Origin: Actinomycetes bacterium | GTDB taxonomy: Bacteria > Actinomycetota > Thermoleophilia > Solirubrobacterales > Solirubrobacteraceae | NCBI GenBank assembly: GCA_021846845.1 | Contig: JAJZWB010000008.1 | Span: 1-45,246 of the forward strand | Direction: 5' to 3' | DNA: 45,246 bases | In this document: piece by piece, positions 1 to 45,246 of the stretch | Position numbering within the stretch: position 1 is the stretch's first letter | Layout: the number at the start of each line of letters is the position of its first letter | The notes under the pieces: model-generated | Database searches by the model: none | The model's input: only the letters and a program-made list of their open reading frames with translations | What the model was told of the DNA's origin: nothing | Program-made: the position numbers and the translations under genes

Positions 1-344
1 GGCAGGACCGGGACGACCGCGTGATCGGCCACCTCGCGCACGCAGGCGATCAGCTCCGCGCCGCGGACCGCCGCTTCGCCGCTCGCAAGCGCGTCGATCG
101 CCTCGTCCCCGCCCGCCCCCGCCGCCAGCGCGCCGCGGACCGCCTCTCGCGCCGTGAACGTGAACATCGCGTCCGCCAGCGCGATCGCGGCGGCGTCGGC
201 GATCATCCGCTGGCCGACCGTCGGATCGCTCCACCAGTCGCTGCGCGGCTGGCGGACGAGCTCAGGCAGGCGATCCCACAGGATCGGCGCGAAGGCCCGA
301 GCCTCGCCTGCGACCGCGGCGGCGAAACGCTGACGGCGGCTCAA
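1..344 (-). CDS. Unrecognised protein, last gene of the carboxylase-like operon (3' end outside window)
   Basis: The first 114 codons are present and the gene runs off the left edge. I choose the TTG at 344 because it overlaps the TGA of the upstream hydantoinase-B gene (TTGA), the coupling style of this whole operon, and codon third positions are strongly G/C. The visible part is alanine-rich and mostly helical in character, with an N-terminal RRQRF stretch, a WWSDPTVGQRMIADAAAIAL segment near residues 38-57, and no signal peptide or membrane segment. I do not recognise the family. By position and operon order it could be the fifth subunit of an acetophenone-carboxylase-like complex (Apc5 is the last gene of that operon as I recall it), but this rests on gene order only. 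Confidence 0.6.
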   Translation of the reverse strand, partial: MSRRQRFAAAVAGEARAFAPILWDRLPELVRQPRSDWWSDPTVGQRMIADAAAIALADAMFTFTAREAVRGALAAGAGGDEAIDALASGEAAVRGAELIACVREVADHAVVPVL

Positions 345-2398
345 ATCCGCACGACGACCCGGTTGGGTCTTGCCGAGGGCCACTCGCCGAAGTACTTGAG
401 CACCGCCTCGGGCGGCCGCCGACGCTCCCACTCCTCGATGAACTCGCCGTAGGGGCGAGCGTTGGCCAGCCGGCGGGCCCTGTGCTCGTCGCGCAGCCGC
501 GCGGTCGCGGGCTCGTCGACCAGCAGCGTCTCCGGGTCGTGGACGACCGCGAACACCTCACGCGCGGTCCAGGCGCTGATCAGGTCGGCCCGCAGATCGG
601 CGACCACCGCCTCGGGGTCACGCTCCAGCACGTCCCCGTATCCGCCGCTGCCCTGGGTGCTGGCGGCCAGCACCTCGCCCTCGCGGAGGATGCGAATCCC
701 GCGCGTCTGGTGTTCGACGATGATCTCGCCACCGAGCGCGCTGTCGCCGCCGGCCAGCGCGTAGTCGTCGGTCGGCAGATTCGGCTCTCCCTGGGCCATC
801 AGCTCCAGCAGGTCGGCACCGAGGACCCGGATCCCGGGGACGACGGTCATCGAGTAGCCGCCGAACAGCCCGTTGTGGGCCGGGAAGCGCGACTCCTTCT
901 GGCTGGAGGTGAACGCCAGATGGGAGGTCCGGTAGACGGCGTAGCCGACCGCGGCGCCGACCCCGCCGCGGTAGCGACCGTAGCCGCACGTGTCGCGCTG
1001 CTGCTTCTGGTAGACGTGCAGCAGCGGGAACTCGGACTCGATGTCCTCGACGTCGGGCGCCTTGCCCCACGGTCCGTGCGGGAAGCCCCACACGTCGATC
1101 CCGTCTCGGTCGCTGCGCGCCGCGAGGCCGTAGGCATTGAGCGGATAGCCCATGAAGTCGGTCACCCGCACGCCATGCTGGTTGGTGCCGGCGACCATCA
1201 CCGCCGAGGCGCTGGACGCGGTGAAGCCGCAGACGAGGTCGCGCTGCTCCGTGGGGTACATCGCCTTCGACAGCGCCACTCCGAGAAGGGGGAACACCAT
1301 CGCGCCGACCAGCGGCGAGCATGAGATCGCCGCCTCGGGATCGGCGTCGAAGAAGGAGCCGTGCGGGACGTTGATGTCGATGTGATCGAACATCCCGGAC
1401 GAGATCGGAAAGTCGTGAAACGGGAACTGGTAGAGGTTGACCGCGCAGTGACCGCGGATCACGTTGGTGAACGCGTTGTAGGAGCCCTCGTGCTCGGGCG
1501 AGGTGCCGTCGAAGTCCAGCGTCAGCCGGCCGGCCCTGACCGTGACCGCCACCGAGGCGCGCAGCAGGCCGTCCTCGTGCCCGGTGGTGTCCATGAACAC
1601 GTTGTGGCGGTAGACGCCGTCCGGCCAGGACTCGATCCGCGCCCGCACGCCGGCCGAGGTCTGCTGGATCATGCGGCGGAAGAGGCCGCGGACGAGTGAG
1701 CTGCCCCTGCGCGCGGCGAGCTCCTGCAGGCGGATGCGGACGCGATCGCAGGCCGCCACGCGCGCCTTGACGTCGGTGACCTGCATCCGCGGGGCACGCG
1801 AGATGAAGTTCTCCATCATCAGCAGGAGGTCGTTCTTGAGCCGGTAGCGCTCGCCGATCTTGATCGGCGTGAGCTTCATGCCCTCGTCGTGGCGCGTGTG
1901 CGCCTGCGTCACCTCGCCGCCCGGCTCGCTGCCCCCGGTCTCAGACTGATGGGCCCCCGAGACGACCCAGGCGAGCAGCTCGCCGTCCGCGAACACCGGC
2001 ATGAACGCGAACTGGTCCGGGTTGTGGATGCCACCGTAGAGCGCCTCGTTGCAGTAGTAGATGTCGCCCTCCGAGACGCCGACCGAGGGGTCGTCCGCAA
2101 ACCGTTCGCGGACGAACTTGATCGGAACCTGGCCTGTGACGGAGTGCAGGTAGGTCCCGAGCACCGCGGAGACCAGATCCCCGCGAGCGGTGTAGACGGC
2201 CACCAGCGTGTCGCCCGAGTGCAGCATGCTCGAGATCCCCATCTTGGTCATCACCTCCTTGCCCTCCTGGAGCATGAGGTTGACGTTCTCGGAGTAGATC
2301 TCGTAGTCGCCGGGACCGAGCGCGTCCGCGTCGCGCATCTCCTCCTCGGTCGGCTCCTCCGGCGCCATCGCCCGGGTGACCATCTCAGCGTTGAACAC
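341..2398 (-). CDS. Hydantoinase B/oxoprolinase family protein (acetone/acetophenone carboxylase large-subunit type)
   Basis: This 685-residue protein has the HyuB/oxoprolinase B fold from near its N terminus to its end, with family blocks such as SGDTLVAVYTARGDLVSA (about 60-77), YNAFTNVIRGHCAVNLY, PLVGAMVFPLLGVAL and a glycine-rich CGYGRYRGGVGAAVGY. In this superfamily the B chain works with HyuA in ATP-dependent opening of cyclic amides or ATP-dependent ketone carboxylation. Its neighbours (two HyuA chains and a gamma-like zinc protein) favour the carboxylase branch. The start is GTG at 2398: a GGAGG lies six bases before it, whereas an ATG at 2383 has its Shine-Dalgarno too far away. The gene overlaps the upstream hyuA by 14 bases. 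The substrate is not inferable. Confidence 0.88.
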   Translation of the reverse strand: MFNAEMVTRAMAPEEPTEEEMRDADALGPGDYEIYSENVNLMLQEGKEVMTKMGISSMLHSGDTLVAVYTARGDLVSAVLGTYLHSVTGQVPIKFVRERFADDPSVGVSEGDIYYCNEALYGGIHNPDQFAFMPVFADGELLAWVVSGAHQSETGGSEPGGEVTQAHTRHDEGMKLTPIKIGERYRLKNDLLLMMENFISRAPRMQVTDVKARVAACDRVRIRLQELAARRGSSLVRGLFRRMIQQTSAGVRARIESWPDGVYRHNVFMDTTGHEDGLLRASVAVTVRAGRLTLDFDGTSPEHEGSYNAFTNVIRGHCAVNLYQFPFHDFPISSGMFDHIDINVPHGSFFDADPEAAISCSPLVGAMVFPLLGVALSKAMYPTEQRDLVCGFTASSASAVMVAGTNQHGVRVTDFMGYPLNAYGLAARSDRDGIDVWGFPHGPWGKAPDVEDIESEFPLLHVYQKQQRDTCGYGRYRGGVGAAVGYAVYRTSHLAFTSSQKESRFPAHNGLFGGYSMTVVPGIRVLGADLLELMAQGEPNLPTDDYALAGGDSALGGEIIVEHQTRGIRILREGEVLAASTQGSGGYGDVLERDPEAVVADLRADLISAWTAREVFAVVHDPETLLVDEPATARLRDEHRARRLANARPYGEFIEEWERRRPPEAVLKYFGEWPSARPNRVVVRI

Positions 2399-4541
2399 GG
2401 CTCGCCTCCGGATCGTGGGCGAGGACCATCCCCGACCGCTCGTCGATCGCGCAGCTCCAGCCCGGGCTGACGACGACCGTCGTGTCGTCGGAGTCGATCA
2501 GCGCGGGCCCGTCGAACCGGTGACCCGGTCGCAGGCTGCCCATCTCGTACACGGGCGTCGGGACGAGCCCGGCCTCCGCGTCGAACAGGGCGAGTCGCTC
2601 TCCGCTGCGCGCGGCCTCGGCGTCGCTGCCGTCGCGCTCGATGCGCGGACGCTCGGCGACCGGCTGCGGCAGCGTGGCCTTGAGGATGAACGCCTCGATC
2701 TCGACGCCGGCCTCCGGGTGCAGACCCAGGGGACTGTATGCCTCGCTGAACTCGCGCTCGAAGGCGGCGTAGATCGCCTCCATGTCGGCCTGCGATCCGA
2801 CCGACAGCACCGGCGACGCGACCCGCTTGACGTTGAGCTGGCCGCCGAACTTCATGTCGAGCTCCAGCGCGTAGGAGACCCGATCGGGATCGAAGCCCTC
2901 GCCCGCGAAGTCGCGGTGCGCGAGCGCCTTGAGCCCGGCGACCACGTCGTTGAACGCCTCGTAGCGATCGAACCAGCGGCGGCTGACGGCTGTCAGCAGC
3001 GACAGGCGCCGGGATCGCTCGTAGACGTGCATCACGTCCATCGTCGACGAGCCGTAGGCGCAGAACGTGGACGAGAACGGGAAGATCACGACCGTCCCCA
3101 TGCCCGCGGCCTCGGCATAGCCGCAGCAGTGCACCGGCCCGGCCCCACCGGCGGCGAAGATCACGAAGTCCCGCGGGTCGTACCCCTTCAGGACCGTCTG
3201 CTTGTAGATCTCGGCGCCCATCTTCGCGTCGATGATCCGCTTGATCAGCAGCGCGGCCTCCGGGACCTCCATCCCAAGCCTGCCCGCGACCCCGTCCCGG
3301 ATCGCCCGCTCGGCGCGACGGACGTTCAGCCTCAGCTGCCCGCCGTGAAAGCGCTCGGGGCTCAGATAGCCGAGCACGAGGTCCGCGTCGGTGACCGTCG
3401 GGGAGCGCCCTCCCTGGTCGTATGCGGCGGGGCCGGGTATCGATCCCGCGCTCTCGGGTCCGACGTCGAGGCGGTTGCCCAGCAGCGGGTCGACGCTGGC
3501 GATCGAGCCGCCGCCCGACCCGATCGACCTGGTGTCGAGGATCGTGGCGTCGATCGTCCAGCGGTCGATCGTGGGGGCGAACTGGTAGAAGCGGGTGCTG
3601 CCCTCGACGACCATCGCGATGTCGAAGCTGGTCCCCCCCATGTCGGTGACCACGACGTTGGTGTGGCCGTAGGAGCGCCCGAGCGCGGCGCTGCCGATCA
3701 GGCCGGCCACCGGCCCGCCGTTGTAGGTGTGCACGGCCGCCGAGCGAAAGACGCTGGCCATCCCCCCGGTGTTGTGGACCATCATCAGCGGCTTGCGGTA
3801 GCCGCCGCGCCGCAGCCCCTGTCCGATGCCGATCAGCTCCTCGTACATCGACTGGTGCAGATACGCGTTGAGGATCGTCATCATCGTGCGCGTGTACTCG
3901 AACTTGCGCGGCGAGACCTCGCTGGAGAGGAACACCGGCACGCTGCCGAGGTAGGTCTCGTTGTACTCGTGCTCGATCAGCTCGCGGATCCGCTGCTCGT
4001 GCGAGGGGTTCATGAACGACCACAGCAGCGAGACCACGATCCCGCGCACGCCGGCGTCGACCAGCCTGTCGAGCTGCGCCAGCAGGTGCGACTCGTCCAG
4101 CGGTCGCAGGATCTCACCGCGGTAGTCGACGCGCTCCTTGACGCCCACGGTGAGCGTGCGCGGGATGAGCGGCTCCGGCTTGTCGGCGCCGGCGATGTTG
4201 CGCTGCTCCTTGAACGGGATCCCGTCAGACCACTGGCTGGCGCGCCCGACGAGCACGGTGTCCTCGAAGCCCTCGGTCGTGATCAGGCCGAGCCGGGGGC
4301 CCTTGCGCTCGATCAGCTTGTTCATCGCGAGCGTGGTCGAGTAGCGGATGATGGCGGTCTCGGCGAGCAGCTCCTCGGCGCTGCACCCGAGCCGGGCGGC
4401 GGCGTCGCCGATCGCCCGGGTCATGCCCTGGGAGAGGTCGAACGGCGTGGTGCGCGCCTTGCACCACGTCTCGCGCGCGCCGGCTCGGACGTAGCAGTCG
4501 GTGAACGTGCCGCCGATGTCGATCTCGATCGAGGCGCTCAC
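2385..4541 (-). CDS. Hydantoinase A/oxoprolinase family protein, 718 aa (acetone/acetophenone carboxylase beta-type)
   Basis: This is an actin/ASKHA-type ATP-using subunit. The N-terminal motif EIDIGGTFTDCYV (about residues 4-16) is the Hydant_A_N phosphate-binding loop. A second block with TDMGGTSFDIAMV lies mid-protein, followed by GGGSIASVDPLLGNRLDVGP and FAAGGAGPVHCCGYA, all typical of HyuA/AcxA. Length (718) matches the acetone carboxylase beta class. The GTG at 4541 overlaps the stop of the gamma-like gene as GTGA and has GGAGG seven bases upstream, so the long in-frame extension upstream is rejected. It is the second HyuA of the operon, and two different HyuA chains with one HyuB is the composition known for acetophenone carboxylase. 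Confidence 0.88.
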   Translation of the reverse strand: MSASIEIDIGGTFTDCYVRAGARETWCKARTTPFDLSQGMTRAIGDAAARLGCSAEELLAETAIIRYSTTLAMNKLIERKGPRLGLITTEGFEDTVLVGRASQWSDGIPFKEQRNIAGADKPEPLIPRTLTVGVKERVDYRGEILRPLDESHLLAQLDRLVDAGVRGIVVSLLWSFMNPSHEQRIRELIEHEYNETYLGSVPVFLSSEVSPRKFEYTRTMMTILNAYLHQSMYEELIGIGQGLRRGGYRKPLMMVHNTGGMASVFRSAAVHTYNGGPVAGLIGSAALGRSYGHTNVVVTDMGGTSFDIAMVVEGSTRFYQFAPTIDRWTIDATILDTRSIGSGGGSIASVDPLLGNRLDVGPESAGSIPGPAAYDQGGRSPTVTDADLVLGYLSPERFHGGQLRLNVRRAERAIRDGVAGRLGMEVPEAALLIKRIIDAKMGAEIYKQTVLKGYDPRDFVIFAAGGAGPVHCCGYAEAAGMGTVVIFPFSSTFCAYGSSTMDVMHVYERSRRLSLLTAVSRRWFDRYEAFNDVVAGLKALAHRDFAGEGFDPDRVSYALELDMKFGGQLNVKRVASPVLSVGSQADMEAIYAAFEREFSEAYSPLGLHPEAGVEIEAFILKATLPQPVAERPRIERDGSDAEAARSGERLALFDAEAGLVPTPVYEMGSLRPGHRFDGPALIDSDDTTVVVSPGWSCAIDERSGMVLAHDPEASRVQR

Positions 4542-4879
4542 TGCGCGGCCTCCGCGGAGGGCGGCGCGGCCTTCAGCGCGTCGATATCCAGCTCTATGTC
4601 GTGCGTCACCGGATGGCCCGGCGGCAGGTACTCGACCTCCACCAGGCCCGCACAGCCGGGGCAGATGAACTCGAGCACCCGGCACCATTCGGGGTCCGGC
4701 GCGAACGTGTAGGTCCCCTCGACCACGGGACGGTGGATGTCCCTGGGGTCCCGCTCCCAGACCAGGCACCCGTGCTTGTAGTTGCCGCGAGCGTCGCCGA
4801 GGTCCCGGCCGCAGCGGACGCAGTGCCACCGCTCCGTGTCGAGCTCCAGCTCCAGGTACTCGGTGATCCGTCGTCGCAT
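4538..4879 (-). CDS. Acetone carboxylase gamma-like zinc protein
   Basis: This small 113-residue protein has two CxxC knuckles, HCVRCGRDLG (Cys20, Cys23) and FICPGCAG (Cys73, Cys76), the pattern of the gamma subunit of acetone carboxylase, in which these cysteines bind zinc. Known acetone carboxylase gamma chains are longer (about 170 residues as I recall), so this is closer in size to the small subunit of acetophenone carboxylase. The ATG at 4879 sits three bases after the stop of the upstream hyuA and has AAGGAGG at good spacing, and the stop overlaps the next start as GTGA. Its presence is the main reason to read this operon as a carboxylase rather than a plain hydantoinase or 5-oxoprolinase. 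Confidence 0.8.
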   Translation of the reverse strand: MRRRITEYLELELDTERWHCVRCGRDLGDARGNYKHGCLVWERDPRDIHRPVVEGTYTFAPDPEWCRVLEFICPGCAGLVEVEYLPPGHPVTHDIELDIDALKAAPPSAEAAQ

Positions 4880-4881
4880 GC

Positions 4882-6909
4882 TCAGGCCTCCTTGGACAGG
4901 ATTCCGTAACCCTGGGGGCTGAAGCCGATGCTCCAACCCGACGGAACGTGGATCGTGGTGTCCGGGGCCTGGAGGAACGCGGGCCCCGGGGCGCCCCGGG
5001 CCCCGAGCTGACCGAGCCCGGACAGCGTCGGGACGGCGATCACGCCGTCATCGGTGATCAGCCTCCGAGGAGCGTGTGCATCGGCCTCCGCCTTCGCGGC
5101 GATCATCTCGACCCTGGGCACGCCTGGGACCGACACGCGCAGGCGACACGGTCCGGACGCCGAGGGCGCGATCGAGGTCGCCGGATCGCGCGCCAGCCGA
5201 GCCAGGGTGGCTCGCACCGGCTGCGCCCCTCCGACGCTCAGGCTCGCGTGAACGGTCTCCAGGTCGACGACGCCCTCGGAGCGCAGGTCGCGCTGAGCGC
5301 TGTCGGCCAGACGGGCGACGGCATCCGCCGGATCTCCCGAGATCACCGCCTCGTAGGAATGCGCGATCGGCAGCAGCCCGGCTCCGAAGGCGGAGAACAC
5401 CGAGCTGTGGGGGAACACTACCACGCGTCCGATCCCGAGGCGATCCGCCGCCGCGACGCACAGCAGGCCGCCGCCGCCGCCGTAGGAGAACAGCCAGCGA
5501 TCTCCTGGCGCGGTCGCCGCCAGCTGCGGATGCCCAGCGGCCCAGCGACCGAGCTGCTCGCCCAGCTCTGCGTGCACGGCGTCGCGGGCGCGCAGCAGGG
5601 CCGCCCGCTCGTCGAGCCCGAGCGCCTCGGCGAGCCGTCTCGCCGGCCCCGAGGCCGCGTCCGGGTCAAGCTGCCGCCGGCCGCCGAGGAACGCCCCGGG
5701 CTCCAGGTAGCCGAGCAGCAGCCAGACGTCCGTGGGCGTCAGCGCGTCGCCTCCGAGCCCGAAGCAGGCCGGACCGGGCGCCGCGCCGGCGCTCTGGGGC
5801 CCGACGCGCAACCGGCCGGAATCGTCCACCCGGATGACCGACCCGCCGCCCAGGCCGAACGAGGTGATCGCGACCGACCGATGCGGGATCCGCAGCGGCC
5901 CGACGTCGGTCGTCTCGCGTACCGGCACCTGTCCGTCGTGCAGCAGCGCGACGTCGGTCGTCGTGCCGCCCACGTCGAAGGTGCAGACGGACCTCGCGCC
6001 GAGCTCGGCGGCGACGTAGCCGGCGCCGATCACCCCGGCGCTCGGGCCCGAGTCGTAGGTGTCGATCGCGCGCGTCTTGGCCACCCGGCCGGTGCAGCCG
6101 TCGGTGTTGACGATCATCAGGGGGCGCGTGAGGCCGCGTTCGCGAACGCCGTCCTCGGCCGTGTAGAGGGTGCGGGCCAGCCGCGGGTGCAGGTAGCCGT
6201 TGACGACGGCGGTCGCCGTGCGGCCGAAGTCGTCCGCCGTCAGCGACACGCGCGAGGCGATCAGCAGCGGAACGGCCCCGAGGTAGTGGCGCGGATAGGA
6301 GCGATCGATGATCGACCGCGCGCGCCGCTCGTTGGACGGGTTCAGGTCGGCGTTGGCGAAGCTGATCACCAGCAGGCGAACGCCGCGCTCGAGGAGGTCT
6401 CGGACGACGGCCTCGATCTCCGCCGCCGCGGGCTCGGCGACGACACGGCCGTCGCCGTCGACCCGCTCGGCCACGCCGCGCACGAGCGCGGGATCGACGA
6501 ACTCGGCGAGGATCCGCGCCTGGTCGGAGCTGCCGTAGAGGCGCTCCTGCGCGCCGTCCGTGACGATCAGCCCGACCGACGCCCCGCGCCGCTCGACGAC
6601 CGTGTTGGTGGCGATCGTCGAGCTGAAGTGCAGCCGCTCCAGCGAGCCGAGAAACGGGCCGAGGTCCTCGTCGAGCGCGGCCGCGGCGGCCTCCACGCAG
6701 GCGGCGAAGCCGATCGTCAGGTCCTGCGGCGTGGTGTCGACCTTGACCTGCCGGGTGCGCTCGCCGTCGGTCACGAAGCCGTCGGTGAACGTTCCCCCGG
6801 TGTCGATGCTGAGCGAGAACGACCGCCGCGACCCAGGCCGGCGCGGCTCCGGAGAGGCTGTCGACTGGGCCTGCGCTGCGGCCCGCGAGGCCGCTGGCTC
6901 AACGATCAT
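4882..6909 (-). CDS. Hydantoinase A/oxoprolinase family protein, 675 aa (second HyuA chain)
   Basis: A second ASKHA-type HyuA subunit. An unstructured Ala/Pro/Arg-rich N-terminal tail of about 30 residues precedes LSIDTGGTFTDGFV. The central TFDVGGTTTDVALL and FGLGGGSVIRVDDSGRLRVG blocks and the FSYGGGGGLLCVAAADRLGI block are as in the family. It is clearly diverged from the HyuA at 2385-4541, so the two are not a recent duplication. The start is ATG at 6909, overlapping the urocanase stop as ATGA. Order and size (HyuA about 70 kDa, small zinc chain, longer HyuA, HyuB, unknown) parallel the five-gene acetophenone carboxylase set. Known members act in ATP-dependent carboxylation or cyclic-amide hydrolysis. 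Confidence 0.87.
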   Translation of the reverse strand: MIVEPAASRAAAQAQSTASPEPRRPGSRRSFSLSIDTGGTFTDGFVTDGERTRQVKVDTTPQDLTIGFAACVEAAAAALDEDLGPFLGSLERLHFSSTIATNTVVERRGASVGLIVTDGAQERLYGSSDQARILAEFVDPALVRGVAERVDGDGRVVAEPAAAEIEAVVRDLLERGVRLLVISFANADLNPSNERRARSIIDRSYPRHYLGAVPLLIASRVSLTADDFGRTATAVVNGYLHPRLARTLYTAEDGVRERGLTRPLMIVNTDGCTGRVAKTRAIDTYDSGPSAGVIGAGYVAAELGARSVCTFDVGGTTTDVALLHDGQVPVRETTDVGPLRIPHRSVAITSFGLGGGSVIRVDDSGRLRVGPQSAGAAPGPACFGLGGDALTPTDVWLLLGYLEPGAFLGGRRQLDPDAASGPARRLAEALGLDERAALLRARDAVHAELGEQLGRWAAGHPQLAATAPGDRWLFSYGGGGGLLCVAAADRLGIGRVVVFPHSSVFSAFGAGLLPIAHSYEAVISGDPADAVARLADSAQRDLRSEGVVDLETVHASLSVGGAQPVRATLARLARDPATSIAPSASGPCRLRVSVPGVPRVEMIAAKAEADAHAPRRLITDDGVIAVPTLSGLGQLGARGAPGPAFLQAPDTTIHVPSGWSIGFSPQGYGILSKEA

Positions 6910-8600
6910 CTGTCCCCCGTGTCGAGAGCTGGGATCTTCACGCCCGCCGCCCGGGCCTGCGTGACGGCCGCCTCGTATCCGGCGTCCACGTAGCGGGCGA
7001 CCCCGAGCGCCGGGTCGCTCCAGAAGGCACGTCGCAGCTTGCGCTCCGCCAGCTCGGTGCCGTCGGCCACGACGACCATGCCGCTGTGGATGCTCTGGCC
7101 GATCCCGACGCCGCCCCCGTTGCCGACCGCCACCCAGCTCGCGCCCTGCGCGGCGTTGAGCAGCGCGCACAGGATCGGCCAGTCGGCGATCGCGTCGCTT
7201 CCGTCGAGCAGGCCCTCCGTCTCGCGTGAGGGCGAGGCCACCGACGCGGGGTCCATGTGGTCGCGGCCGATCGCGACAGGACCGATCCTGCCCTTGGCCA
7301 CCAGCTCGTTGAGCGCCAGCGCGACCGCGTCACGCTGACCGAGACCGAGCCAGCAGATCCTCGCCGGCAGCCCCTGGATCGGGATCCTGCGCCGCGCGAG
7401 CGAGATCCAGCGCTCCAGCGACGGGGTGCCCACGACCTCCATCAGGGCGTCCTCCGAGCGGCGCAGGTCCTGCGGGTCCCCGGTGAGGTTGATCCACCGG
7501 TAGGGCCCTACGCCCCGGGCGAGGATCGGCCGCACGTAGGCCGAGACGAACCCGGGCATCTCGATCGCCTCCGGCACGCCCGAGTCGCGGGCCTGCGCCC
7601 GGAGGTTGTTGCCGTACTCGAAGGCGACGGCTCCGCGATCGCGGAACGTGAGCAGCGCGGACACGTGCGCGGCGATCGACCTCCTCACCGCGTCCAGGTA
7701 GCCGGTGTCGGCGGCGGTCGCGCCGCGGGCGTCCTGCGGGGTGTGGCCGCTGGGCACGTATCCGTGCAGGAGGTCGTGAGCCGCGGTCTGATCGGTGACC
7801 ACGTCGAAGTGGATCCCGTCGCGCGCGAGCCGCGGGATCACCTCGGCGGCGTTGCCGACGAGCCCGATCGCCCCCGGCCCGCCGGGGTCCTCAAGCGCTC
7901 GCAGCGCGTGCCGGTAGTCGTCGGTCACCATGTCGACCCAGGCCCCTTCGGCCCGGCGGCGGGCCCTGGCAGGGTCGACCTCGACGATCAGCGCGCGCCC
8001 GCCGTTGAGCGTCACGCCCAGCCCCTGCGCGCCGCCCATGCCGCCGAGGCCGGCGGTCAGCACGCGCCGGCCCTCCAGCGTCCCGCCGAAGTGCGTCCGT
8101 GCCACGGCCGCGAAGGTCTCGTAGGTGAATCCGAGCACGCCCTGGGTCCCGATGTAGAACCAGCCGCCGGCGGTCATCTGCCCGTACATCGTCAGACCCG
8201 CCGCCTCCAGCGCCCAGAAGTCCTCGGCGCTCGACCACGCCGGTACGAGCATCGCGCTGGAGATCAGCACCCGCGGCGCGTCCGGGTGGGTCGGCAGGAC
8301 GGCCACCGCCTTGCCGGACTGGACGATCAGGGTCTCGTCGCCGCCCAGCGCCCGCAGGGCGGCGACGATCGCGTCCAGGCTCGCCCGGTCGCGGGCCGCC
8401 TTGCCGTTGCCGCCGTAGACGACCAGGTCCTGCGGCCGCTCGCCGACCTCCGGGTCGAGGTTGTTGAGCAGGCAGCGCAGCGCGCCCTCCTGCTCCCAGC
8501 CCCGGCAGGCGAGCCGCCCGCCTCTCGGCGGCCGGAGCCGGCGGGCGGCCGAGTCGAGCGTCGACGCCGGCCCGCCACCCGCGGTGCCGCCGTCGATCAT
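6906..8600 (-). CDS. hutU: Urocanate hydratase (urocanase) family
   Basis: Urocanase hydrates urocanate to 4-imidazolone-5-propionate using tightly bound NAD+ as an electrophile. The protein (564 aa, family about 550) shows the N-terminal YGGNGKAARDR block, the NAD-binding GGMGGAQG region, the GLPARICWLGLGQRD block carrying the active-site cysteine, and the C-terminal GRDHMDPASVASPSRETEG and GGGVGIGQSIHSGMVVVADG blocks. The ATG at 8600 overlaps the permease stop as ATGA. No histidine ammonia-lyase, imidazolonepropionase or other classical hut gene is in the window. Instead it is locked between an NCS1 permease and HyuA/HyuB genes. It may therefore act on a urocanate analogue (for example thiourocanate); family assignment is secure, substrate is not. 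Confidence 0.95.
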   Translation of the reverse strand: MIDGGTAGGGPASTLDSAARRLRPPRGGRLACRGWEQEGALRCLLNNLDPEVGERPQDLVVYGGNGKAARDRASLDAIVAALRALGGDETLIVQSGKAVAVLPTHPDAPRVLISSAMLVPAWSSAEDFWALEAAGLTMYGQMTAGGWFYIGTQGVLGFTYETFAAVARTHFGGTLEGRRVLTAGLGGMGGAQGLGVTLNGGRALIVEVDPARARRRAEGAWVDMVTDDYRHALRALEDPGGPGAIGLVGNAAEVIPRLARDGIHFDVVTDQTAAHDLLHGYVPSGHTPQDARGATAADTGYLDAVRRSIAAHVSALLTFRDRGAVAFEYGNNLRAQARDSGVPEAIEMPGFVSAYVRPILARGVGPYRWINLTGDPQDLRRSEDALMEVVGTPSLERWISLARRRIPIQGLPARICWLGLGQRDAVALALNELVAKGRIGPVAIGRDHMDPASVASPSRETEGLLDGSDAIADWPILCALLNAAQGASWVAVGNGGGVGIGQSIHSGMVVVADGTELAERKLRRAFWSDPALGVARYVDAGYEAAVTQARAAGVKIPALDTGDR

Positions 8601-10168
8601 GCGCTCGGGTGGCGCTCCACCGCGGTCCCGTCGCCGGGGATCGCCTCGATCTCATCGGCGGTCCGCGCCCCGATGTCGTCGAGCAGGTCCCGCTCCTCGT
8701 GGGCTCCGAGCTCGGCATGCGCGAGCGCCTCGGCCTCGAGCAGCGGCTCCTGCTCGTCGGCGATCCGGTACTCGGCCGCCACGTCGATCGCCCGGCTGAA
8801 GGCGAAGTACAGGATCGCCGCCACCGGGAAGCCGACGAACGGAGAGATGTCGCCGCCGCTCAGGGACTTGGCGACCGGTCCCTCCCAGATCGTCGTGCTC
8901 ATGAACGGGATCATCGCGAGGAACCCGATCGTGTAGGCCGTCAGGCCCCGCCAGGACCATGCTCCGTAGAGGCCGTGCGGCTTGAACAGCTCCCGGATCG
9001 CGTAGCGCTCGTGGCGCACGAAGAAGAAGTCGATCAGGTTGACCGCGGTCCACGGGATCATGAAGTACAGGACGATCAGCAGGAAGTTGTTGAAGTTCGT
9101 CAGGAAGTTGGACGGCAGCTCGAGCGCGAGCACGGTCGCGGCGACGGCGATGAACCCGACGCTCAGCCAGCGGGCCGTGAACGTGGGGCGGATCCGCTTG
9201 ACGGTGTCGACCGTGGTCAGCGTGGAGAGCCCGCCGCTGTACATGTTCATCGCGAGCACCGCGATGAGGCCCGGGATCGAGCACGCCATCACGATGCCCC
9301 CGAAGCCGTGGAAGAGCTTGTCGGCGGTGGCGTGCACGACCGCGACCGGCGCCAGGGCCGGGTTCGGCGCGAGGATGAACGCTCCGAGCAGCATGATCCC
9401 GGCGCCGACCGCGGAGCCGCCGTAGGTCCACCAGAAGACGGTCGAGGTCTTCGTCTCGCGCGGGAGGTAGCGCGAGTACTCGGACACGTAGGGCGCCCAG
9501 GTCAGCTGGTAGGACACGACCGCCCCGAACTGGACCAGGAAGATTCCGAGCTGGAACTTGCCGAGGTCGAACGAGTGGGCCGGCAGGGAGACGTTGGCTA
9601 GCGCGACGATCGTGAAGATCGCGTAGATCGCGATGAACAGCCACGTGGCCCAGCGCAGGCCGACGTGGATGTAGTGGTATCCGACGACGGTCAGCACGAG
9701 CGAGAGGATCACGACCGGCAGGTCGGCCTCGAAGTTGGTGAGCGAGGGGAACAGCTCCTGCACGACCTGTCCGCCGAGGATCGTGTTGAAGACGTTGAAG
9801 CCGATGAACAGCAGCACCGCGACGACGACGGGCAGCAGCGACCCGAAGTAGCCGAACTGGGCACGGGACTGGATCATCTGGGGCAGCCCGAGCTTCGGTC
9901 CCTGCGCCGAGTGGAAGGCCATGAACAGGGTGCCGACCAGGATGCCGAGGACGATCGCGATCGCCGACCAGATGAAGTTCAGGCCGAGCGAGCCTCCGAT
10001 CAGCCCGACCGCCAGCGTCGCCAGCTGGGCGTTGCCCTGAAACCAGACCGGCCCGAGATGCCATGCCTTCCCGTGGCGCTCCCGGAGCGGGACGTAGTCG
10101 ATTGAGCGAACCTCAACCGCGCCTGCGGCAGGGGTCGTCCCGGCCTGCTGCTGCATGTTTGTCGTCAT
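8597..10168 (-). CDS. NCS1 family permease (purine/cytosine/allantoin/hydantoin type)
   Basis: This 523-residue membrane protein is full of hydrophobic helices (about 12). The N-terminal WHLGPVWFQGNAQLATLAVG helix, the YFGSLLPVVVAVLLFIGFNVF region and the TWAPYVSEYSRYLPRET loop are hallmarks of nucleobase:cation symporter-1. NCS1 members import nucleobases, allantoin, hydantoins or thiamine precursors with H+ or Na+. The ATG at 10168 has AAGGAGAGG just upstream, so longer in-frame starts are rejected. It is the first gene of the block running to the left edge, about 45 bases downstream of a promoter whose -10 lies in a TTGTATACAA palindrome. Co-transcription with urocanase and HyuA/B points to a heterocyclic, possibly imidazole or hydantoin, substrate. 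Confidence 0.9.
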   Translation of the reverse strand: MTTNMQQQAGTTPAAGAVEVRSIDYVPLRERHGKAWHLGPVWFQGNAQLATLAVGLIGGSLGLNFIWSAIAIVLGILVGTLFMAFHSAQGPKLGLPQMIQSRAQFGYFGSLLPVVVAVLLFIGFNVFNTILGGQVVQELFPSLTNFEADLPVVILSLVLTVVGYHYIHVGLRWATWLFIAIYAIFTIVALANVSLPAHSFDLGKFQLGIFLVQFGAVVSYQLTWAPYVSEYSRYLPRETKTSTVFWWTYGGSAVGAGIMLLGAFILAPNPALAPVAVVHATADKLFHGFGGIVMACSIPGLIAVLAMNMYSGGLSTLTTVDTVKRIRPTFTARWLSVGFIAVAATVLALELPSNFLTNFNNFLLIVLYFMIPWTAVNLIDFFFVRHERYAIRELFKPHGLYGAWSWRGLTAYTIGFLAMIPFMSTTIWEGPVAKSLSGGDISPFVGFPVAAILYFAFSRAIDVAAEYRIADEQEPLLEAEALAHAELGAHEERDLLDDIGARTADEIEAIPGDGTAVERHPSA

Positions 10169-10212
10169 CGCCTCTCCTTGGTCGAGCGCCGGAAGCGCTT
10201 CCCGATTCTGCG

Positions 10213-10242
10213 TTGTATACAAGACGGAGGGCCGGCTTGCAA
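10213..10242 (-). promoter_or_regulatory. Sigma70-like promoter with GntR-type operator for the permease-urocanase block
   Basis: On the minus strand TTGCAA (10242-10237), a 17-base spacer and TATACA (10219-10214) form a good promoter. The perfect 10-base palindrome TTGTATACAA (10213-10222) covers the -10. The same GTATAC core recurs ahead of three other units. A repressor of the GntR/FadR class bound here would block RNA polymerase. Confidence 0.7.
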
Positions 10243-10266
10243 CACTCGGCACCTGGCGCGGGGCGG

Positions 10267-10526
10267 CGCTCAGCGCACCGGATTGGGGACGCTCAGCGCA
10301 CCGGGTTGGGGGCGCTCAGCACCGGGTTGGGGACGCTCAGCGCACCGGGTTGGGGACGCTCAGCGCACCGGGTTGGGGGCGCTCAGCACCGGGTTGGGGA
10401 CGCTCAGCGCACCGGGTTGGGGACGCTCAGCGCACCGGGTTGGGGACGCTCAGCGCACCGGGTTGGGGACGCTCGGACAGCGCGCCCCGGGGAGCATGCT
10501 CAGCGCGGCGGATGCAGGATGCTCAG
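10267..10526. repeat. Tandem array of about 23-bp units overlapping the formamidase stop codon
   Basis: Nine units with core CGCTCAGCGCACCGGG run from 10267 to 10469. Seven are 23 bp and two (10313, 10380) are 21 bp, lacking a GC. The order 23-21-23 occurs twice, so a block of three units was itself duplicated. Degenerate units continue to 10526, inside the end of the formamidase gene: on the minus strand each unit has CTGAGC, and two of these are the codons CTG AGC of the gene and the CTGAGC holding its stop. The array fills most of the 331-base gap between the formamidase and permease genes (10169-10499), which holds otherwise only the permease promoter and leader. Confidence 0.9.
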
Positions 10527-11429
10527 CGGGAGCGTGAAGCCGACGTTCCACATCCCGCCGTCGACGACCTCCAGGAGCTTCAGGTCGCCGGCCAGGCTGC
10601 AGGTGACGTAGGCGTCCTCACGCGTCAGCCCGTGCTCCGACACCAGCCAGGCGATCGCCTCACGCACGGCCGCGCGCGCGCCCTCCATCAGATCGGGACC
10701 GATTCCCATCGTCCCGTGGTGCCCGGCCGAGTCCACCAGCGGCGTGAGCGGGCCCGCCGTCCGGAACCTGGGGGCTCCGATCGAGCGCTGCTCGACCGAG
10801 AGTCGCAGGCGCGCGTGCATGTCGCACTCCAGAGCGGCGAGGCAGACCTCGCCGTCGCCCTGGGCCCCGTGCGGGTCCCCGCAGGAGAACAGCGCCCCCT
10901 CGCACCACACCGGCAGCCACAGGGTGGAGCCCGCCGTGAGGTGGCGAGTGTCGATGTTCCCCCCGCCCCTGTGCGGGGGAAACGAGCGCAGGGTCCCCGG
11001 CTCGTCCGGGTGGGTGCCCATCGTCCCCAGGAACGGCGCCAGCGGGACCGTCACCTGCGGGCAGACGCGGACGCTCCTGCGATCACGCAGGTCGAACGTG
11101 CGCACGAACGGATCCGGGAAGTCGTCGGGCAGCAGGCCCAGATCCGGCTCGGTGCCGCACCAGCCCCAGTCGCCCGGGGTCAGGGAGATGATCTCCACGC
11201 GCAGCGTGTCGCCGGGACGCGCGCCGGCGACGTGGACCGGGCCGAGCAGCCGGTAGATCGTGTCGAAGTCGAAGCTCGTGTCGGCGTACGAGTCTCCCTC
11301 CCGGATCTGCCCGGCTCCGGCCATCTGCAGATCCAGCTCCACCACGTCGCCCGAGGCGATCCGGAGCGTCGGCTCCGCGTCCCGGTCCCAGCCGTGGTGG
11401 TAGCGCGTGGCGTCGATGCGGTGCTCCAT
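10500..11429 (-). CDS. fmdA: Formamidase/acetamidase family protein
   Basis: The FmdA/AmdA family hydrolyses formamide or short amides to the acid and ammonia in the cytoplasm. The 309-residue protein shows the family blocks GAGQIREGDSYADTSFDFDT, GGGNIDTRHLTAGSTLWLPV, and FSCGDPHGAQGDGEVCLAAL. Length is normal for the short form of the family. The ATG at 11429 has GGGGAGA upstream and follows the FMN dehydrogenase stop by 18 bases. The product could take formamide released by the ureohydrolase at 17402-18367 if that enzyme is a formiminoglutamase, but this link is inference. The final codons merge into a tandem repeat array, so the C terminus (LSILHPPR) may be repeat-derived. Confidence 0.9.
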   Translation of the reverse strand: MEHRIDATRYHHGWDRDAEPTLRIASGDVVELDLQMAGAGQIREGDSYADTSFDFDTIYRLLGPVHVAGARPGDTLRVEIISLTPGDWGWCGTEPDLGLLPDDFPDPFVRTFDLRDRRSVRVCPQVTVPLAPFLGTMGTHPDEPGTLRSFPPHRGGGNIDTRHLTAGSTLWLPVWCEGALFSCGDPHGAQGDGEVCLAALECDMHARLRLSVEQRSIGAPRFRTAGPLTPLVDSAGHHGTMGIGPDLMEGARAAVREAIAWLVSEHGLTREDAYVTCSLAGDLKLLEVVDGGMWNVGFTLPLSILHPPR

Positions 11430-11447
11430 CGGGTCTCCCCTCGTTCG

Positions 11448-12713
11448 CTAGTCGGCTCCCATGATCCAGCTGCGGTCCAGCTCCGACGGCGAGCCGGCGC
11501 CGGCGAGCGCCATCGCCAGCGCCAGCTCGTCCACCAGCAGCCGCATCGCCCTCGCCGCGCCCGCGAAACCGCCGCCGGCGAGCCCGTAGAGCAGCGCCCG
11601 GCCGCAGAGGCAGGCCCTCGCTCCCAGCGCCAGGGCCTTGAGGACGTCGACGCCGCGGCGGATGCCTCCGTCCATGTAGACCTCCAGCTCGGCGCCCACC
11701 GCGTCGACGATCGGCGGCAGCGCGGCGATCGTCGACGGCGCCGAGTCGAGCTGCCGGCCGCCGTGGTTGGACACGACCACGCCGGCTATCCCCAGCCGGG
11801 CCGCCTGCTGGGCGTCGGCCGGGCGCAGCACCCCCTTGAGGACGATCGGGCCGTCCCAGCACTCCTGCAGCCAGGCGATGTCCGACCACGAGAGCGCTGG
11901 GTCGAACTGGCTGCCGATCATCTCCGCCAGCGGGCGCGCGCCGCCGTCGGCGGCGCCGGCGAGCAGCGCCGACTGGGAGAGGATCCGAGGCCGGGCGACG
12001 AAATCGATGCTCCAGCGCGGGTGCCTCAGCCCCTGCGCCAGCGAGCGCGCCGTCACGCGCGGAGGCATCGTGAAGCCGTTTCGCCGGTCGCGCTCGCGAG
12101 CCCCGGCCCGCGCCACGTCGACGGTGACCATCAGCGCTCCGTACCCGGCGTCGCGAGCGCGGTCCACCAGCGAGCGCACCAGCCCCCGGTCCGGCCCCAC
12201 GTAGATCTGGAACCAGAGCGGTCCGGGGCTGCGCCTCGCGAGCTCGTCGATCCCGCAGGAGCCCGCGGAAGAGAGAACGTAGAGCGAGCCGGCGGCATGA
12301 ACCGCCCGCGCCACCGCGACCTCCCCGAGATGGTGGACCAGGCCCGTGAGGCCGGTGGGCGCCCCGATCAGCGGGACCGCGATCCGCTGGCCGAGGACCT
12401 CGGTCGACAGGTCGACGTCGGCGCCGGCCAGCACGCGCGGCACGATCGACAGCGCGCGCAGGTCGCTCTGGTTGCGCGCGGCGGTCAGCTCGTCGCCGGC
12501 GGCCCCGTCGACGTAGTCGAACACGGCCCGCGGTAGTCGCCGCGCGGCGAGCTCTCGCAGCTCGGCGACGTTGCCGGCCCGCTGCGCCCGTGACCCATGC
12601 GACAGACGGCGTCTCACGGTCGCCGGCGCCTGCGCGAGGTCGCGGCGGGCCTGCCGGACCAGCATCGGCACGAACCCCTCGCGGCGGCCCGCGCCTGCGC
12701 CGGCCTCGCTCAC
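11448..12713 (-). CDS. FMN-dependent alpha-hydroxy acid dehydrogenase/oxidase
   Basis: A TIM-barrel flavoenzyme of the lactate/glycolate/mandelate oxidoreductase family, 421 aa. FMN contacts are seen in PLIGAPTGLTGLVH, the SSAGSCG block and the C-terminal YMDGGIRRGVDVLKALALGA. The catalytic histidine and arginine are in VVSNHGGRQLDSAPSTI. Family members oxidise L-2-hydroxy acids to 2-oxo acids. There is no signal or membrane segment apart from the loop region typical of membrane-associated lactate or mandelate dehydrogenases (residues about 185-235). The start is GTG at 12713, overlapping the M28 peptidase stop as GTGA. A benzoylformate-decarboxylase-like enzyme in the neighbouring block suggests a mandelate-type pair, not proven. 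Confidence 0.9.
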   Translation of the reverse strand: MSEAGAGAGRREGFVPMLVRQARRDLAQAPATVRRRLSHGSRAQRAGNVAELRELAARRLPRAVFDYVDGAAGDELTAARNQSDLRALSIVPRVLAGADVDLSTEVLGQRIAVPLIGAPTGLTGLVHHLGEVAVARAVHAAGSLYVLSSAGSCGIDELARRSPGPLWFQIYVGPDRGLVRSLVDRARDAGYGALMVTVDVARAGARERDRRNGFTMPPRVTARSLAQGLRHPRWSIDFVARPRILSQSALLAGAADGGARPLAEMIGSQFDPALSWSDIAWLQECWDGPIVLKGVLRPADAQQAARLGIAGVVVSNHGGRQLDSAPSTIAALPPIVDAVGAELEVYMDGGIRRGVDVLKALALGARACLCGRALLYGLAGGGFAGAARAMRLLVDELALAMALAGAGSPSELDRSWIMGAD

Positions 12714-13963
12714 CGACCCGTGGCGAGAGGATTCGCGCGCACCCGCCCGTCACGGGCCAGGCGGTCGATCAGGGCCGCCGACACGCTCGCGGTCTGGGCC
12801 ACCGCGTTCTCGTCGACCAGCTCGCGGACATCGCCGCGGGAGTGGTAGTACGGGTAGTCCGGGCGCCAGATCAGGCAGGACGGCACCCCGGCGTCGCCGA
12901 ACGGCGCGTGATCGCCGAACGTGCTGCGCACGCTCATCACGCGGTTCGGAACCCAGCCCATCGCGCGAGCGGTGCGGTCCGCCAGCCCGGCCAGCGCCGC
13001 GTCGGCGGACCAGATCTCACGCTGCGCTGGATACGCGCTGGCGACGCCGTCCAGGTTGATCATCGCGACCGCGTCCCGCAGCTGCGCTCTATGGGCGTGC
13101 ACGTAGGCGGTGGCGCCCCAGCAGCCGATCTCCTCCGCGGCCGACGCGATGAACACGATCCGGCGCGGGGCGCTTCGCTCGGAGAAGGTCCGCGCGCACT
13201 CGAGCAGGCTGGCGACGCCGGTGCCGTTGTCGTACACGCACGGCCCCTCGGCCTGGCTGTCGTAGTGCGCGCACACGACCACGTGGCCGTCTCCGTCTCC
13301 GGGCAGCTCGGCGACGACGTTGTGCGCCGTCGCCTCGGCGTAGCGGGCGTCATGGCCGAGGCGCACCTCGACCGGTCCCCCGGCGGTGAGCGTCGAGATC
13401 AGCGCGCGGCCGGCGCCGTGGCCGATCGTCACGCCCGTGTAGGGCAGCGGCCGGCCCTCCCACGGCGGCTCCAGCGGCGGTGGATACAGCGCCCCGGCGA
13501 AGTTGCCGACGATCCCGTCCGGGGTCTCGCACACGTGGACGAACCCGGCGATGCCGCGCTCGATCAGCAGACCGCACAGGTCGAACGGGAACATGCTGTG
13601 GGCCACCACGACCTTGCCGCGCACGTCGACGCCGCGGGCGTCCAGGCGGGCCCAGTCCGACGCGGTCGCCTCCCCCAGGTAGACGGCCTCGCCGCTCACC
13701 TCGGCGGACGCCGTGTACTGGAGCGCGTTGCACTCAAGCTCGGCGCCATCGACGGTGCAGGTGGCGTGCGCGCCGGAGGCGCTCAGGTACTGAAACGCCT
13801 CCAGGCGCACATCCTCCAGGCCCAGCCCGGCCAGGCGCTCCCGCAGGAAGTCCCGAGCCCGCGCCTCGCCCTCGCTTCCGGCATAGCGGTTGCCGATCTC
13901 GGCCAGGTCGTCAAGCGTCCGGCCGATCCGAAGCGGGTCGAGGCGCGGCTCGGGGGCGAGCAC
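12710..13963 (-). CDS. M28 family zinc aminopeptidase-like protein
   Basis: This 417-residue protein has the two-zinc M28 ligand set: His and Asp in VCAHYDSQAEGPCVYDNGTG, the Glu pair in SAAEEIGCWG, Asp in MINLDGVAS, and a late His in YYHSRGDVREL. A PA-like insert (about 110-200) precedes the catalytic part, as in other M28 enzymes. No signal peptide is visible, so it is probably cytoplasmic. The GTG at 13963 shares one base with the TAG of the binding-protein gene (TAGTG) and has AAGG just before; longer in-frame starts would overlap that gene. Family members cleave N-terminal residues or related amides (for example glutaminyl cyclase, carbamoyl or peptide substrates). Within this operon an N-acyl or ureido amide is possible. 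Confidence 0.85.
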   Translation of the reverse strand: MLAPEPRLDPLRIGRTLDDLAEIGNRYAGSEGEARARDFLRERLAGLGLEDVRLEAFQYLSASGAHATCTVDGAELECNALQYTASAEVSGEAVYLGEATASDWARLDARGVDVRGKVVVAHSMFPFDLCGLLIERGIAGFVHVCETPDGIVGNFAGALYPPPLEPPWEGRPLPYTGVTIGHGAGRALISTLTAGGPVEVRLGHDARYAEATAHNVVAELPGDGDGHVVVCAHYDSQAEGPCVYDNGTGVASLLECARTFSERSAPRRIVFIASAAEEIGCWGATAYVHAHRAQLRDAVAMINLDGVASAYPAQREIWSADAALAGLADRTARAMGWVPNRVMSVRSTFGDHAPFGDAGVPSCLIWRPDYPYYHSRGDVRELVDENAVAQTASVSAALIDRLARDGRVRANPLATGR

Positions 13964-14862
13964 TACGCCTTCTTGATCAGCGCCGAGGTGGGCAGTCCCC
14001 ACTTCGCCGCGGTCGCCTTGTACTGCGGCGTCCCGAGGTACCACTGCACGCCTGCGCGCAGCTGGGACTCGACCGCGCTGCCCTTCTTGACGACGATCCC
14101 CAGCAGCGTCGTGGCGGAGGGGTCGCTGAAGACGACCTTGACGGCGCCGTTCTGCTTGGCCGCGATCAGGTGCTCGGTGATCGTGTCCTCGAACATCGCG
14201 TACAGGTTTCCGTTCTCCAGCGCCGGCACCTCCTGCGCGACGGCGGGGAAGGAATGGATGTCGATCGCCGGCTTGCCCGCCTTCGTGCAGGCGCTGCTCG
14301 CCTGCTGGGCGAACGTCAGCTCCGAGGAGGCGCCGGTGAGGATCCCCATCGACTTGCCGCAGATGTCCATGAAGGAGTGAACCTTCGACGCGTTTGAGCT
14401 CTTGACCATCACCGACAGGCCGGTCTTCAGGTAATCGACGAAGTCGACGACCTTCTCGCGCGTGGGTGTGTCGTAGACGTCTGAGACGACCATGTCGACC
14501 CGTCCGCTCTGGACGGCCGGGATCAGGCCGTTGAAGTCACTGGTGATCCACTTGTACTTCCACCCCAGGTGCGCCATGACCGCCTTGATCATGTCGGGCT
14601 CGAAGCCGACGATCACGTTCGGGTTGCTGGCCGACCGGGAGCTGAACGGCGGGAAGTCCGCCGACGTGGCCACGACGTAGGTCTTGCCGCTTGACGCGCC
14701 GCTGCTGGAGCTCGTCGCCGCCGCGGCGGCGCTGCTGGAGCCCGAGCTTGATGCCGACGCGCTTGATGAGGTGCTGGAGCTGCTGGAGCCGCAGGCGGCG
14801 ATCAGCAGGACCGACGCGGCGGCCAGACCGCCGAGCCGTAGCCTTGAGATCAGACTGCTCAT
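13963..14862 (-). CDS. Amino-acid-type ABC transporter substrate-binding lipoprotein
   Basis: Family 3 solute-binding protein of 299 aa. It has a lipoprotein signal peptide with lipobox IAAC (Cys24), then a Ser/Ala low-complexity linker (about 25-59) tethering the domain outside the membrane. The mature domain shows YVVATSADFPPFSS, VGFEPDMIKAVMAHLGWKY, GRVDMVVSDVYDTPTREKVV and the C-terminal TTLLGIVVKKGS, all typical for polar amino acid receptors. An AG-rich stretch (AAGGGGAGGG) lies about 11 bases before the ATG at 14862. With the fused permease/ATPase two genes upstream it makes a complete importer. The binding pocket cannot be assigned a ligand from sequence alone. Confidence 0.92.
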   Translation of the reverse strand: MSSLISRLRLGGLAAASVLLIAACGSSSSSTSSSASASSSGSSSAAAAATSSSSGASSGKTYVVATSADFPPFSSRSASNPNVIVGFEPDMIKAVMAHLGWKYKWITSDFNGLIPAVQSGRVDMVVSDVYDTPTREKVVDFVDYLKTGLSVMVKSSNASKVHSFMDICGKSMGILTGASSELTFAQQASSACTKAGKPAIDIHSFPAVAQEVPALENGNLYAMFEDTITEHLIAAKQNGAVKVVFSDPSATTLLGIVVKKGSAVESQLRAGVQWYLGTPQYKATAAKWGLPTSALIKKA

Positions 14863-14889
14863 GGATGGATGACCCTCCCCTTCGTTTGA

Positions 14890-15498
14890 TTACGCCGCTG
14901 TGATCGAGATGCCCAGCGGCTTCAGTTCACCCGCGTTGCACGGGTTGAGATCCTGGGGGCAGTTGGAGATCGCCACCAGGATGTCGGCCTCCGCACGCAG
15001 CGTTATGTAATCCCCGGCGCGTGATGCGGGCTCGACGATCGACCAGCCTCCGTCCGGGCCGACCGGACAGTTCATGAAGACGTTGAACGACATCGGGACG
15101 TCGGCGCGCGTCAGACCCCAGGGCGCGATCGTCTCCACGAAGTTCTCCACGCACCCGCGGTGGCCGTCCACGCCGTATCGCACCTTGTCGATCTCGGCGT
15201 TGCAGGAGCCGGCCAGCATGTCATGGCGACCGCAGGTGTCCTCGACGATCTTCATCAGCGGGCGGCTCAGCTCCGAGTAGAGCGTGTGGCCGACGGTGAA
15301 GTAGACGGTGCCGTTGAGCCGGATCGTCGTCGAGGGCCACAGACGATCGGTCAGCTCGGGGAGCACGAACGCGATCACGTCGGCCACCTGCTTTCCCTGC
15401 AGATCGGTGATCCGCAGGGACTGTCCGCGCTGCAGCGGACGCGCCACGCACGTGGCCGGCTCCAGCACGAAGTCCTCGGAGAGGGCGTTGGTCGTCAC
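14890..15498 (-). CDS. DUF1989 / urea carboxylase-associated family protein (copy 1)
   Basis: This 202-residue protein is of the DUF1989 family, long annotated as urea carboxylase-associated. Two such proteins (CgdA and CgdB) have been shown in guanidine utilisation to form carboxyguanidine deiminase. Diagnostic blocks are [32 protein letters not shown] and the C-terminal [20 protein letters not shown], and several cysteines are kept ([10 protein letters not shown]). The GTG at 15498 overlaps the stop of the ABC gene as GTGA, so longer versions are rejected. It lies between the ABC permease/ATPase and the binding protein, so its substrate is probably what that transporter imports or a product of it. 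No guanidine carboxylase gene is in the window. Confidence 0.87.
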
Positions 15499-17234
15499 AG
15501 CGGGCTCCTCTCCGGGGACGCCGTCACATCGGCCGCGGCCGTCCCGGAGGATCCGGCGATCCGGGCGTCGATCATCCGCAGGAACGCCTTCGTACGCTCC
15601 TCCCTGGGGTTGCGGAAGAGGCTGTCCGGCGTGCCCTGCTCGACGATCGAGCCGTCGGCCATGAAGACGACCTTGTCGGCCCATTCGCGGGCGAACACGA
15701 TCTCGTGGCTGACGACGACCATCGTCATGCCGGCCTCCGCCAGCCGGCGCATGAGCTGCAGCACCTCGCCGACGAGCTCCGGGTCGAGCGCCGAGGTCGG
15801 CTCGTCGAACAGCATCAGGCGCGGGTGGGTGGCCACGGCGCGGATGATCGCGATCCGCTGCTGCTGTCCGCCGGAGAGCTGGTGGGGGTAGTGGTTCTCG
15901 TGCTCGGCCAGCCCGGCCCACGCCAGCAGCGCGCGCGCCTCCTGCCTCACCTCCGCCTGGTTGCGGCCGTAGACGCGGACAGGGGCCTCGATGATGTTCT
16001 CCAGCACCGTCAGGTGGTCGAACAGGTTGAAGTGCTGGAAGACCATGCCGATCCTGGCCTTGGCCCGCGCGGCAGCCGGGTCGCGGACTGGGGTCAGCCC
16101 CCTGGACGTCGAGCGGTACCCGACGTGCTCGCCGCCGACGAGGATCTCGCCGCCGTCCAGCGTCTCCAGATGGTTGATCGTGCGCAGCAGCGTCGTCTTG
16201 CCGGAGCCGCTCGGACCGATCAGGAACACGACGTTGCCGGGCTCCACGTCAAGCGAGACGCCGTTGAGCACGGTCTTGCCGTGGAAGGCCTTGCGCACGT
16301 CGCGGATCTGCACGTACGGCTCGCCGGGGTGGGCGTATGCCTCCTTGGACGCGTCGAGCGCCGCCGTCAGGTCGGCCGAGACGGCCGGTGCACCGGCCGC
16401 CGGGCCCGGCGTGTCGCGGCCGCCGGCATGGCCATCTCCGCGTCCGCGCCCGAGCATGCCGCGGCGCGGCCGCGCGTCGCCGCCGGCCGCCGCGGACAGG
16501 TCGGCGCCGTCGCCGACCTCCACGGCCGTCGCCAGCATGCCCGCCTCACGCGCCCGCATCGCCGCGCGCGCGGAGATCCGCGCCCGCCGCTCGATGTTGA
16601 GGTGCGCCTCCAGCCAGCCCTGGAAGACGACGATCACGGAGGTCGCGACCAGGTACATGACGCCGGCCGCGAGGAACACCGACACGTACTGGAAGTTGAT
16701 CGAGACGACCTGCTCGCTGCGGAGCGTGAGCTCGCCGACGGTGATCACCGAGGCCAGCGAGGTGTTCTTGACGATGATGATGGCCTCGTTGGACATCGCC
16801 GGCGCGATCGTGCGCAGCGCCTGCGGCAGGACCACGCGCTGCAGGATCTGCCAGCGCTTGAGTCCGAGCGCCGCAGCGGCGTCACGCTGCGTCTTCTTCA
16901 CCGAGATGAGCCCGCCGCGGATGATCTCCGCCATGAACGCGATCTCGTTGAGCGCCATCCCGATGATGGCGGTCATGAGCGCGCTCGTGGCGATCCCCAC
17001 GAGCGGCAGGACGTTGTACCAGAACAGGAGCTGCAGCAGGATCGGGGTCCCCCGCATGACCCAGACGAAGGGCACTGGGAGCCAGCGCGCGACCCGGCTG
17101 CCGGACATCCGCATCAGCGCGACGATCAGCGCGAACGGGAGCGCCCCGAGGAAGGCGGCGACCGAGATCTCGATCGCGATCAGGAGCCCCTTCCACAGGA
17201 AGCCCAGCGTCAGGTAGTGCAGAAACTGATTCAT
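15495..17234 (-). CDS. Amino-acid-type ABC transporter: permease and ATPase fused in one protein
   Basis: Residues about 1-220 are a HisM-type permease with the EAA-like loop around [20 protein letters not shown]. Residues about 225-305 are a Gly/Ala/Arg-rich linker. Residues about 310-560 are a GlnQ-type ATPase with Walker [11 protein letters not shown], signature LSGGQQQR, Walker [13 protein letters not shown] and the switch histidine in VVSHE. Half-transporter fusions of this kind are less common than separate genes, and the protein would act as a homodimer. It heads the block reading to the formamidase. A promoter (17307-17334) with a GTATAC core lies about 75 bases before the ATG. Together with the lipoprotein at 13963 it forms a full importer. 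Confidence 0.92.
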
Positions 17235-17305
17235 CTACGCGCCGGAGCCGCGTGCGGTTTGGGCTCGGGTCGGCAGACGCCTCCCCAGAGCTCGTCAGAA
17301 GTGCA

Positions 17306-17334
17306 GGGTATACAACGTGGAATCGACATGTCAA
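17306..17334 (-). promoter_or_regulatory. Promoter with GTATAC operator for the ABC transporter block
   Basis: On the minus strand TTGACA (17334-17329), a 16-base spacer and TATACC (17312-17307) form a near-consensus promoter. The -10 is inside TTGTATACCC, a near match to the palindrome at 10213-10222. It lies in the 167-base gap between the agmatinase-family gene and the ABC gene. Confidence 0.7.
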
Positions 17335-17401
17335 CCTCCTACTTCGTTGCGCTCGGTGACCTGTGTCCGCGGATGCGGGCCCGGCCGGGCGTGCGTGCGG
17401 C

Positions 17402-18367
17402 TCAGCTTTCTCTCGCCGACGACCCGGCCCGCGTCCGCCGCGCCAGCATCGAGAGCATCTCGAAGATGGCGTTGGCCGCGAACAGCGCCGTCGGCTGCCC
17501 CGGTCCGTCGTACTGCGGGGCGACCTCGACGACGTCGTAGCCGACGAACTCGATCGCCGCCAGAGCGCGCAGGTGCTGCATCGCCTCGAAGCTGGTGGGG
17601 CCGGCGACCTCCGGCGTGCCCGTGCCGGGGCAGAAGGCGCAGTCGACGAAATCGACGTCGAACGACAGGAACGCGGGACCGTCCCCCAGCCGTCGCGCCA
17701 CGCGCTCGGCCAGCTCCGCGGGCGACATCGAGCTCAGCTCTATCCACGGGATCGTCTCGACTCCCAGCTCCGCCGGGATGCCCTCGTCGTCCTCGCCGTA
17801 GAGCGACCCGCGAATGCCGGCCTGCAACATCCGCCGTGTGTCGACCACGCCCTCCTCGATGGCGCGGCGGAACATCGTCCCGTGCGCGTAGGGCAGCCCG
17901 TTGTAGCTGTCCCAGAGGTCGGTGTGGGAGTCCAGCTGCACCAGCCCGAGCGGGCCGTGGACCGCCGCCAGGGCGCGCAGCTCGGCAAGCGTGACCGAGT
18001 GATCGCCGCCCATCCCGACCGACGGGACGCGGGCGCGCGCCAGTGGCGCGACGAACTCCTCGATCCGCCGCAGCGTCTCCTCGATGTACCCCGGCGCCGT
18101 CGGCGCGTCGCCGTAGTCGATGCACGAGAGCGAGCCGAACACCTGGACCCGCTGGACCGCGTTGTAGGTGCGGATCATCCCGGACGCCGACCGGATCGCC
18201 TCCGGACCGAAGCGCGTGCCCGAGCGAAACGACGTGCCCCCGTCCCAGGGCATTCCGAACACGGCCGCATCGACGCCGTCGAGCTCCCTGACCACGGGAA
18301 GTCGCGCGAAGGTGCGCGGGCCGGTGAAGCGCGGGGCCTCGAGGGCGTTCCAGGGCTCGTAGATCAT
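17402..18367 (-). CDS. Agmatinase/ureohydrolase family metalloenzyme
   Basis: The arginase/agmatinase fold (321 aa) has all dinuclear metal ligands: His123 in GGDHSVTL, Asp146, His148 and Asp150 in LDSHTD, and the Asp pair in SFDVDFVD before PGTGTPE. Enzymes of this family hydrolyse guanidino or formimino groups: agmatine, guanidinobutyrate, guanidine, or formiminoglutamate (giving glutamate and formamide). I choose ATG at 18367, which has GGAGGAG six bases upstream, over a GTG at 18382 that is part of the leader. It is the last gene of the block that begins with the GntR regulator. Two DUF1989 genes suggest a guanidino compound; urocanase plus formamidase suggests formiminoglutamate. Sequence does not decide. 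Confidence 0.88.
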   Translation of the reverse strand: MIYEPWNALEAPRFTGPRTFARLPVVRELDGVDAAVFGMPWDGGTSFRSGTRFGPEAIRSASGMIRTYNAVQRVQVFGSLSCIDYGDAPTAPGYIEETLRRIEEFVAPLARARVPSVGMGGDHSVTLAELRALAAVHGPLGLVQLDSHTDLWDSYNGLPYAHGTMFRRAIEEGVVDTRRMLQAGIRGSLYGEDDEGIPAELGVETIPWIELSSMSPAELAERVARRLGDGPAFLSFDVDFVDCAFCPGTGTPEVAGPTSFEAMQHLRALAAIEFVGYDVVEVAPQYDGPGQPTALFAANAIFEMLSMLARRTRAGSSARES

Positions 18368-18416
18368 GTGGCTCTCCTCCACACTTCAGATCGCGTTGAA
18401 TGCCGCGCGCGGTCGC

Positions 18417-20069
18417 TCATGCGGCCGGCGAGGATGGGAGCAGCGGCGGGACGGACCGGTCCACGGCGACGTCGATCAGCATCGGCCCACCGCGCGTGAT
18501 CGCCGTCTCGATCGCGTCGGCCAGCTTCCCGGGGTCGTCCACGCGGGTGGCGGGACACCCGTACGACTTCGCCATCGCCACCAGATCGACACCGGGCAGC
18601 TCCAGACTCGGCACCCCGGTCATCCCGCCGAAGGCGGCGACCGACTCCAGGATCGCGTAGCGCGCGTTGTCGGAGACGACGAACGTCACCGGCACGCGCA
18701 GCTGGGCCGCGCTCCACAGCGCCTGCGGCGCGAACAGCGCCGAGCCATCGCCCACCAGGCAAACGACGGGGCGATCCGGGCGCGCGAGCGCGATGCCCAC
18801 AGCCGCCGGCATCGCGAACCCCAGTCCGCCGCTGGCGGAGGCGAAGAAGCTCTCCGGCCGGGTGATCCACAGGTGTCGGCGCAGGTCGTTGCGATGCGAC
18901 GGAGCCTCCTCCACCAGCACCGCATCCGCCGGCATCGCGCCCGCAAGCGTCGCCATCAGGAACGCGGGCGAGATCGGCTCGCGAGGCTCCGGCGCCGCCG
19001 GCCGCACTCGGGGAGCGGCGCCGCGGCCGCGGGCAGCCGCGCCGCGTACTCGGGGGCGCTCCTGGAGACGCCCCACGAGCGCCGCCGCGATCGCGCGCAC
19101 GTCACCCACCAGGCTCAGCCGGCTCGGGGCGCGCGCGGCCTCGTCGGGATCGTCGGTGAGGTGGACGATGTCGGGCATGACCCGCTCGCCGGGCTCGTAG
19201 GGCAGGAACGAGAAGACCGGCGCTCCGATCACGATCGCCAGCCCCGCCCCGGCCAGCTGCCCGGCCGCGGTCGCGTAGCCGGGGGCCAGGTGCCCTCGGT
19301 AGAGCGGATGGTCCTCGGGGAAGCCGAGCCGGGGCGACTGCGGCGCTGCCCACACCGGCGCGTCGAGCAGCTCCGCGAGCCGGGTCACCTCGGCCCATGC
19401 GCCGTCACGGTCGACTCCTCCCCCGACCACGATCGCCACCTCGTCCTCCGCCGCCAGGCGAGCCGCGAGCTCGTCCAGGGCCTCACGCCCGGGGCTGGCA
19501 GCACCGTGCATCTCTCCCCGGGGCCGGGCCGTCCAGCCGCCGTCCGCGGCCTCGTTCCAGTCATCGGCGGGGACCGACACGAACACGGGCCCGTAGGGCC
19601 GGGTCTGGGCGAGGGCCCAGGCGCGGGCGATCGCCGCCGGAACGTCCTGCGCGCGCGCCGGCTGCTCGCTGCGCTTCACGTACGGCGCCATCAGCTCCAC
19701 GGCGCGCGCGAACAGGTAGGGCTCAAGGGCCAGGTGCCGGCGGTCCTGGTTGCCGCCGGTGATCACCAGCGGCGCCCGGTTGTGGAAGGCGTTCACGACC
19801 GCCCCCATCGCGTTGCCCACGCCGCAGGCGCTGTGCAGGTTCACGAACGCCGGCCGACCGGTCGCCTGCGCGTACCCGTCCGCCATCGCCACGGCGACGG
19901 ACTCGTGCAGCGCCATCACGTAACTGAAGTCCTGCGGCAGATCCGCGAGCAGGCCCAGCTCGGTCGAGCCGGGGTTGCCGAAGATCGTGGTCATCCCGCG
20001 GTCGCGCAGCAGATCGATCGTCGCGCCGCGCACGGAGGGGCGCGCGGCGCTTGAAGCGGCAGCCTCCAT
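18417..20069 (-). CDS. Thiamine-diphosphate enzyme, benzoylformate decarboxylase-like
   Basis: This 550-residue ThDP enzyme most resembles MdlC: GNPGSTEL (Ser35, equivalent to the active-site Ser26), the cofactor-activating Glu56 in LHESVAVAMADGYAQ, and NLHSACGVGNAMG with His79 (equivalent to His70). The ThDP motif GDGSALFAPQALWSAAQ ending in SDN is intact. The position of MdlC His281, in GAPVFRYH as I recall it, is a leucine here (GAPVFSFL, Leu289), so the reaction may differ. Family members decarboxylate 2-oxo acids. A glycine/arginine-rich linker (about 345-375) separates the middle and C-terminal domains. The ATG at 20069 follows the lyase stop by six bases. It may act with the FMN hydroxyacid dehydrogenase of the adjacent block. 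Confidence 0.85.
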   Translation of the reverse strand: MEAAASSAARPSVRGATIDLLRDRGMTTIFGNPGSTELGLLADLPQDFSYVMALHESVAVAMADGYAQATGRPAFVNLHSACGVGNAMGAVVNAFHNRAPLVITGGNQDRRHLALEPYLFARAVELMAPYVKRSEQPARAQDVPAAIARAWALAQTRPYGPVFVSVPADDWNEAADGGWTARPRGEMHGAASPGREALDELAARLAAEDEVAIVVGGGVDRDGAWAEVTRLAELLDAPVWAAPQSPRLGFPEDHPLYRGHLAPGYATAAGQLAGAGLAIVIGAPVFSFLPYEPGERVMPDIVHLTDDPDEAARAPSRLSLVGDVRAIAAALVGRLQERPRVRGAAARGRGAAPRVRPAAPEPREPISPAFLMATLAGAMPADAVLVEEAPSHRNDLRRHLWITRPESFFASASGGLGFAMPAAVGIALARPDRPVVCLVGDGSALFAPQALWSAAQLRVPVTFVVSDNARYAILESVAAFGGMTGVPSLELPGVDLVAMAKSYGCPATRVDDPGKLADAIETAITRGGPMLIDVAVDRSVPPLLPSSPAA

Positions 20070-20075
20070 CGGGCG

Positions 20076-21248
20076 TCAGCCGGCGGTCAGGCGCCGGTAC
20101 GCCTCTGGGTCGGTGGCGCCCTCGGTGCTGATCAGCAGGACCCGTGACGTCTGGTCGAGCGAGAGGCCCTCACCCGCACCGGCGAGCCCCTCGTCGTCGA
20201 CCATGGCCAGCAGCGCCGCCAGCCCGGCGGCGCCGCACTCGCCGGCGACGATCCCGTCCCGGGCCAGAAGCCTGGTCGCCTCCGGGATGAAGGAGTCCGG
20301 CACCGCGAGGTAGAGGTCGATCCCGCGGGAGACGATCGGCCAGGCGACCAGCGACGGGGTCGCGCAGTTGAGCCCGGCCATGACCGACGTCTGGGGATGG
20401 CCGAGCGTGACGATCCGCCCTGCGGCCACCGACTCCAGCACGCACGCCGCCGAGGTCGGCTCCACGCCGACCAGGGCGGGGCGGGGCGCCGGGCGCGACC
20501 AGTAGTGGCCGACGAGCGCGGCGGCCAGGGCGCCGACGCCGATCGGGACCACGACCACGTCCGGTTGCGGTCGGCCTCCGGCCTCGAGCGCCTCGTCGAT
20601 CTCGGCGAAGATCGTGCTGTAGCCCTCGATCACCCACGCCGGCACCTGCTCGTAGCCGGGCCACGACGTGTCGGAGATCACCAGGCAGCGCGGGCCGGCG
20701 TCCCCGGCCGAGCGCTCGACCGCGTCCTCGTAGCCGCCGTCCACGACGGTCACCGCCGCGCCCTCGCCCTCGATCGCCGCGATCCGCGCGGGCACCATGT
20801 CCGCCGGTACGTAGATGTGTGAGTCCAGGCCGAGGAGCGCCGCTATGTGCGCGACCGCGCGCCCGTGATTGCCGTCGGTGGCCGCGGTGAGGGTCAGCGG
20901 ACGGGCTCGGGCCACCTCCGCTCGCAGCCGCTGAAACGACGGGATCTCCTCCAGCGTCGCGCCGAGGTGCGCGACCAGCGCGCGATAGACCGCCCAGGAG
21001 GCGCCCAGCACCTTGAACGACGTCAGTCCCAGGCGCTCGGACTCATCCTTGACCAGCACCTCGCCCACCCCGACCCGCCGCGCCGCCGCCGGTGCGCTGC
21101 GCAGCGGCGTGGCGCGATAGCCGGGCATCGCCGCATGGAACGAGCGTGGGGACACGGACGGAATCGGGACGTCCAGCGACGCCGGCGGATTGGGCTGCGC
21201 GAGCGCGAAGGCGGAGCCGTCGCGTGCCACCAGTCCGGACGCGCTCAC
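20076..21248 (-). CDS. Diaminopropionate ammonia-lyase-like PLP enzyme
   Basis: A fold-type II PLP enzyme (390 aa) that follows the YgeX/DpaL pattern: VKDESERLGLTSFKVLGASW with the Schiff-base lysine in SFKVLG, TAATDGNHGRAVA, IGVGALAAALVG as phosphate/PLP loop, TSVMAGLNCATPS, and the C-terminal LISTEGATDPEAYRR. DpaL converts 2,3-diaminopropionate to pyruvate and two ammonia. In E. coli ygeX lies beside xdh and hyuA genes, similar to the neighbourhood here (Mo-hydroxylase directly upstream, HyuA genes in the island). The start GTG at 21248 lies inside the last unit of a tandem repeat, and residues 2-8 (SASGLVA) are repeat-encoded. Threonine dehydratase-like activity on another amino acid is possible. 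Confidence 0.87.
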   Translation of the reverse strand: MSASGLVARDGSAFALAQPNPPASLDVPIPSVSPRSFHAAMPGYRATPLRSAPAAARRVGVGEVLVKDESERLGLTSFKVLGASWAVYRALVAHLGATLEEIPSFQRLRAEVARARPLTLTAATDGNHGRAVAHIAALLGLDSHIYVPADMVPARIAAIEGEGAAVTVVDGGYEDAVERSAGDAGPRCLVISDTSWPGYEQVPAWVIEGYSTIFAEIDEALEAGGRPQPDVVVVPIGVGALAAALVGHYWSRPAPRPALVGVEPTSAACVLESVAAGRIVTLGHPQTSVMAGLNCATPSLVAWPIVSRGIDLYLAVPDSFIPEATRLLARDGIVAGECGAAGLAALLAMVDDEGLAGAGEGLSLDQTSRVLLISTEGATDPEAYRRLTAG

Positions 21249-21366
21249 GATGCACCGGGCCGGGCGCGCTCACGATGCACCGGGCCGGACGCGCTCACCA
21301 TGCCACCAGGCCGGACGCGCCCACCATGCACCGAGCCGGACGCGCTCACGATGCCACCGAGCCGCT
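21227..21366. repeat. Tandem array of about 25-bp units spanning the hydroxylase stop and lyase start
   Basis: On the minus strand units with core GTGAGCGCGTCCGG start at 21248, 21273, 21298, 21323 (degenerate, GTGGGC) and 21349, so spacing is 25-26 bp. The first contains the lyase GTG start and the last contains the stop of the large hydroxylase subunit (TGA at 21348-21346). The tail motif GTGGCA is shared by the ends of both genes. Each intact unit holds a GTGA, the same stop/start overlap found at other junctions of this operon. Confidence 0.9.
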
Positions 21367-23685
21367 CGCGCCTCGCGCCGCCTGGAGCGCGTCGAGCAGC
21401 CGCTCCGGAGTCATCGGCAGCCTTTGGAGGCGTACGCCGACCGCGTCCTGGATGGCGCTCGCCAGCGCGGGAGCCGATGGCCCGATCGGCGGCTCGCCGA
21501 TCCCCCTGGCGCCGAGCGGTCCCTTGCCCGGGTGCAGCTCCAGCCCGATCGCGCGGATGTCGGGCAGGTCGACGGAGCTCGGGATCAGGTACTCGGCGAA
21601 CAGCGTCGAGCTGGGCACGCCGTCGACGAGCTCGACGTCCTCGCTCAGCGCGTAGCCGACGCCCTGCGCCACCGCGCCCTGGATCTGCCCCTCGACGCGC
21701 TGCATGCTGATCGCCCGCCCGACGTCGTGGCAGGCCACGTACTTGAGGACCCTCACCTGCCCGGTCGACTCGTCGACCTCCACCTCGGCCGCGTGCGCCC
21801 CGTGGGTGTAGTCCGGGAACGAGCGTCCCCGCCCGGTCTCCCTGTCGAACTCCCCGGTCTCGGCCTCGAAGGTCTCGTGGACGTAGGGCATCACGCCCTG
21901 GTGCTCTGCCGCCTGGGCCACCTCGGCCATCGTGAGCGAGCGATCGCCCACCGAGACCCGGTTGTCCTCGAAGCTCAGCTGCGCCGGCTCGCACTCCAGC
22001 AGGGCGGCCGCCACCGGCTCCAGCTTCGAGCGCAGCGAACGGGCCACCTTGAGCACCGCGTTGCCCGACATGTAGAGCTGCCGGGTGGCGAAGGTGCCCC
22101 CGGTCAGCGGGGTCAGGGCACTGTCGCCGATGTGGACCGAGGTCCGGTCGACGGTGACGCCGAGGATCTCCCCGGCGATGTTCGCCAGCGATGCCGCCTG
22201 TCCGGCGCCGAGGTCGGTGACGCCCGCCCGGATGACCATCGTGCCGTCCTGCTCGAGCCCGATCCAGGCCGAGGCGCGATCGGCGAAGAACACCGAGCGT
22301 CCGTAGGGCTGCATGCTGCAGGCGAAGCCGCGGCCGATCCTGGAATGCGGCCCGCTCGGCCGGGAGGGCGGTCCGAGCTCCGCCAGCACCCGCTCCATGC
22401 ACTCGCCGACGCCGACGCCGGTGTCGATGGGCTCCCCGGTCACGCGCAGGTCGCCGCGCTGCACGAAGTTGCGCCGACGCACCTCGGCTGGGTCGAGCCC
22501 CAGCAGCTCGGCGATCCGGTCCATCTGCGACTCGTAGCCGAACACGACCTGCATCGCGCCAAACCCGCGGAACGCGCTGGTGGGCACGTTGTTGGTGAAC
22601 ACGGCGGTGCTCTCCACGCGCGCGTCCTGCACCCGGTAGGGGCCGGTCGCGTTCACCGTGGCGGCGAACAGCACGCGCGAGCTGAGCAGCGGGTAGGCGC
22701 CGGCGTCGCCGACGATCCTCACGTCCTGGGCGACGATCGTGCCGTCCCGCCTGACGCCGGTCCGGTAGCGCATCGTGAACGGGTGGCGCTTGTAGCGGGC
22801 CAGGAGCGACTCCTGCCGGGTCCAGACCATGCGCACCGGGCGGCGCGTCCTCCACACCAGCAGCGCGAGGAACGGCTCGATTGTCATGTCCTCCTTGCCG
22901 CCGAAGCCGCCTCCCATGTAGGAGGCGATCACCCGCACGCGGCTGTGCGGCAGCTTGAGGATCTCCGCGATCTCCCTCGCGTGCTCGATCACCTGGGTCG
23001 AGACGCGCAGGGTCAGAACGCCGTCGGAGTCGATCCAGCCGATCCCGGCCTCCGGCTCCAGGTACGCGTGGTCGACGCGCTGGCTGCGATAGGTCTCCTC
23101 CACGACCAGATCCGCAGACCGCATCGCAGCATCGACATCTCCGATCGAGGAGCGCCAGTCGACGTAGCGGTTGCCGCCCGCATGGATGGCGGGCGCATCG
23201 TCGCGCAGCGCCTCCTCGGGGTCGAACACGCCCGGCAGCTCCTCGTACTCGACGTCGACCAGCCCGGCGGCCTCGAGCGCCGCGCCGGGCGTCTCCGCGG
23301 CGATCACCGCGACAGGCTCCCCGTCGTAGCGCACGCGATCGGCGGCCAGCACCGGCTGCTGGATCGCGTCCACGCCCAGGCCGCTGGCCTCGTCGTGGAT
23401 CCCGTTGTGCGGAACGTCGGCCGCGGTCAGCACGGCGCGCACGCCCGGAACCGCGCGTGCCGCGCTCGTGTCGATAGCCACGATCCGCGCGGACGGCAGC
23501 TGGGCGCGCACCACGACCCCGTGCAGCATCCCGGGGAAGCCCCAGTCGTCGGCATAGGGCAGCGTTCCCGCGACCTTCTCGACGAAGTCGCGGTGGTGAA
23601 CGGGCGCGCCGCGCCGCGAGGCGTCAGGCGACGCCTGCTCGGGCGCCACGATCGTCGCGTCGCGATCGGCGATCTCAGTCGACAA
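21346..23685 (-). CDS. Xanthine dehydrogenase-type molybdenum hydroxylase, large subunit
   Basis: Molybdopterin-binding subunit (779 aa) of a three-subunit XDH-family hydroxylase. It has MGGGFGGKE (Mo-pterin contact), TSAFRGFGAMQ, the GVTDLGAGQAASLANIA block and the C-terminal GARGIGEPPIGP carrying the catalytic glutamate next to molybdenum. Enzymes of this family insert water oxygen into N-heterocycles or aldehydes. The loop lacks the cysteine motif of form I CO dehydrogenase (VAYRCSFR), so CO oxidation is unlikely. The start is TTG at 23685: GGAGG lies six bases upstream, and it overlaps the small-subunit gene by 11 bases. The 3' end runs into a tandem repeat, so the tail GASGSVAS may be repeat-derived. 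Confidence 0.93.
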   Translation of the reverse strand: MSTEIADRDATIVAPEQASPDASRRGAPVHHRDFVEKVAGTLPYADDWGFPGMLHGVVVRAQLPSARIVAIDTSAARAVPGVRAVLTAADVPHNGIHDEASGLGVDAIQQPVLAADRVRYDGEPVAVIAAETPGAALEAAGLVDVEYEELPGVFDPEEALRDDAPAIHAGGNRYVDWRSSIGDVDAAMRSADLVVEETYRSQRVDHAYLEPEAGIGWIDSDGVLTLRVSTQVIEHAREIAEILKLPHSRVRVIASYMGGGFGGKEDMTIEPFLALLVWRTRRPVRMVWTRQESLLARYKRHPFTMRYRTGVRRDGTIVAQDVRIVGDAGAYPLLSSRVLFAATVNATGPYRVQDARVESTAVFTNNVPTSAFRGFGAMQVVFGYESQMDRIAELLGLDPAEVRRRNFVQRGDLRVTGEPIDTGVGVGECMERVLAELGPPSRPSGPHSRIGRGFACSMQPYGRSVFFADRASAWIGLEQDGTMVIRAGVTDLGAGQAASLANIAGEILGVTVDRTSVHIGDSALTPLTGGTFATRQLYMSGNAVLKVARSLRSKLEPVAAALLECEPAQLSFEDNRVSVGDRSLTMAEVAQAAEHQGVMPYVHETFEAETGEFDRETGRGRSFPDYTHGAHAAEVEVDESTGQVRVLKYVACHDVGRAISMQRVEGQIQGAVAQGVGYALSEDVELVDGVPSSTLFAEYLIPSSVDLPDIRAIGLELHPGKGPLGARGIGEPPIGPSAPALASAIQDAVGVRLQRLPMTPERLLDALQAARGASGSVAS

Positions 23686-24163
23686 CCGACACCTCCTGGC
23701 GTGCGTCCCGGTACGCCTCGATGGCGTCCAGGATCTTCGTGTAACCGGTGCAGCGGCAGAAGTTGCCCGACAGCGCCGACCTCAGCTCCTCACGATCCGC
23801 TCGCGGATGCCGGTCCAGATACCACTTGGCCGTCAGCAGCATCCCCGGCGTGCAGAACCCGCACTGCGAGCCGGCATGCGTGAGAAAGGCCTCCTGCAGC
23901 GGGTGGAGCTCCCCCTCCGCCGCCAGTCCGCGGACCGTCGTCACCGCCCGCCCGTCGACCTGGACAGCGAACGTGAGGCACGAGTTGACCGGCTCGCCGT
24001 CGAGCAGGACCGTGCACGTGCCGCAGACGCCCTCGCCGCAGCCCAGCTTGACCTCCAGTCCTCCGGCCTCGGTGCGCAGCAGCTCCAGCAGCGACATGTT
24101 CGGGTCGACCGTCGCGCTCACCGGGCGGCCGTTGACCTCAAGGGCGATCTCGTGCTTGCTCAT
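23675..24163 (-). CDS. Xanthine dehydrogenase-type hydroxylase, [2Fe-2S] subunit
   Basis: This 162-residue iron-sulfur subunit carries the plant-ferredoxin cluster (LGCGEGVCGTCTVLLDG then NSC, about residues 40-62) and the alpha-helical cluster domain (QCGFCTPGM and GNFCRCTGY). All eight cysteines are present, so both clusters should assemble. It passes electrons from the molybdenum site to the FAD subunit. ATG at 24163 overlaps the FAD-subunit stop (ATGA). Gene order FAD-FeS-Mo is common in actinobacterial hydroxylases of this class. Confidence 0.95.
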   Translation of the reverse strand: MSKHEIALEVNGRPVSATVDPNMSLLELLRTEAGGLEVKLGCGEGVCGTCTVLLDGEPVNSCLTFAVQVDGRAVTTVRGLAAEGELHPLQEAFLTHAGSQCGFCTPGMLLTAKWYLDRHPRADREELRSALSGNFCRCTGYTKILDAIEAYRDARQEVSVVD

Positions 24164-25062
24164 GCCCGGGCTCCGTTCCCGTGGTCGGTGTGGACGGCGC
24201 CGGCAGCTCGATCGGCAGCGGTCAGCAGCGCGCGGCCGGCCAGGACCGAGACCAGCCGGCGCCTGTACTCACGGCCCGCGTGGGTGTGGGGCCCGACCTC
24301 GATCTCGGCGGCGACCGCCCGCGCGACCTCGCCGACCGCGTCCTCGCCGATCCGCTCGCCGATCAGCGGGCGGGCCGCTTGGGAGACGTCGACCGGACGG
24401 TCCGAGACCGCCCCGACGACGAGACGGACCGAGAGGCAGCGATCGTCTTCGTCAAGGGCGACCGTCGCGGCCGCCTCGACCAGCGCGAAGTCCCCGGCGC
24501 GCCTGGCGATCTCCTGAAACGAGCTGCCACGGCGCCCGCCGGGCACCGGGAAGCGCACGGCGGTGACCACCTCCCCGGGCTCGAGCGAGGTCGTGAAGTG
24601 CGTCACGAACAGATCCCCGGCGGGGATCGCGCGCTCGCCGCCGGGACCGAGCACCGTGACCGTCGCCCCCTCGGCGACGGCGACGGTCGCAAGCTCGGCG
24701 GTCGGCTCGCCGTGCGCCAGCGAGCCGCCGATCGTCCCCCGGTGGCGAACGCGCACGTTGCCGATGTGCGTCACGGCCTCGGTCAGCATCGGGCAGGAGC
24801 CTCGGACGACTTCCGAGTGCTCGATGTCCGCGTGGCGGACCAGCGCCGACAGGACCAGCTCCGCATCGACGAGATCGACGCTGCGATCCGCGGCCGCGGA
24901 CACGTCCACCAGCAGCGAGGGCGCGGCGAGGCGCAGCATCATCATCGGGACCAGGCTCTGCCCTCCTGCGATCACCCGTGCGTCCTCGCCCCCGCCCTCC
25001 AGCAGGTCGACGGCCTCGGGCCAGGATGAGGCCCGCACGTACTCGAACGGCGCGCTGTACAT
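24160..25062 (-). CDS. Xanthine dehydrogenase-type hydroxylase, FAD subunit
   Basis: This FAD-binding medium subunit (300 aa) has AGGQSLVPMMMLRLAAPSLL and RHRGTIGGSLAHGEPTAELA, the two FAD-contact loops of the CoxM/XdhB family. The C-terminal CO_deh_flav_C-like part follows (about 180-290). It accepts electrons from the 2Fe-2S subunit and passes them to NAD+ or another acceptor. The start is ATG at 25062, four bases after the stop of the racemase-like gene; in-frame codons farther upstream lie within that gene and are rejected. The subunit completes the enzyme encoded at 21346-25062. Confidence 0.93.
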   Translation of the reverse strand: MYSAPFEYVRASSWPEAVDLLEGGGEDARVIAGGQSLVPMMMLRLAAPSLLVDVSAAADRSVDLVDAELVLSALVRHADIEHSEVVRGSCPMLTEAVTHIGNVRVRHRGTIGGSLAHGEPTAELATVAVAEGATVTVLGPGGERAIPAGDLFVTHFTTSLEPGEVVTAVRFPVPGGRRGSSFQEIARRAGDFALVEAAATVALDEDDRCLSVRLVVGAVSDRPVDVSQAARPLIGERIGEDAVGEVARAVAAEIEVGPHTHAGREYRRRLVSVLAGRALLTAADRAAGAVHTDHGNGARA

Positions 25063-25066
25063 GGGA

Positions 25067-25744
25067 CTAGCCGGCGGCGGCGCCGAGGTGGTCCAGGACC
25101 ACGGACAGCGCGGCCTGGTTGGAGGTGACCACGGGCAGGCCCAGTTCGCGATGGATGTCCTCACGCGCGTCGAAGGCGCGGAAGTTGGTGCACGAGGCGA
25201 ACGCCAGGTCGATATCGGCGCCCGCGAGCCGCTCGACGGCGAACTCGACGATCCGCTCGGGCTCGACGTCGGCGATCGCGAAGTTGTCGGTGATGCCGAG
25301 CCCGTGGATGGCCACCACCTCCAGCCCATCGTCCTGAAGGCTCTGGGCGATCTTCTCGTTGAGGGCGTCCACGTAGGGCGTGATCACACCCACCCGCTGG
25401 CCGCCGGCCGCGCGGATCGCCTGCCGCACGGAGGCGGCGACGCTGAACGAGACCGCCCCGGTGCGCTCTCCGATCCGCCGCACGAGCTCCGCCTCGTATT
25501 CGTTCCCGCGCAGCGCGCCCGCGCTGGTGCAGCCGAACACCATCACGTCCGGCCTGGTGGTCCCCAGATCCGTGATCGCGACCGGGAGGTGGTCGTCGAT
25601 CATCGCCGACTCGCCCTCCGGGGTGGTCTCCTCCAGGTACATGCGCGCGGTGTGAAGCGTGCAGTCGGCCGGAAGCCGCCGGTAGAAGTCGACCTCGGCG
25701 ACGGTGTTGGACGAGGGCACGATCAGCCCGATGCGGGTGCTCAT
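25067..25744 (-). CDS. Maleate isomerase / Asp-Glu racemase superfamily protein
   Basis: A 225-residue protein of the maleate cis-trans isomerase/arylmalonate decarboxylase group. Both catalytic cysteines are seen: VFGCTSAGAL (about residue 70) and FASCTNFRAFD (about residue 190). Two cysteines favour an isomerase or racemase over arylmalonate decarboxylase, which keeps only one. RIGLIVPSSNT at the N terminus is the usual first strand and loop. The ATG at 25744 shares a base with the stop of the amidohydrolase (TGATG). Possible jobs are isomerising maleate-like diacids or racemising a hydantoin or amino acid in the same pathway. Hydantoin racemases are in the same superfamily but have somewhat different motifs. 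Confidence 0.82.
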   Translation of the reverse strand: MSTRIGLIVPSSNTVAEVDFYRRLPADCTLHTARMYLEETTPEGESAMIDDHLPVAITDLGTTRPDVMVFGCTSAGALRGNEYEAELVRRIGERTGAVSFSVAASVRQAIRAAGGQRVGVITPYVDALNEKIAQSLQDDGLEVVAIHGLGITDNFAIADVEPERIVEFAVERLAGADIDLAFASCTNFRAFDAREDIHRELGLPVVTSNQAALSVVLDHLGAAAG

Positions 25745-26724
25745 CAGGCCTCCGTCACGGTCGAGGCCTGCGGCGCCTGCCCGGCGCCTTCCCCGGGCCG
25801 CGATCCGTTGGCCCCGGCTTCGGGCGCGGCCGGCGGCAGCGGTGGAAGCTCCAGCAGGTCCAGCGGGTTGCGCTTGATCATCAGGTCCACGTCCTGCTCG
25901 CTGATCCCCGACTCGTAGACCGACTGCGCGAACGTCCGCAGGCACTCGGCCGGCATCGGGTTGTGGCGCTGGCCCGCGTCGCTCATCAGGATGCAGCGCT
26001 CGGCGCCGAGCGTCTTGATCGCCTCGACCTGCCGCGCCAGCGCAGCGTGGTTCCACATCGGGGAGACCGTGCAGTAGCCGAACTCCGCGTAGGCGCCCTG
26101 ATCGACGAGCTCCCTGAGGTCGTCGATCTCGAGCTGCGGAACCCGGAAGAACGGGTGGGTGATCATGATCTTCTCCACCCCGCGCTCGCGGGCGGTCCTG
26201 ACCAGGAGCTTGATCTCCCGGACCGAGAGGTGACAGGTGCTCAGGATGGCGGAGTGCTGGGCGGTGATGTCCAGCACGTCCATCAGGCCCTCTATCGGCT
26301 TGCCCGCCTCGTCGAAGACCTCGATGCCGGTGTCCGCCGACTTGGCGACGGTGCTCGCCTGCTTGTCGTACTTCCCCGTCGACCCGAACGTGCGCGCGTG
26401 GTTGGCCGCGTCGACGGTCGGCATCCACACGTGCTTGCCGCCCAGCTCCAGCGCGGCCTCGACGGCGGCCGGGTTGATCCCGCCCACAGCCCGGTTGAGC
26501 ACGATGCCCCCGACGACGTGGATGCCCGGAACCTGCTGCATCGTCATGTACGCGCGGCTCGTGGTCCGCTCCGAGTGGCACTTCAGCGAGATCGCCCGCA
26601 GTCCCATCGCCGCGGCGTGCCGCGCGACTCCGACATCGTCGGCGATCCGCGGGAACAGATCAGGCTCGGAATGGAGGTGCACATCCACCGCGCCTCGCAT
26701 GTCGATGAATGGGCCGATGGTCAT
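25744..26724 (-). CDS. Amidohydrolase-like metal-dependent hydrolase (DUF6282 type)
   Basis: This 326-residue protein begins with DVHLHSEPD (metal-binding HxH after strand 1, about residues 14-22). It continues with a lysine/cysteine/histidine segment (SLKCHSE), MITHPFF and MSDAGQRHNP with a late Asp, the layout of a TIM-barrel metal hydrolase. I match it to the DUF6282 family, whose reaction is not established as far as I know. The C-terminal 35 residues are Pro/Gly/Ala-rich and probably disordered. The ATG at 26724 overlaps the CoA-transferase beta stop as ATGA. In this pathway it might open a lactam or imidazolone ring (an imidazolonepropionase-like role), but that is conjecture. Confidence 0.72.
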   Translation of the reverse strand: MTIGPFIDMRGAVDVHLHSEPDLFPRIADDVGVARHAAAMGLRAISLKCHSERTTSRAYMTMQQVPGIHVVGGIVLNRAVGGINPAAVEAALELGGKHVWMPTVDAANHARTFGSTGKYDKQASTVAKSADTGIEVFDEAGKPIEGLMDVLDITAQHSAILSTCHLSVREIKLLVRTARERGVEKIMITHPFFRVPQLEIDDLRELVDQGAYAEFGYCTVSPMWNHAALARQVEAIKTLGAERCILMSDAGQRHNPMPAECLRTFAQSVYESGISEQDVDLMIKRNPLDLLELPPLPPAAPEAGANGSRPGEGAGQAPQASTVTEA

Positions 26725-27515
26725 GGGGCAGAAGTCACCTTTCTCGTTTCCGGTACATCAGTTGGATCGCCATCGCGAAGGCGGCGCAGCTCCTGGAGCT
26801 CCTGCTGCGTGGGCGGCGCCAGCTCGTCGATCGCGTCAGACACGAGCAGCTCGAATCCGGTGTTGGCCTGGACCTGCTGCTGCGTGACGCCGGGCTGCAG
26901 CGCGTCCAGCCGCAGGCGGCCGGTCTCCTCGTCGAAGCCCAGCAGCGCGAGATCGGTCACGACCGCCACCGGGCGATTGCGCACCAGGCCCGCGCTCCGC
27001 CGCGCCTCCGGGCCGGTCAGGTAGCCGGGGCTGGTGATGAAGTCGACGCGCTCCACGAACCGCCGCGGCTCGTGCCGGGTCATGATCATCACCTCGCGGC
27101 AGCTGGAGACGATGTCGTTCGCGCCGCCGCTCCCGGGCAGCCTCACCTTCGGCCGGTCGGGGTCTCCGATGAAGCTGGTGTTGACGTTGCCGTACTGGTC
27201 CAGCTGCCCGGCGCCGATGAAGCCATAGTCGTAGTGGCCCCGCTGCCCGTAGAGGAACAGGTCGTTGATCGAGGTCAGCATCGACGCGTGGTGCGCGGCG
27301 CGCATCTCGTTGGTCGACACGGGGAGACGGCCCGGCAGCATCCGGGGGCCGATCGAGCCGCCCTCCAGCACGATCGTCAGGCCCGGCGCGTGCAGGCGCT
27401 TGGCGAGCACGCTTGCCTCAAGCGGCGCGCCGACGCCCGCGAACACCACGCGTCCGTCGCGAAGCAGGCGACTGCCCGCGATCGTCATCAGCTCGACCGG
27501 CGTCGCGTCACTCAC
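26721..27515 (-). CDS. CoA-transferase subunit beta
   Basis: Beta chain (264 aa) of a two-subunit family I CoA-transferase or related hydrolase. It has FAGVGAPLEASVLAKRLHAP, the LEGGSIGPRML loop where the family's catalytic glutamate lies, and GAGQLDQYGNVNTSFIGDP followed by RLPGSGGANDI. The GTG at 27515 overlaps the alpha-subunit stop (GTGA). The pair resembles glutaconate CoA-transferase GctAB and IpdAB-like proteins more than the SCO-A type. It would activate a dicarboxylic or oxo-acid product of the pathway as a CoA thioester; the acid is unknown. Confidence 0.87.
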   Translation of the reverse strand: MSDATPVELMTIAGSRLLRDGRVVFAGVGAPLEASVLAKRLHAPGLTIVLEGGSIGPRMLPGRLPVSTNEMRAAHHASMLTSINDLFLYGQRGHYDYGFIGAGQLDQYGNVNTSFIGDPDRPKVRLPGSGGANDIVSSCREVMIMTRHEPRRFVERVDFITSPGYLTGPEARRSAGLVRNRPVAVVTDLALLGFDEETGRLRLDALQPGVTQQQVQANTGFELLVSDAIDELAPPTQQELQELRRLRDGDPTDVPETRKVTSAP

Positions 27516-28417
27516 GCCGCCACCAGCTCTCTCGCCCGCCGGGTCTGCTCCAGCAGCCGCGTCGCACCCACCTTGTCGAGGAAGCCCGCGAAGCTGCCCG
27601 GCCCGTCGACGTTCTCCCGCAGGTAGGCCTGCACGCCCTCGACCCCGTCTCGCTCGACGAGCTCCGCGTACGCGTCGAAGTGGTCGAAGTCCGCCTCGTA
27701 GCGCCCGTGGCACTCGTGCGGGTAGGAGCCGAACGGAACCTCGACGACAGCGTCCACGACGAACCCCGGGATCGCGGTGCGATCGGCGGTCCGGACGATC
27801 TCGTCGGGGGACACGATCTCCTCGGCCGTGACGATCACGGTCTCGGCCGCCCGCGCGAACTCGACATCCATGTAAACGGGGCCGTCGATCTGCGCGTTGC
27901 CCGCGGGGTCGGCCCGCTGCACGTGGATCAGCGCGACGTCGGGCACCAGCGCCGGCACGGCGACGAGCTTCTGATCGGTGAACGGGCAGCGCATCTCGAC
28001 CGCCGGCGTTCGCTCCAGCAGATCGGATCCGAGCATCGACGCCGTCGGCAGGAACGGCATGCCCATCGATCCGGCGAGCAGGCGAAGGCCGAACGACAGG
28101 TGGCTCCACTCCTCGTAGATCGCCGGGTCGCGCTCGACATACTCGCGGAACACCTTCGGAATGCCCCACTTCAGTCCGATGCCGACCCAGCTGGCCACCA
28201 GCTTGGTCGCAGCCCCGGATGCCAGGAACAGCTCCGACTCGTAGCACATCAGGTTGCGTGCCAGCGTCAGGTCCCGGCGCTCGGCGCGCAGCAGCTCCAG
28301 CAGCATCGCCCACGGAGTGCGCGAATAGCAGCACCCGCCGGCCACGAGCGTGTCGCCGTCGCGAACGAGCGCGGACGCCTCGGCCAGCGACATCCGCTTG
28401 TCGGTCGCGTCGGTCAT
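27512..28417 (-). CDS. CoA-transferase subunit alpha
   Basis: Alpha chain (301 aa), with VRDGDTLVAGGCCYSRTPWA near the N terminus, the CoA-binding glycine loop, and the IHVQRADPAGNAQIDGP block followed by VTAEEIVSPDEI, all as in GctA-like subunits. ATG at 28417 overlaps the LLM oxidoreductase stop as ATGA. Alpha and beta are separate genes joined by a GTGA overlap, so stoichiometric synthesis is expected. Acyl substrate unknown; neighbouring LLM and Mo-hydroxylase genes suggest a late step of ring breakdown. Confidence 0.87.
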   Translation of the reverse strand: MTDATDKRMSLAEASALVRDGDTLVAGGCCYSRTPWAMLLELLRAERRDLTLARNLMCYESELFLASGAATKLVASWVGIGLKWGIPKVFREYVERDPAIYEEWSHLSFGLRLLAGSMGMPFLPTASMLGSDLLERTPAVEMRCPFTDQKLVAVPALVPDVALIHVQRADPAGNAQIDGPVYMDVEFARAAETVIVTAEEIVSPDEIVRTADRTAIPGFVVDAVVEVPFGSYPHECHGRYEADFDHFDAYAELVERDGVEGVQAYLRENVDGPGSFAGFLDKVGATRLLEQTRRARELVAA

Positions 28418-29382
28418 CGCGTCGCGGAGACCTGGATGCCGGAGACCAGCGGCATGACCTCGGCGGCGAAGCGCTCCACCTGCTCCAGGTCGTAGTTGTA
28501 GGGAACCAGGCAGATGTGGCGCACGCCGGCCTCGGCCTGCGCGGCGATCTGCTCCGCGCACTGCTCCGGTGTGCCGCGGATCGCGCTCTCGGCCGTCGAT
28601 TCGCTCCACTCGGGCAGATCGAAGTAGGTGCCGATGTACTCCCTGGCGCGGCGGTCGGCAGCCTCGAACGAGTCGTCGATGCACAGCGGCAGCTGGGCGA
28701 CGTTGCCAAGCTCGTCGGGGTCCCTGCCGGCGCGCTCGGCATGCTCCCTGATCCGGCTCCAGGCGGAGGCGAACGCCGGCGGCTCGTAGAAGTAGGTCAG
28801 CCAGCCGTCGGACTTCTCGGCGACCCGCTGCAGGACCTTGTCCACGTAGCCGCCGATCAGCAGCCGGGGGCGGGGACGCGGTGAGGTCTTGGGAAGCATC
28901 ACGGCGTTGCGGAACGGAACCCCGCCGGCCTCGCCGCTGACGCGCTCGCCGGACCAGAACAGCTTCATCAGCTCGAGGTTCTCCTCGAAGATCCGCCCCC
29001 GCTTCCTGAACGGCACGCCGCAGGCGTCGAACTCACGCTCGTACCAGCCGACGGCCATGCCGAGCGTCAGCCGCCCGCGAGAGATGATCTCGATCGTCGC
29101 CGCGGTCTTGGCCAGCACGGCGGCGCGCCTCAGCGGCAGCACGAGGATCCCGGTGCCGAGCTCGACGCGCTCGGTCTGCCCCGCGAGCAGGGCCAGCGTG
29201 GAGAGCGACTCCAGGAACGGGAACGGCTTGCCGCTGCCCAGGAACATGTGGTCCCAGGCCCACAGCGAATCGAAGCCGAGCTGCTCGGCACGCCGAGCGT
29301 AGGCGACGATCGCACCGACATCCGGGTCGTGCGACGCCGGCGTGAAGTTCTCGAGCGCGAGCCCGAATTTCAGTTTGCTCAT
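28414..29382 (-). CDS. LLM-class flavin/F420-dependent oxidoreductase
   Basis: A luciferase-like monooxygenase-fold protein of 322 aa. It has FGLALENFTPASHDP at the N terminus, the WAWDHMFLG strand, GTGILVLPLRRAAVLAK and GRLTLGMAVGWYEREFDACG, which are the conserved cofactor and barrel segments of actinobacterial F420-dependent members. These enzymes perform hydride transfer with F420 or oxygenation with FMNH2, and the sequence does not separate the two options with certainty. ATG at 29382 overlaps the GntR stop (ATGA), so the regulator and enzyme are on one transcript. Confidence 0.88.
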   Translation of the reverse strand: MSKLKFGLALENFTPASHDPDVGAIVAYARRAEQLGFDSLWAWDHMFLGSGKPFPFLESLSTLALLAGQTERVELGTGILVLPLRRAAVLAKTAATIEIISRGRLTLGMAVGWYEREFDACGVPFRKRGRIFEENLELMKLFWSGERVSGEAGGVPFRNAVMLPKTSPRPRPRLLIGGYVDKVLQRVAEKSDGWLTYFYEPPAFASAWSRIREHAERAGRDPDELGNVAQLPLCIDDSFEAADRRAREYIGTYFDLPEWSESTAESAIRGTPEQCAEQIAAQAEAGVRHICLVPYNYDLEQVERFAAEVMPLVSGIQVSATR

Positions 29383-30110
29383 CTTGACCCCTTCAGTGCC
29401 TTCACGAGCGTCGCGCGCCCATGCTCGATGTGGGTTCGCATCTCCTGCCGGGCCCGGTCGGCGTCGCCGTCCTGGAGCGCGTCGAAGATGGCCAGGTGCT
29501 CCTCCAGGAACTGCCGTGGCAGCTCGGCGTTGTAGACCCGCTCGGACAGCTCCAGCTGCAGACGGGCCCAGTAGCCGCGCAGCACGCTGAGAAGCTCGCT
29601 GCCGCTGGCCTCGTAGATCGCCAGGTGGAAGTCGGCGTCAAGCTGCCCCGCCTCGCGGGCCTCGGCGGCGTCCATCGCGTCGACGAACCGGGCCAGCACG
29701 TCCTCCACCTGGGCGAGCGTCTCAGGCGTGATCCGCGACGCGGCGAGTCCGGTCAGGTGCGGCTCCAGCACGAGGCGCACGTCGTAGACCAGCTCGGCCT
29801 CCTCGGGCGTGAGCCGATAGGTGACGAACGTGCCGCGACTGCGATACGCCAGCACGAGGCCCTCTCCCTCCAGCGTGCGAAGGCCCTCGCGCACGGGCGT
29901 GCGGCTGACCCCGGTGCGGTCCATCACCATCGCCTCGGTCAAACGCGCCCCGGCCGGCAGTCGTCCGGTCAGGATGTCGTCGCGGATGACCCTGCAGACG
30001 TGCTCGGCGAGCGACGGGGGTCGCTCTGGACGCAGCTTCTCGTTCTCATGCTGAAGACGGAGGCCGTAGCGCGGCGCACGACGGGCCACGCGGCCTTCGG
30101 AGCTTGGCAT
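29379..30110 (-). CDS. GntR-family regulator, FadR/FCD subgroup
   Basis: This 243-residue regulator has an N-terminal winged helix (about 25-95; IRDDILTGRLPAGARLTE, GVSRTPVREGLRTLEGEGLV). An all-helical FCD effector domain follows, with its usual metal ligands (Asp/His in LDADFHLAIYEASG, then His in LEEHLAIF and RTHIEHG). FadR-type proteins bind short palindromes with a GTnnAC centre. The four GTATAC sites in this window (10213, 17307, 30174, 31356) fit, including one 64 bases upstream of this gene, which suggests autoregulation. The ATG at 30110 has GGAGG seven bases upstream; a longer frame from 30203 would cover the operator and is rejected. It heads the block down to 17402. Confidence 0.9.
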   Translation of the reverse strand: MPSSEGRVARRAPRYGLRLQHENEKLRPERPPSLAEHVCRVIRDDILTGRLPAGARLTEAMVMDRTGVSRTPVREGLRTLEGEGLVLAYRSRGTFVTYRLTPEEAELVYDVRLVLEPHLTGLAASRITPETLAQVEDVLARFVDAMDAAEAREAGQLDADFHLAIYEASGSELLSVLRGYWARLQLELSERVYNAELPRQFLEEHLAIFDALQDGDADRARQEMRTHIEHGRATLVKALKGSR

Positions 30111-30172
30111 CGGGCGGCCTCCGGTTCTGGGGCTGGCACGCCTGAGCGCCCCTGGCCCTGTTCTATGTGCAG

Positions 30173-30180
30173 AGTATACG
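30173..30180 (-). promoter_or_regulatory. GTATAC operator with overlapping -10 ahead of the GntR gene
   Basis: On the minus strand the sequence reads CTCGTATACTC, with TATACT as a good -10 and the GTATAC palindrome at 30174-30179. No convincing -35 is seen at 16-18 bases. It matches the sites at 10213, 17307 and 31356 and suggests that the regulator controls its own block. It sits in the 118-base gap before the alcohol dehydrogenase stop. Confidence 0.6.
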
Positions 30181-30228
30181 AGCGGCACCGTACTTTTGCG
30201 CATCCTCGGAATGTCGCGCGCGGCGGCC

Positions 30229-31281
30229 CTAGAAGCGATCGATCAGCGCGAAGCCGACCGTGTCGAAGCTCGTCATCCGCTCAAGCACGCCGTTGGCCTC
30301 CTCAAGCGCGATCCGCTCGGTCACCAGCGCCGCCGGGTCCAGCCGCTTGTCGGCGACCAGCGAGAGCAGCGCCGGCAGGTGGATGTGCGGGTTGCCGACG
30401 CTGCCGACGATCGTCAGCTCGGCCTCGATCAGCTCGTCGAGCGGGATGCCAACGATCCCCTGCTCCTCCCTGCTCGTGAGCCCGACCTGCACGAGCCGCC
30501 CGCTCTTGCGCAGTCCGCGGATCGCCGCCTGGACGAGCGACGCGGCGCCGAGGCCGCCCAGCGCCACGTGCGCGCCGCCGCCGGTGACCTCCCTGACCGC
30601 CTCCGCCACGTCGACCTGGCGCGCGTCGATCGTCGCCGCGGCGCCCTGCGCCCGCGCCGCCTCCAGCTTGCGCTCGTCGATGTCGACCGCGATCACGCCC
30701 GCCCCCAGCGCCGCGCCGATCTGCACGGCCGACAGGCCGACGCCGCCGACCCCGTGCACGGCCAGCCACTCGCCGGCGCGAAGCCCGGCCTGATGCTGCA
30801 GCGCGTGCCAGGCGGTCATGAAGCGGCAGCCGAGCGCGGCCGCGTCCTCGAAGCTGACCTCGGCGGGCAGCGGCACGCAGTTGAGGTCGGCGTTGAGGAC
30901 CCGCACGTACTCCGCGTAGCCGCCGTCGTGGGTCATGCCGAGAAACTCGAGCGCGTCGCACAGGTTGGTGCGCCCCGAGCGGCAGTACGAGCAGCGACCG
31001 CAGGCCTCGTGGAAGGGGACCGCGACTCGATCCCCCACCGCGACCGCGCGCACTCCCTCGCCGACCGCCGTCACCGCGCCCGCGAACTCATGGCCCATCG
31101 TGATCGGGAGCGGCGGCGCCAGCCCGACCCATGACCAGTCGCCCATCCAGGTGTGCCAGTCGGTGCGGCAGATCCCCTCGACGGCGACCCTCACAACGAC
31201 CTCGCCCGGACCCGGTTCGGGGACCGGAACGTCCTCAAGCACAAGCGGCTGCGCGATCTCGACCAGTCGAGCAGCCTTCAC
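30229..31281 (-). CDS. Zinc-dependent alcohol dehydrogenase (MDR family)
   Basis: This 350-residue medium-chain dehydrogenase has catalytic-zinc ligands (Cys in GICRTDWHTW, GHEFAG, and a later acidic residue), four structural-zinc cysteines in CGRCSYCRSGRTNLC, and an NAD(P) fold with VHGVGGVGLSAVQIG. Family members oxidise alcohols or reduce aldehydes. The GTG at 31281 has GGAGG eight bases upstream, preferred over a start at 31332. It is a single-gene unit with its own GTATAC site (31356-31364), so it probably belongs to the same regulon. An aldehyde from the ThDP decarboxylase is a possible substrate, by context only. Confidence 0.9.
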   Translation of the reverse strand: MKAARLVEIAQPLVLEDVPVPEPGPGEVVVRVAVEGICRTDWHTWMGDWSWVGLAPPLPITMGHEFAGAVTAVGEGVRAVAVGDRVAVPFHEACGRCSYCRSGRTNLCDALEFLGMTHDGGYAEYVRVLNADLNCVPLPAEVSFEDAAALGCRFMTAWHALQHQAGLRAGEWLAVHGVGGVGLSAVQIGAALGAGVIAVDIDERKLEAARAQGAAATIDARQVDVAEAVREVTGGGAHVALGGLGAASLVQAAIRGLRKSGRLVQVGLTSREEQGIVGIPLDELIEAELTIVGSVGNPHIHLPALLSLVADKRLDPAALVTERIALEEANGVLERMTSFDTVGFALIDRF

Positions 31282-31355
31282 GATTCCGCCCTCCGCAGGC
31301 GCGTGCGTCTCATCCGCGACTCCTCTCCCCAACCCACCTGATGTCCACTGCGCAG

Positions 31356-31364
31356 TGTATACAA
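31356..31364 (-). promoter_or_regulatory. TTGTATACA operator/-10 ahead of the alcohol dehydrogenase
   Basis: The minus strand reads CTTGTATACACTG. The palindromic core matches the other three sites, and TATACA can serve as a -10. The -35 region is poor. It lies 75 bases before the GTG start and directly beside the tandem repeat that ends the neighbouring dehydrogenase. Confidence 0.6.
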
Positions 31365-31370
31365 GATGCG

Positions 31371-31446
31371 CCGGTCGGGTGTCGCGAGACCGGTCAGGCG
31401 TCGTGAGACCGGTCAGGCGTCGTGAGACCGGTCAGGCGTCGTGAGG
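31371..31446. repeat. Four 19-bp repeats that include the stop codon of the 2-hydroxyacid dehydrogenase
   Basis: On the minus strand the unit CACGACGCCTGACCGG is found at 31428-31446 (within and just past the gene), 31409-31427 and 31390-31408, with a degenerate fourth at 31371-31389. Codons CAC GAC GCC TGA at the gene's end (HDA-stop) are the first copy, so the stop codon is present three times in a row at 19-base spacing. Confidence 0.92.
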
Positions 31447-32484
31447 CGGCCGAGGCAGGCCGGCGATCCCGTTCACGACATCCAGCGGCTCGCCTCCGCG
31501 CAGGACACGGCCCAGGTTCTGCAGCGTCCGTCGGATCATCCTCTCGCGGGCCTCGTTGGTCGAGCCCGCCAGGTGCGGCGAGAGCAGCACGTTCGAGCGG
31601 CCCCTGAGCGGGCTCTGCGGCCCTGGCGGCTCCTGCTCGAACACGTCGAGCGCCGCACCCCTCAGGCGCCCCGCGTCCAGCGCGTCCGCCAGAGCGCGCT
31701 CGTCGAGAACCGCACCGCGCGCGACGTTGATCAGCACGGCGCCCGGCCGGAGCCTCGCGATCCGCCCGGCGTCGAACAGCGATCGCGTCGACCGCGTCAG
31801 CGGAAGGTGCAGGCTCACCACATCGCTCGCCGCGCAGAGCTCGTCGAGGCCCGCGCGCTCGACGCCGAGCCGGCGCTCGACCTCGTCGCCCGCCGGGACC
31901 GGGTCGAAGTAGAGCACGCGTCCGGGCTCGAAGCCGGCCAGACGCGCCGCCACCGCCCGGCCGATCGCGCCGAAGCCCACGATCCCGACCGTCCGGCCCC
32001 CGAGCTCGTACACGCCCGACCTCGCGGCCTGCACCATCTCCCAGCGACCGGCCTGCACCCCCTCGTGGTGGCGCCAGGCGTCCTTGAGGAGCACGAGCAT
32101 CGCCATCACGGTCCATTCCGCCACGGCGCGCGCGTTCTCTCCCGGGCAGTTGGCGACCGCGATCCCGAGCTCCGCCGCACGTCGCAGGTCGATCGTCTCG
32201 GTCCCGGAGGTCGGCTGGAAGATCGCTCGGCATCGAACCGCCAGCTCGAGCATCGACGCGTCCAGGCCGAGCCGGTGGGTCCAGTCCCCGACCACATAGT
32301 CGGCGTCGGGCAGGGCACGACGCAGGTCGGCCGTCGCCTCCGGCACCGTCAGCGAGTGCGGCGCCAGCACGCCGGCCAGCTCCCGGTGTGCCGGCCCAAG
32401 CACCTCGGCAGGCGTCAGCGAGAGGACGTTGGGCAGCTTCGGCGCCGGACTGGCGGGGCCGCGCTCGGCGCCGCCGTCAGCCAT
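31432..32484 (-). CDS. D-isomer-specific 2-hydroxyacid dehydrogenase family protein
   Basis: A 350-residue NAD-dependent dehydrogenase with the GIVGFGAIGRAVAARLAGF Rossmann motif, catalytic Arg in NVARGAVLDERAL, Glu in LDVFEQEPPG and His in LLSPHLAGSTNEA, so the catalytic triad is complete. It resembles phosphoglycerate or glyoxylate/hydroxypyruvate reductase relatives without the ACT domain of full SerA. ATG at 32484 lies in the last unit of a repeated ATG-containing array and has no Shine-Dalgarno. The last codons are also in a tandem array, so both ends of this gene are made of repeats. It may interconvert a 2-oxo and a 2-hydroxy acid of the pathway. Confidence 0.88.
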   Translation of the reverse strand: MADGGAERGPASPAPKLPNVLSLTPAEVLGPAHRELAGVLAPHSLTVPEATADLRRALPDADYVVGDWTHRLGLDASMLELAVRCRAIFQPTSGTETIDLRRAAELGIAVANCPGENARAVAEWTVMAMLVLLKDAWRHHEGVQAGRWEMVQAARSGVYELGGRTVGIVGFGAIGRAVAARLAGFEPGRVLYFDPVPAGDEVERRLGVERAGLDELCAASDVVSLHLPLTRSTRSLFDAGRIARLRPGAVLINVARGAVLDERALADALDAGRLRGAALDVFEQEPPGPQSPLRGRSNVLLSPHLAGSTNEARERMIRRTLQNLGRVLRGGEPLDVVNGIAGLPRPPHDA

Positions 32485-32609
32485 CCGCGCCGCCGCCGTC
32501 GGTCATCCGCGCCGCCGTCGTCGGTCATCCGCGCGGCCGTCGTCGGTCATCCGCGCCGCCGCCGTCGACCATCCGCGGCCTCGTCAGCCATCCGCGGCTT
32601 CGAGCGCAT
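32482..32609. repeat. ATG-containing 22-bp tandem array at the start of the 2-hydroxyacid dehydrogenase
   Basis: On the minus strand ATGs occur at 32484 (gene start), 32506, 32528, 32550, 32572 and 32591, so spacing is 22, 22, 22, 22 and 19, with a weaker seventh near 32609. The core is GGATGACCGACGACGG. Upstream copies read ATGA, containing both a start and a stop. Since 22 is not a multiple of three, each upstream ATG opens a short frame that mostly ends in a later unit. Confidence 0.92.
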
Positions 32610-32709
32610 CCGAGGGCGGGGTCCGGACCCTGCTCACGGCCGCTGCGCCCGCCGCCGAGTCCGGCGCTCCCGGCCCGGCGTGCCACGAAGCGGCCGGCCC
32701 AGCGTGGTC

Positions 32710-32741
32710 TTGCACGCTCGGAGCATGGGAATACAGTATTC
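32710..32741 (+). promoter_or_regulatory. Promoter overlapping a 13-base palindrome, for the second DUF1989 gene
   Basis: TTGCAC (32710-32715), a 16-base spacer and TACAGT (32732-32737) form a plausible promoter. The perfect interrupted palindrome GAATACAGTATTC (32729-32741) covers the -10 region. The half-site spacing differs from the GTATAC sites, so a different regulator may bind. Confidence 0.5.
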
Positions 32742-32767
32742 GCTCTTCCAGCTCTCAGGAGGCAGCC

Positions 32768-33391
32768 ATCCCCAGGTCCCATCTGCTCCAGCCGGGCGAG
32801 GGGCGAGCCGTCGAGCTCGCCGCCGGCCTGCAGCTCACGATCGTCAACAACGAGGGGGGACAGGTCGTGGACATGTGGGCGCTGCACATGCATGACCACG
32901 ACGAGTGGCTGTCGATGGAGCACACCCGGACTTCGCTGGTCAAGCTCACCCCGTCGATCGGCGACGGGCTGTACAGCACGCGGCGACGGCCGTTGATGAC
33001 GCTGACCGCGGACACGAGCCCCGGCGCCCACGACACGCTCATCGCGGCCTGCGACTCGGAGCGCTACCGGCAGCTGGGCGGCACGCCCGACCACCCCAAC
33101 TGTGCCGAGAACCTCCGCCGTGCGCTGGCGCCTCACGGGGTGCGCGTCACCCGCACGCCGTCGCCGCTGAACCTGTTCATGAACATCCCGTGGCTGCCGG
33201 ACGGGACGCTGGAGTTCCTGCCCTCGACGGCACGGGCCGGCGACCGGGTGACCTTCACGGCGCTCGTCGACACGCTCGTGGTCCTGTCTGCGTGTCCGAT
33301 GGACCTGAACCCGATCAACGGCGGTCGCCTCGGCTCGATCGGCCTGGAGATCTCGCAGGGCGACCGGGGCGGCCCCCCGCCGGGCCCCTGA
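32768..33391 (+). CDS. DUF1989 / urea carboxylase-associated family protein (copy 2), apparent ATC start
   Basis: The family blocks are clear: LQPGEGRAVELAAGLQLTIV, NNEGGQVVDMWALH, PDHPNCAENLRRALAPHGV, SPLNLFMNIPW and SACPMDLNPINGGRLG. Members include the CgdA/CgdB subunits of carboxyguanidine deiminase. No ATG, GTG or TTG is in frame near the expected N terminus, which in this family lies about eight residues before PGEGRA. An AGGAGG (32757-32762) is five bases before an in-frame ATC at 32768, which I take as the start (207 aa). It is divergent from the 2-hydroxyacid dehydrogenase and 17 kb from the other DUF1989 gene, although these proteins usually work as pairs. Confidence 0.82.
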   Translation: MPRSHLLQPGEGRAVELAAGLQLTIVNNEGGQVVDMWALHMHDHDEWLSMEHTRTSLVKLTPSIGDGLYSTRRRPLMTLTADTSPGAHDTLIAACDSERYRQLGGTPDHPNCAENLRRALAPHGVRVTRTPSPLNLFMNIPWLPDGTLEFLPSTARAGDRVTFTALVDTLVVLSACPMDLNPINGGRLGSIGLEISQGDRGGPPPGP

Positions 33392-33452
33392 GGTCGAGCA
33401 GCCGGCCTCGTGGTCGGCGGAGCCAGCCGGCGGACCTCCTGCAGGCGACGGC

Positions 33453-33597
33453 TCCATGCGGCGCACGGGCGCGAGCCCCCTACCCTGCACCGCACGCCAG
33501 CAGGAGCCCTCCCCATGCGGCGCACGGGCGCGAGCCCCCTACCCTGCACCGCACGCCAGCAGGAGCCCTCCCCATGCGGCGCACGGGCGCGAGCCCC
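33453..33597. repeat. 59-bp direct repeats (about 2.5 copies) between convergent genes
   Basis: The motif CCATGCGGCGCACGGGCG recurs with its ATG at 33456, 33515 and 33574, exactly 59 bases apart. The copies are nearly identical over the full unit, the last being partial. The array lies in the 245-base gap between the DUF1989 gene and the NADH pyrophosphatase gene, where no gene is seen. The longest frames across it are low-complexity products of the repeat. Confidence 0.9.
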
Positions 33598-33636
33598 GAC
33601 GACGGGCGGCACGCGGGCGGCCCTCGGATGCCCGGC

Positions 33637-34557
33637 TCATGGGCCGCTCCCCTCCAGCCAGCGATCGACCAGGTGACGCGCTACCGAGATCGGCGGCGGC
33701 AGGTGAAACGAGCCGGCGCCACGCGCCGCGGCCGCGACCGCGACCCGCTCGTACCAGCCGACCTCGGCCAGCTCGCCGTCTCCCACGCGCGGCACGCCGC
33801 CGTCGGACCCGGCGTGGAACCCCAGCATCAGCGATGCCGGGAAGGGCCACGGCTGCGACGTGACGAACACCGGGCCTCGGACGAGGATCCCCGACTCCTC
33901 CATGGTCTCACGGACGACCGCCTCCTCGGCGGCCTCTCCCGGGGACACGAAGCCCGCCAGCACCGAGAGGCGGCCCTCCGGCCAGCCGGCGCGGCGGCCG
34001 AGCAGCAGCCTGCCTTCGTGCTCGACGGTCATGATCACGACCGGGTCGGTGCGCGGGAAGTGGTGCGCGCCGCAGCGCTGGCAGTGGCGAGAGGCCCCGG
34101 CCTCGCGGACCTCCGTGGCGGCGCCGCAGTTGGCGCAGAACCCGTGACGGCGGTGCCAGTTGAGCATCGCGACCGCGTAGGCGGCGAGTCCGGCCTCAGC
34201 GTGGGCCAGCAGCGCGCCCGCATCCCGCAGCGTCACGATCCGAGCGCCATCCAGCGCGCCGGCGCGCGCCACGGGGCCGAGCGCGTCGAGGTCGATCGCG
34301 AGCATCGGAGCGCCCGCCTCAAGGCCGAGCAGGATCGGCGCCGCCGCACCGTCGACCGGCGGCACGCGCCTCAGCACGGGCGCGGACCCGTCGCTGACGA
34401 CGACGCCGTCCTCGCCAGCCAGGACCGCGCGCGCCTCCGGATCGCGCAGTCGTTCCGCGACCCAGGCCGGGTCCTTTCGCTCCGCCGAGACCCGGTCCAG
34501 CTGCGCGCCGGTGAAAGGCAGACCGGGAATCTCGACGGGCGGCGGCGACGGGCGCAT
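33637..34557 (-). CDS. nudC: NADH pyrophosphatase (Nudix)
   Basis: This 306-residue protein has the three NudC features: a zinc ribbon (HGFCANCGAATEV and SRHCQRCGAHH), a Nudix box (GFVSPGEAAEEAVVRE then TMEESGI), and the SQPWPFPASLMLGF motif that marks NADH pyrophosphatases. It hydrolyses NAD(H) to NMN(H) and AMP and may remove NAD caps from RNA. ATG at 34557 is 60 bases from the divergent folD-like start. This is a housekeeping gene that probably marks the end of the catabolic island. Confidence 0.95.
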   Translation of the reverse strand: MRPSPPPVEIPGLPFTGAQLDRVSAERKDPAWVAERLRDPEARAVLAGEDGVVVSDGSAPVLRRVPPVDGAAAPILLGLEAGAPMLAIDLDALGPVARAGALDGARIVTLRDAGALLAHAEAGLAAYAVAMLNWHRRHGFCANCGAATEVREAGASRHCQRCGAHHFPRTDPVVIMTVEHEGRLLLGRRAGWPEGRLSVLAGFVSPGEAAEEAVVRETMEESGILVRGPVFVTSQPWPFPASLMLGFHAGSDGGVPRVGDGELAEVGWYERVAVAAAARGAGSFHLPPPISVARHLVDRWLEGSGP

Positions 34558-34603
34558 CCTGCGCTCAGGTTAGGGGTGCAAGCATCGACGGGGCGCTGTG
34601 CGA

Positions 34604-34609
34604 TAGGTT
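34604..34609 (+). promoter_or_regulatory. Likely leaderless -10 box for the folD-like gene
   Basis: TAGGTT ends eight bases before the ATG at 34618. There is no Shine-Dalgarno, so the transcript probably starts at or next to the start codon, common in actinobacteria. No clear -35. Confidence 0.4.
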
Positions 34610-34617
34610 CGCATCCG

Positions 34618-35511
34618 ATGCTGATCGATGGAAAGGCCTATGCGGCCGAACTGGCCGCCACATTGCGCGAAGAGGTGTCCCGGCTGCCGGACGGGGCCGG
34701 GATAGCGACCCTGTTGGTCGGCGACGACCTGGCGGCCCAGGTCTACCAGCGCCGGATCGACCGCCATGCGCGCGAGGTGGGGCTCGTGTCCAGGCCGGAG
34801 CGGCTGCCCGCCGACGCGACGCTCGGCCAGGTGGTCGGCAAGCTCGCGGAGCTCGACGTCGACCCTGAGATCACCGGGATCCTGGTCCTGCGACCGCTTC
34901 CCGATCACCTGCCGGAGTCGCGGGTGTTCGCCGCCCTGCCTCCGCTCAAGGACGTCGAAGCGCTGCACCCCGTCAACGCCGGCCTGCTGTCGCTGGGAAT
35001 GCCGCGGTTCGTGCCCTCGACGCCGGCCTCCGCCTTCCACATGCTTGACCGCTACACGGCGGACGCCGGGCGCGACCCGGCGACCGCCTACGACGGGCTC
35101 AACCTGGTCCTCGTCGGACGGTCCAACAACGTCGGCAAGCCGGCCGCGATCCTCGGCCTTCAGCGCAACACGACGGTCATCTCCTGCCACAAGTACACGT
35201 TCGACGCCGGCCGGCTCGCCGAGCACACGAGCAAGGCGGACATCCTGGTCGTTGCCGTCGGCGTGCCCCAGCTGATCAAGGGCGACATGGTGCGCGAGGG
35301 AGCGCTGGTGATCGACATCGGGATCAACGCGCTCGAGCAGGAGGACGGCTCCGTCACCCTGGTCGGCGACGTCGACACCGCGTCGGTGGAGCCGGTCGCC
35401 GAGGCGGTCTCGCCCGTTCCCGGCGGGGTCGGCCCGATCACCGACATCTGGGTGCTGCGCAACACCGTCACGGCGGCCTGGCTGCAGATCGCCCCGCCGG
35501 ACCGCCCGTAG
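34618..35511 (+). CDS. FolD-like methylenetetrahydrofolate dehydrogenase/cyclohydrolase homologue lacking the catalytic lysine
   Basis: FolD fold of 297 aa: LVGDDLAAQVYQRRIDRHA aligns with the substrate loop, ITGILVLRPLPDHLPES with the VQLPLP segment, LKDVEALHPVNAG with KDVDGFHP, and LVGRSNNVGKPAAIL and VGDVDT with the NADP region. In standard FolD a lysine four residues after the tyrosine (YxxxK) is needed for catalysis; here that position is Ile47 (YQRRI), and the Gln of QLPLP is Arg. The protein may be a dehydrogenase without cyclohydrolase activity, or act on another pterin or substrate. Start ATG at 34618 is preceded by TAGGTT only. A stop (TAG) at 35509 ends it 131 bases before the convergent MMPL gene. 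Confidence 0.85.
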   Translation: MLIDGKAYAAELAATLREEVSRLPDGAGIATLLVGDDLAAQVYQRRIDRHAREVGLVSRPERLPADATLGQVVGKLAELDVDPEITGILVLRPLPDHLPESRVFAALPPLKDVEALHPVNAGLLSLGMPRFVPSTPASAFHMLDRYTADAGRDPATAYDGLNLVLVGRSNNVGKPAAILGLQRNTTVISCHKYTFDAGRLAEHTSKADILVVAVGVPQLIKGDMVREGALVIDIGINALEQEDGSVTLVGDVDTASVEPVAEAVSPVPGGVGPITDIWVLRNTVTAAWLQIAPPDRP

Positions 35512-35642
35512 TCCCGCGCCGGCCAGCCGACGCAGCCTCGCCCCCCCGGGCCGATCCAGCCGCATCTCAGGCGGACGCGGCCAGACTCGCTCGCACGGTT
35601 GGTTCGACCCAGCCGATCTCACCCGGCCCTGCCCCGGGCGCC

Positions 35643-37811
35643 TCAGTCCGCTCCGTCGCCGGCGCCCGCCAGCTCGCCCTCGATCCGGATCCTCGGCAGC
35701 CGGGCGTCCAGCCCCCGCGGGAGCCGCCAGGTGAGCGGGCCGAGCAGCTGCAGCACGGCCGGCAGCATCACGCAGCGGATCACGAGCGCGTCGAGGAACA
35801 CCGCCACCGCGAGCCCGAAGCCGAACTCCTTGACCGAGCGCAGGTCGCCGAGCATGAACGAGAGGAAGACGCAGATCATGATCGCCGCCGCCGCGCTGAT
35901 CACCCGCCCGGTGAACGCGATCCCGTCCGCGACCGCCTCGGCCGCATCGCGCCGCCGGACCCACTCCTCACGCACGCGGCTGATCAGGAACACCTCGTAG
36001 TCCATCGAGAGCCCGAACACGACCGCGAACATCAGCACCGGCAGCCATGGCTCGACGGGTCCGGGCGTGATCCCCAGCACCCCCGCGAACCAGCCGTTCT
36101 GGAACACGGCCACCGTCGCGCCGAGCGCCCCGCCGATGCTGAGCAGGTTCATCAGCGCCGCCTGCACCGGGATCACCAGCGAGCGGAAGATCACGAACAG
36201 CAGCGCCGCCGAGACCACGACGACGAGCCCGATGAACAGCGGCAGCTTGTGCGCCAGGACGCTCGAGAAGTCGATCGACCCGGCCGTGAAGCCTCCCACC
36301 AGCGGACGCGAGCCGAACGTTGACCTGAAGCGCGGCAGAACGACGGAGCGCAGGCGGTTGACGAGATCGGTCGTCGCCTGCGCCTGAGGCGCCGAGTCCG
36401 GGTAGGCCTCCATCGCAGCCACGCGGCCCGAGGGCGCCAGCCGCGGCGCCGTGACCGCGGCGACCCCGGGTGTGCCGGCGATCGCGGCCCGCAGCCGCGT
36501 GAGCTCGGCACGCTGAGCCGGGTCGGACATCGTCGCGACGACCAGCAGCGGGCCGTTGAAGCCGGGCCCGAAGCCGTTTGACAGCAGCTGGAAGGCGCGC
36601 TGCGTGCTGGTGCCCGGGGGGTCGTTGCCGGCATCGCTGCTCTGCAGGCGCATGCCCAGCATCGGCACCAGGAAGGCGAGCATCACCGCCAGGGACGCGA
36701 TCGCCAGCGGCCACGGCCGCGACTGGACGATCAGGCTCCACCGCCGCCAGGCCGAGCCGCGGGGCTCCTGACCGCGCTCCTCGCGGCGCCGCGCCGCGCG
36801 CCCCGGACGCACGAGCCGCCGTCCGAACACCGACAGCAGCGCCGGCAGCACGGTGAGCGACGCGCCCAGGACCAGCAGGACCGACAGCACCGATGCGATC
36901 GCCAGCCCGTACATGAAGTTGACCCCGGTGGCGAACATCCCCAGCAGCGCGATCACCACCGTCGTGCCGGCGAGCACGATCGCGCGCCCGGAGGTGTCCA
37001 TCGCCTCGATGATCGAGCGGTTGAGGTCGCCGTTGCGCGCGTGGCTCTCCCGGAAGCGGGTGACGATGAACAGCGCGTAGTCGATCCCGACGCCGAGGCC
37101 GATCATGACCGCCAGCTCGGGCGAGATGTTGGACATGTCGGTCACGTGGGTCCCCAGGCCGACGAGCGCGATCCCGGTGATCAACCCCACCCCGGCGGTG
37201 GCGAGCGGCAGTCCCGCGGCCCAGAGGGACCCGAACGTGAGCAGCAGGATCACGAGCGCGGCGGCCACGCCGACCGCGGTCGCCGGCCCGACGTTGAAGC
37301 CCTCCGCCTGCTCGATCACCTGCCCGCCGGCCGCCACCTCCAGCCCGGGCGTGCTGCGGTTGACGGCCGCGATCGCGTTCAGCACCGGCTGGCCGGTCCT
37401 GTCCGGCAGCAGGTTGGCGCGTCGGTCGTAGTTGATCGTCGCGAACGCGGTGCGACGGTCCCGTGAGACCTCAAGCGCTCCCGCCCGGCCGTACGGGCTG
37501 ATTACTCCGACGACGTGCGGCATCCTTGCGACACGGCTCAGCAGCGGCTCGATCGCGGAGCGCACCCGGGATGCGTCGACGGTCCCCCGGCGGACGTGGA
37601 ACACGATCGTGTCGACGTCGCCGCTCTGCGCCCTGAAGTGCGCGCTGAGCAGATCGACGACGCGCTGCGCCTCGGTGCCGGGGAGGCTGAAGTTGGTCGA
37701 GTACTGACGCCCGACGGCGCCCGCGACCAGGGTGGTGGCCACGGCCAGCGCCACCCAGCTGAAGATCACCAGGCGGCGGTGCGCTATGCACCAGCGGCTC
37801 AACGAAACCAA
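35643..37811 (-). CDS. MMPL/RND family transporter
   Basis: This 722-residue inner-membrane protein has two halves, each with a membrane anchor, an external domain and five more helices. TM1 is around residues 13-32, and TM clusters are near 175-340 and 510-700. The GxxxDY-type motifs IGLGVGIDYALFIVTRFRE and VFGLSMDYEVFLISRVREE supply the proton-relay Asp-Tyr pairs. MMPL proteins export lipids, siderophores or drugs in actinobacteria. Start is TTG at 37811 with GGAGGG about seven bases before it. The gene stands alone, convergent with the folD-like gene, and is preceded by a 553-base gap holding a long tandem array. Confidence 0.92.
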   Translation of the reverse strand: MVSLSRWCIAHRRLVIFSWVALAVATTLVAGAVGRQYSTNFSLPGTEAQRVVDLLSAHFRAQSGDVDTIVFHVRRGTVDASRVRSAIEPLLSRVARMPHVVGVISPYGRAGALEVSRDRRTAFATINYDRRANLLPDRTGQPVLNAIAAVNRSTPGLEVAAGGQVIEQAEGFNVGPATAVGVAAALVILLLTFGSLWAAGLPLATAGVGLITGIALVGLGTHVTDMSNISPELAVMIGLGVGIDYALFIVTRFRESHARNGDLNRSIIEAMDTSGRAIVLAGTTVVIALLGMFATGVNFMYGLAIASVLSVLLVLGASLTVLPALLSVFGRRLVRPGRAARRREERGQEPRGSAWRRWSLIVQSRPWPLAIASLAVMLAFLVPMLGMRLQSSDAGNDPPGTSTQRAFQLLSNGFGPGFNGPLLVVATMSDPAQRAELTRLRAAIAGTPGVAAVTAPRLAPSGRVAAMEAYPDSAPQAQATTDLVNRLRSVVLPRFRSTFGSRPLVGGFTAGSIDFSSVLAHKLPLFIGLVVVVSAALLFVIFRSLVIPVQAALMNLLSIGGALGATVAVFQNGWFAGVLGITPGPVEPWLPVLMFAVVFGLSMDYEVFLISRVREEWVRRRDAAEAVADGIAFTGRVISAAAAIMICVFLSFMLGDLRSVKEFGFGLAVAVFLDALVIRCVMLPAVLQLLGPLTWRLPRGLDARLPRIRIEGELAGAGDGAD

Positions 37812-37979
37812 GTCGATCCCTCCGCTCTCCGGCGGCCCCTGCGGCCGGCTGATGCGGGCCCGGGCGCCCGCCGACGCCTCGATCCGCGAGGCGCTGCGCC
37901 CAATCTAGCGAGCCGCCGGGGTCGGCCCTTGAACTTCTCGTTAACCGCCGGCTCGATGCTCCGCGGTCGCCAGACCGGG

Positions 37980-38284
37980 GCGTCAAACCCGCCCGGGCGT
38001 CAGACCCGACCCGGGGCGTCAACCGGCCCGTGGCGTCAAACCCGACCCGGGGCGTCAACAGGCCCGGGCGTCAAACCCGACCCCGGGCGTCAAACCCGAC
38101 CCCGGGCGTCAAACCCGACCCCGGGCGTCAGACCCGACCCGGGGCGTCAAACCCGCCCGGGCGTCAGACCCGACCCGGGGCGTCAAACCCGCCCGGGCGT
38201 CAGACCCGACCCGGGGCGTCAACCGGCCCGTGGCGTCAAACCCGACCCGGGGCGTCAACAGGCCCGGGCGTCGAACCCGGCCCA
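37980..38284. repeat. Tandem array of 17 units of 16-19 bp
   Basis: All units start GCGTC, with main form GCGTCAAACCCGACCC plus GGG or CGG, and variants of 16 and 17 bp. The five-unit series at 37980-38067 recurs at 38180-38267, so a block was duplicated after the array formed. On the minus strand nearly every unit contains TGACGC. The array lies in the 553-base gap between the MMPL start and the NADP oxidoreductase stop (37812-38364). I see no gene in that gap, and frames across it are repeat products. Confidence 0.93.
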
Positions 38285-38364
38285 GGGGCCCCGGGCCAAC
38301 GGGGCACCGGCCTGCCAATGCTGTTGCACCCGGCCCGATCAGCAGTGCCGCACGCGGCGACGGC

Positions 38365-39369
38365 TCACACCCTCAGGACGAGCTTGCCAGTGTTCTCTCC
38401 CCGGAACAGACGCAGCAGCGTCTCGGGGAACGCGGCGACGCCGCCGGTGGCCACATCCTCGAAGCTCCTGAGACGGCCGTCCCGGTACCAACCGGCCAGC
38501 TCCCTCACGCCCTCCGCGTAGCGGTCGGCGAAGTCGAACACCAGGAAGCCGGTCATCGAGGCCCGGCTGACGAGCAGCGACATGTAGTTGGCCGGGCCGC
38601 GCATGCCGCCGGTCTCGTTGTACTGCGAGATCGCACCGCAGATCACGACCCTGGCGCCGCGCGCCAGCTGCGCGAGGGCGGCGTCGAGGATCTCGCCGCC
38701 GACGTTGTCGAAGTAGACGTCGATCCCGTCCGGGCAGTGGCGCCGCAGCTCAGCCGCCACGTCCTGGGACCGGTAGTCGATCGCCGCGTCGAAGCCGAGG
38801 TCTCGGACCGCGTGGCGGCACTTCTCCGGCCCGCCCGCGATGCCGACCGCGCGGCATCCCCTGACCTTGGCGATCTGGCCGGCGACGCCGCCGACCGCTC
38901 CGGCCGCTCCCGAGATCACGACGGTGTCGCCCGCGCGCGGCCGCCCGATGTCAAGCAGGCCGAAGTACGCGGTAAGCCCCGTCATCCCGAGCGCTCCGAG
39001 ATGGACGGGGAGCGGCGCGAGCGTCGTGTCGACCGCGATCGCCGCATCCCCCGGCAGCACCGCGTACTCCTGGACGCCGGTCATCCCGGTGACCAGATCG
39101 CCGGCGGCCAGGCCCGGGTGCCGTGACGCGATCACCTCGCCGGCGCCGAGCGCGCGCATCACCTCGCCGATGCCGACGGGCGCGATGTAGGAGCGCCCCT
39201 CGTTCATCCAGCCGCGCATCGCCGGATCGAGCGACAGGTAGCGCACGGCGACCAGCACCTCGCCCTCCCCCGGCTCCCCGACCGGCTCGGCCGTGTGCTC
39301 CCAGCTCCCTGCGTTCGGCTGCCCGACCGGGCGAGCAGCGAGCCGCACCTGGTGGTTGACGGCGTCCAT
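38365..39369 (-). CDS. NADP-dependent oxidoreductase of the CurA/leukotriene-B4-dehydrogenase family
   Basis: A 334-residue zinc-less MDR reductase with VRYLSLDPAMRGWM, LGMTGLTAYFGLLDIG, the NADP-binding VVISGAAGAVGGVAGQIAKV, YFDNVGGEILDAAL and the GRLRSFEDVATGG region. Members reduce the double bond of enones or act on curcumin-type substrates. ATG at 39369 has AGGAGGG just upstream, so a longer frame from 39405 is rejected. It is divergent from the CBS/CLC genes. It has no obvious link to the catabolic island. Confidence 0.92.
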   Translation of the reverse strand: MDAVNHQVRLAARPVGQPNAGSWEHTAEPVGEPGEGEVLVAVRYLSLDPAMRGWMNEGRSYIAPVGIGEVMRALGAGEVIASRHPGLAAGDLVTGMTGVQEYAVLPGDAAIAVDTTLAPLPVHLGALGMTGLTAYFGLLDIGRPRAGDTVVISGAAGAVGGVAGQIAKVRGCRAVGIAGGPEKCRHAVRDLGFDAAIDYRSQDVAAELRRHCPDGIDVYFDNVGGEILDAALAQLARGARVVICGAISQYNETGGMRGPANYMSLLVSRASMTGFLVFDFADRYAEGVRELAGWYRDGRLRSFEDVATGGVAAFPETLLRLFRGENTGKLVLRV

Positions 39370-39421
39370 CTGACCCTCCTGTTTGTCCGCGTGCATACGG
39401 CTCACGACCCGGCCGCGACGT

Positions 39422-39427
39422 TAGGGT
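39422..39427 (+). promoter_or_regulatory. Likely leaderless -10 box for the CBS gene
   Basis: TAGGGT ends seven bases before the GTG at 39435, with no Shine-Dalgarno between. This is the same layout as at 34604 and 42336. It lies in the 65-base divergent gap. Confidence 0.35.
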
Positions 39428-39434
39428 ATGCGCC

Positions 39435-39836
39435 GTGGCGCGCACCCCGCTCACCGACGCCGGCCAGCTCTCCGCCTCGGACGTGATCCACGTCCGCTTC
39501 AGCGCGCTGCCGGCGCGCTGCACCGTAGGTGAGGTCCGCGCCTGGTTCGGCGAGAGCACGCACCGCCGGATGGCGTTCCTCGCCGACGGCGATCGCTACG
39601 CCGGCTCGATCCCGCTTGAGGCGCTCGACGGCGCCGACGACGATCAGCCCGCGACGGCGGTCGCGCTGAGTGGCCCGACGGTCGCGCCCGGCTCGAGCGC
39701 GCGCGAGGGCTACGAGCTGGCGATCCTGACCGACGCCAACCGAGTGCCCGTCGTCGACGCGACCGGCCGGCTGGTCGGCGTCATCGGGGTCACCGAGGAC
39801 CGAGCCGCTTTCTGCGGCGCAACACCACGAACGTGA
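39435..39836 (+). CDS. CBS-domain protein
   Basis: This 133-residue protein shows a degenerate CBS pair: HRRMAFLADGDRYAGSIPLEAL in the first half, and RVPVVDATGRLVGVIGVTED with the typical beta-strand and Asp/Gly turn in the second. CBS pairs bind adenine nucleotides and gate channels or enzymes. It precedes the CLC gene by 19 bases in the same direction and may regulate that transporter or an unrelated partner. GTG at 39435 is chosen for the -10 box seven bases before it and for the full first strand. Confidence 0.75.
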   Translation: MARTPLTDAGQLSASDVIHVRFSALPARCTVGEVRAWFGESTHRRMAFLADGDRYAGSIPLEALDGADDDQPATAVALSGPTVAPGSSAREGYELAILTDANRVPVVDATGRLVGVIGVTEDRAAFCGATPRT

Positions 39837-39855
39837 CCGGCGGACCCACCTCGCG

Positions 39856-41928
39856 ATGAGCGCGCTCGCCCAGGGCACGCGCTCGCTCGGAGCGCGTGCC
39901 GGCGGGTGGGTGCGCCGCGCCGGCTATCTGCAGAAATGGCTCGTGCTGGGCGCCGCGATCGGCGTGATCGCGGGTCTCGGCGCGGTCGCGTTCTACGAGG
40001 CGCTGCAGGCCGCCACCCACTTCCTGCTGGGCACGATCGGGGGCTATGTGCCTCCCTCGCCCGTCGGCGAGGGAGGCGGGAAGGGCACCGGGCACTTCAC
40101 ACGGGCGTGGGCGATCCCGCTGATCGCCGCGCTCGGCGGCCTCGTCTCGGGAGCGCTCGTGTTCCGCTTCGCGCCCGAGGCCGAGGGCCACGGCACGGAC
40201 GCCGCGATCGATGCCGTCCACCGCAACCCGCGCGGCGTGCGCTCGCGGGTCGTGTTCATCAAGCTGGTCGCGTCGGCGCTGACGATCGGCTCCGGCGGCT
40301 CCGGCGGCCGGGAGGGGCCGACCGCCCAGATCTCGGCCGGCTTCGGCTCGCTGCTGGCCCGCCGGCTTGACCTCTCGCCTGAGGACGGCCGGATCGCCGT
40401 CTCGGTCGGGATCGGGTCGGGGATCGGCGCGATCTTCGGCGCCCCGCTTGGCGGCGCCGTCCTGGCCGCGGACATCGTCTACCGAGACGACTTCGAGATC
40501 GAGGCGCTGATCCCCGGGCTGATCGCCTCGATCATCGGCTACACGGTCTTCGGCCTGATCGAGAACTTCTCGCCGCTGTTCGGCTACGCAGCCTCCGGCT
40601 ACCAGTTCCACGAGCCGCTGCAGCTGCTCTGGTTCGCGGTGATCGGCCTCGTGGCGGGGTTCGTCGGGCTTCTCTACGCCAGGAGCTTCTATGGCGTGAC
40701 CGCCCTGTCCAAACGCCTGCCGGGATCGCGGATGGTCAAGCCCGCGGTCGGCGGGCTGCTGGTCGGCCTGTTGGCGCTCGCGCTGCCCGGCGTGCTCGGC
40801 ACCGGCTACGGCTGGCTGCAGGAGTCGCTGTCGCGCTCGGACCTCATGTCCCTCTCGCTGGCGACCGTGCTGCTGCTGCCGGCGGCCAAGATCCTCGCGA
40901 CCTCGCTGTCGATCGGGACGGGCGGCTCGGGCGGGATCTTCGGGCCCGGGATGGTGATCGGCGCCTTCGTCGGCGCCGCCGTCTGGAGGCTGCTGGAGCC
41001 GTTCGCCGGCAGCGTGCCCCACAGCCCCGCGCCGTTCGTGATCGTCGGGATGATGGCCTGCTTCGGCTCGATCGCCCGGGCGCCGCTGGCGGTGATGCTG
41101 ATGGTGGCGGAGATGACCGGGAGCCTGACGATCCTGGCGCCAGCGATGGTCGCCGTCGGCCTCGCCTACCTGATCGTCCACCGCAGCGGGCAGACCATCT
41201 ACCGCAGCCAGCTGCGCAGCCGTGCCGAGTCGCAGGCCGCCCGCCTGGTCCTCGGGCTGCCGCTGCTGGCGCGGATCCGCGTCTCCGACACGGCGGTGCC
41301 CGCCCGCGTGGTGCTCACCGACTCCGAGATCGCCGGCGAGGCGCTCGCACGCCTTCGCGAGGCGGCCGTGCCGGGCGCGCCCGTCGTGGACGCACGCGGG
41401 CGGTTCATCGGCGCCGTCTCGCGCGACGCCCTGTCCGAGTCGGTGCTGGCCGGTCACGAGGACCACCCGGTCGGCAGGCTCGCCGACGAGACCACCCCGA
41501 CGGTAACCGCGCAGGCGACGCTTGAGGAAGCGCTCGACGCGCTTCCCGCCGGACATCGCTGGCTGACGGTGATCGACGACGACCGCCGCGTGGCGGGCAT
41601 CCTCGGCGTGCGCGAGATCGTGCGCAGCTACCGAGGCACCGTGCAGGCCGACGCGCAGCGGATCCTCAGCGTCTCGGACGACGCCGGGATCGCCGAGGTG
41701 ACGGTCGGCGACCGGTCGCCGCTGCGAGACTCGACGATCGCGGAGGGACCGATCCCCGACGGCGTGATCGTCACCTCGCTGCAGCGTGGCGAGGTCTCGC
41801 TTCCGGTCGACGGCCACACGCAGCTTCAGGCGGGCGACGTGCTCACGCTGCTAGCTCCCAGGGATCGCCTGGGAGCGGCACGGGACCTGGTCGAGGGTCC
41901 CGTGGTCGCGGCGCACCGGCAGGCTTGA
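39856..41928 (+). CDS. CLC-family chloride transporter with CBS pair and RCK-C/TrkA-C domain
   Basis: This 690-residue protein is a membrane CLC domain (about 25-450) followed by a CBS pair (about 470-590) and a TrkA-C-like end (about 620-680). Selectivity motifs are present: GSGGSGGREGPT (gating Glu in REGPT), GTGGSGGIFGPG and the EMTGS helix. The residue corresponding to the proton glutamate of E. coli ClcA (E203, after APLAGILFIIEE) is Ile here (APLGGAVLAADI), so it may be a passive channel or use another proton path. ATG at 39856. The cytosolic domains suggest ligand control by nucleotides. Confidence 0.92.
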   Translation: MSALAQGTRSLGARAGGWVRRAGYLQKWLVLGAAIGVIAGLGAVAFYEALQAATHFLLGTIGGYVPPSPVGEGGGKGTGHFTRAWAIPLIAALGGLVSGALVFRFAPEAEGHGTDAAIDAVHRNPRGVRSRVVFIKLVASALTIGSGGSGGREGPTAQISAGFGSLLARRLDLSPEDGRIAVSVGIGSGIGAIFGAPLGGAVLAADIVYRDDFEIEALIPGLIASIIGYTVFGLIENFSPLFGYAASGYQFHEPLQLLWFAVIGLVAGFVGLLYARSFYGVTALSKRLPGSRMVKPAVGGLLVGLLALALPGVLGTGYGWLQESLSRSDLMSLSLATVLLLPAAKILATSLSIGTGGSGGIFGPGMVIGAFVGAAVWRLLEPFAGSVPHSPAPFVIVGMMACFGSIARAPLAVMLMVAEMTGSLTILAPAMVAVGLAYLIVHRSGQTIYRSQLRSRAESQAARLVLGLPLLARIRVSDTAVPARVVLTDSEIAGEALARLREAAVPGAPVVDARGRFIGAVSRDALSESVLAGHEDHPVGRLADETTPTVTAQATLEEALDALPAGHRWLTVIDDDRRVAGILGVREIVRSYRGTVQADAQRILSVSDDAGIAEVTVGDRSPLRDSTIAEGPIPDGVIVTSLQRGEVSLPVDGHTQLQAGDVLTLLAPRDRLGAARDLVEGPVVAAHRQA

Positions 41929-42349
41929 TCCAAGCCCGATCGGCCGGGGCTCGGGAGACTGCACCCGAGCGCGATCCGGCGGCGTCGCCGGTCAGCGCGG
42001 ACGGCGAGAGCGTGCGCGGCCGGCGCGTGCAGAGCGGCAGACGTCCCAAAGGTCACCGCGCCCCGCTTCAGTGGGGCGTTGAACGCCCACCGGATGGTCG
42101 ACGCCCCGCGCTTCCCCAGTGCAGCGGAGGCTGGGACGTCAGCCGTCCACCAGCTGGCGAACGTCCCAGCATGCGGCGGCCCGGCCATCGTTGGGACGTT
42201 CGCCGGCCGTCTCCTCCGGCGGGCGGACCCCGGTGGCGCAGGGATAGGCGGGGACGGCGGACCCAGCCCCAGGGCGGGAGGTCTCCGTCCTGCTGGCGGT
42301 TCAGCTCTCCGCCCCTGAGGCACGGGTGCTTCGGATATGGTCGCGCCCG
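41929..42349. other. 421-base intergenic region with four inverted ACGTCCCA motifs
   Basis: I see no gene here. The motif ACGTCCCA occurs at 42041-42048 and 42161-42168 on the plus strand and inverted at 42132-42139 and 42192-42199. The pair 42156-42168 and 42192-42204 forms a perfect 13-base inverted repeat with a 23-base loop. Smaller hairpins lie between them (CGCCCC at 42059 with GGGGCG at 42073; GGGCGTT-G-AACGCCC at 42074-42088). It could be the CLC terminator, a structured RNA or protein-binding sites. Confidence 0.6.
42336..42341 (+). promoter_or_regulatory. Likely leaderless -10 box for the Tat-dependent small subunit gene
   Basis: TATGGT ends eight bases before ATG 42350, with no Shine-Dalgarno. 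Third instance of this layout on the plus strand in the window. Confidence 0.4.
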
Positions 42350-43243
42350 ATGGACGTCAGGGCCAACCGTCGCGAGTTCGTCGCCGGTGGTGTCGGCGGG
42401 GCGCTCGCCGTGCTCGGGCTCGCCGAACCCGCGCGGGTCCGCGCTCTGATCGACGAGGTCGCCCACGGACGGCTCCCGGACGGCGGTGGACGATTCCTGT
42501 CCGCCGCCGAGCTCGACGCCCTCAGGGCCGTGACCGCGCGGCTGCTTCCGGGCCCGCCGCAGGACCCGGGGCCTGGTGCTCTGGAGGTGCACGCCGCCGA
42601 GGCGATCGACCTGCTGCTGGGCGCTTTCGAGATGCGCCCTGCGCTGATCCACGCCGGGGGCCCATTCTCTGGCCGAGCCGGTGGCTCCGGGGACGACTTC
42701 GCCCACTTCGTGGCGCTCGACCCTCAGGCCGAGCTCGGCTGGCGGATCAGGCTGGAGGGCTCCCGCGGCATGCCAGAGCGCGAGTTCGCGGGACCGGTGG
42801 TCGGACTCCAGGAGATCTACAGGCGGGGTCTGGCACGATTGGAAGAGCTCGCCCACGCTCGGATCGGTCATGACTTCGCCCGCGCCGGGACGGCCGTCCA
42901 GGACGAGCTGCTCTCCTCACACGACCACGTTGTCTCCAGGTTCGCGACGGCCGCTGTGGCCAACTGCCTGGAGGCACTCTGCGGCCCGCCTGAGTACGGC
43001 GGCAACCACGGCCTCGCCGGCTGGCGCGGCCTGCAATGGCGCGGCGACACGGCTCCGGACGGGTTCACGGCAGCTCAGGTGAGCGAGCCGGACCCCCCGA
43101 CCGGGATCGTCGCCGAATCGCCCGAGGCGAGCCTCAGGGCATCGTCGCGCCTGGCGGTGCTTGCACGGGTCGCGCCGCTGCTCGGGCGCGCGGGGCGGCG
43201 CGACCCGCATGCCGGGGCCGCGACGCGGGGCGAACAGGGGTGA
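42350..43243 (+). CDS. Gluconate 2-dehydrogenase subunit 3 family protein, Tat-targeted
   Basis: A twin-arginine signal (NRREFVAGGVGGALAVLGLA, about residues 6-25) opens this 297-residue protein, so it is exported folded. The body (about 45-235) follows the gluconate 2-dehydrogenase subunit 3 family: LSAAELDALRAVTARLLPG, HFVALDPQAELGWR, CGPPEYGGNHGLAGWRGLQ. The small subunit accompanies a membrane-associated flavoprotein dehydrogenase and helps its export and maturation. The C-terminal 50 residues are Ala/Arg-rich and not conserved-looking. The stop overlaps the GMC gene start (GTGA). No cytochrome c subunit gene follows, unlike classical gluconate dehydrogenase. Confidence 0.85.
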   Translation: MDVRANRREFVAGGVGGALAVLGLAEPARVRALIDEVAHGRLPDGGGRFLSAAELDALRAVTARLLPGPPQDPGPGALEVHAAEAIDLLLGAFEMRPALIHAGGPFSGRAGGSGDDFAHFVALDPQAELGWRIRLEGSRGMPEREFAGPVVGLQEIYRRGLARLEELAHARIGHDFARAGTAVQDELLSSHDHVVSRFATAAVANCLEALCGPPEYGGNHGLAGWRGLQWRGDTAPDGFTAAQVSEPDPPTGIVAESPEASLRASSRLAVLARVAPLLGRAGRRDPHAGAATRGEQG

Positions 43244-44946
43244 GCCGGCCGTCGGTGGTGATCGTCGGCTCCGGGGCCGGCGGGAGTGTCGCCGCTTGGG
43301 AGCTGGCACGGACCGGCCACCCGGTGCTGGTGCTTGAGAAGGGTCGCAACCTGCTGCCCGGCCTGGGCGGACGCGGACAGGTCCGAACGCTGTTCTCCAA
43401 CGACGAGGTCAAGGCCGGGCGCTTCTTCGAGGATCAGGATCCGATCCTCGAGCCGCGGACCCTCAGAACCGTCGCCGAGGCGCGCCGCGGGGTCGGGAGA
43501 AGCTTCGTCGGCGACGTGAACGACCTTCCGACGGTCGTCGGCGGCGGCACGATCCACTGGGACGCGAAGGTCCCCCGCTTCTGGCGCCAGGACTTCAAGG
43601 GCCGCTCGCTGCTGGGCCCGATCCCGGACGCGAACGTCGCCGACTGGCCGCTTGAGTACGACGAGCTGGAGCCGTTCTACGACGAGGTCGAGGACCGGCT
43701 CGGTGTTCAGGGAGACCGGTCTCGGATGCCGGCCACGACGCTCGCGCAGGCACCGCGGCGCCACGACTTCGCCATGGCGCCCAATCCCCCGATGTACGCG
43801 GGGCTGAGACTGTCCGCGGCCGCCGAGCAGCTCGGGTATCACCCGTACCCGTATCCGATGGCCGTCAACTCGCGGTCCCTGCACGGGCGCCCGGCCTGCA
43901 GCTCGTGCGGGTTCTGCACAGGCTTCGGGTGTCCCGTCAACGCGCGCGGTGGGGCCGCGGTCTCCTTCCTGCACGACGCGATCCGCGCCGGCGCGGAGCT
44001 GCGTCCGCGCTGCTTCGTGCACCGGGTCGACCTCGCCCCTGGCGGCCGGCGCGCGACCGGGGTGTCCTACATCGACGAGTCTGGCGCCCACCGCAGCGTG
44101 CGCGCGGACGTCGTGATCCTGGCCGCGTCCGCGATCGAGACCGCCCGGCTCCTGATGCTCAGCGCCGGTCCCCACCATCAGGAGGGGCTCGGCAACGGCT
44201 CGGGAATGGTCGGGCGCAACCTGATGTTCCACTACTTCAGCGTTGGCGCGGGTGTGTTCAGCGAGCGCGCGCACTCCTGGCGCGGCCCGGCGACCACGTT
44301 CACGCTGGACGACTTCGTCGGCCCGGTCAGCGGCGCGCCTGCCCGTTCCGCGGGCCTTCCCTACCTGAAGGGCGGCTGCTGCGAGGTCGGCGGTGGAACG
44401 CTGCTGCTGGAGGAGGCGAGCCTGTACGCGGGTGCCGGTCTGCGCGGCGCGGCGCTCACCGGCGCGCTGCGCGGGCTGGCGCTGCGCGACCACATCACCG
44501 GCATCCAGCTCAACGCCGAGGACATGCCCCAGAGCTCCAATCGAGTCGACCTGGACCCGCGCATCAGGGACTTCCGCGGCTTCCCGGTGCCGCGGATAAC
44601 CCATACCCCCCATCGGTTCGAGCTCGCGGCGGCGAGCCACTTCGCCCCGCTGCTGCAGGAGATCTGCGCCGTCGCCGCTCCGACGTCCGAGACCCAGCTG
44701 ATCGGCGCCCAGATGGCCGGCAGCACCGGGGGGCACGCCGGGCCTTACGCCACGGCGCACATCATGGGCACGGCACGGATGGGCGACGATGCGCGCACTT
44801 CGGTCAGCGACCGCTTCGGCCGCCTGCATGAGGTTCCCAACGTGGTGCTGGCGGACGCGTCGGTCTTCGTCTCCTCCGGCGGTTTCAACCCGACCCTCAC
44901 GATCATGGCGCTGGCTCTGCGCGCGGCGCGGGAGATCGGGCGCTAG
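43240..44946 (+). CDS. GMC-family FAD dehydrogenase (gluconate 2-dehydrogenase flavoprotein-like)
   Basis: This 568-residue flavoprotein has the FAD dinucleotide motif VVIVGSGAGGSVAAWELA at its start, VVGGGTIHWDAKVPRFW, a cysteine-rich segment ACSSCGFCTGFGCP (about 220), and the GMC C-terminal catalytic block HIMGTARMGDDART then SSGGFNPTLTIMALAL. It has no signal of its own, so it is probably exported with the Tat-bearing partner encoded just upstream. Start GTG at 43240 overlaps that gene's stop (GTGA). Substrates of relatives are sugar acids or polyols; the electron acceptor is not encoded here. The last 20 bases of the gene are duplicated 70 bases downstream. Confidence 0.9.
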   Translation: MSRPSVVIVGSGAGGSVAAWELARTGHPVLVLEKGRNLLPGLGGRGQVRTLFSNDEVKAGRFFEDQDPILEPRTLRTVAEARRGVGRSFVGDVNDLPTVVGGGTIHWDAKVPRFWRQDFKGRSLLGPIPDANVADWPLEYDELEPFYDEVEDRLGVQGDRSRMPATTLAQAPRRHDFAMAPNPPMYAGLRLSAAAEQLGYHPYPYPMAVNSRSLHGRPACSSCGFCTGFGCPVNARGGAAVSFLHDAIRAGAELRPRCFVHRVDLAPGGRRATGVSYIDESGAHRSVRADVVILAASAIETARLLMLSAGPHHQEGLGNGSGMVGRNLMFHYFSVGAGVFSERAHSWRGPATTFTLDDFVGPVSGAPARSAGLPYLKGGCCEVGGGTLLLEEASLYAGAGLRGAALTGALRGLALRDHITGIQLNAEDMPQSSNRVDLDPRIRDFRGFPVPRITHTPHRFELAAASHFAPLLQEICAVAAPTSETQLIGAQMAGSTGGHAGPYATAHIMGTARMGDDARTSVSDRFGRLHEVPNVVLADASVFVSSGGFNPTLTIMALALRAAREIGR

Positions 44947-45028
44947 CGTCGCGACTCCAATCGCGCCGCGCTGGTCAAAGAGCGCGCCGCGCGCGGCGCG
45001 GGAGGTCGGGCGCCAGCGTCGCGACGCC
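44921..45028. repeat. Duplicated gene tail, two copies 70 bases apart
   Basis: The 38-base stretch 44921-44958, covering the last codons and TAG of the GMC gene, recurs at 44991-45028 with three mismatches. The stop TAG is CAG in the second copy. It belongs to the same class as the arrays at 10267, 21227 and 31371. The rest of 44947-45136 holds no visible gene. Confidence 0.88.
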
Positions 45029-45136
45029 GCCGGACGGCGGTGCGACGCCCCCGATCCCGCCGCGTCGAAGGTCGTCCCCGGGGTCGGTCGGGCCGTCCCC
45101 CTCCGCGGCGGATCCTCGGGCAGGGCGAAGGCTCGC

Positions 45137-45246
45137 TCAGGCGGGATCGACCAGGTGGCGCCCGAGGTGCTCGCGCGCGGCCGCGAGCTCGCACTCGCCC
45201 AGTGAACCGGGGACCAGTCGGTAGCTCGGCTCGTACTCGGCCAGAA
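45137..45246 (-). CDS. C-terminal end of an unrecognised protein (5' part outside window)
   Basis: On the minus strand a frame entering from the right edge ends at TGA 45139-45137. It gives about 35 residues (EYEPSYRLVPGSLGECELAA, then REHLGRHLVDPA), with strong G/C third positions and a plausible amphipathic helix. The family cannot be recognised from so little. The gene is convergent with the GMC dehydrogenase. Confidence 0.55.
   Translation of the reverse strand, partial: LAEYEPSYRLVPGSLGECELAAAREHLGRHLVDPA

What the first reader, a model, noticed from the sequence alone, without database searches (positions are those of the whole stretch)
21227..21366. An amplified GTGA stop/start overlap between the Mo-hydroxylase and the ammonia-lyase
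The TGA of the hydroxylase gene and the GTG of the lyase gene are both in copies of the same 25-bp unit (core GTGAGCGCGTCCGG). Other junctions in this operon are GTGA or ATGA overlaps. The simplest history is that an ancestral GTGA overlap was tandemly amplified to about five copies, pulling stop and start 98 bases apart and leaving several decoy starts and stops between coupled genes.
Basis: partly seen in the sequence, partly recalled or inferred. Interest (0 to 1): 0.62.

Follow-up and report, generated by a model that had tools for sequence, protein, structure and literature searches.

The report
Tandemly amplified stop/start overlap with relay micro-ORF
Between two operon genes of a soil actinobacterium, the four-letter overlap where one gene stops and the next starts was copied in tandem five times, and the copies form a tiny reading frame that could still hand the ribosome from the first gene to the second; many other junctions in this genome look bridged in the same way.

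Summary
Confirmed. On the minus strand, five copies of a 25/26-bp unit (start positions 21349, 21324, 21298, 21273, 21248) join a XdhA-like hydroxylase to a diaminopropionate-ammonia-lyase-like gene. The hydroxylase TGA lies in copy 1 and the lyase GTG in copy 5.

The two nearest relatives with the operon (G022, G018; same genus, Solirubrobacterales) have a direct ATGA overlap and no array, and the flanking protein ends match in length. This is a clean 101-bp insertion.

Copy 1's GTG opens a 34-codon frame whose TGA is the one overlapping the lyase GTG, so both 4-nt overlaps survive.

The case is not isolated. In 1.38 Mb of this genome, hutU/hutI, nuoM/nuoN and two other junctions carry tandem copies that collapse to NTGA overlaps. 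NTGA-stop/NTGA-start junctions 9-150 nt apart have offsets mod 3 of 7/3/33 (p 9e-9; controls flat). Relatives usually have direct overlaps at these junctions, or independently made relays.

The nearest known analogue is the mycobacterial MIRU; here units are local and not dispersed. That the relay is translated is inferred. Verdict: new variant of a known kind.

The parts
21228..21375 (-). tandem array of the stop/start junction (five 25/26-bp copies plus partial copies in the hydroxylase end and the lyase beginning)
   Evidence: TRF; unit table
21346..21349 (-). GTGA of copy 1: hydroxylase stop TGA (21346-21348) overlapped by the GTG that opens the relay micro-ORF
21245..21349 (-). relay micro-ORF: 34 codons (VSASGSVHGGRVRPGGMVSASGPVHRERARPGAS) plus TGA, 4-nt overlap with a gene at each end
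   Evidence: open frame ends at 21245; walk from stop to start; translation not tested
21245..21248 (-). GTGA of copy 5: lyase start GTG (21246-21248) overlapped by the relay stop TGA (21245-21247)
   Evidence: start agrees with relatives
21346..23685 (-). upstream gene: molybdenum hydroxylase large subunit, XdhA/PucD-like
   Evidence: NCBIfam PucD 2.3e-159, below its cut-off
20076..21248 (-). downstream gene: PLP ammonia-lyase, diaminopropionate ammonia-lyase family
   Evidence: NCBIfam PRK08206 345.8 bits, above its cut-off 276

Best explanation
The array is an in-situ tandem amplification of an ancestral NTGA stop/start overlap. Because every unit carries the end of the hydroxylase, the overlap and the beginning of the lyase, the first copy still ends the hydroxylase and the last copy still starts the lyase, so both proteins are unchanged (shown). 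The most likely working: a ribosome that terminates at copy 1 reinitiates on the overlapping GTG, translates a 34-codon relay peptide of no importance in itself, terminates at the TGA of copy 5, and reinitiates on the lyase GTG. The array would thus keep, in two steps, the termination-reinitiation coupling that a plain 97-nt spacer should abolish (inferred). Such relays recur in this genome and in relatives more often than chance predicts, so selection to keep coupling probably filters which junction insertions survive (inferred from statistics).
For: Direct ATGA overlap without array in G022 and G018, with equal protein ends. An unbiased register test over 452 same-strand gaps found seven pairs with at least 25/34 identity between stop and start contexts; five of the seven are exactly in NTGA register: window, hutU/hutI 41 bp x2, amine oxidase/DUF1365 36 bp, nuoM/nuoN 44 bp, L069 68 bp. 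Four of these five have an open relay, and the fifth is an in-frame extension from the old start. G022 nuoM/nuoN has two extra 26-bp ATGA units (relay 9+9 codons), while G023 with almost the same sequence has the direct overlap. For NTGA-stop/NTGA-start pairs 9-150 nt apart the offset mod 3 is 7/3/33 (p 9e-9); pairs with other upstream stops give 25/27/27. 33 of 100 NTGA-stop gaps are bridged, against 13 of 112 in the control frame at CTGA stops (Fisher p 2e-4). Outside the home genome, all six NTGA stops with a gap at nuoL/M, nuoM/N, gcvH/P and gcvP/P are bridged and none is broken. Published reporter work: gaps of about 20-38 nt nearly abolish reinitiation, and the last 15 nt of the upstream gene suffice (PMC10666635).
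Against: No translation data. For a single array a relay frame arises by chance about one time in three or more, so the window alone proves nothing. Only 3 of the 28 one-step relays of offset 25 or more show clear tandem duplication; the other 25 show none (permutation p 0.35), so their origin is open. Shine-Dalgarno-like motifs are as common at relay starts (12/33) as at direct overlaps (54/128), so independent initiation is not excluded genome-wide. Gene starts come from a home-made codon-model caller. G012, Rhodococcus, Nonomuraea and Neorhizobium samples show no significant excess of bridging.
Confidence: 0.62

Rival explanations
1. Neutral minisatellite: the overlap was amplified and coupling was simply lost. 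The lyase is now initiated on its own, and the 34-codon frame is an accident of length (101 = 2 mod 3).
For: This genome is full of minisatellites (174 strong arrays in 1.38 Mb). One insertion in three has this frame by chance. Junction amplification is protein-silent at any unit length.
Against: Offset bias 33 to 3 genome-wide; 6 of 6 bridged gaps in relatives; no GGAG/GAGG/AGGA motif before the lyase GTG in the array (sequence).
Confidence: 0.28
2. Length-variable switch: gain or loss of units moves the array in and out of the relay frame, so lyase translation varies between cells.
For: The unit length is mostly 25 (1 mod 3), so a one-unit change would break or alter the relay; arrays of this kind often vary in number (general knowledge).
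Against: No population data. Copies differ from each other (87% matches), which suggests that the array is not turning over quickly. Other junctions have stable-looking units of 2 mod 3.
Confidence: 0.07
3. Insertion of a dispersed, MIRU-like repeat into the NTGA junction.
For: MIRUs are described as inserting at start codons so that an ORF in the unit is coupled with -4 spacing (PMC12548453).
Against: The unit occurs nowhere else in the 3.68-Mb genome within 3 mismatches, and relay sequences of different loci do not match each other.
Confidence: 0.02
4. Assembly artefact or wrong gene starts.
For: The genome is a draft of 219 contigs.
Against: Copies are imperfect and distinct. All 64 arrays inside genes have periods divisible by three, as real selected DNA would. 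The lyase start and hydroxylase end agree with relatives. The frame relation between two genes does not depend on the start chosen.
Confidence: 0.02

Closest known systems
Termination-reinitiation coupling at 4-nt (NTGA) overlaps
   Same: Each junction copy is an NTGA overlap; relatives have exactly this arrangement; it is the commonest same-strand spacing here (128 of 743 pairs).
   Different: Here two overlaps in series flank a micro-ORF, and stop and start of the real genes lie 97 nt apart.
Mycobacterial interspersed repetitive units (MIRU) in operons
   Same: Short repeat in an operon junction whose ORF is joined with -4 spacing, thought to let the insertion pass with little effect on expression (PMC12548453, citing Supply 1997).
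   Different: MIRUs are a dispersed mobile family; here the unit is made from the local junction, differs at every locus, and is found once in the genome.
Short upstream ORFs that deliver ribosomes to a coupled gene (bicistronic design, mycobacterial sORFs)
   Same: The proposed role of the 34-codon frame.
   Different: Here the short ORF itself is entered by coupling from an upstream gene, not by its own initiation.
Bacterial minisatellites / VNTR
   Same: Imperfect tandem units of 25 bp.
   Different: Placed exactly over a stop/start overlap; variation in number not tested.

Membership tests
NTGA-overlap coupled gene pair (ancestral state) | Stop and start share four bases in close relatives | tested here: met
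   ATGA in G022 and G018
NTGA-overlap coupled gene pair (present state in the window) | Real stop and real start overlap directly | tested here: not met
   97 nt apart; overlap only through the relay frame
Termination-reinitiation coupling | Downstream synthesis depends on upstream translation | not testable with these tools
   needs reporters or ribosome profiling
MIRU | Unit is a dispersed family at many loci | tested here: not met
   unit only in this array; no similarity between relay loci
MIRU | Unit ORF joined to the neighbouring gene with -4 spacing | tested here: met
   34-codon frame, GTGA at both ends
Tandem repeat / minisatellite | Head-to-tail copies beyond chance | tested here: met
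   score 182 against at most 82 in surrogates
VNTR | Copy number varies within the species | not tested
   one genome of the species held

The most novel reading that the evidence does not exclude
Relay micro-ORFs are a general, selected state of operon junctions in this Solirubrobacterales genus. When DNA is inserted into an NTGA overlap, by local tandem duplication or otherwise, it survives only if it leaves a short frame with an NTGA overlap at each end, so chains of micro-ORFs pass ribosomes across gaps that would otherwise break coupling. Five nuo junctions of the home genome would be examples.
Probability: 0.5. Interest if true: 0.78.

Novelty: new variant of a known kind. Interest (0 to 1): 0.62.

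Why it matters
It gives a concrete answer to how tightly overlapping operon genes can come apart without losing coupling: duplicate the overlap itself, and in most unit lengths the frames still connect. It predicts a large class of unannotated micro-ORFs (about 4-37 codons) whose only role is to pass on ribosomes. It also makes the debated question of scanning versus local reinitiation testable from natural sequences: if post-termination ribosomes scanned freely, the frame bias would not be needed.

Tried and rejected
MIRU-like dispersal was rejected. A first reading that the relay is pure chance, because the total insertions at L060 (82) and L104 (36) are not 2 mod 3 (and notebook), was dropped when the walk was computed: L060 is two 41-bp relays and L104 keeps the old start in frame. 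A first claim that every NTGA...NTGA gap is bridged was weakened: with all start codons counted, 33 of 100 NTGA-stop gaps are bridged against a 13/112 control. Tandem duplication as the origin of all relays was rejected for lack of signal in 25 of 28. L175 (22-bp array before nadC) was left out as ambiguous, because NadC probably starts at a later ATG. L069 has no relative in the genus, so its ancestral state is untested.

Full report
WHAT IS THERE. The genes read on the minus strand. The XdhA-like hydroxylase (21346-23685) ends ...GGCTCGGTGGCATCGTGA, and the lyase (20076-21248; NCBIfam diaminopropionate ammonia-lyase PRK08206, 345.8 bits, above its cut-off) begins GTGAGCGCGTCCGGACTGGTGGCA. 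Between lie four further units, so that GTGAGC/GTGGGC recurs at 21349, 21324, 21298, 21273 and 21248. Units are 25, 26, 25 and 25 bp. The variable letter is GGTGGCAT versus GGTGCAT; the hydroxylase end, copy 2 and the lyase start all have the longer form, so a 26-bp ancestral unit with three one-base losses is likely (inference). The array scores 182; the best score in 40 surrogate windows is 82.

ORIGIN. The two relatives that carry the same gene order (G022 and G018, same genus; Solirubrobacterales MAGs by record title) read ...GCATCATGAGCACC and ...GTGTCATGAGCACC: a direct ATGA overlap. The hydroxylase tails (LQAARGASGSVAS, LRQARADSAAAAS, LREARVDSPAVS) and the lyase beginnings (MSASGLVARDGSAFALAQP, MSTAVKVLPGGAAVALAQP) have the same or nearly the same length. 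The window therefore differs by a pure 101-bp insertion that copies the junction. A unit that spans the whole overlap can be duplicated without touching either protein, because the first copy keeps the stop and the last copy the start.

IT IS ONE OF SEVERAL. About 1.38 Mb of the home genome was fetched and genes were called with a codon-usage model. There are 174 strong tandem arrays (12.6 per 100 kb). All 64 inside genes have periods divisible by three; those outside genes do not. Comparing stop and start contexts at every register in 452 same-strand gaps gave seven pairs with at least 25/34 identity; five are exactly in NTGA register: the window, hutU/hutI (two extra 41-bp units), amine oxidase/DUF1365 (36 bp), nuoM/nuoN (44 bp) and L069 (68 bp). 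In relatives, hutU/hutI is direct GTGA in G011 and direct ATGA in G019; nuoM/nuoN is direct NTGA in most genomes; DUF1365 is direct NTGA in many. G022 has made its own copies: 27-bp units at DUF1365, in frame with the protein (L141), and 26-bp ATGA units at nuoM/nuoN, where its near relative G023 has one copy.

THE RELAY. In the window the GTG of copy 1, which overlaps the hydroxylase stop, opens a frame of 34 codons that ends at the TGA overlapping the lyase GTG. The frame holds because the insertion is 2 mod 3. The hutU/hutI array gives two 14-codon relays in series, nuoM/nuoN 15 codons, L069 23 codons; at DUF1365 the insertion is 0 mod 3 and the old overlapping start stays in frame. This led to a wider test. 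For same-strand pairs 9-150 nt apart with NTGA at the stop and NTGA at the start, the offset mod 3 is 7, 3, 33 (p 9e-9); with other upstream stops it is 25, 27, 27. The three exceptions of class 1 are themselves bridged in two steps. Counting all starts, 33 of 100 NTGA-stop gaps are bridged against 13 of 112 for CTGA stops read in the same frame (Fisher p 2e-4). The frame relation of two genes does not depend on which start was called, so start errors cannot make this bias.

RELATIVES AS REPLICATES. At nuoL/nuoM, three relatives have gaps of 17, 11 and 14, all bridged (6, 4 and 5 codons). At gcvH/gcvPA, G004 has a 13-codon relay; at gcvPA/gcvPB, G013 has a 12-codon relay; at nuoM/nuoN, G022 has 9+9. 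The home genome has relays at all four. Most other genomes have the direct overlap, and no NTGA stop with a gap was found broken. Upstream and downstream proteins keep their full length there, so the relays are insertions, not cut-off ends. The gcv genes are named from Pfam; hut and nuo names rest on the protein sequences themselves. Control samples (G012, Rhodococcus pRHL1, Nonomuraea, Neorhizobium) show no significant excess, so the excess is so far specific to array-rich members of this genus. Nonomuraea is also rich in arrays (9.1 per 100 kb) without a clear relay excess.

HOW IT MOST LIKELY WORKS. Published reporter work finds that reinitiation is almost lost at gaps of about 20-38 nt and that the last 15 nt of the upstream gene suffice (PMC10666635). 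A bare 97-nt spacer should therefore uncouple the lyase. A relay with NTGA at both ends would keep the coupling in two local steps, and each 25-bp unit carries enough upstream context. This step is inferred; no translation data exist here.

KNOWN RELATIVES. The review PMC12548453 describes MIRUs that insert at start codons so that their ORF is coupled with -4 spacing, which is the same solution. The present units are not MIRUs: the 25-mer occurs only in this array, and relays at different loci share no sequence. The searches of open papers showed no report of local duplication of the overlap itself, nor of a genome-wide frame bias; subscription papers were not searched.

LIMITS. Home-made gene calls; 1.38 of 3.68 Mb; draft genome; only three of 28 longer one-step relays show clear duplication, the rest have unknown origin; no expression data.

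Noticed in passing
L061:8348-16220 (home genome nuo operon): Five nuo junctions carry relay micro-ORFs of 7, 17, 13, 15 and 15 codons, each with a 4-nt overlap at both ends.
   Followed up: partly
window 39833-39859, + strand: Second possible relay in the window: stop of the gene ending at 39836 overlaps a GTG that opens an 8-codon frame (VTGGPTSR) ending at the TGA overlapping the ATG at 39856.
   Followed up: no
window 31371-31445 and 32469-32596: A 2-hydroxyacid dehydrogenase-like gene (31432-32484) has a different tandem array at each end: its stop codon lies in a 19-bp array and its ATG in a 22-bp array with several ATGs.
   Followed up: partly
window 10267-10500: A 23-bp x 9 array follows the gene ending at 10500; diverged copies begin at that gene's stop codon (TGAGC...).
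   Followed up: no
window 33454-33597 and 37975-38289: Further intergenic arrays: 59 bp x 2.4 (100% identical) and 19 bp x 17.
   Followed up: no
home genome, 1.38 Mb sampled: 174 strong tandem arrays (12.6 per 100 kb) against 1.5 per 100 kb in the complete genome G012 of the same genus; all 64 inside genes have periods divisible by three. What makes this lineage so prone to tandem duplication is unknown.
   Followed up: partly
L141 (G022, DUF1365 junction): Independent 27-bp x 5 array at a GTGA junction, in frame, giving a repetitive N-terminal extension with several alternative in-frame GTG starts.
   Followed up: partly
L115 (G022, hutU/hutI): A spacer of about 560 nt with several different short tandem arrays lies where close relatives have a direct or near-direct overlap.
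   Followed up: no
L161:9916-10027: Array of 27-bp units with CGATGA between two genes; the overlap is bridged in two steps (10 and 27 codons).
   Followed up: no
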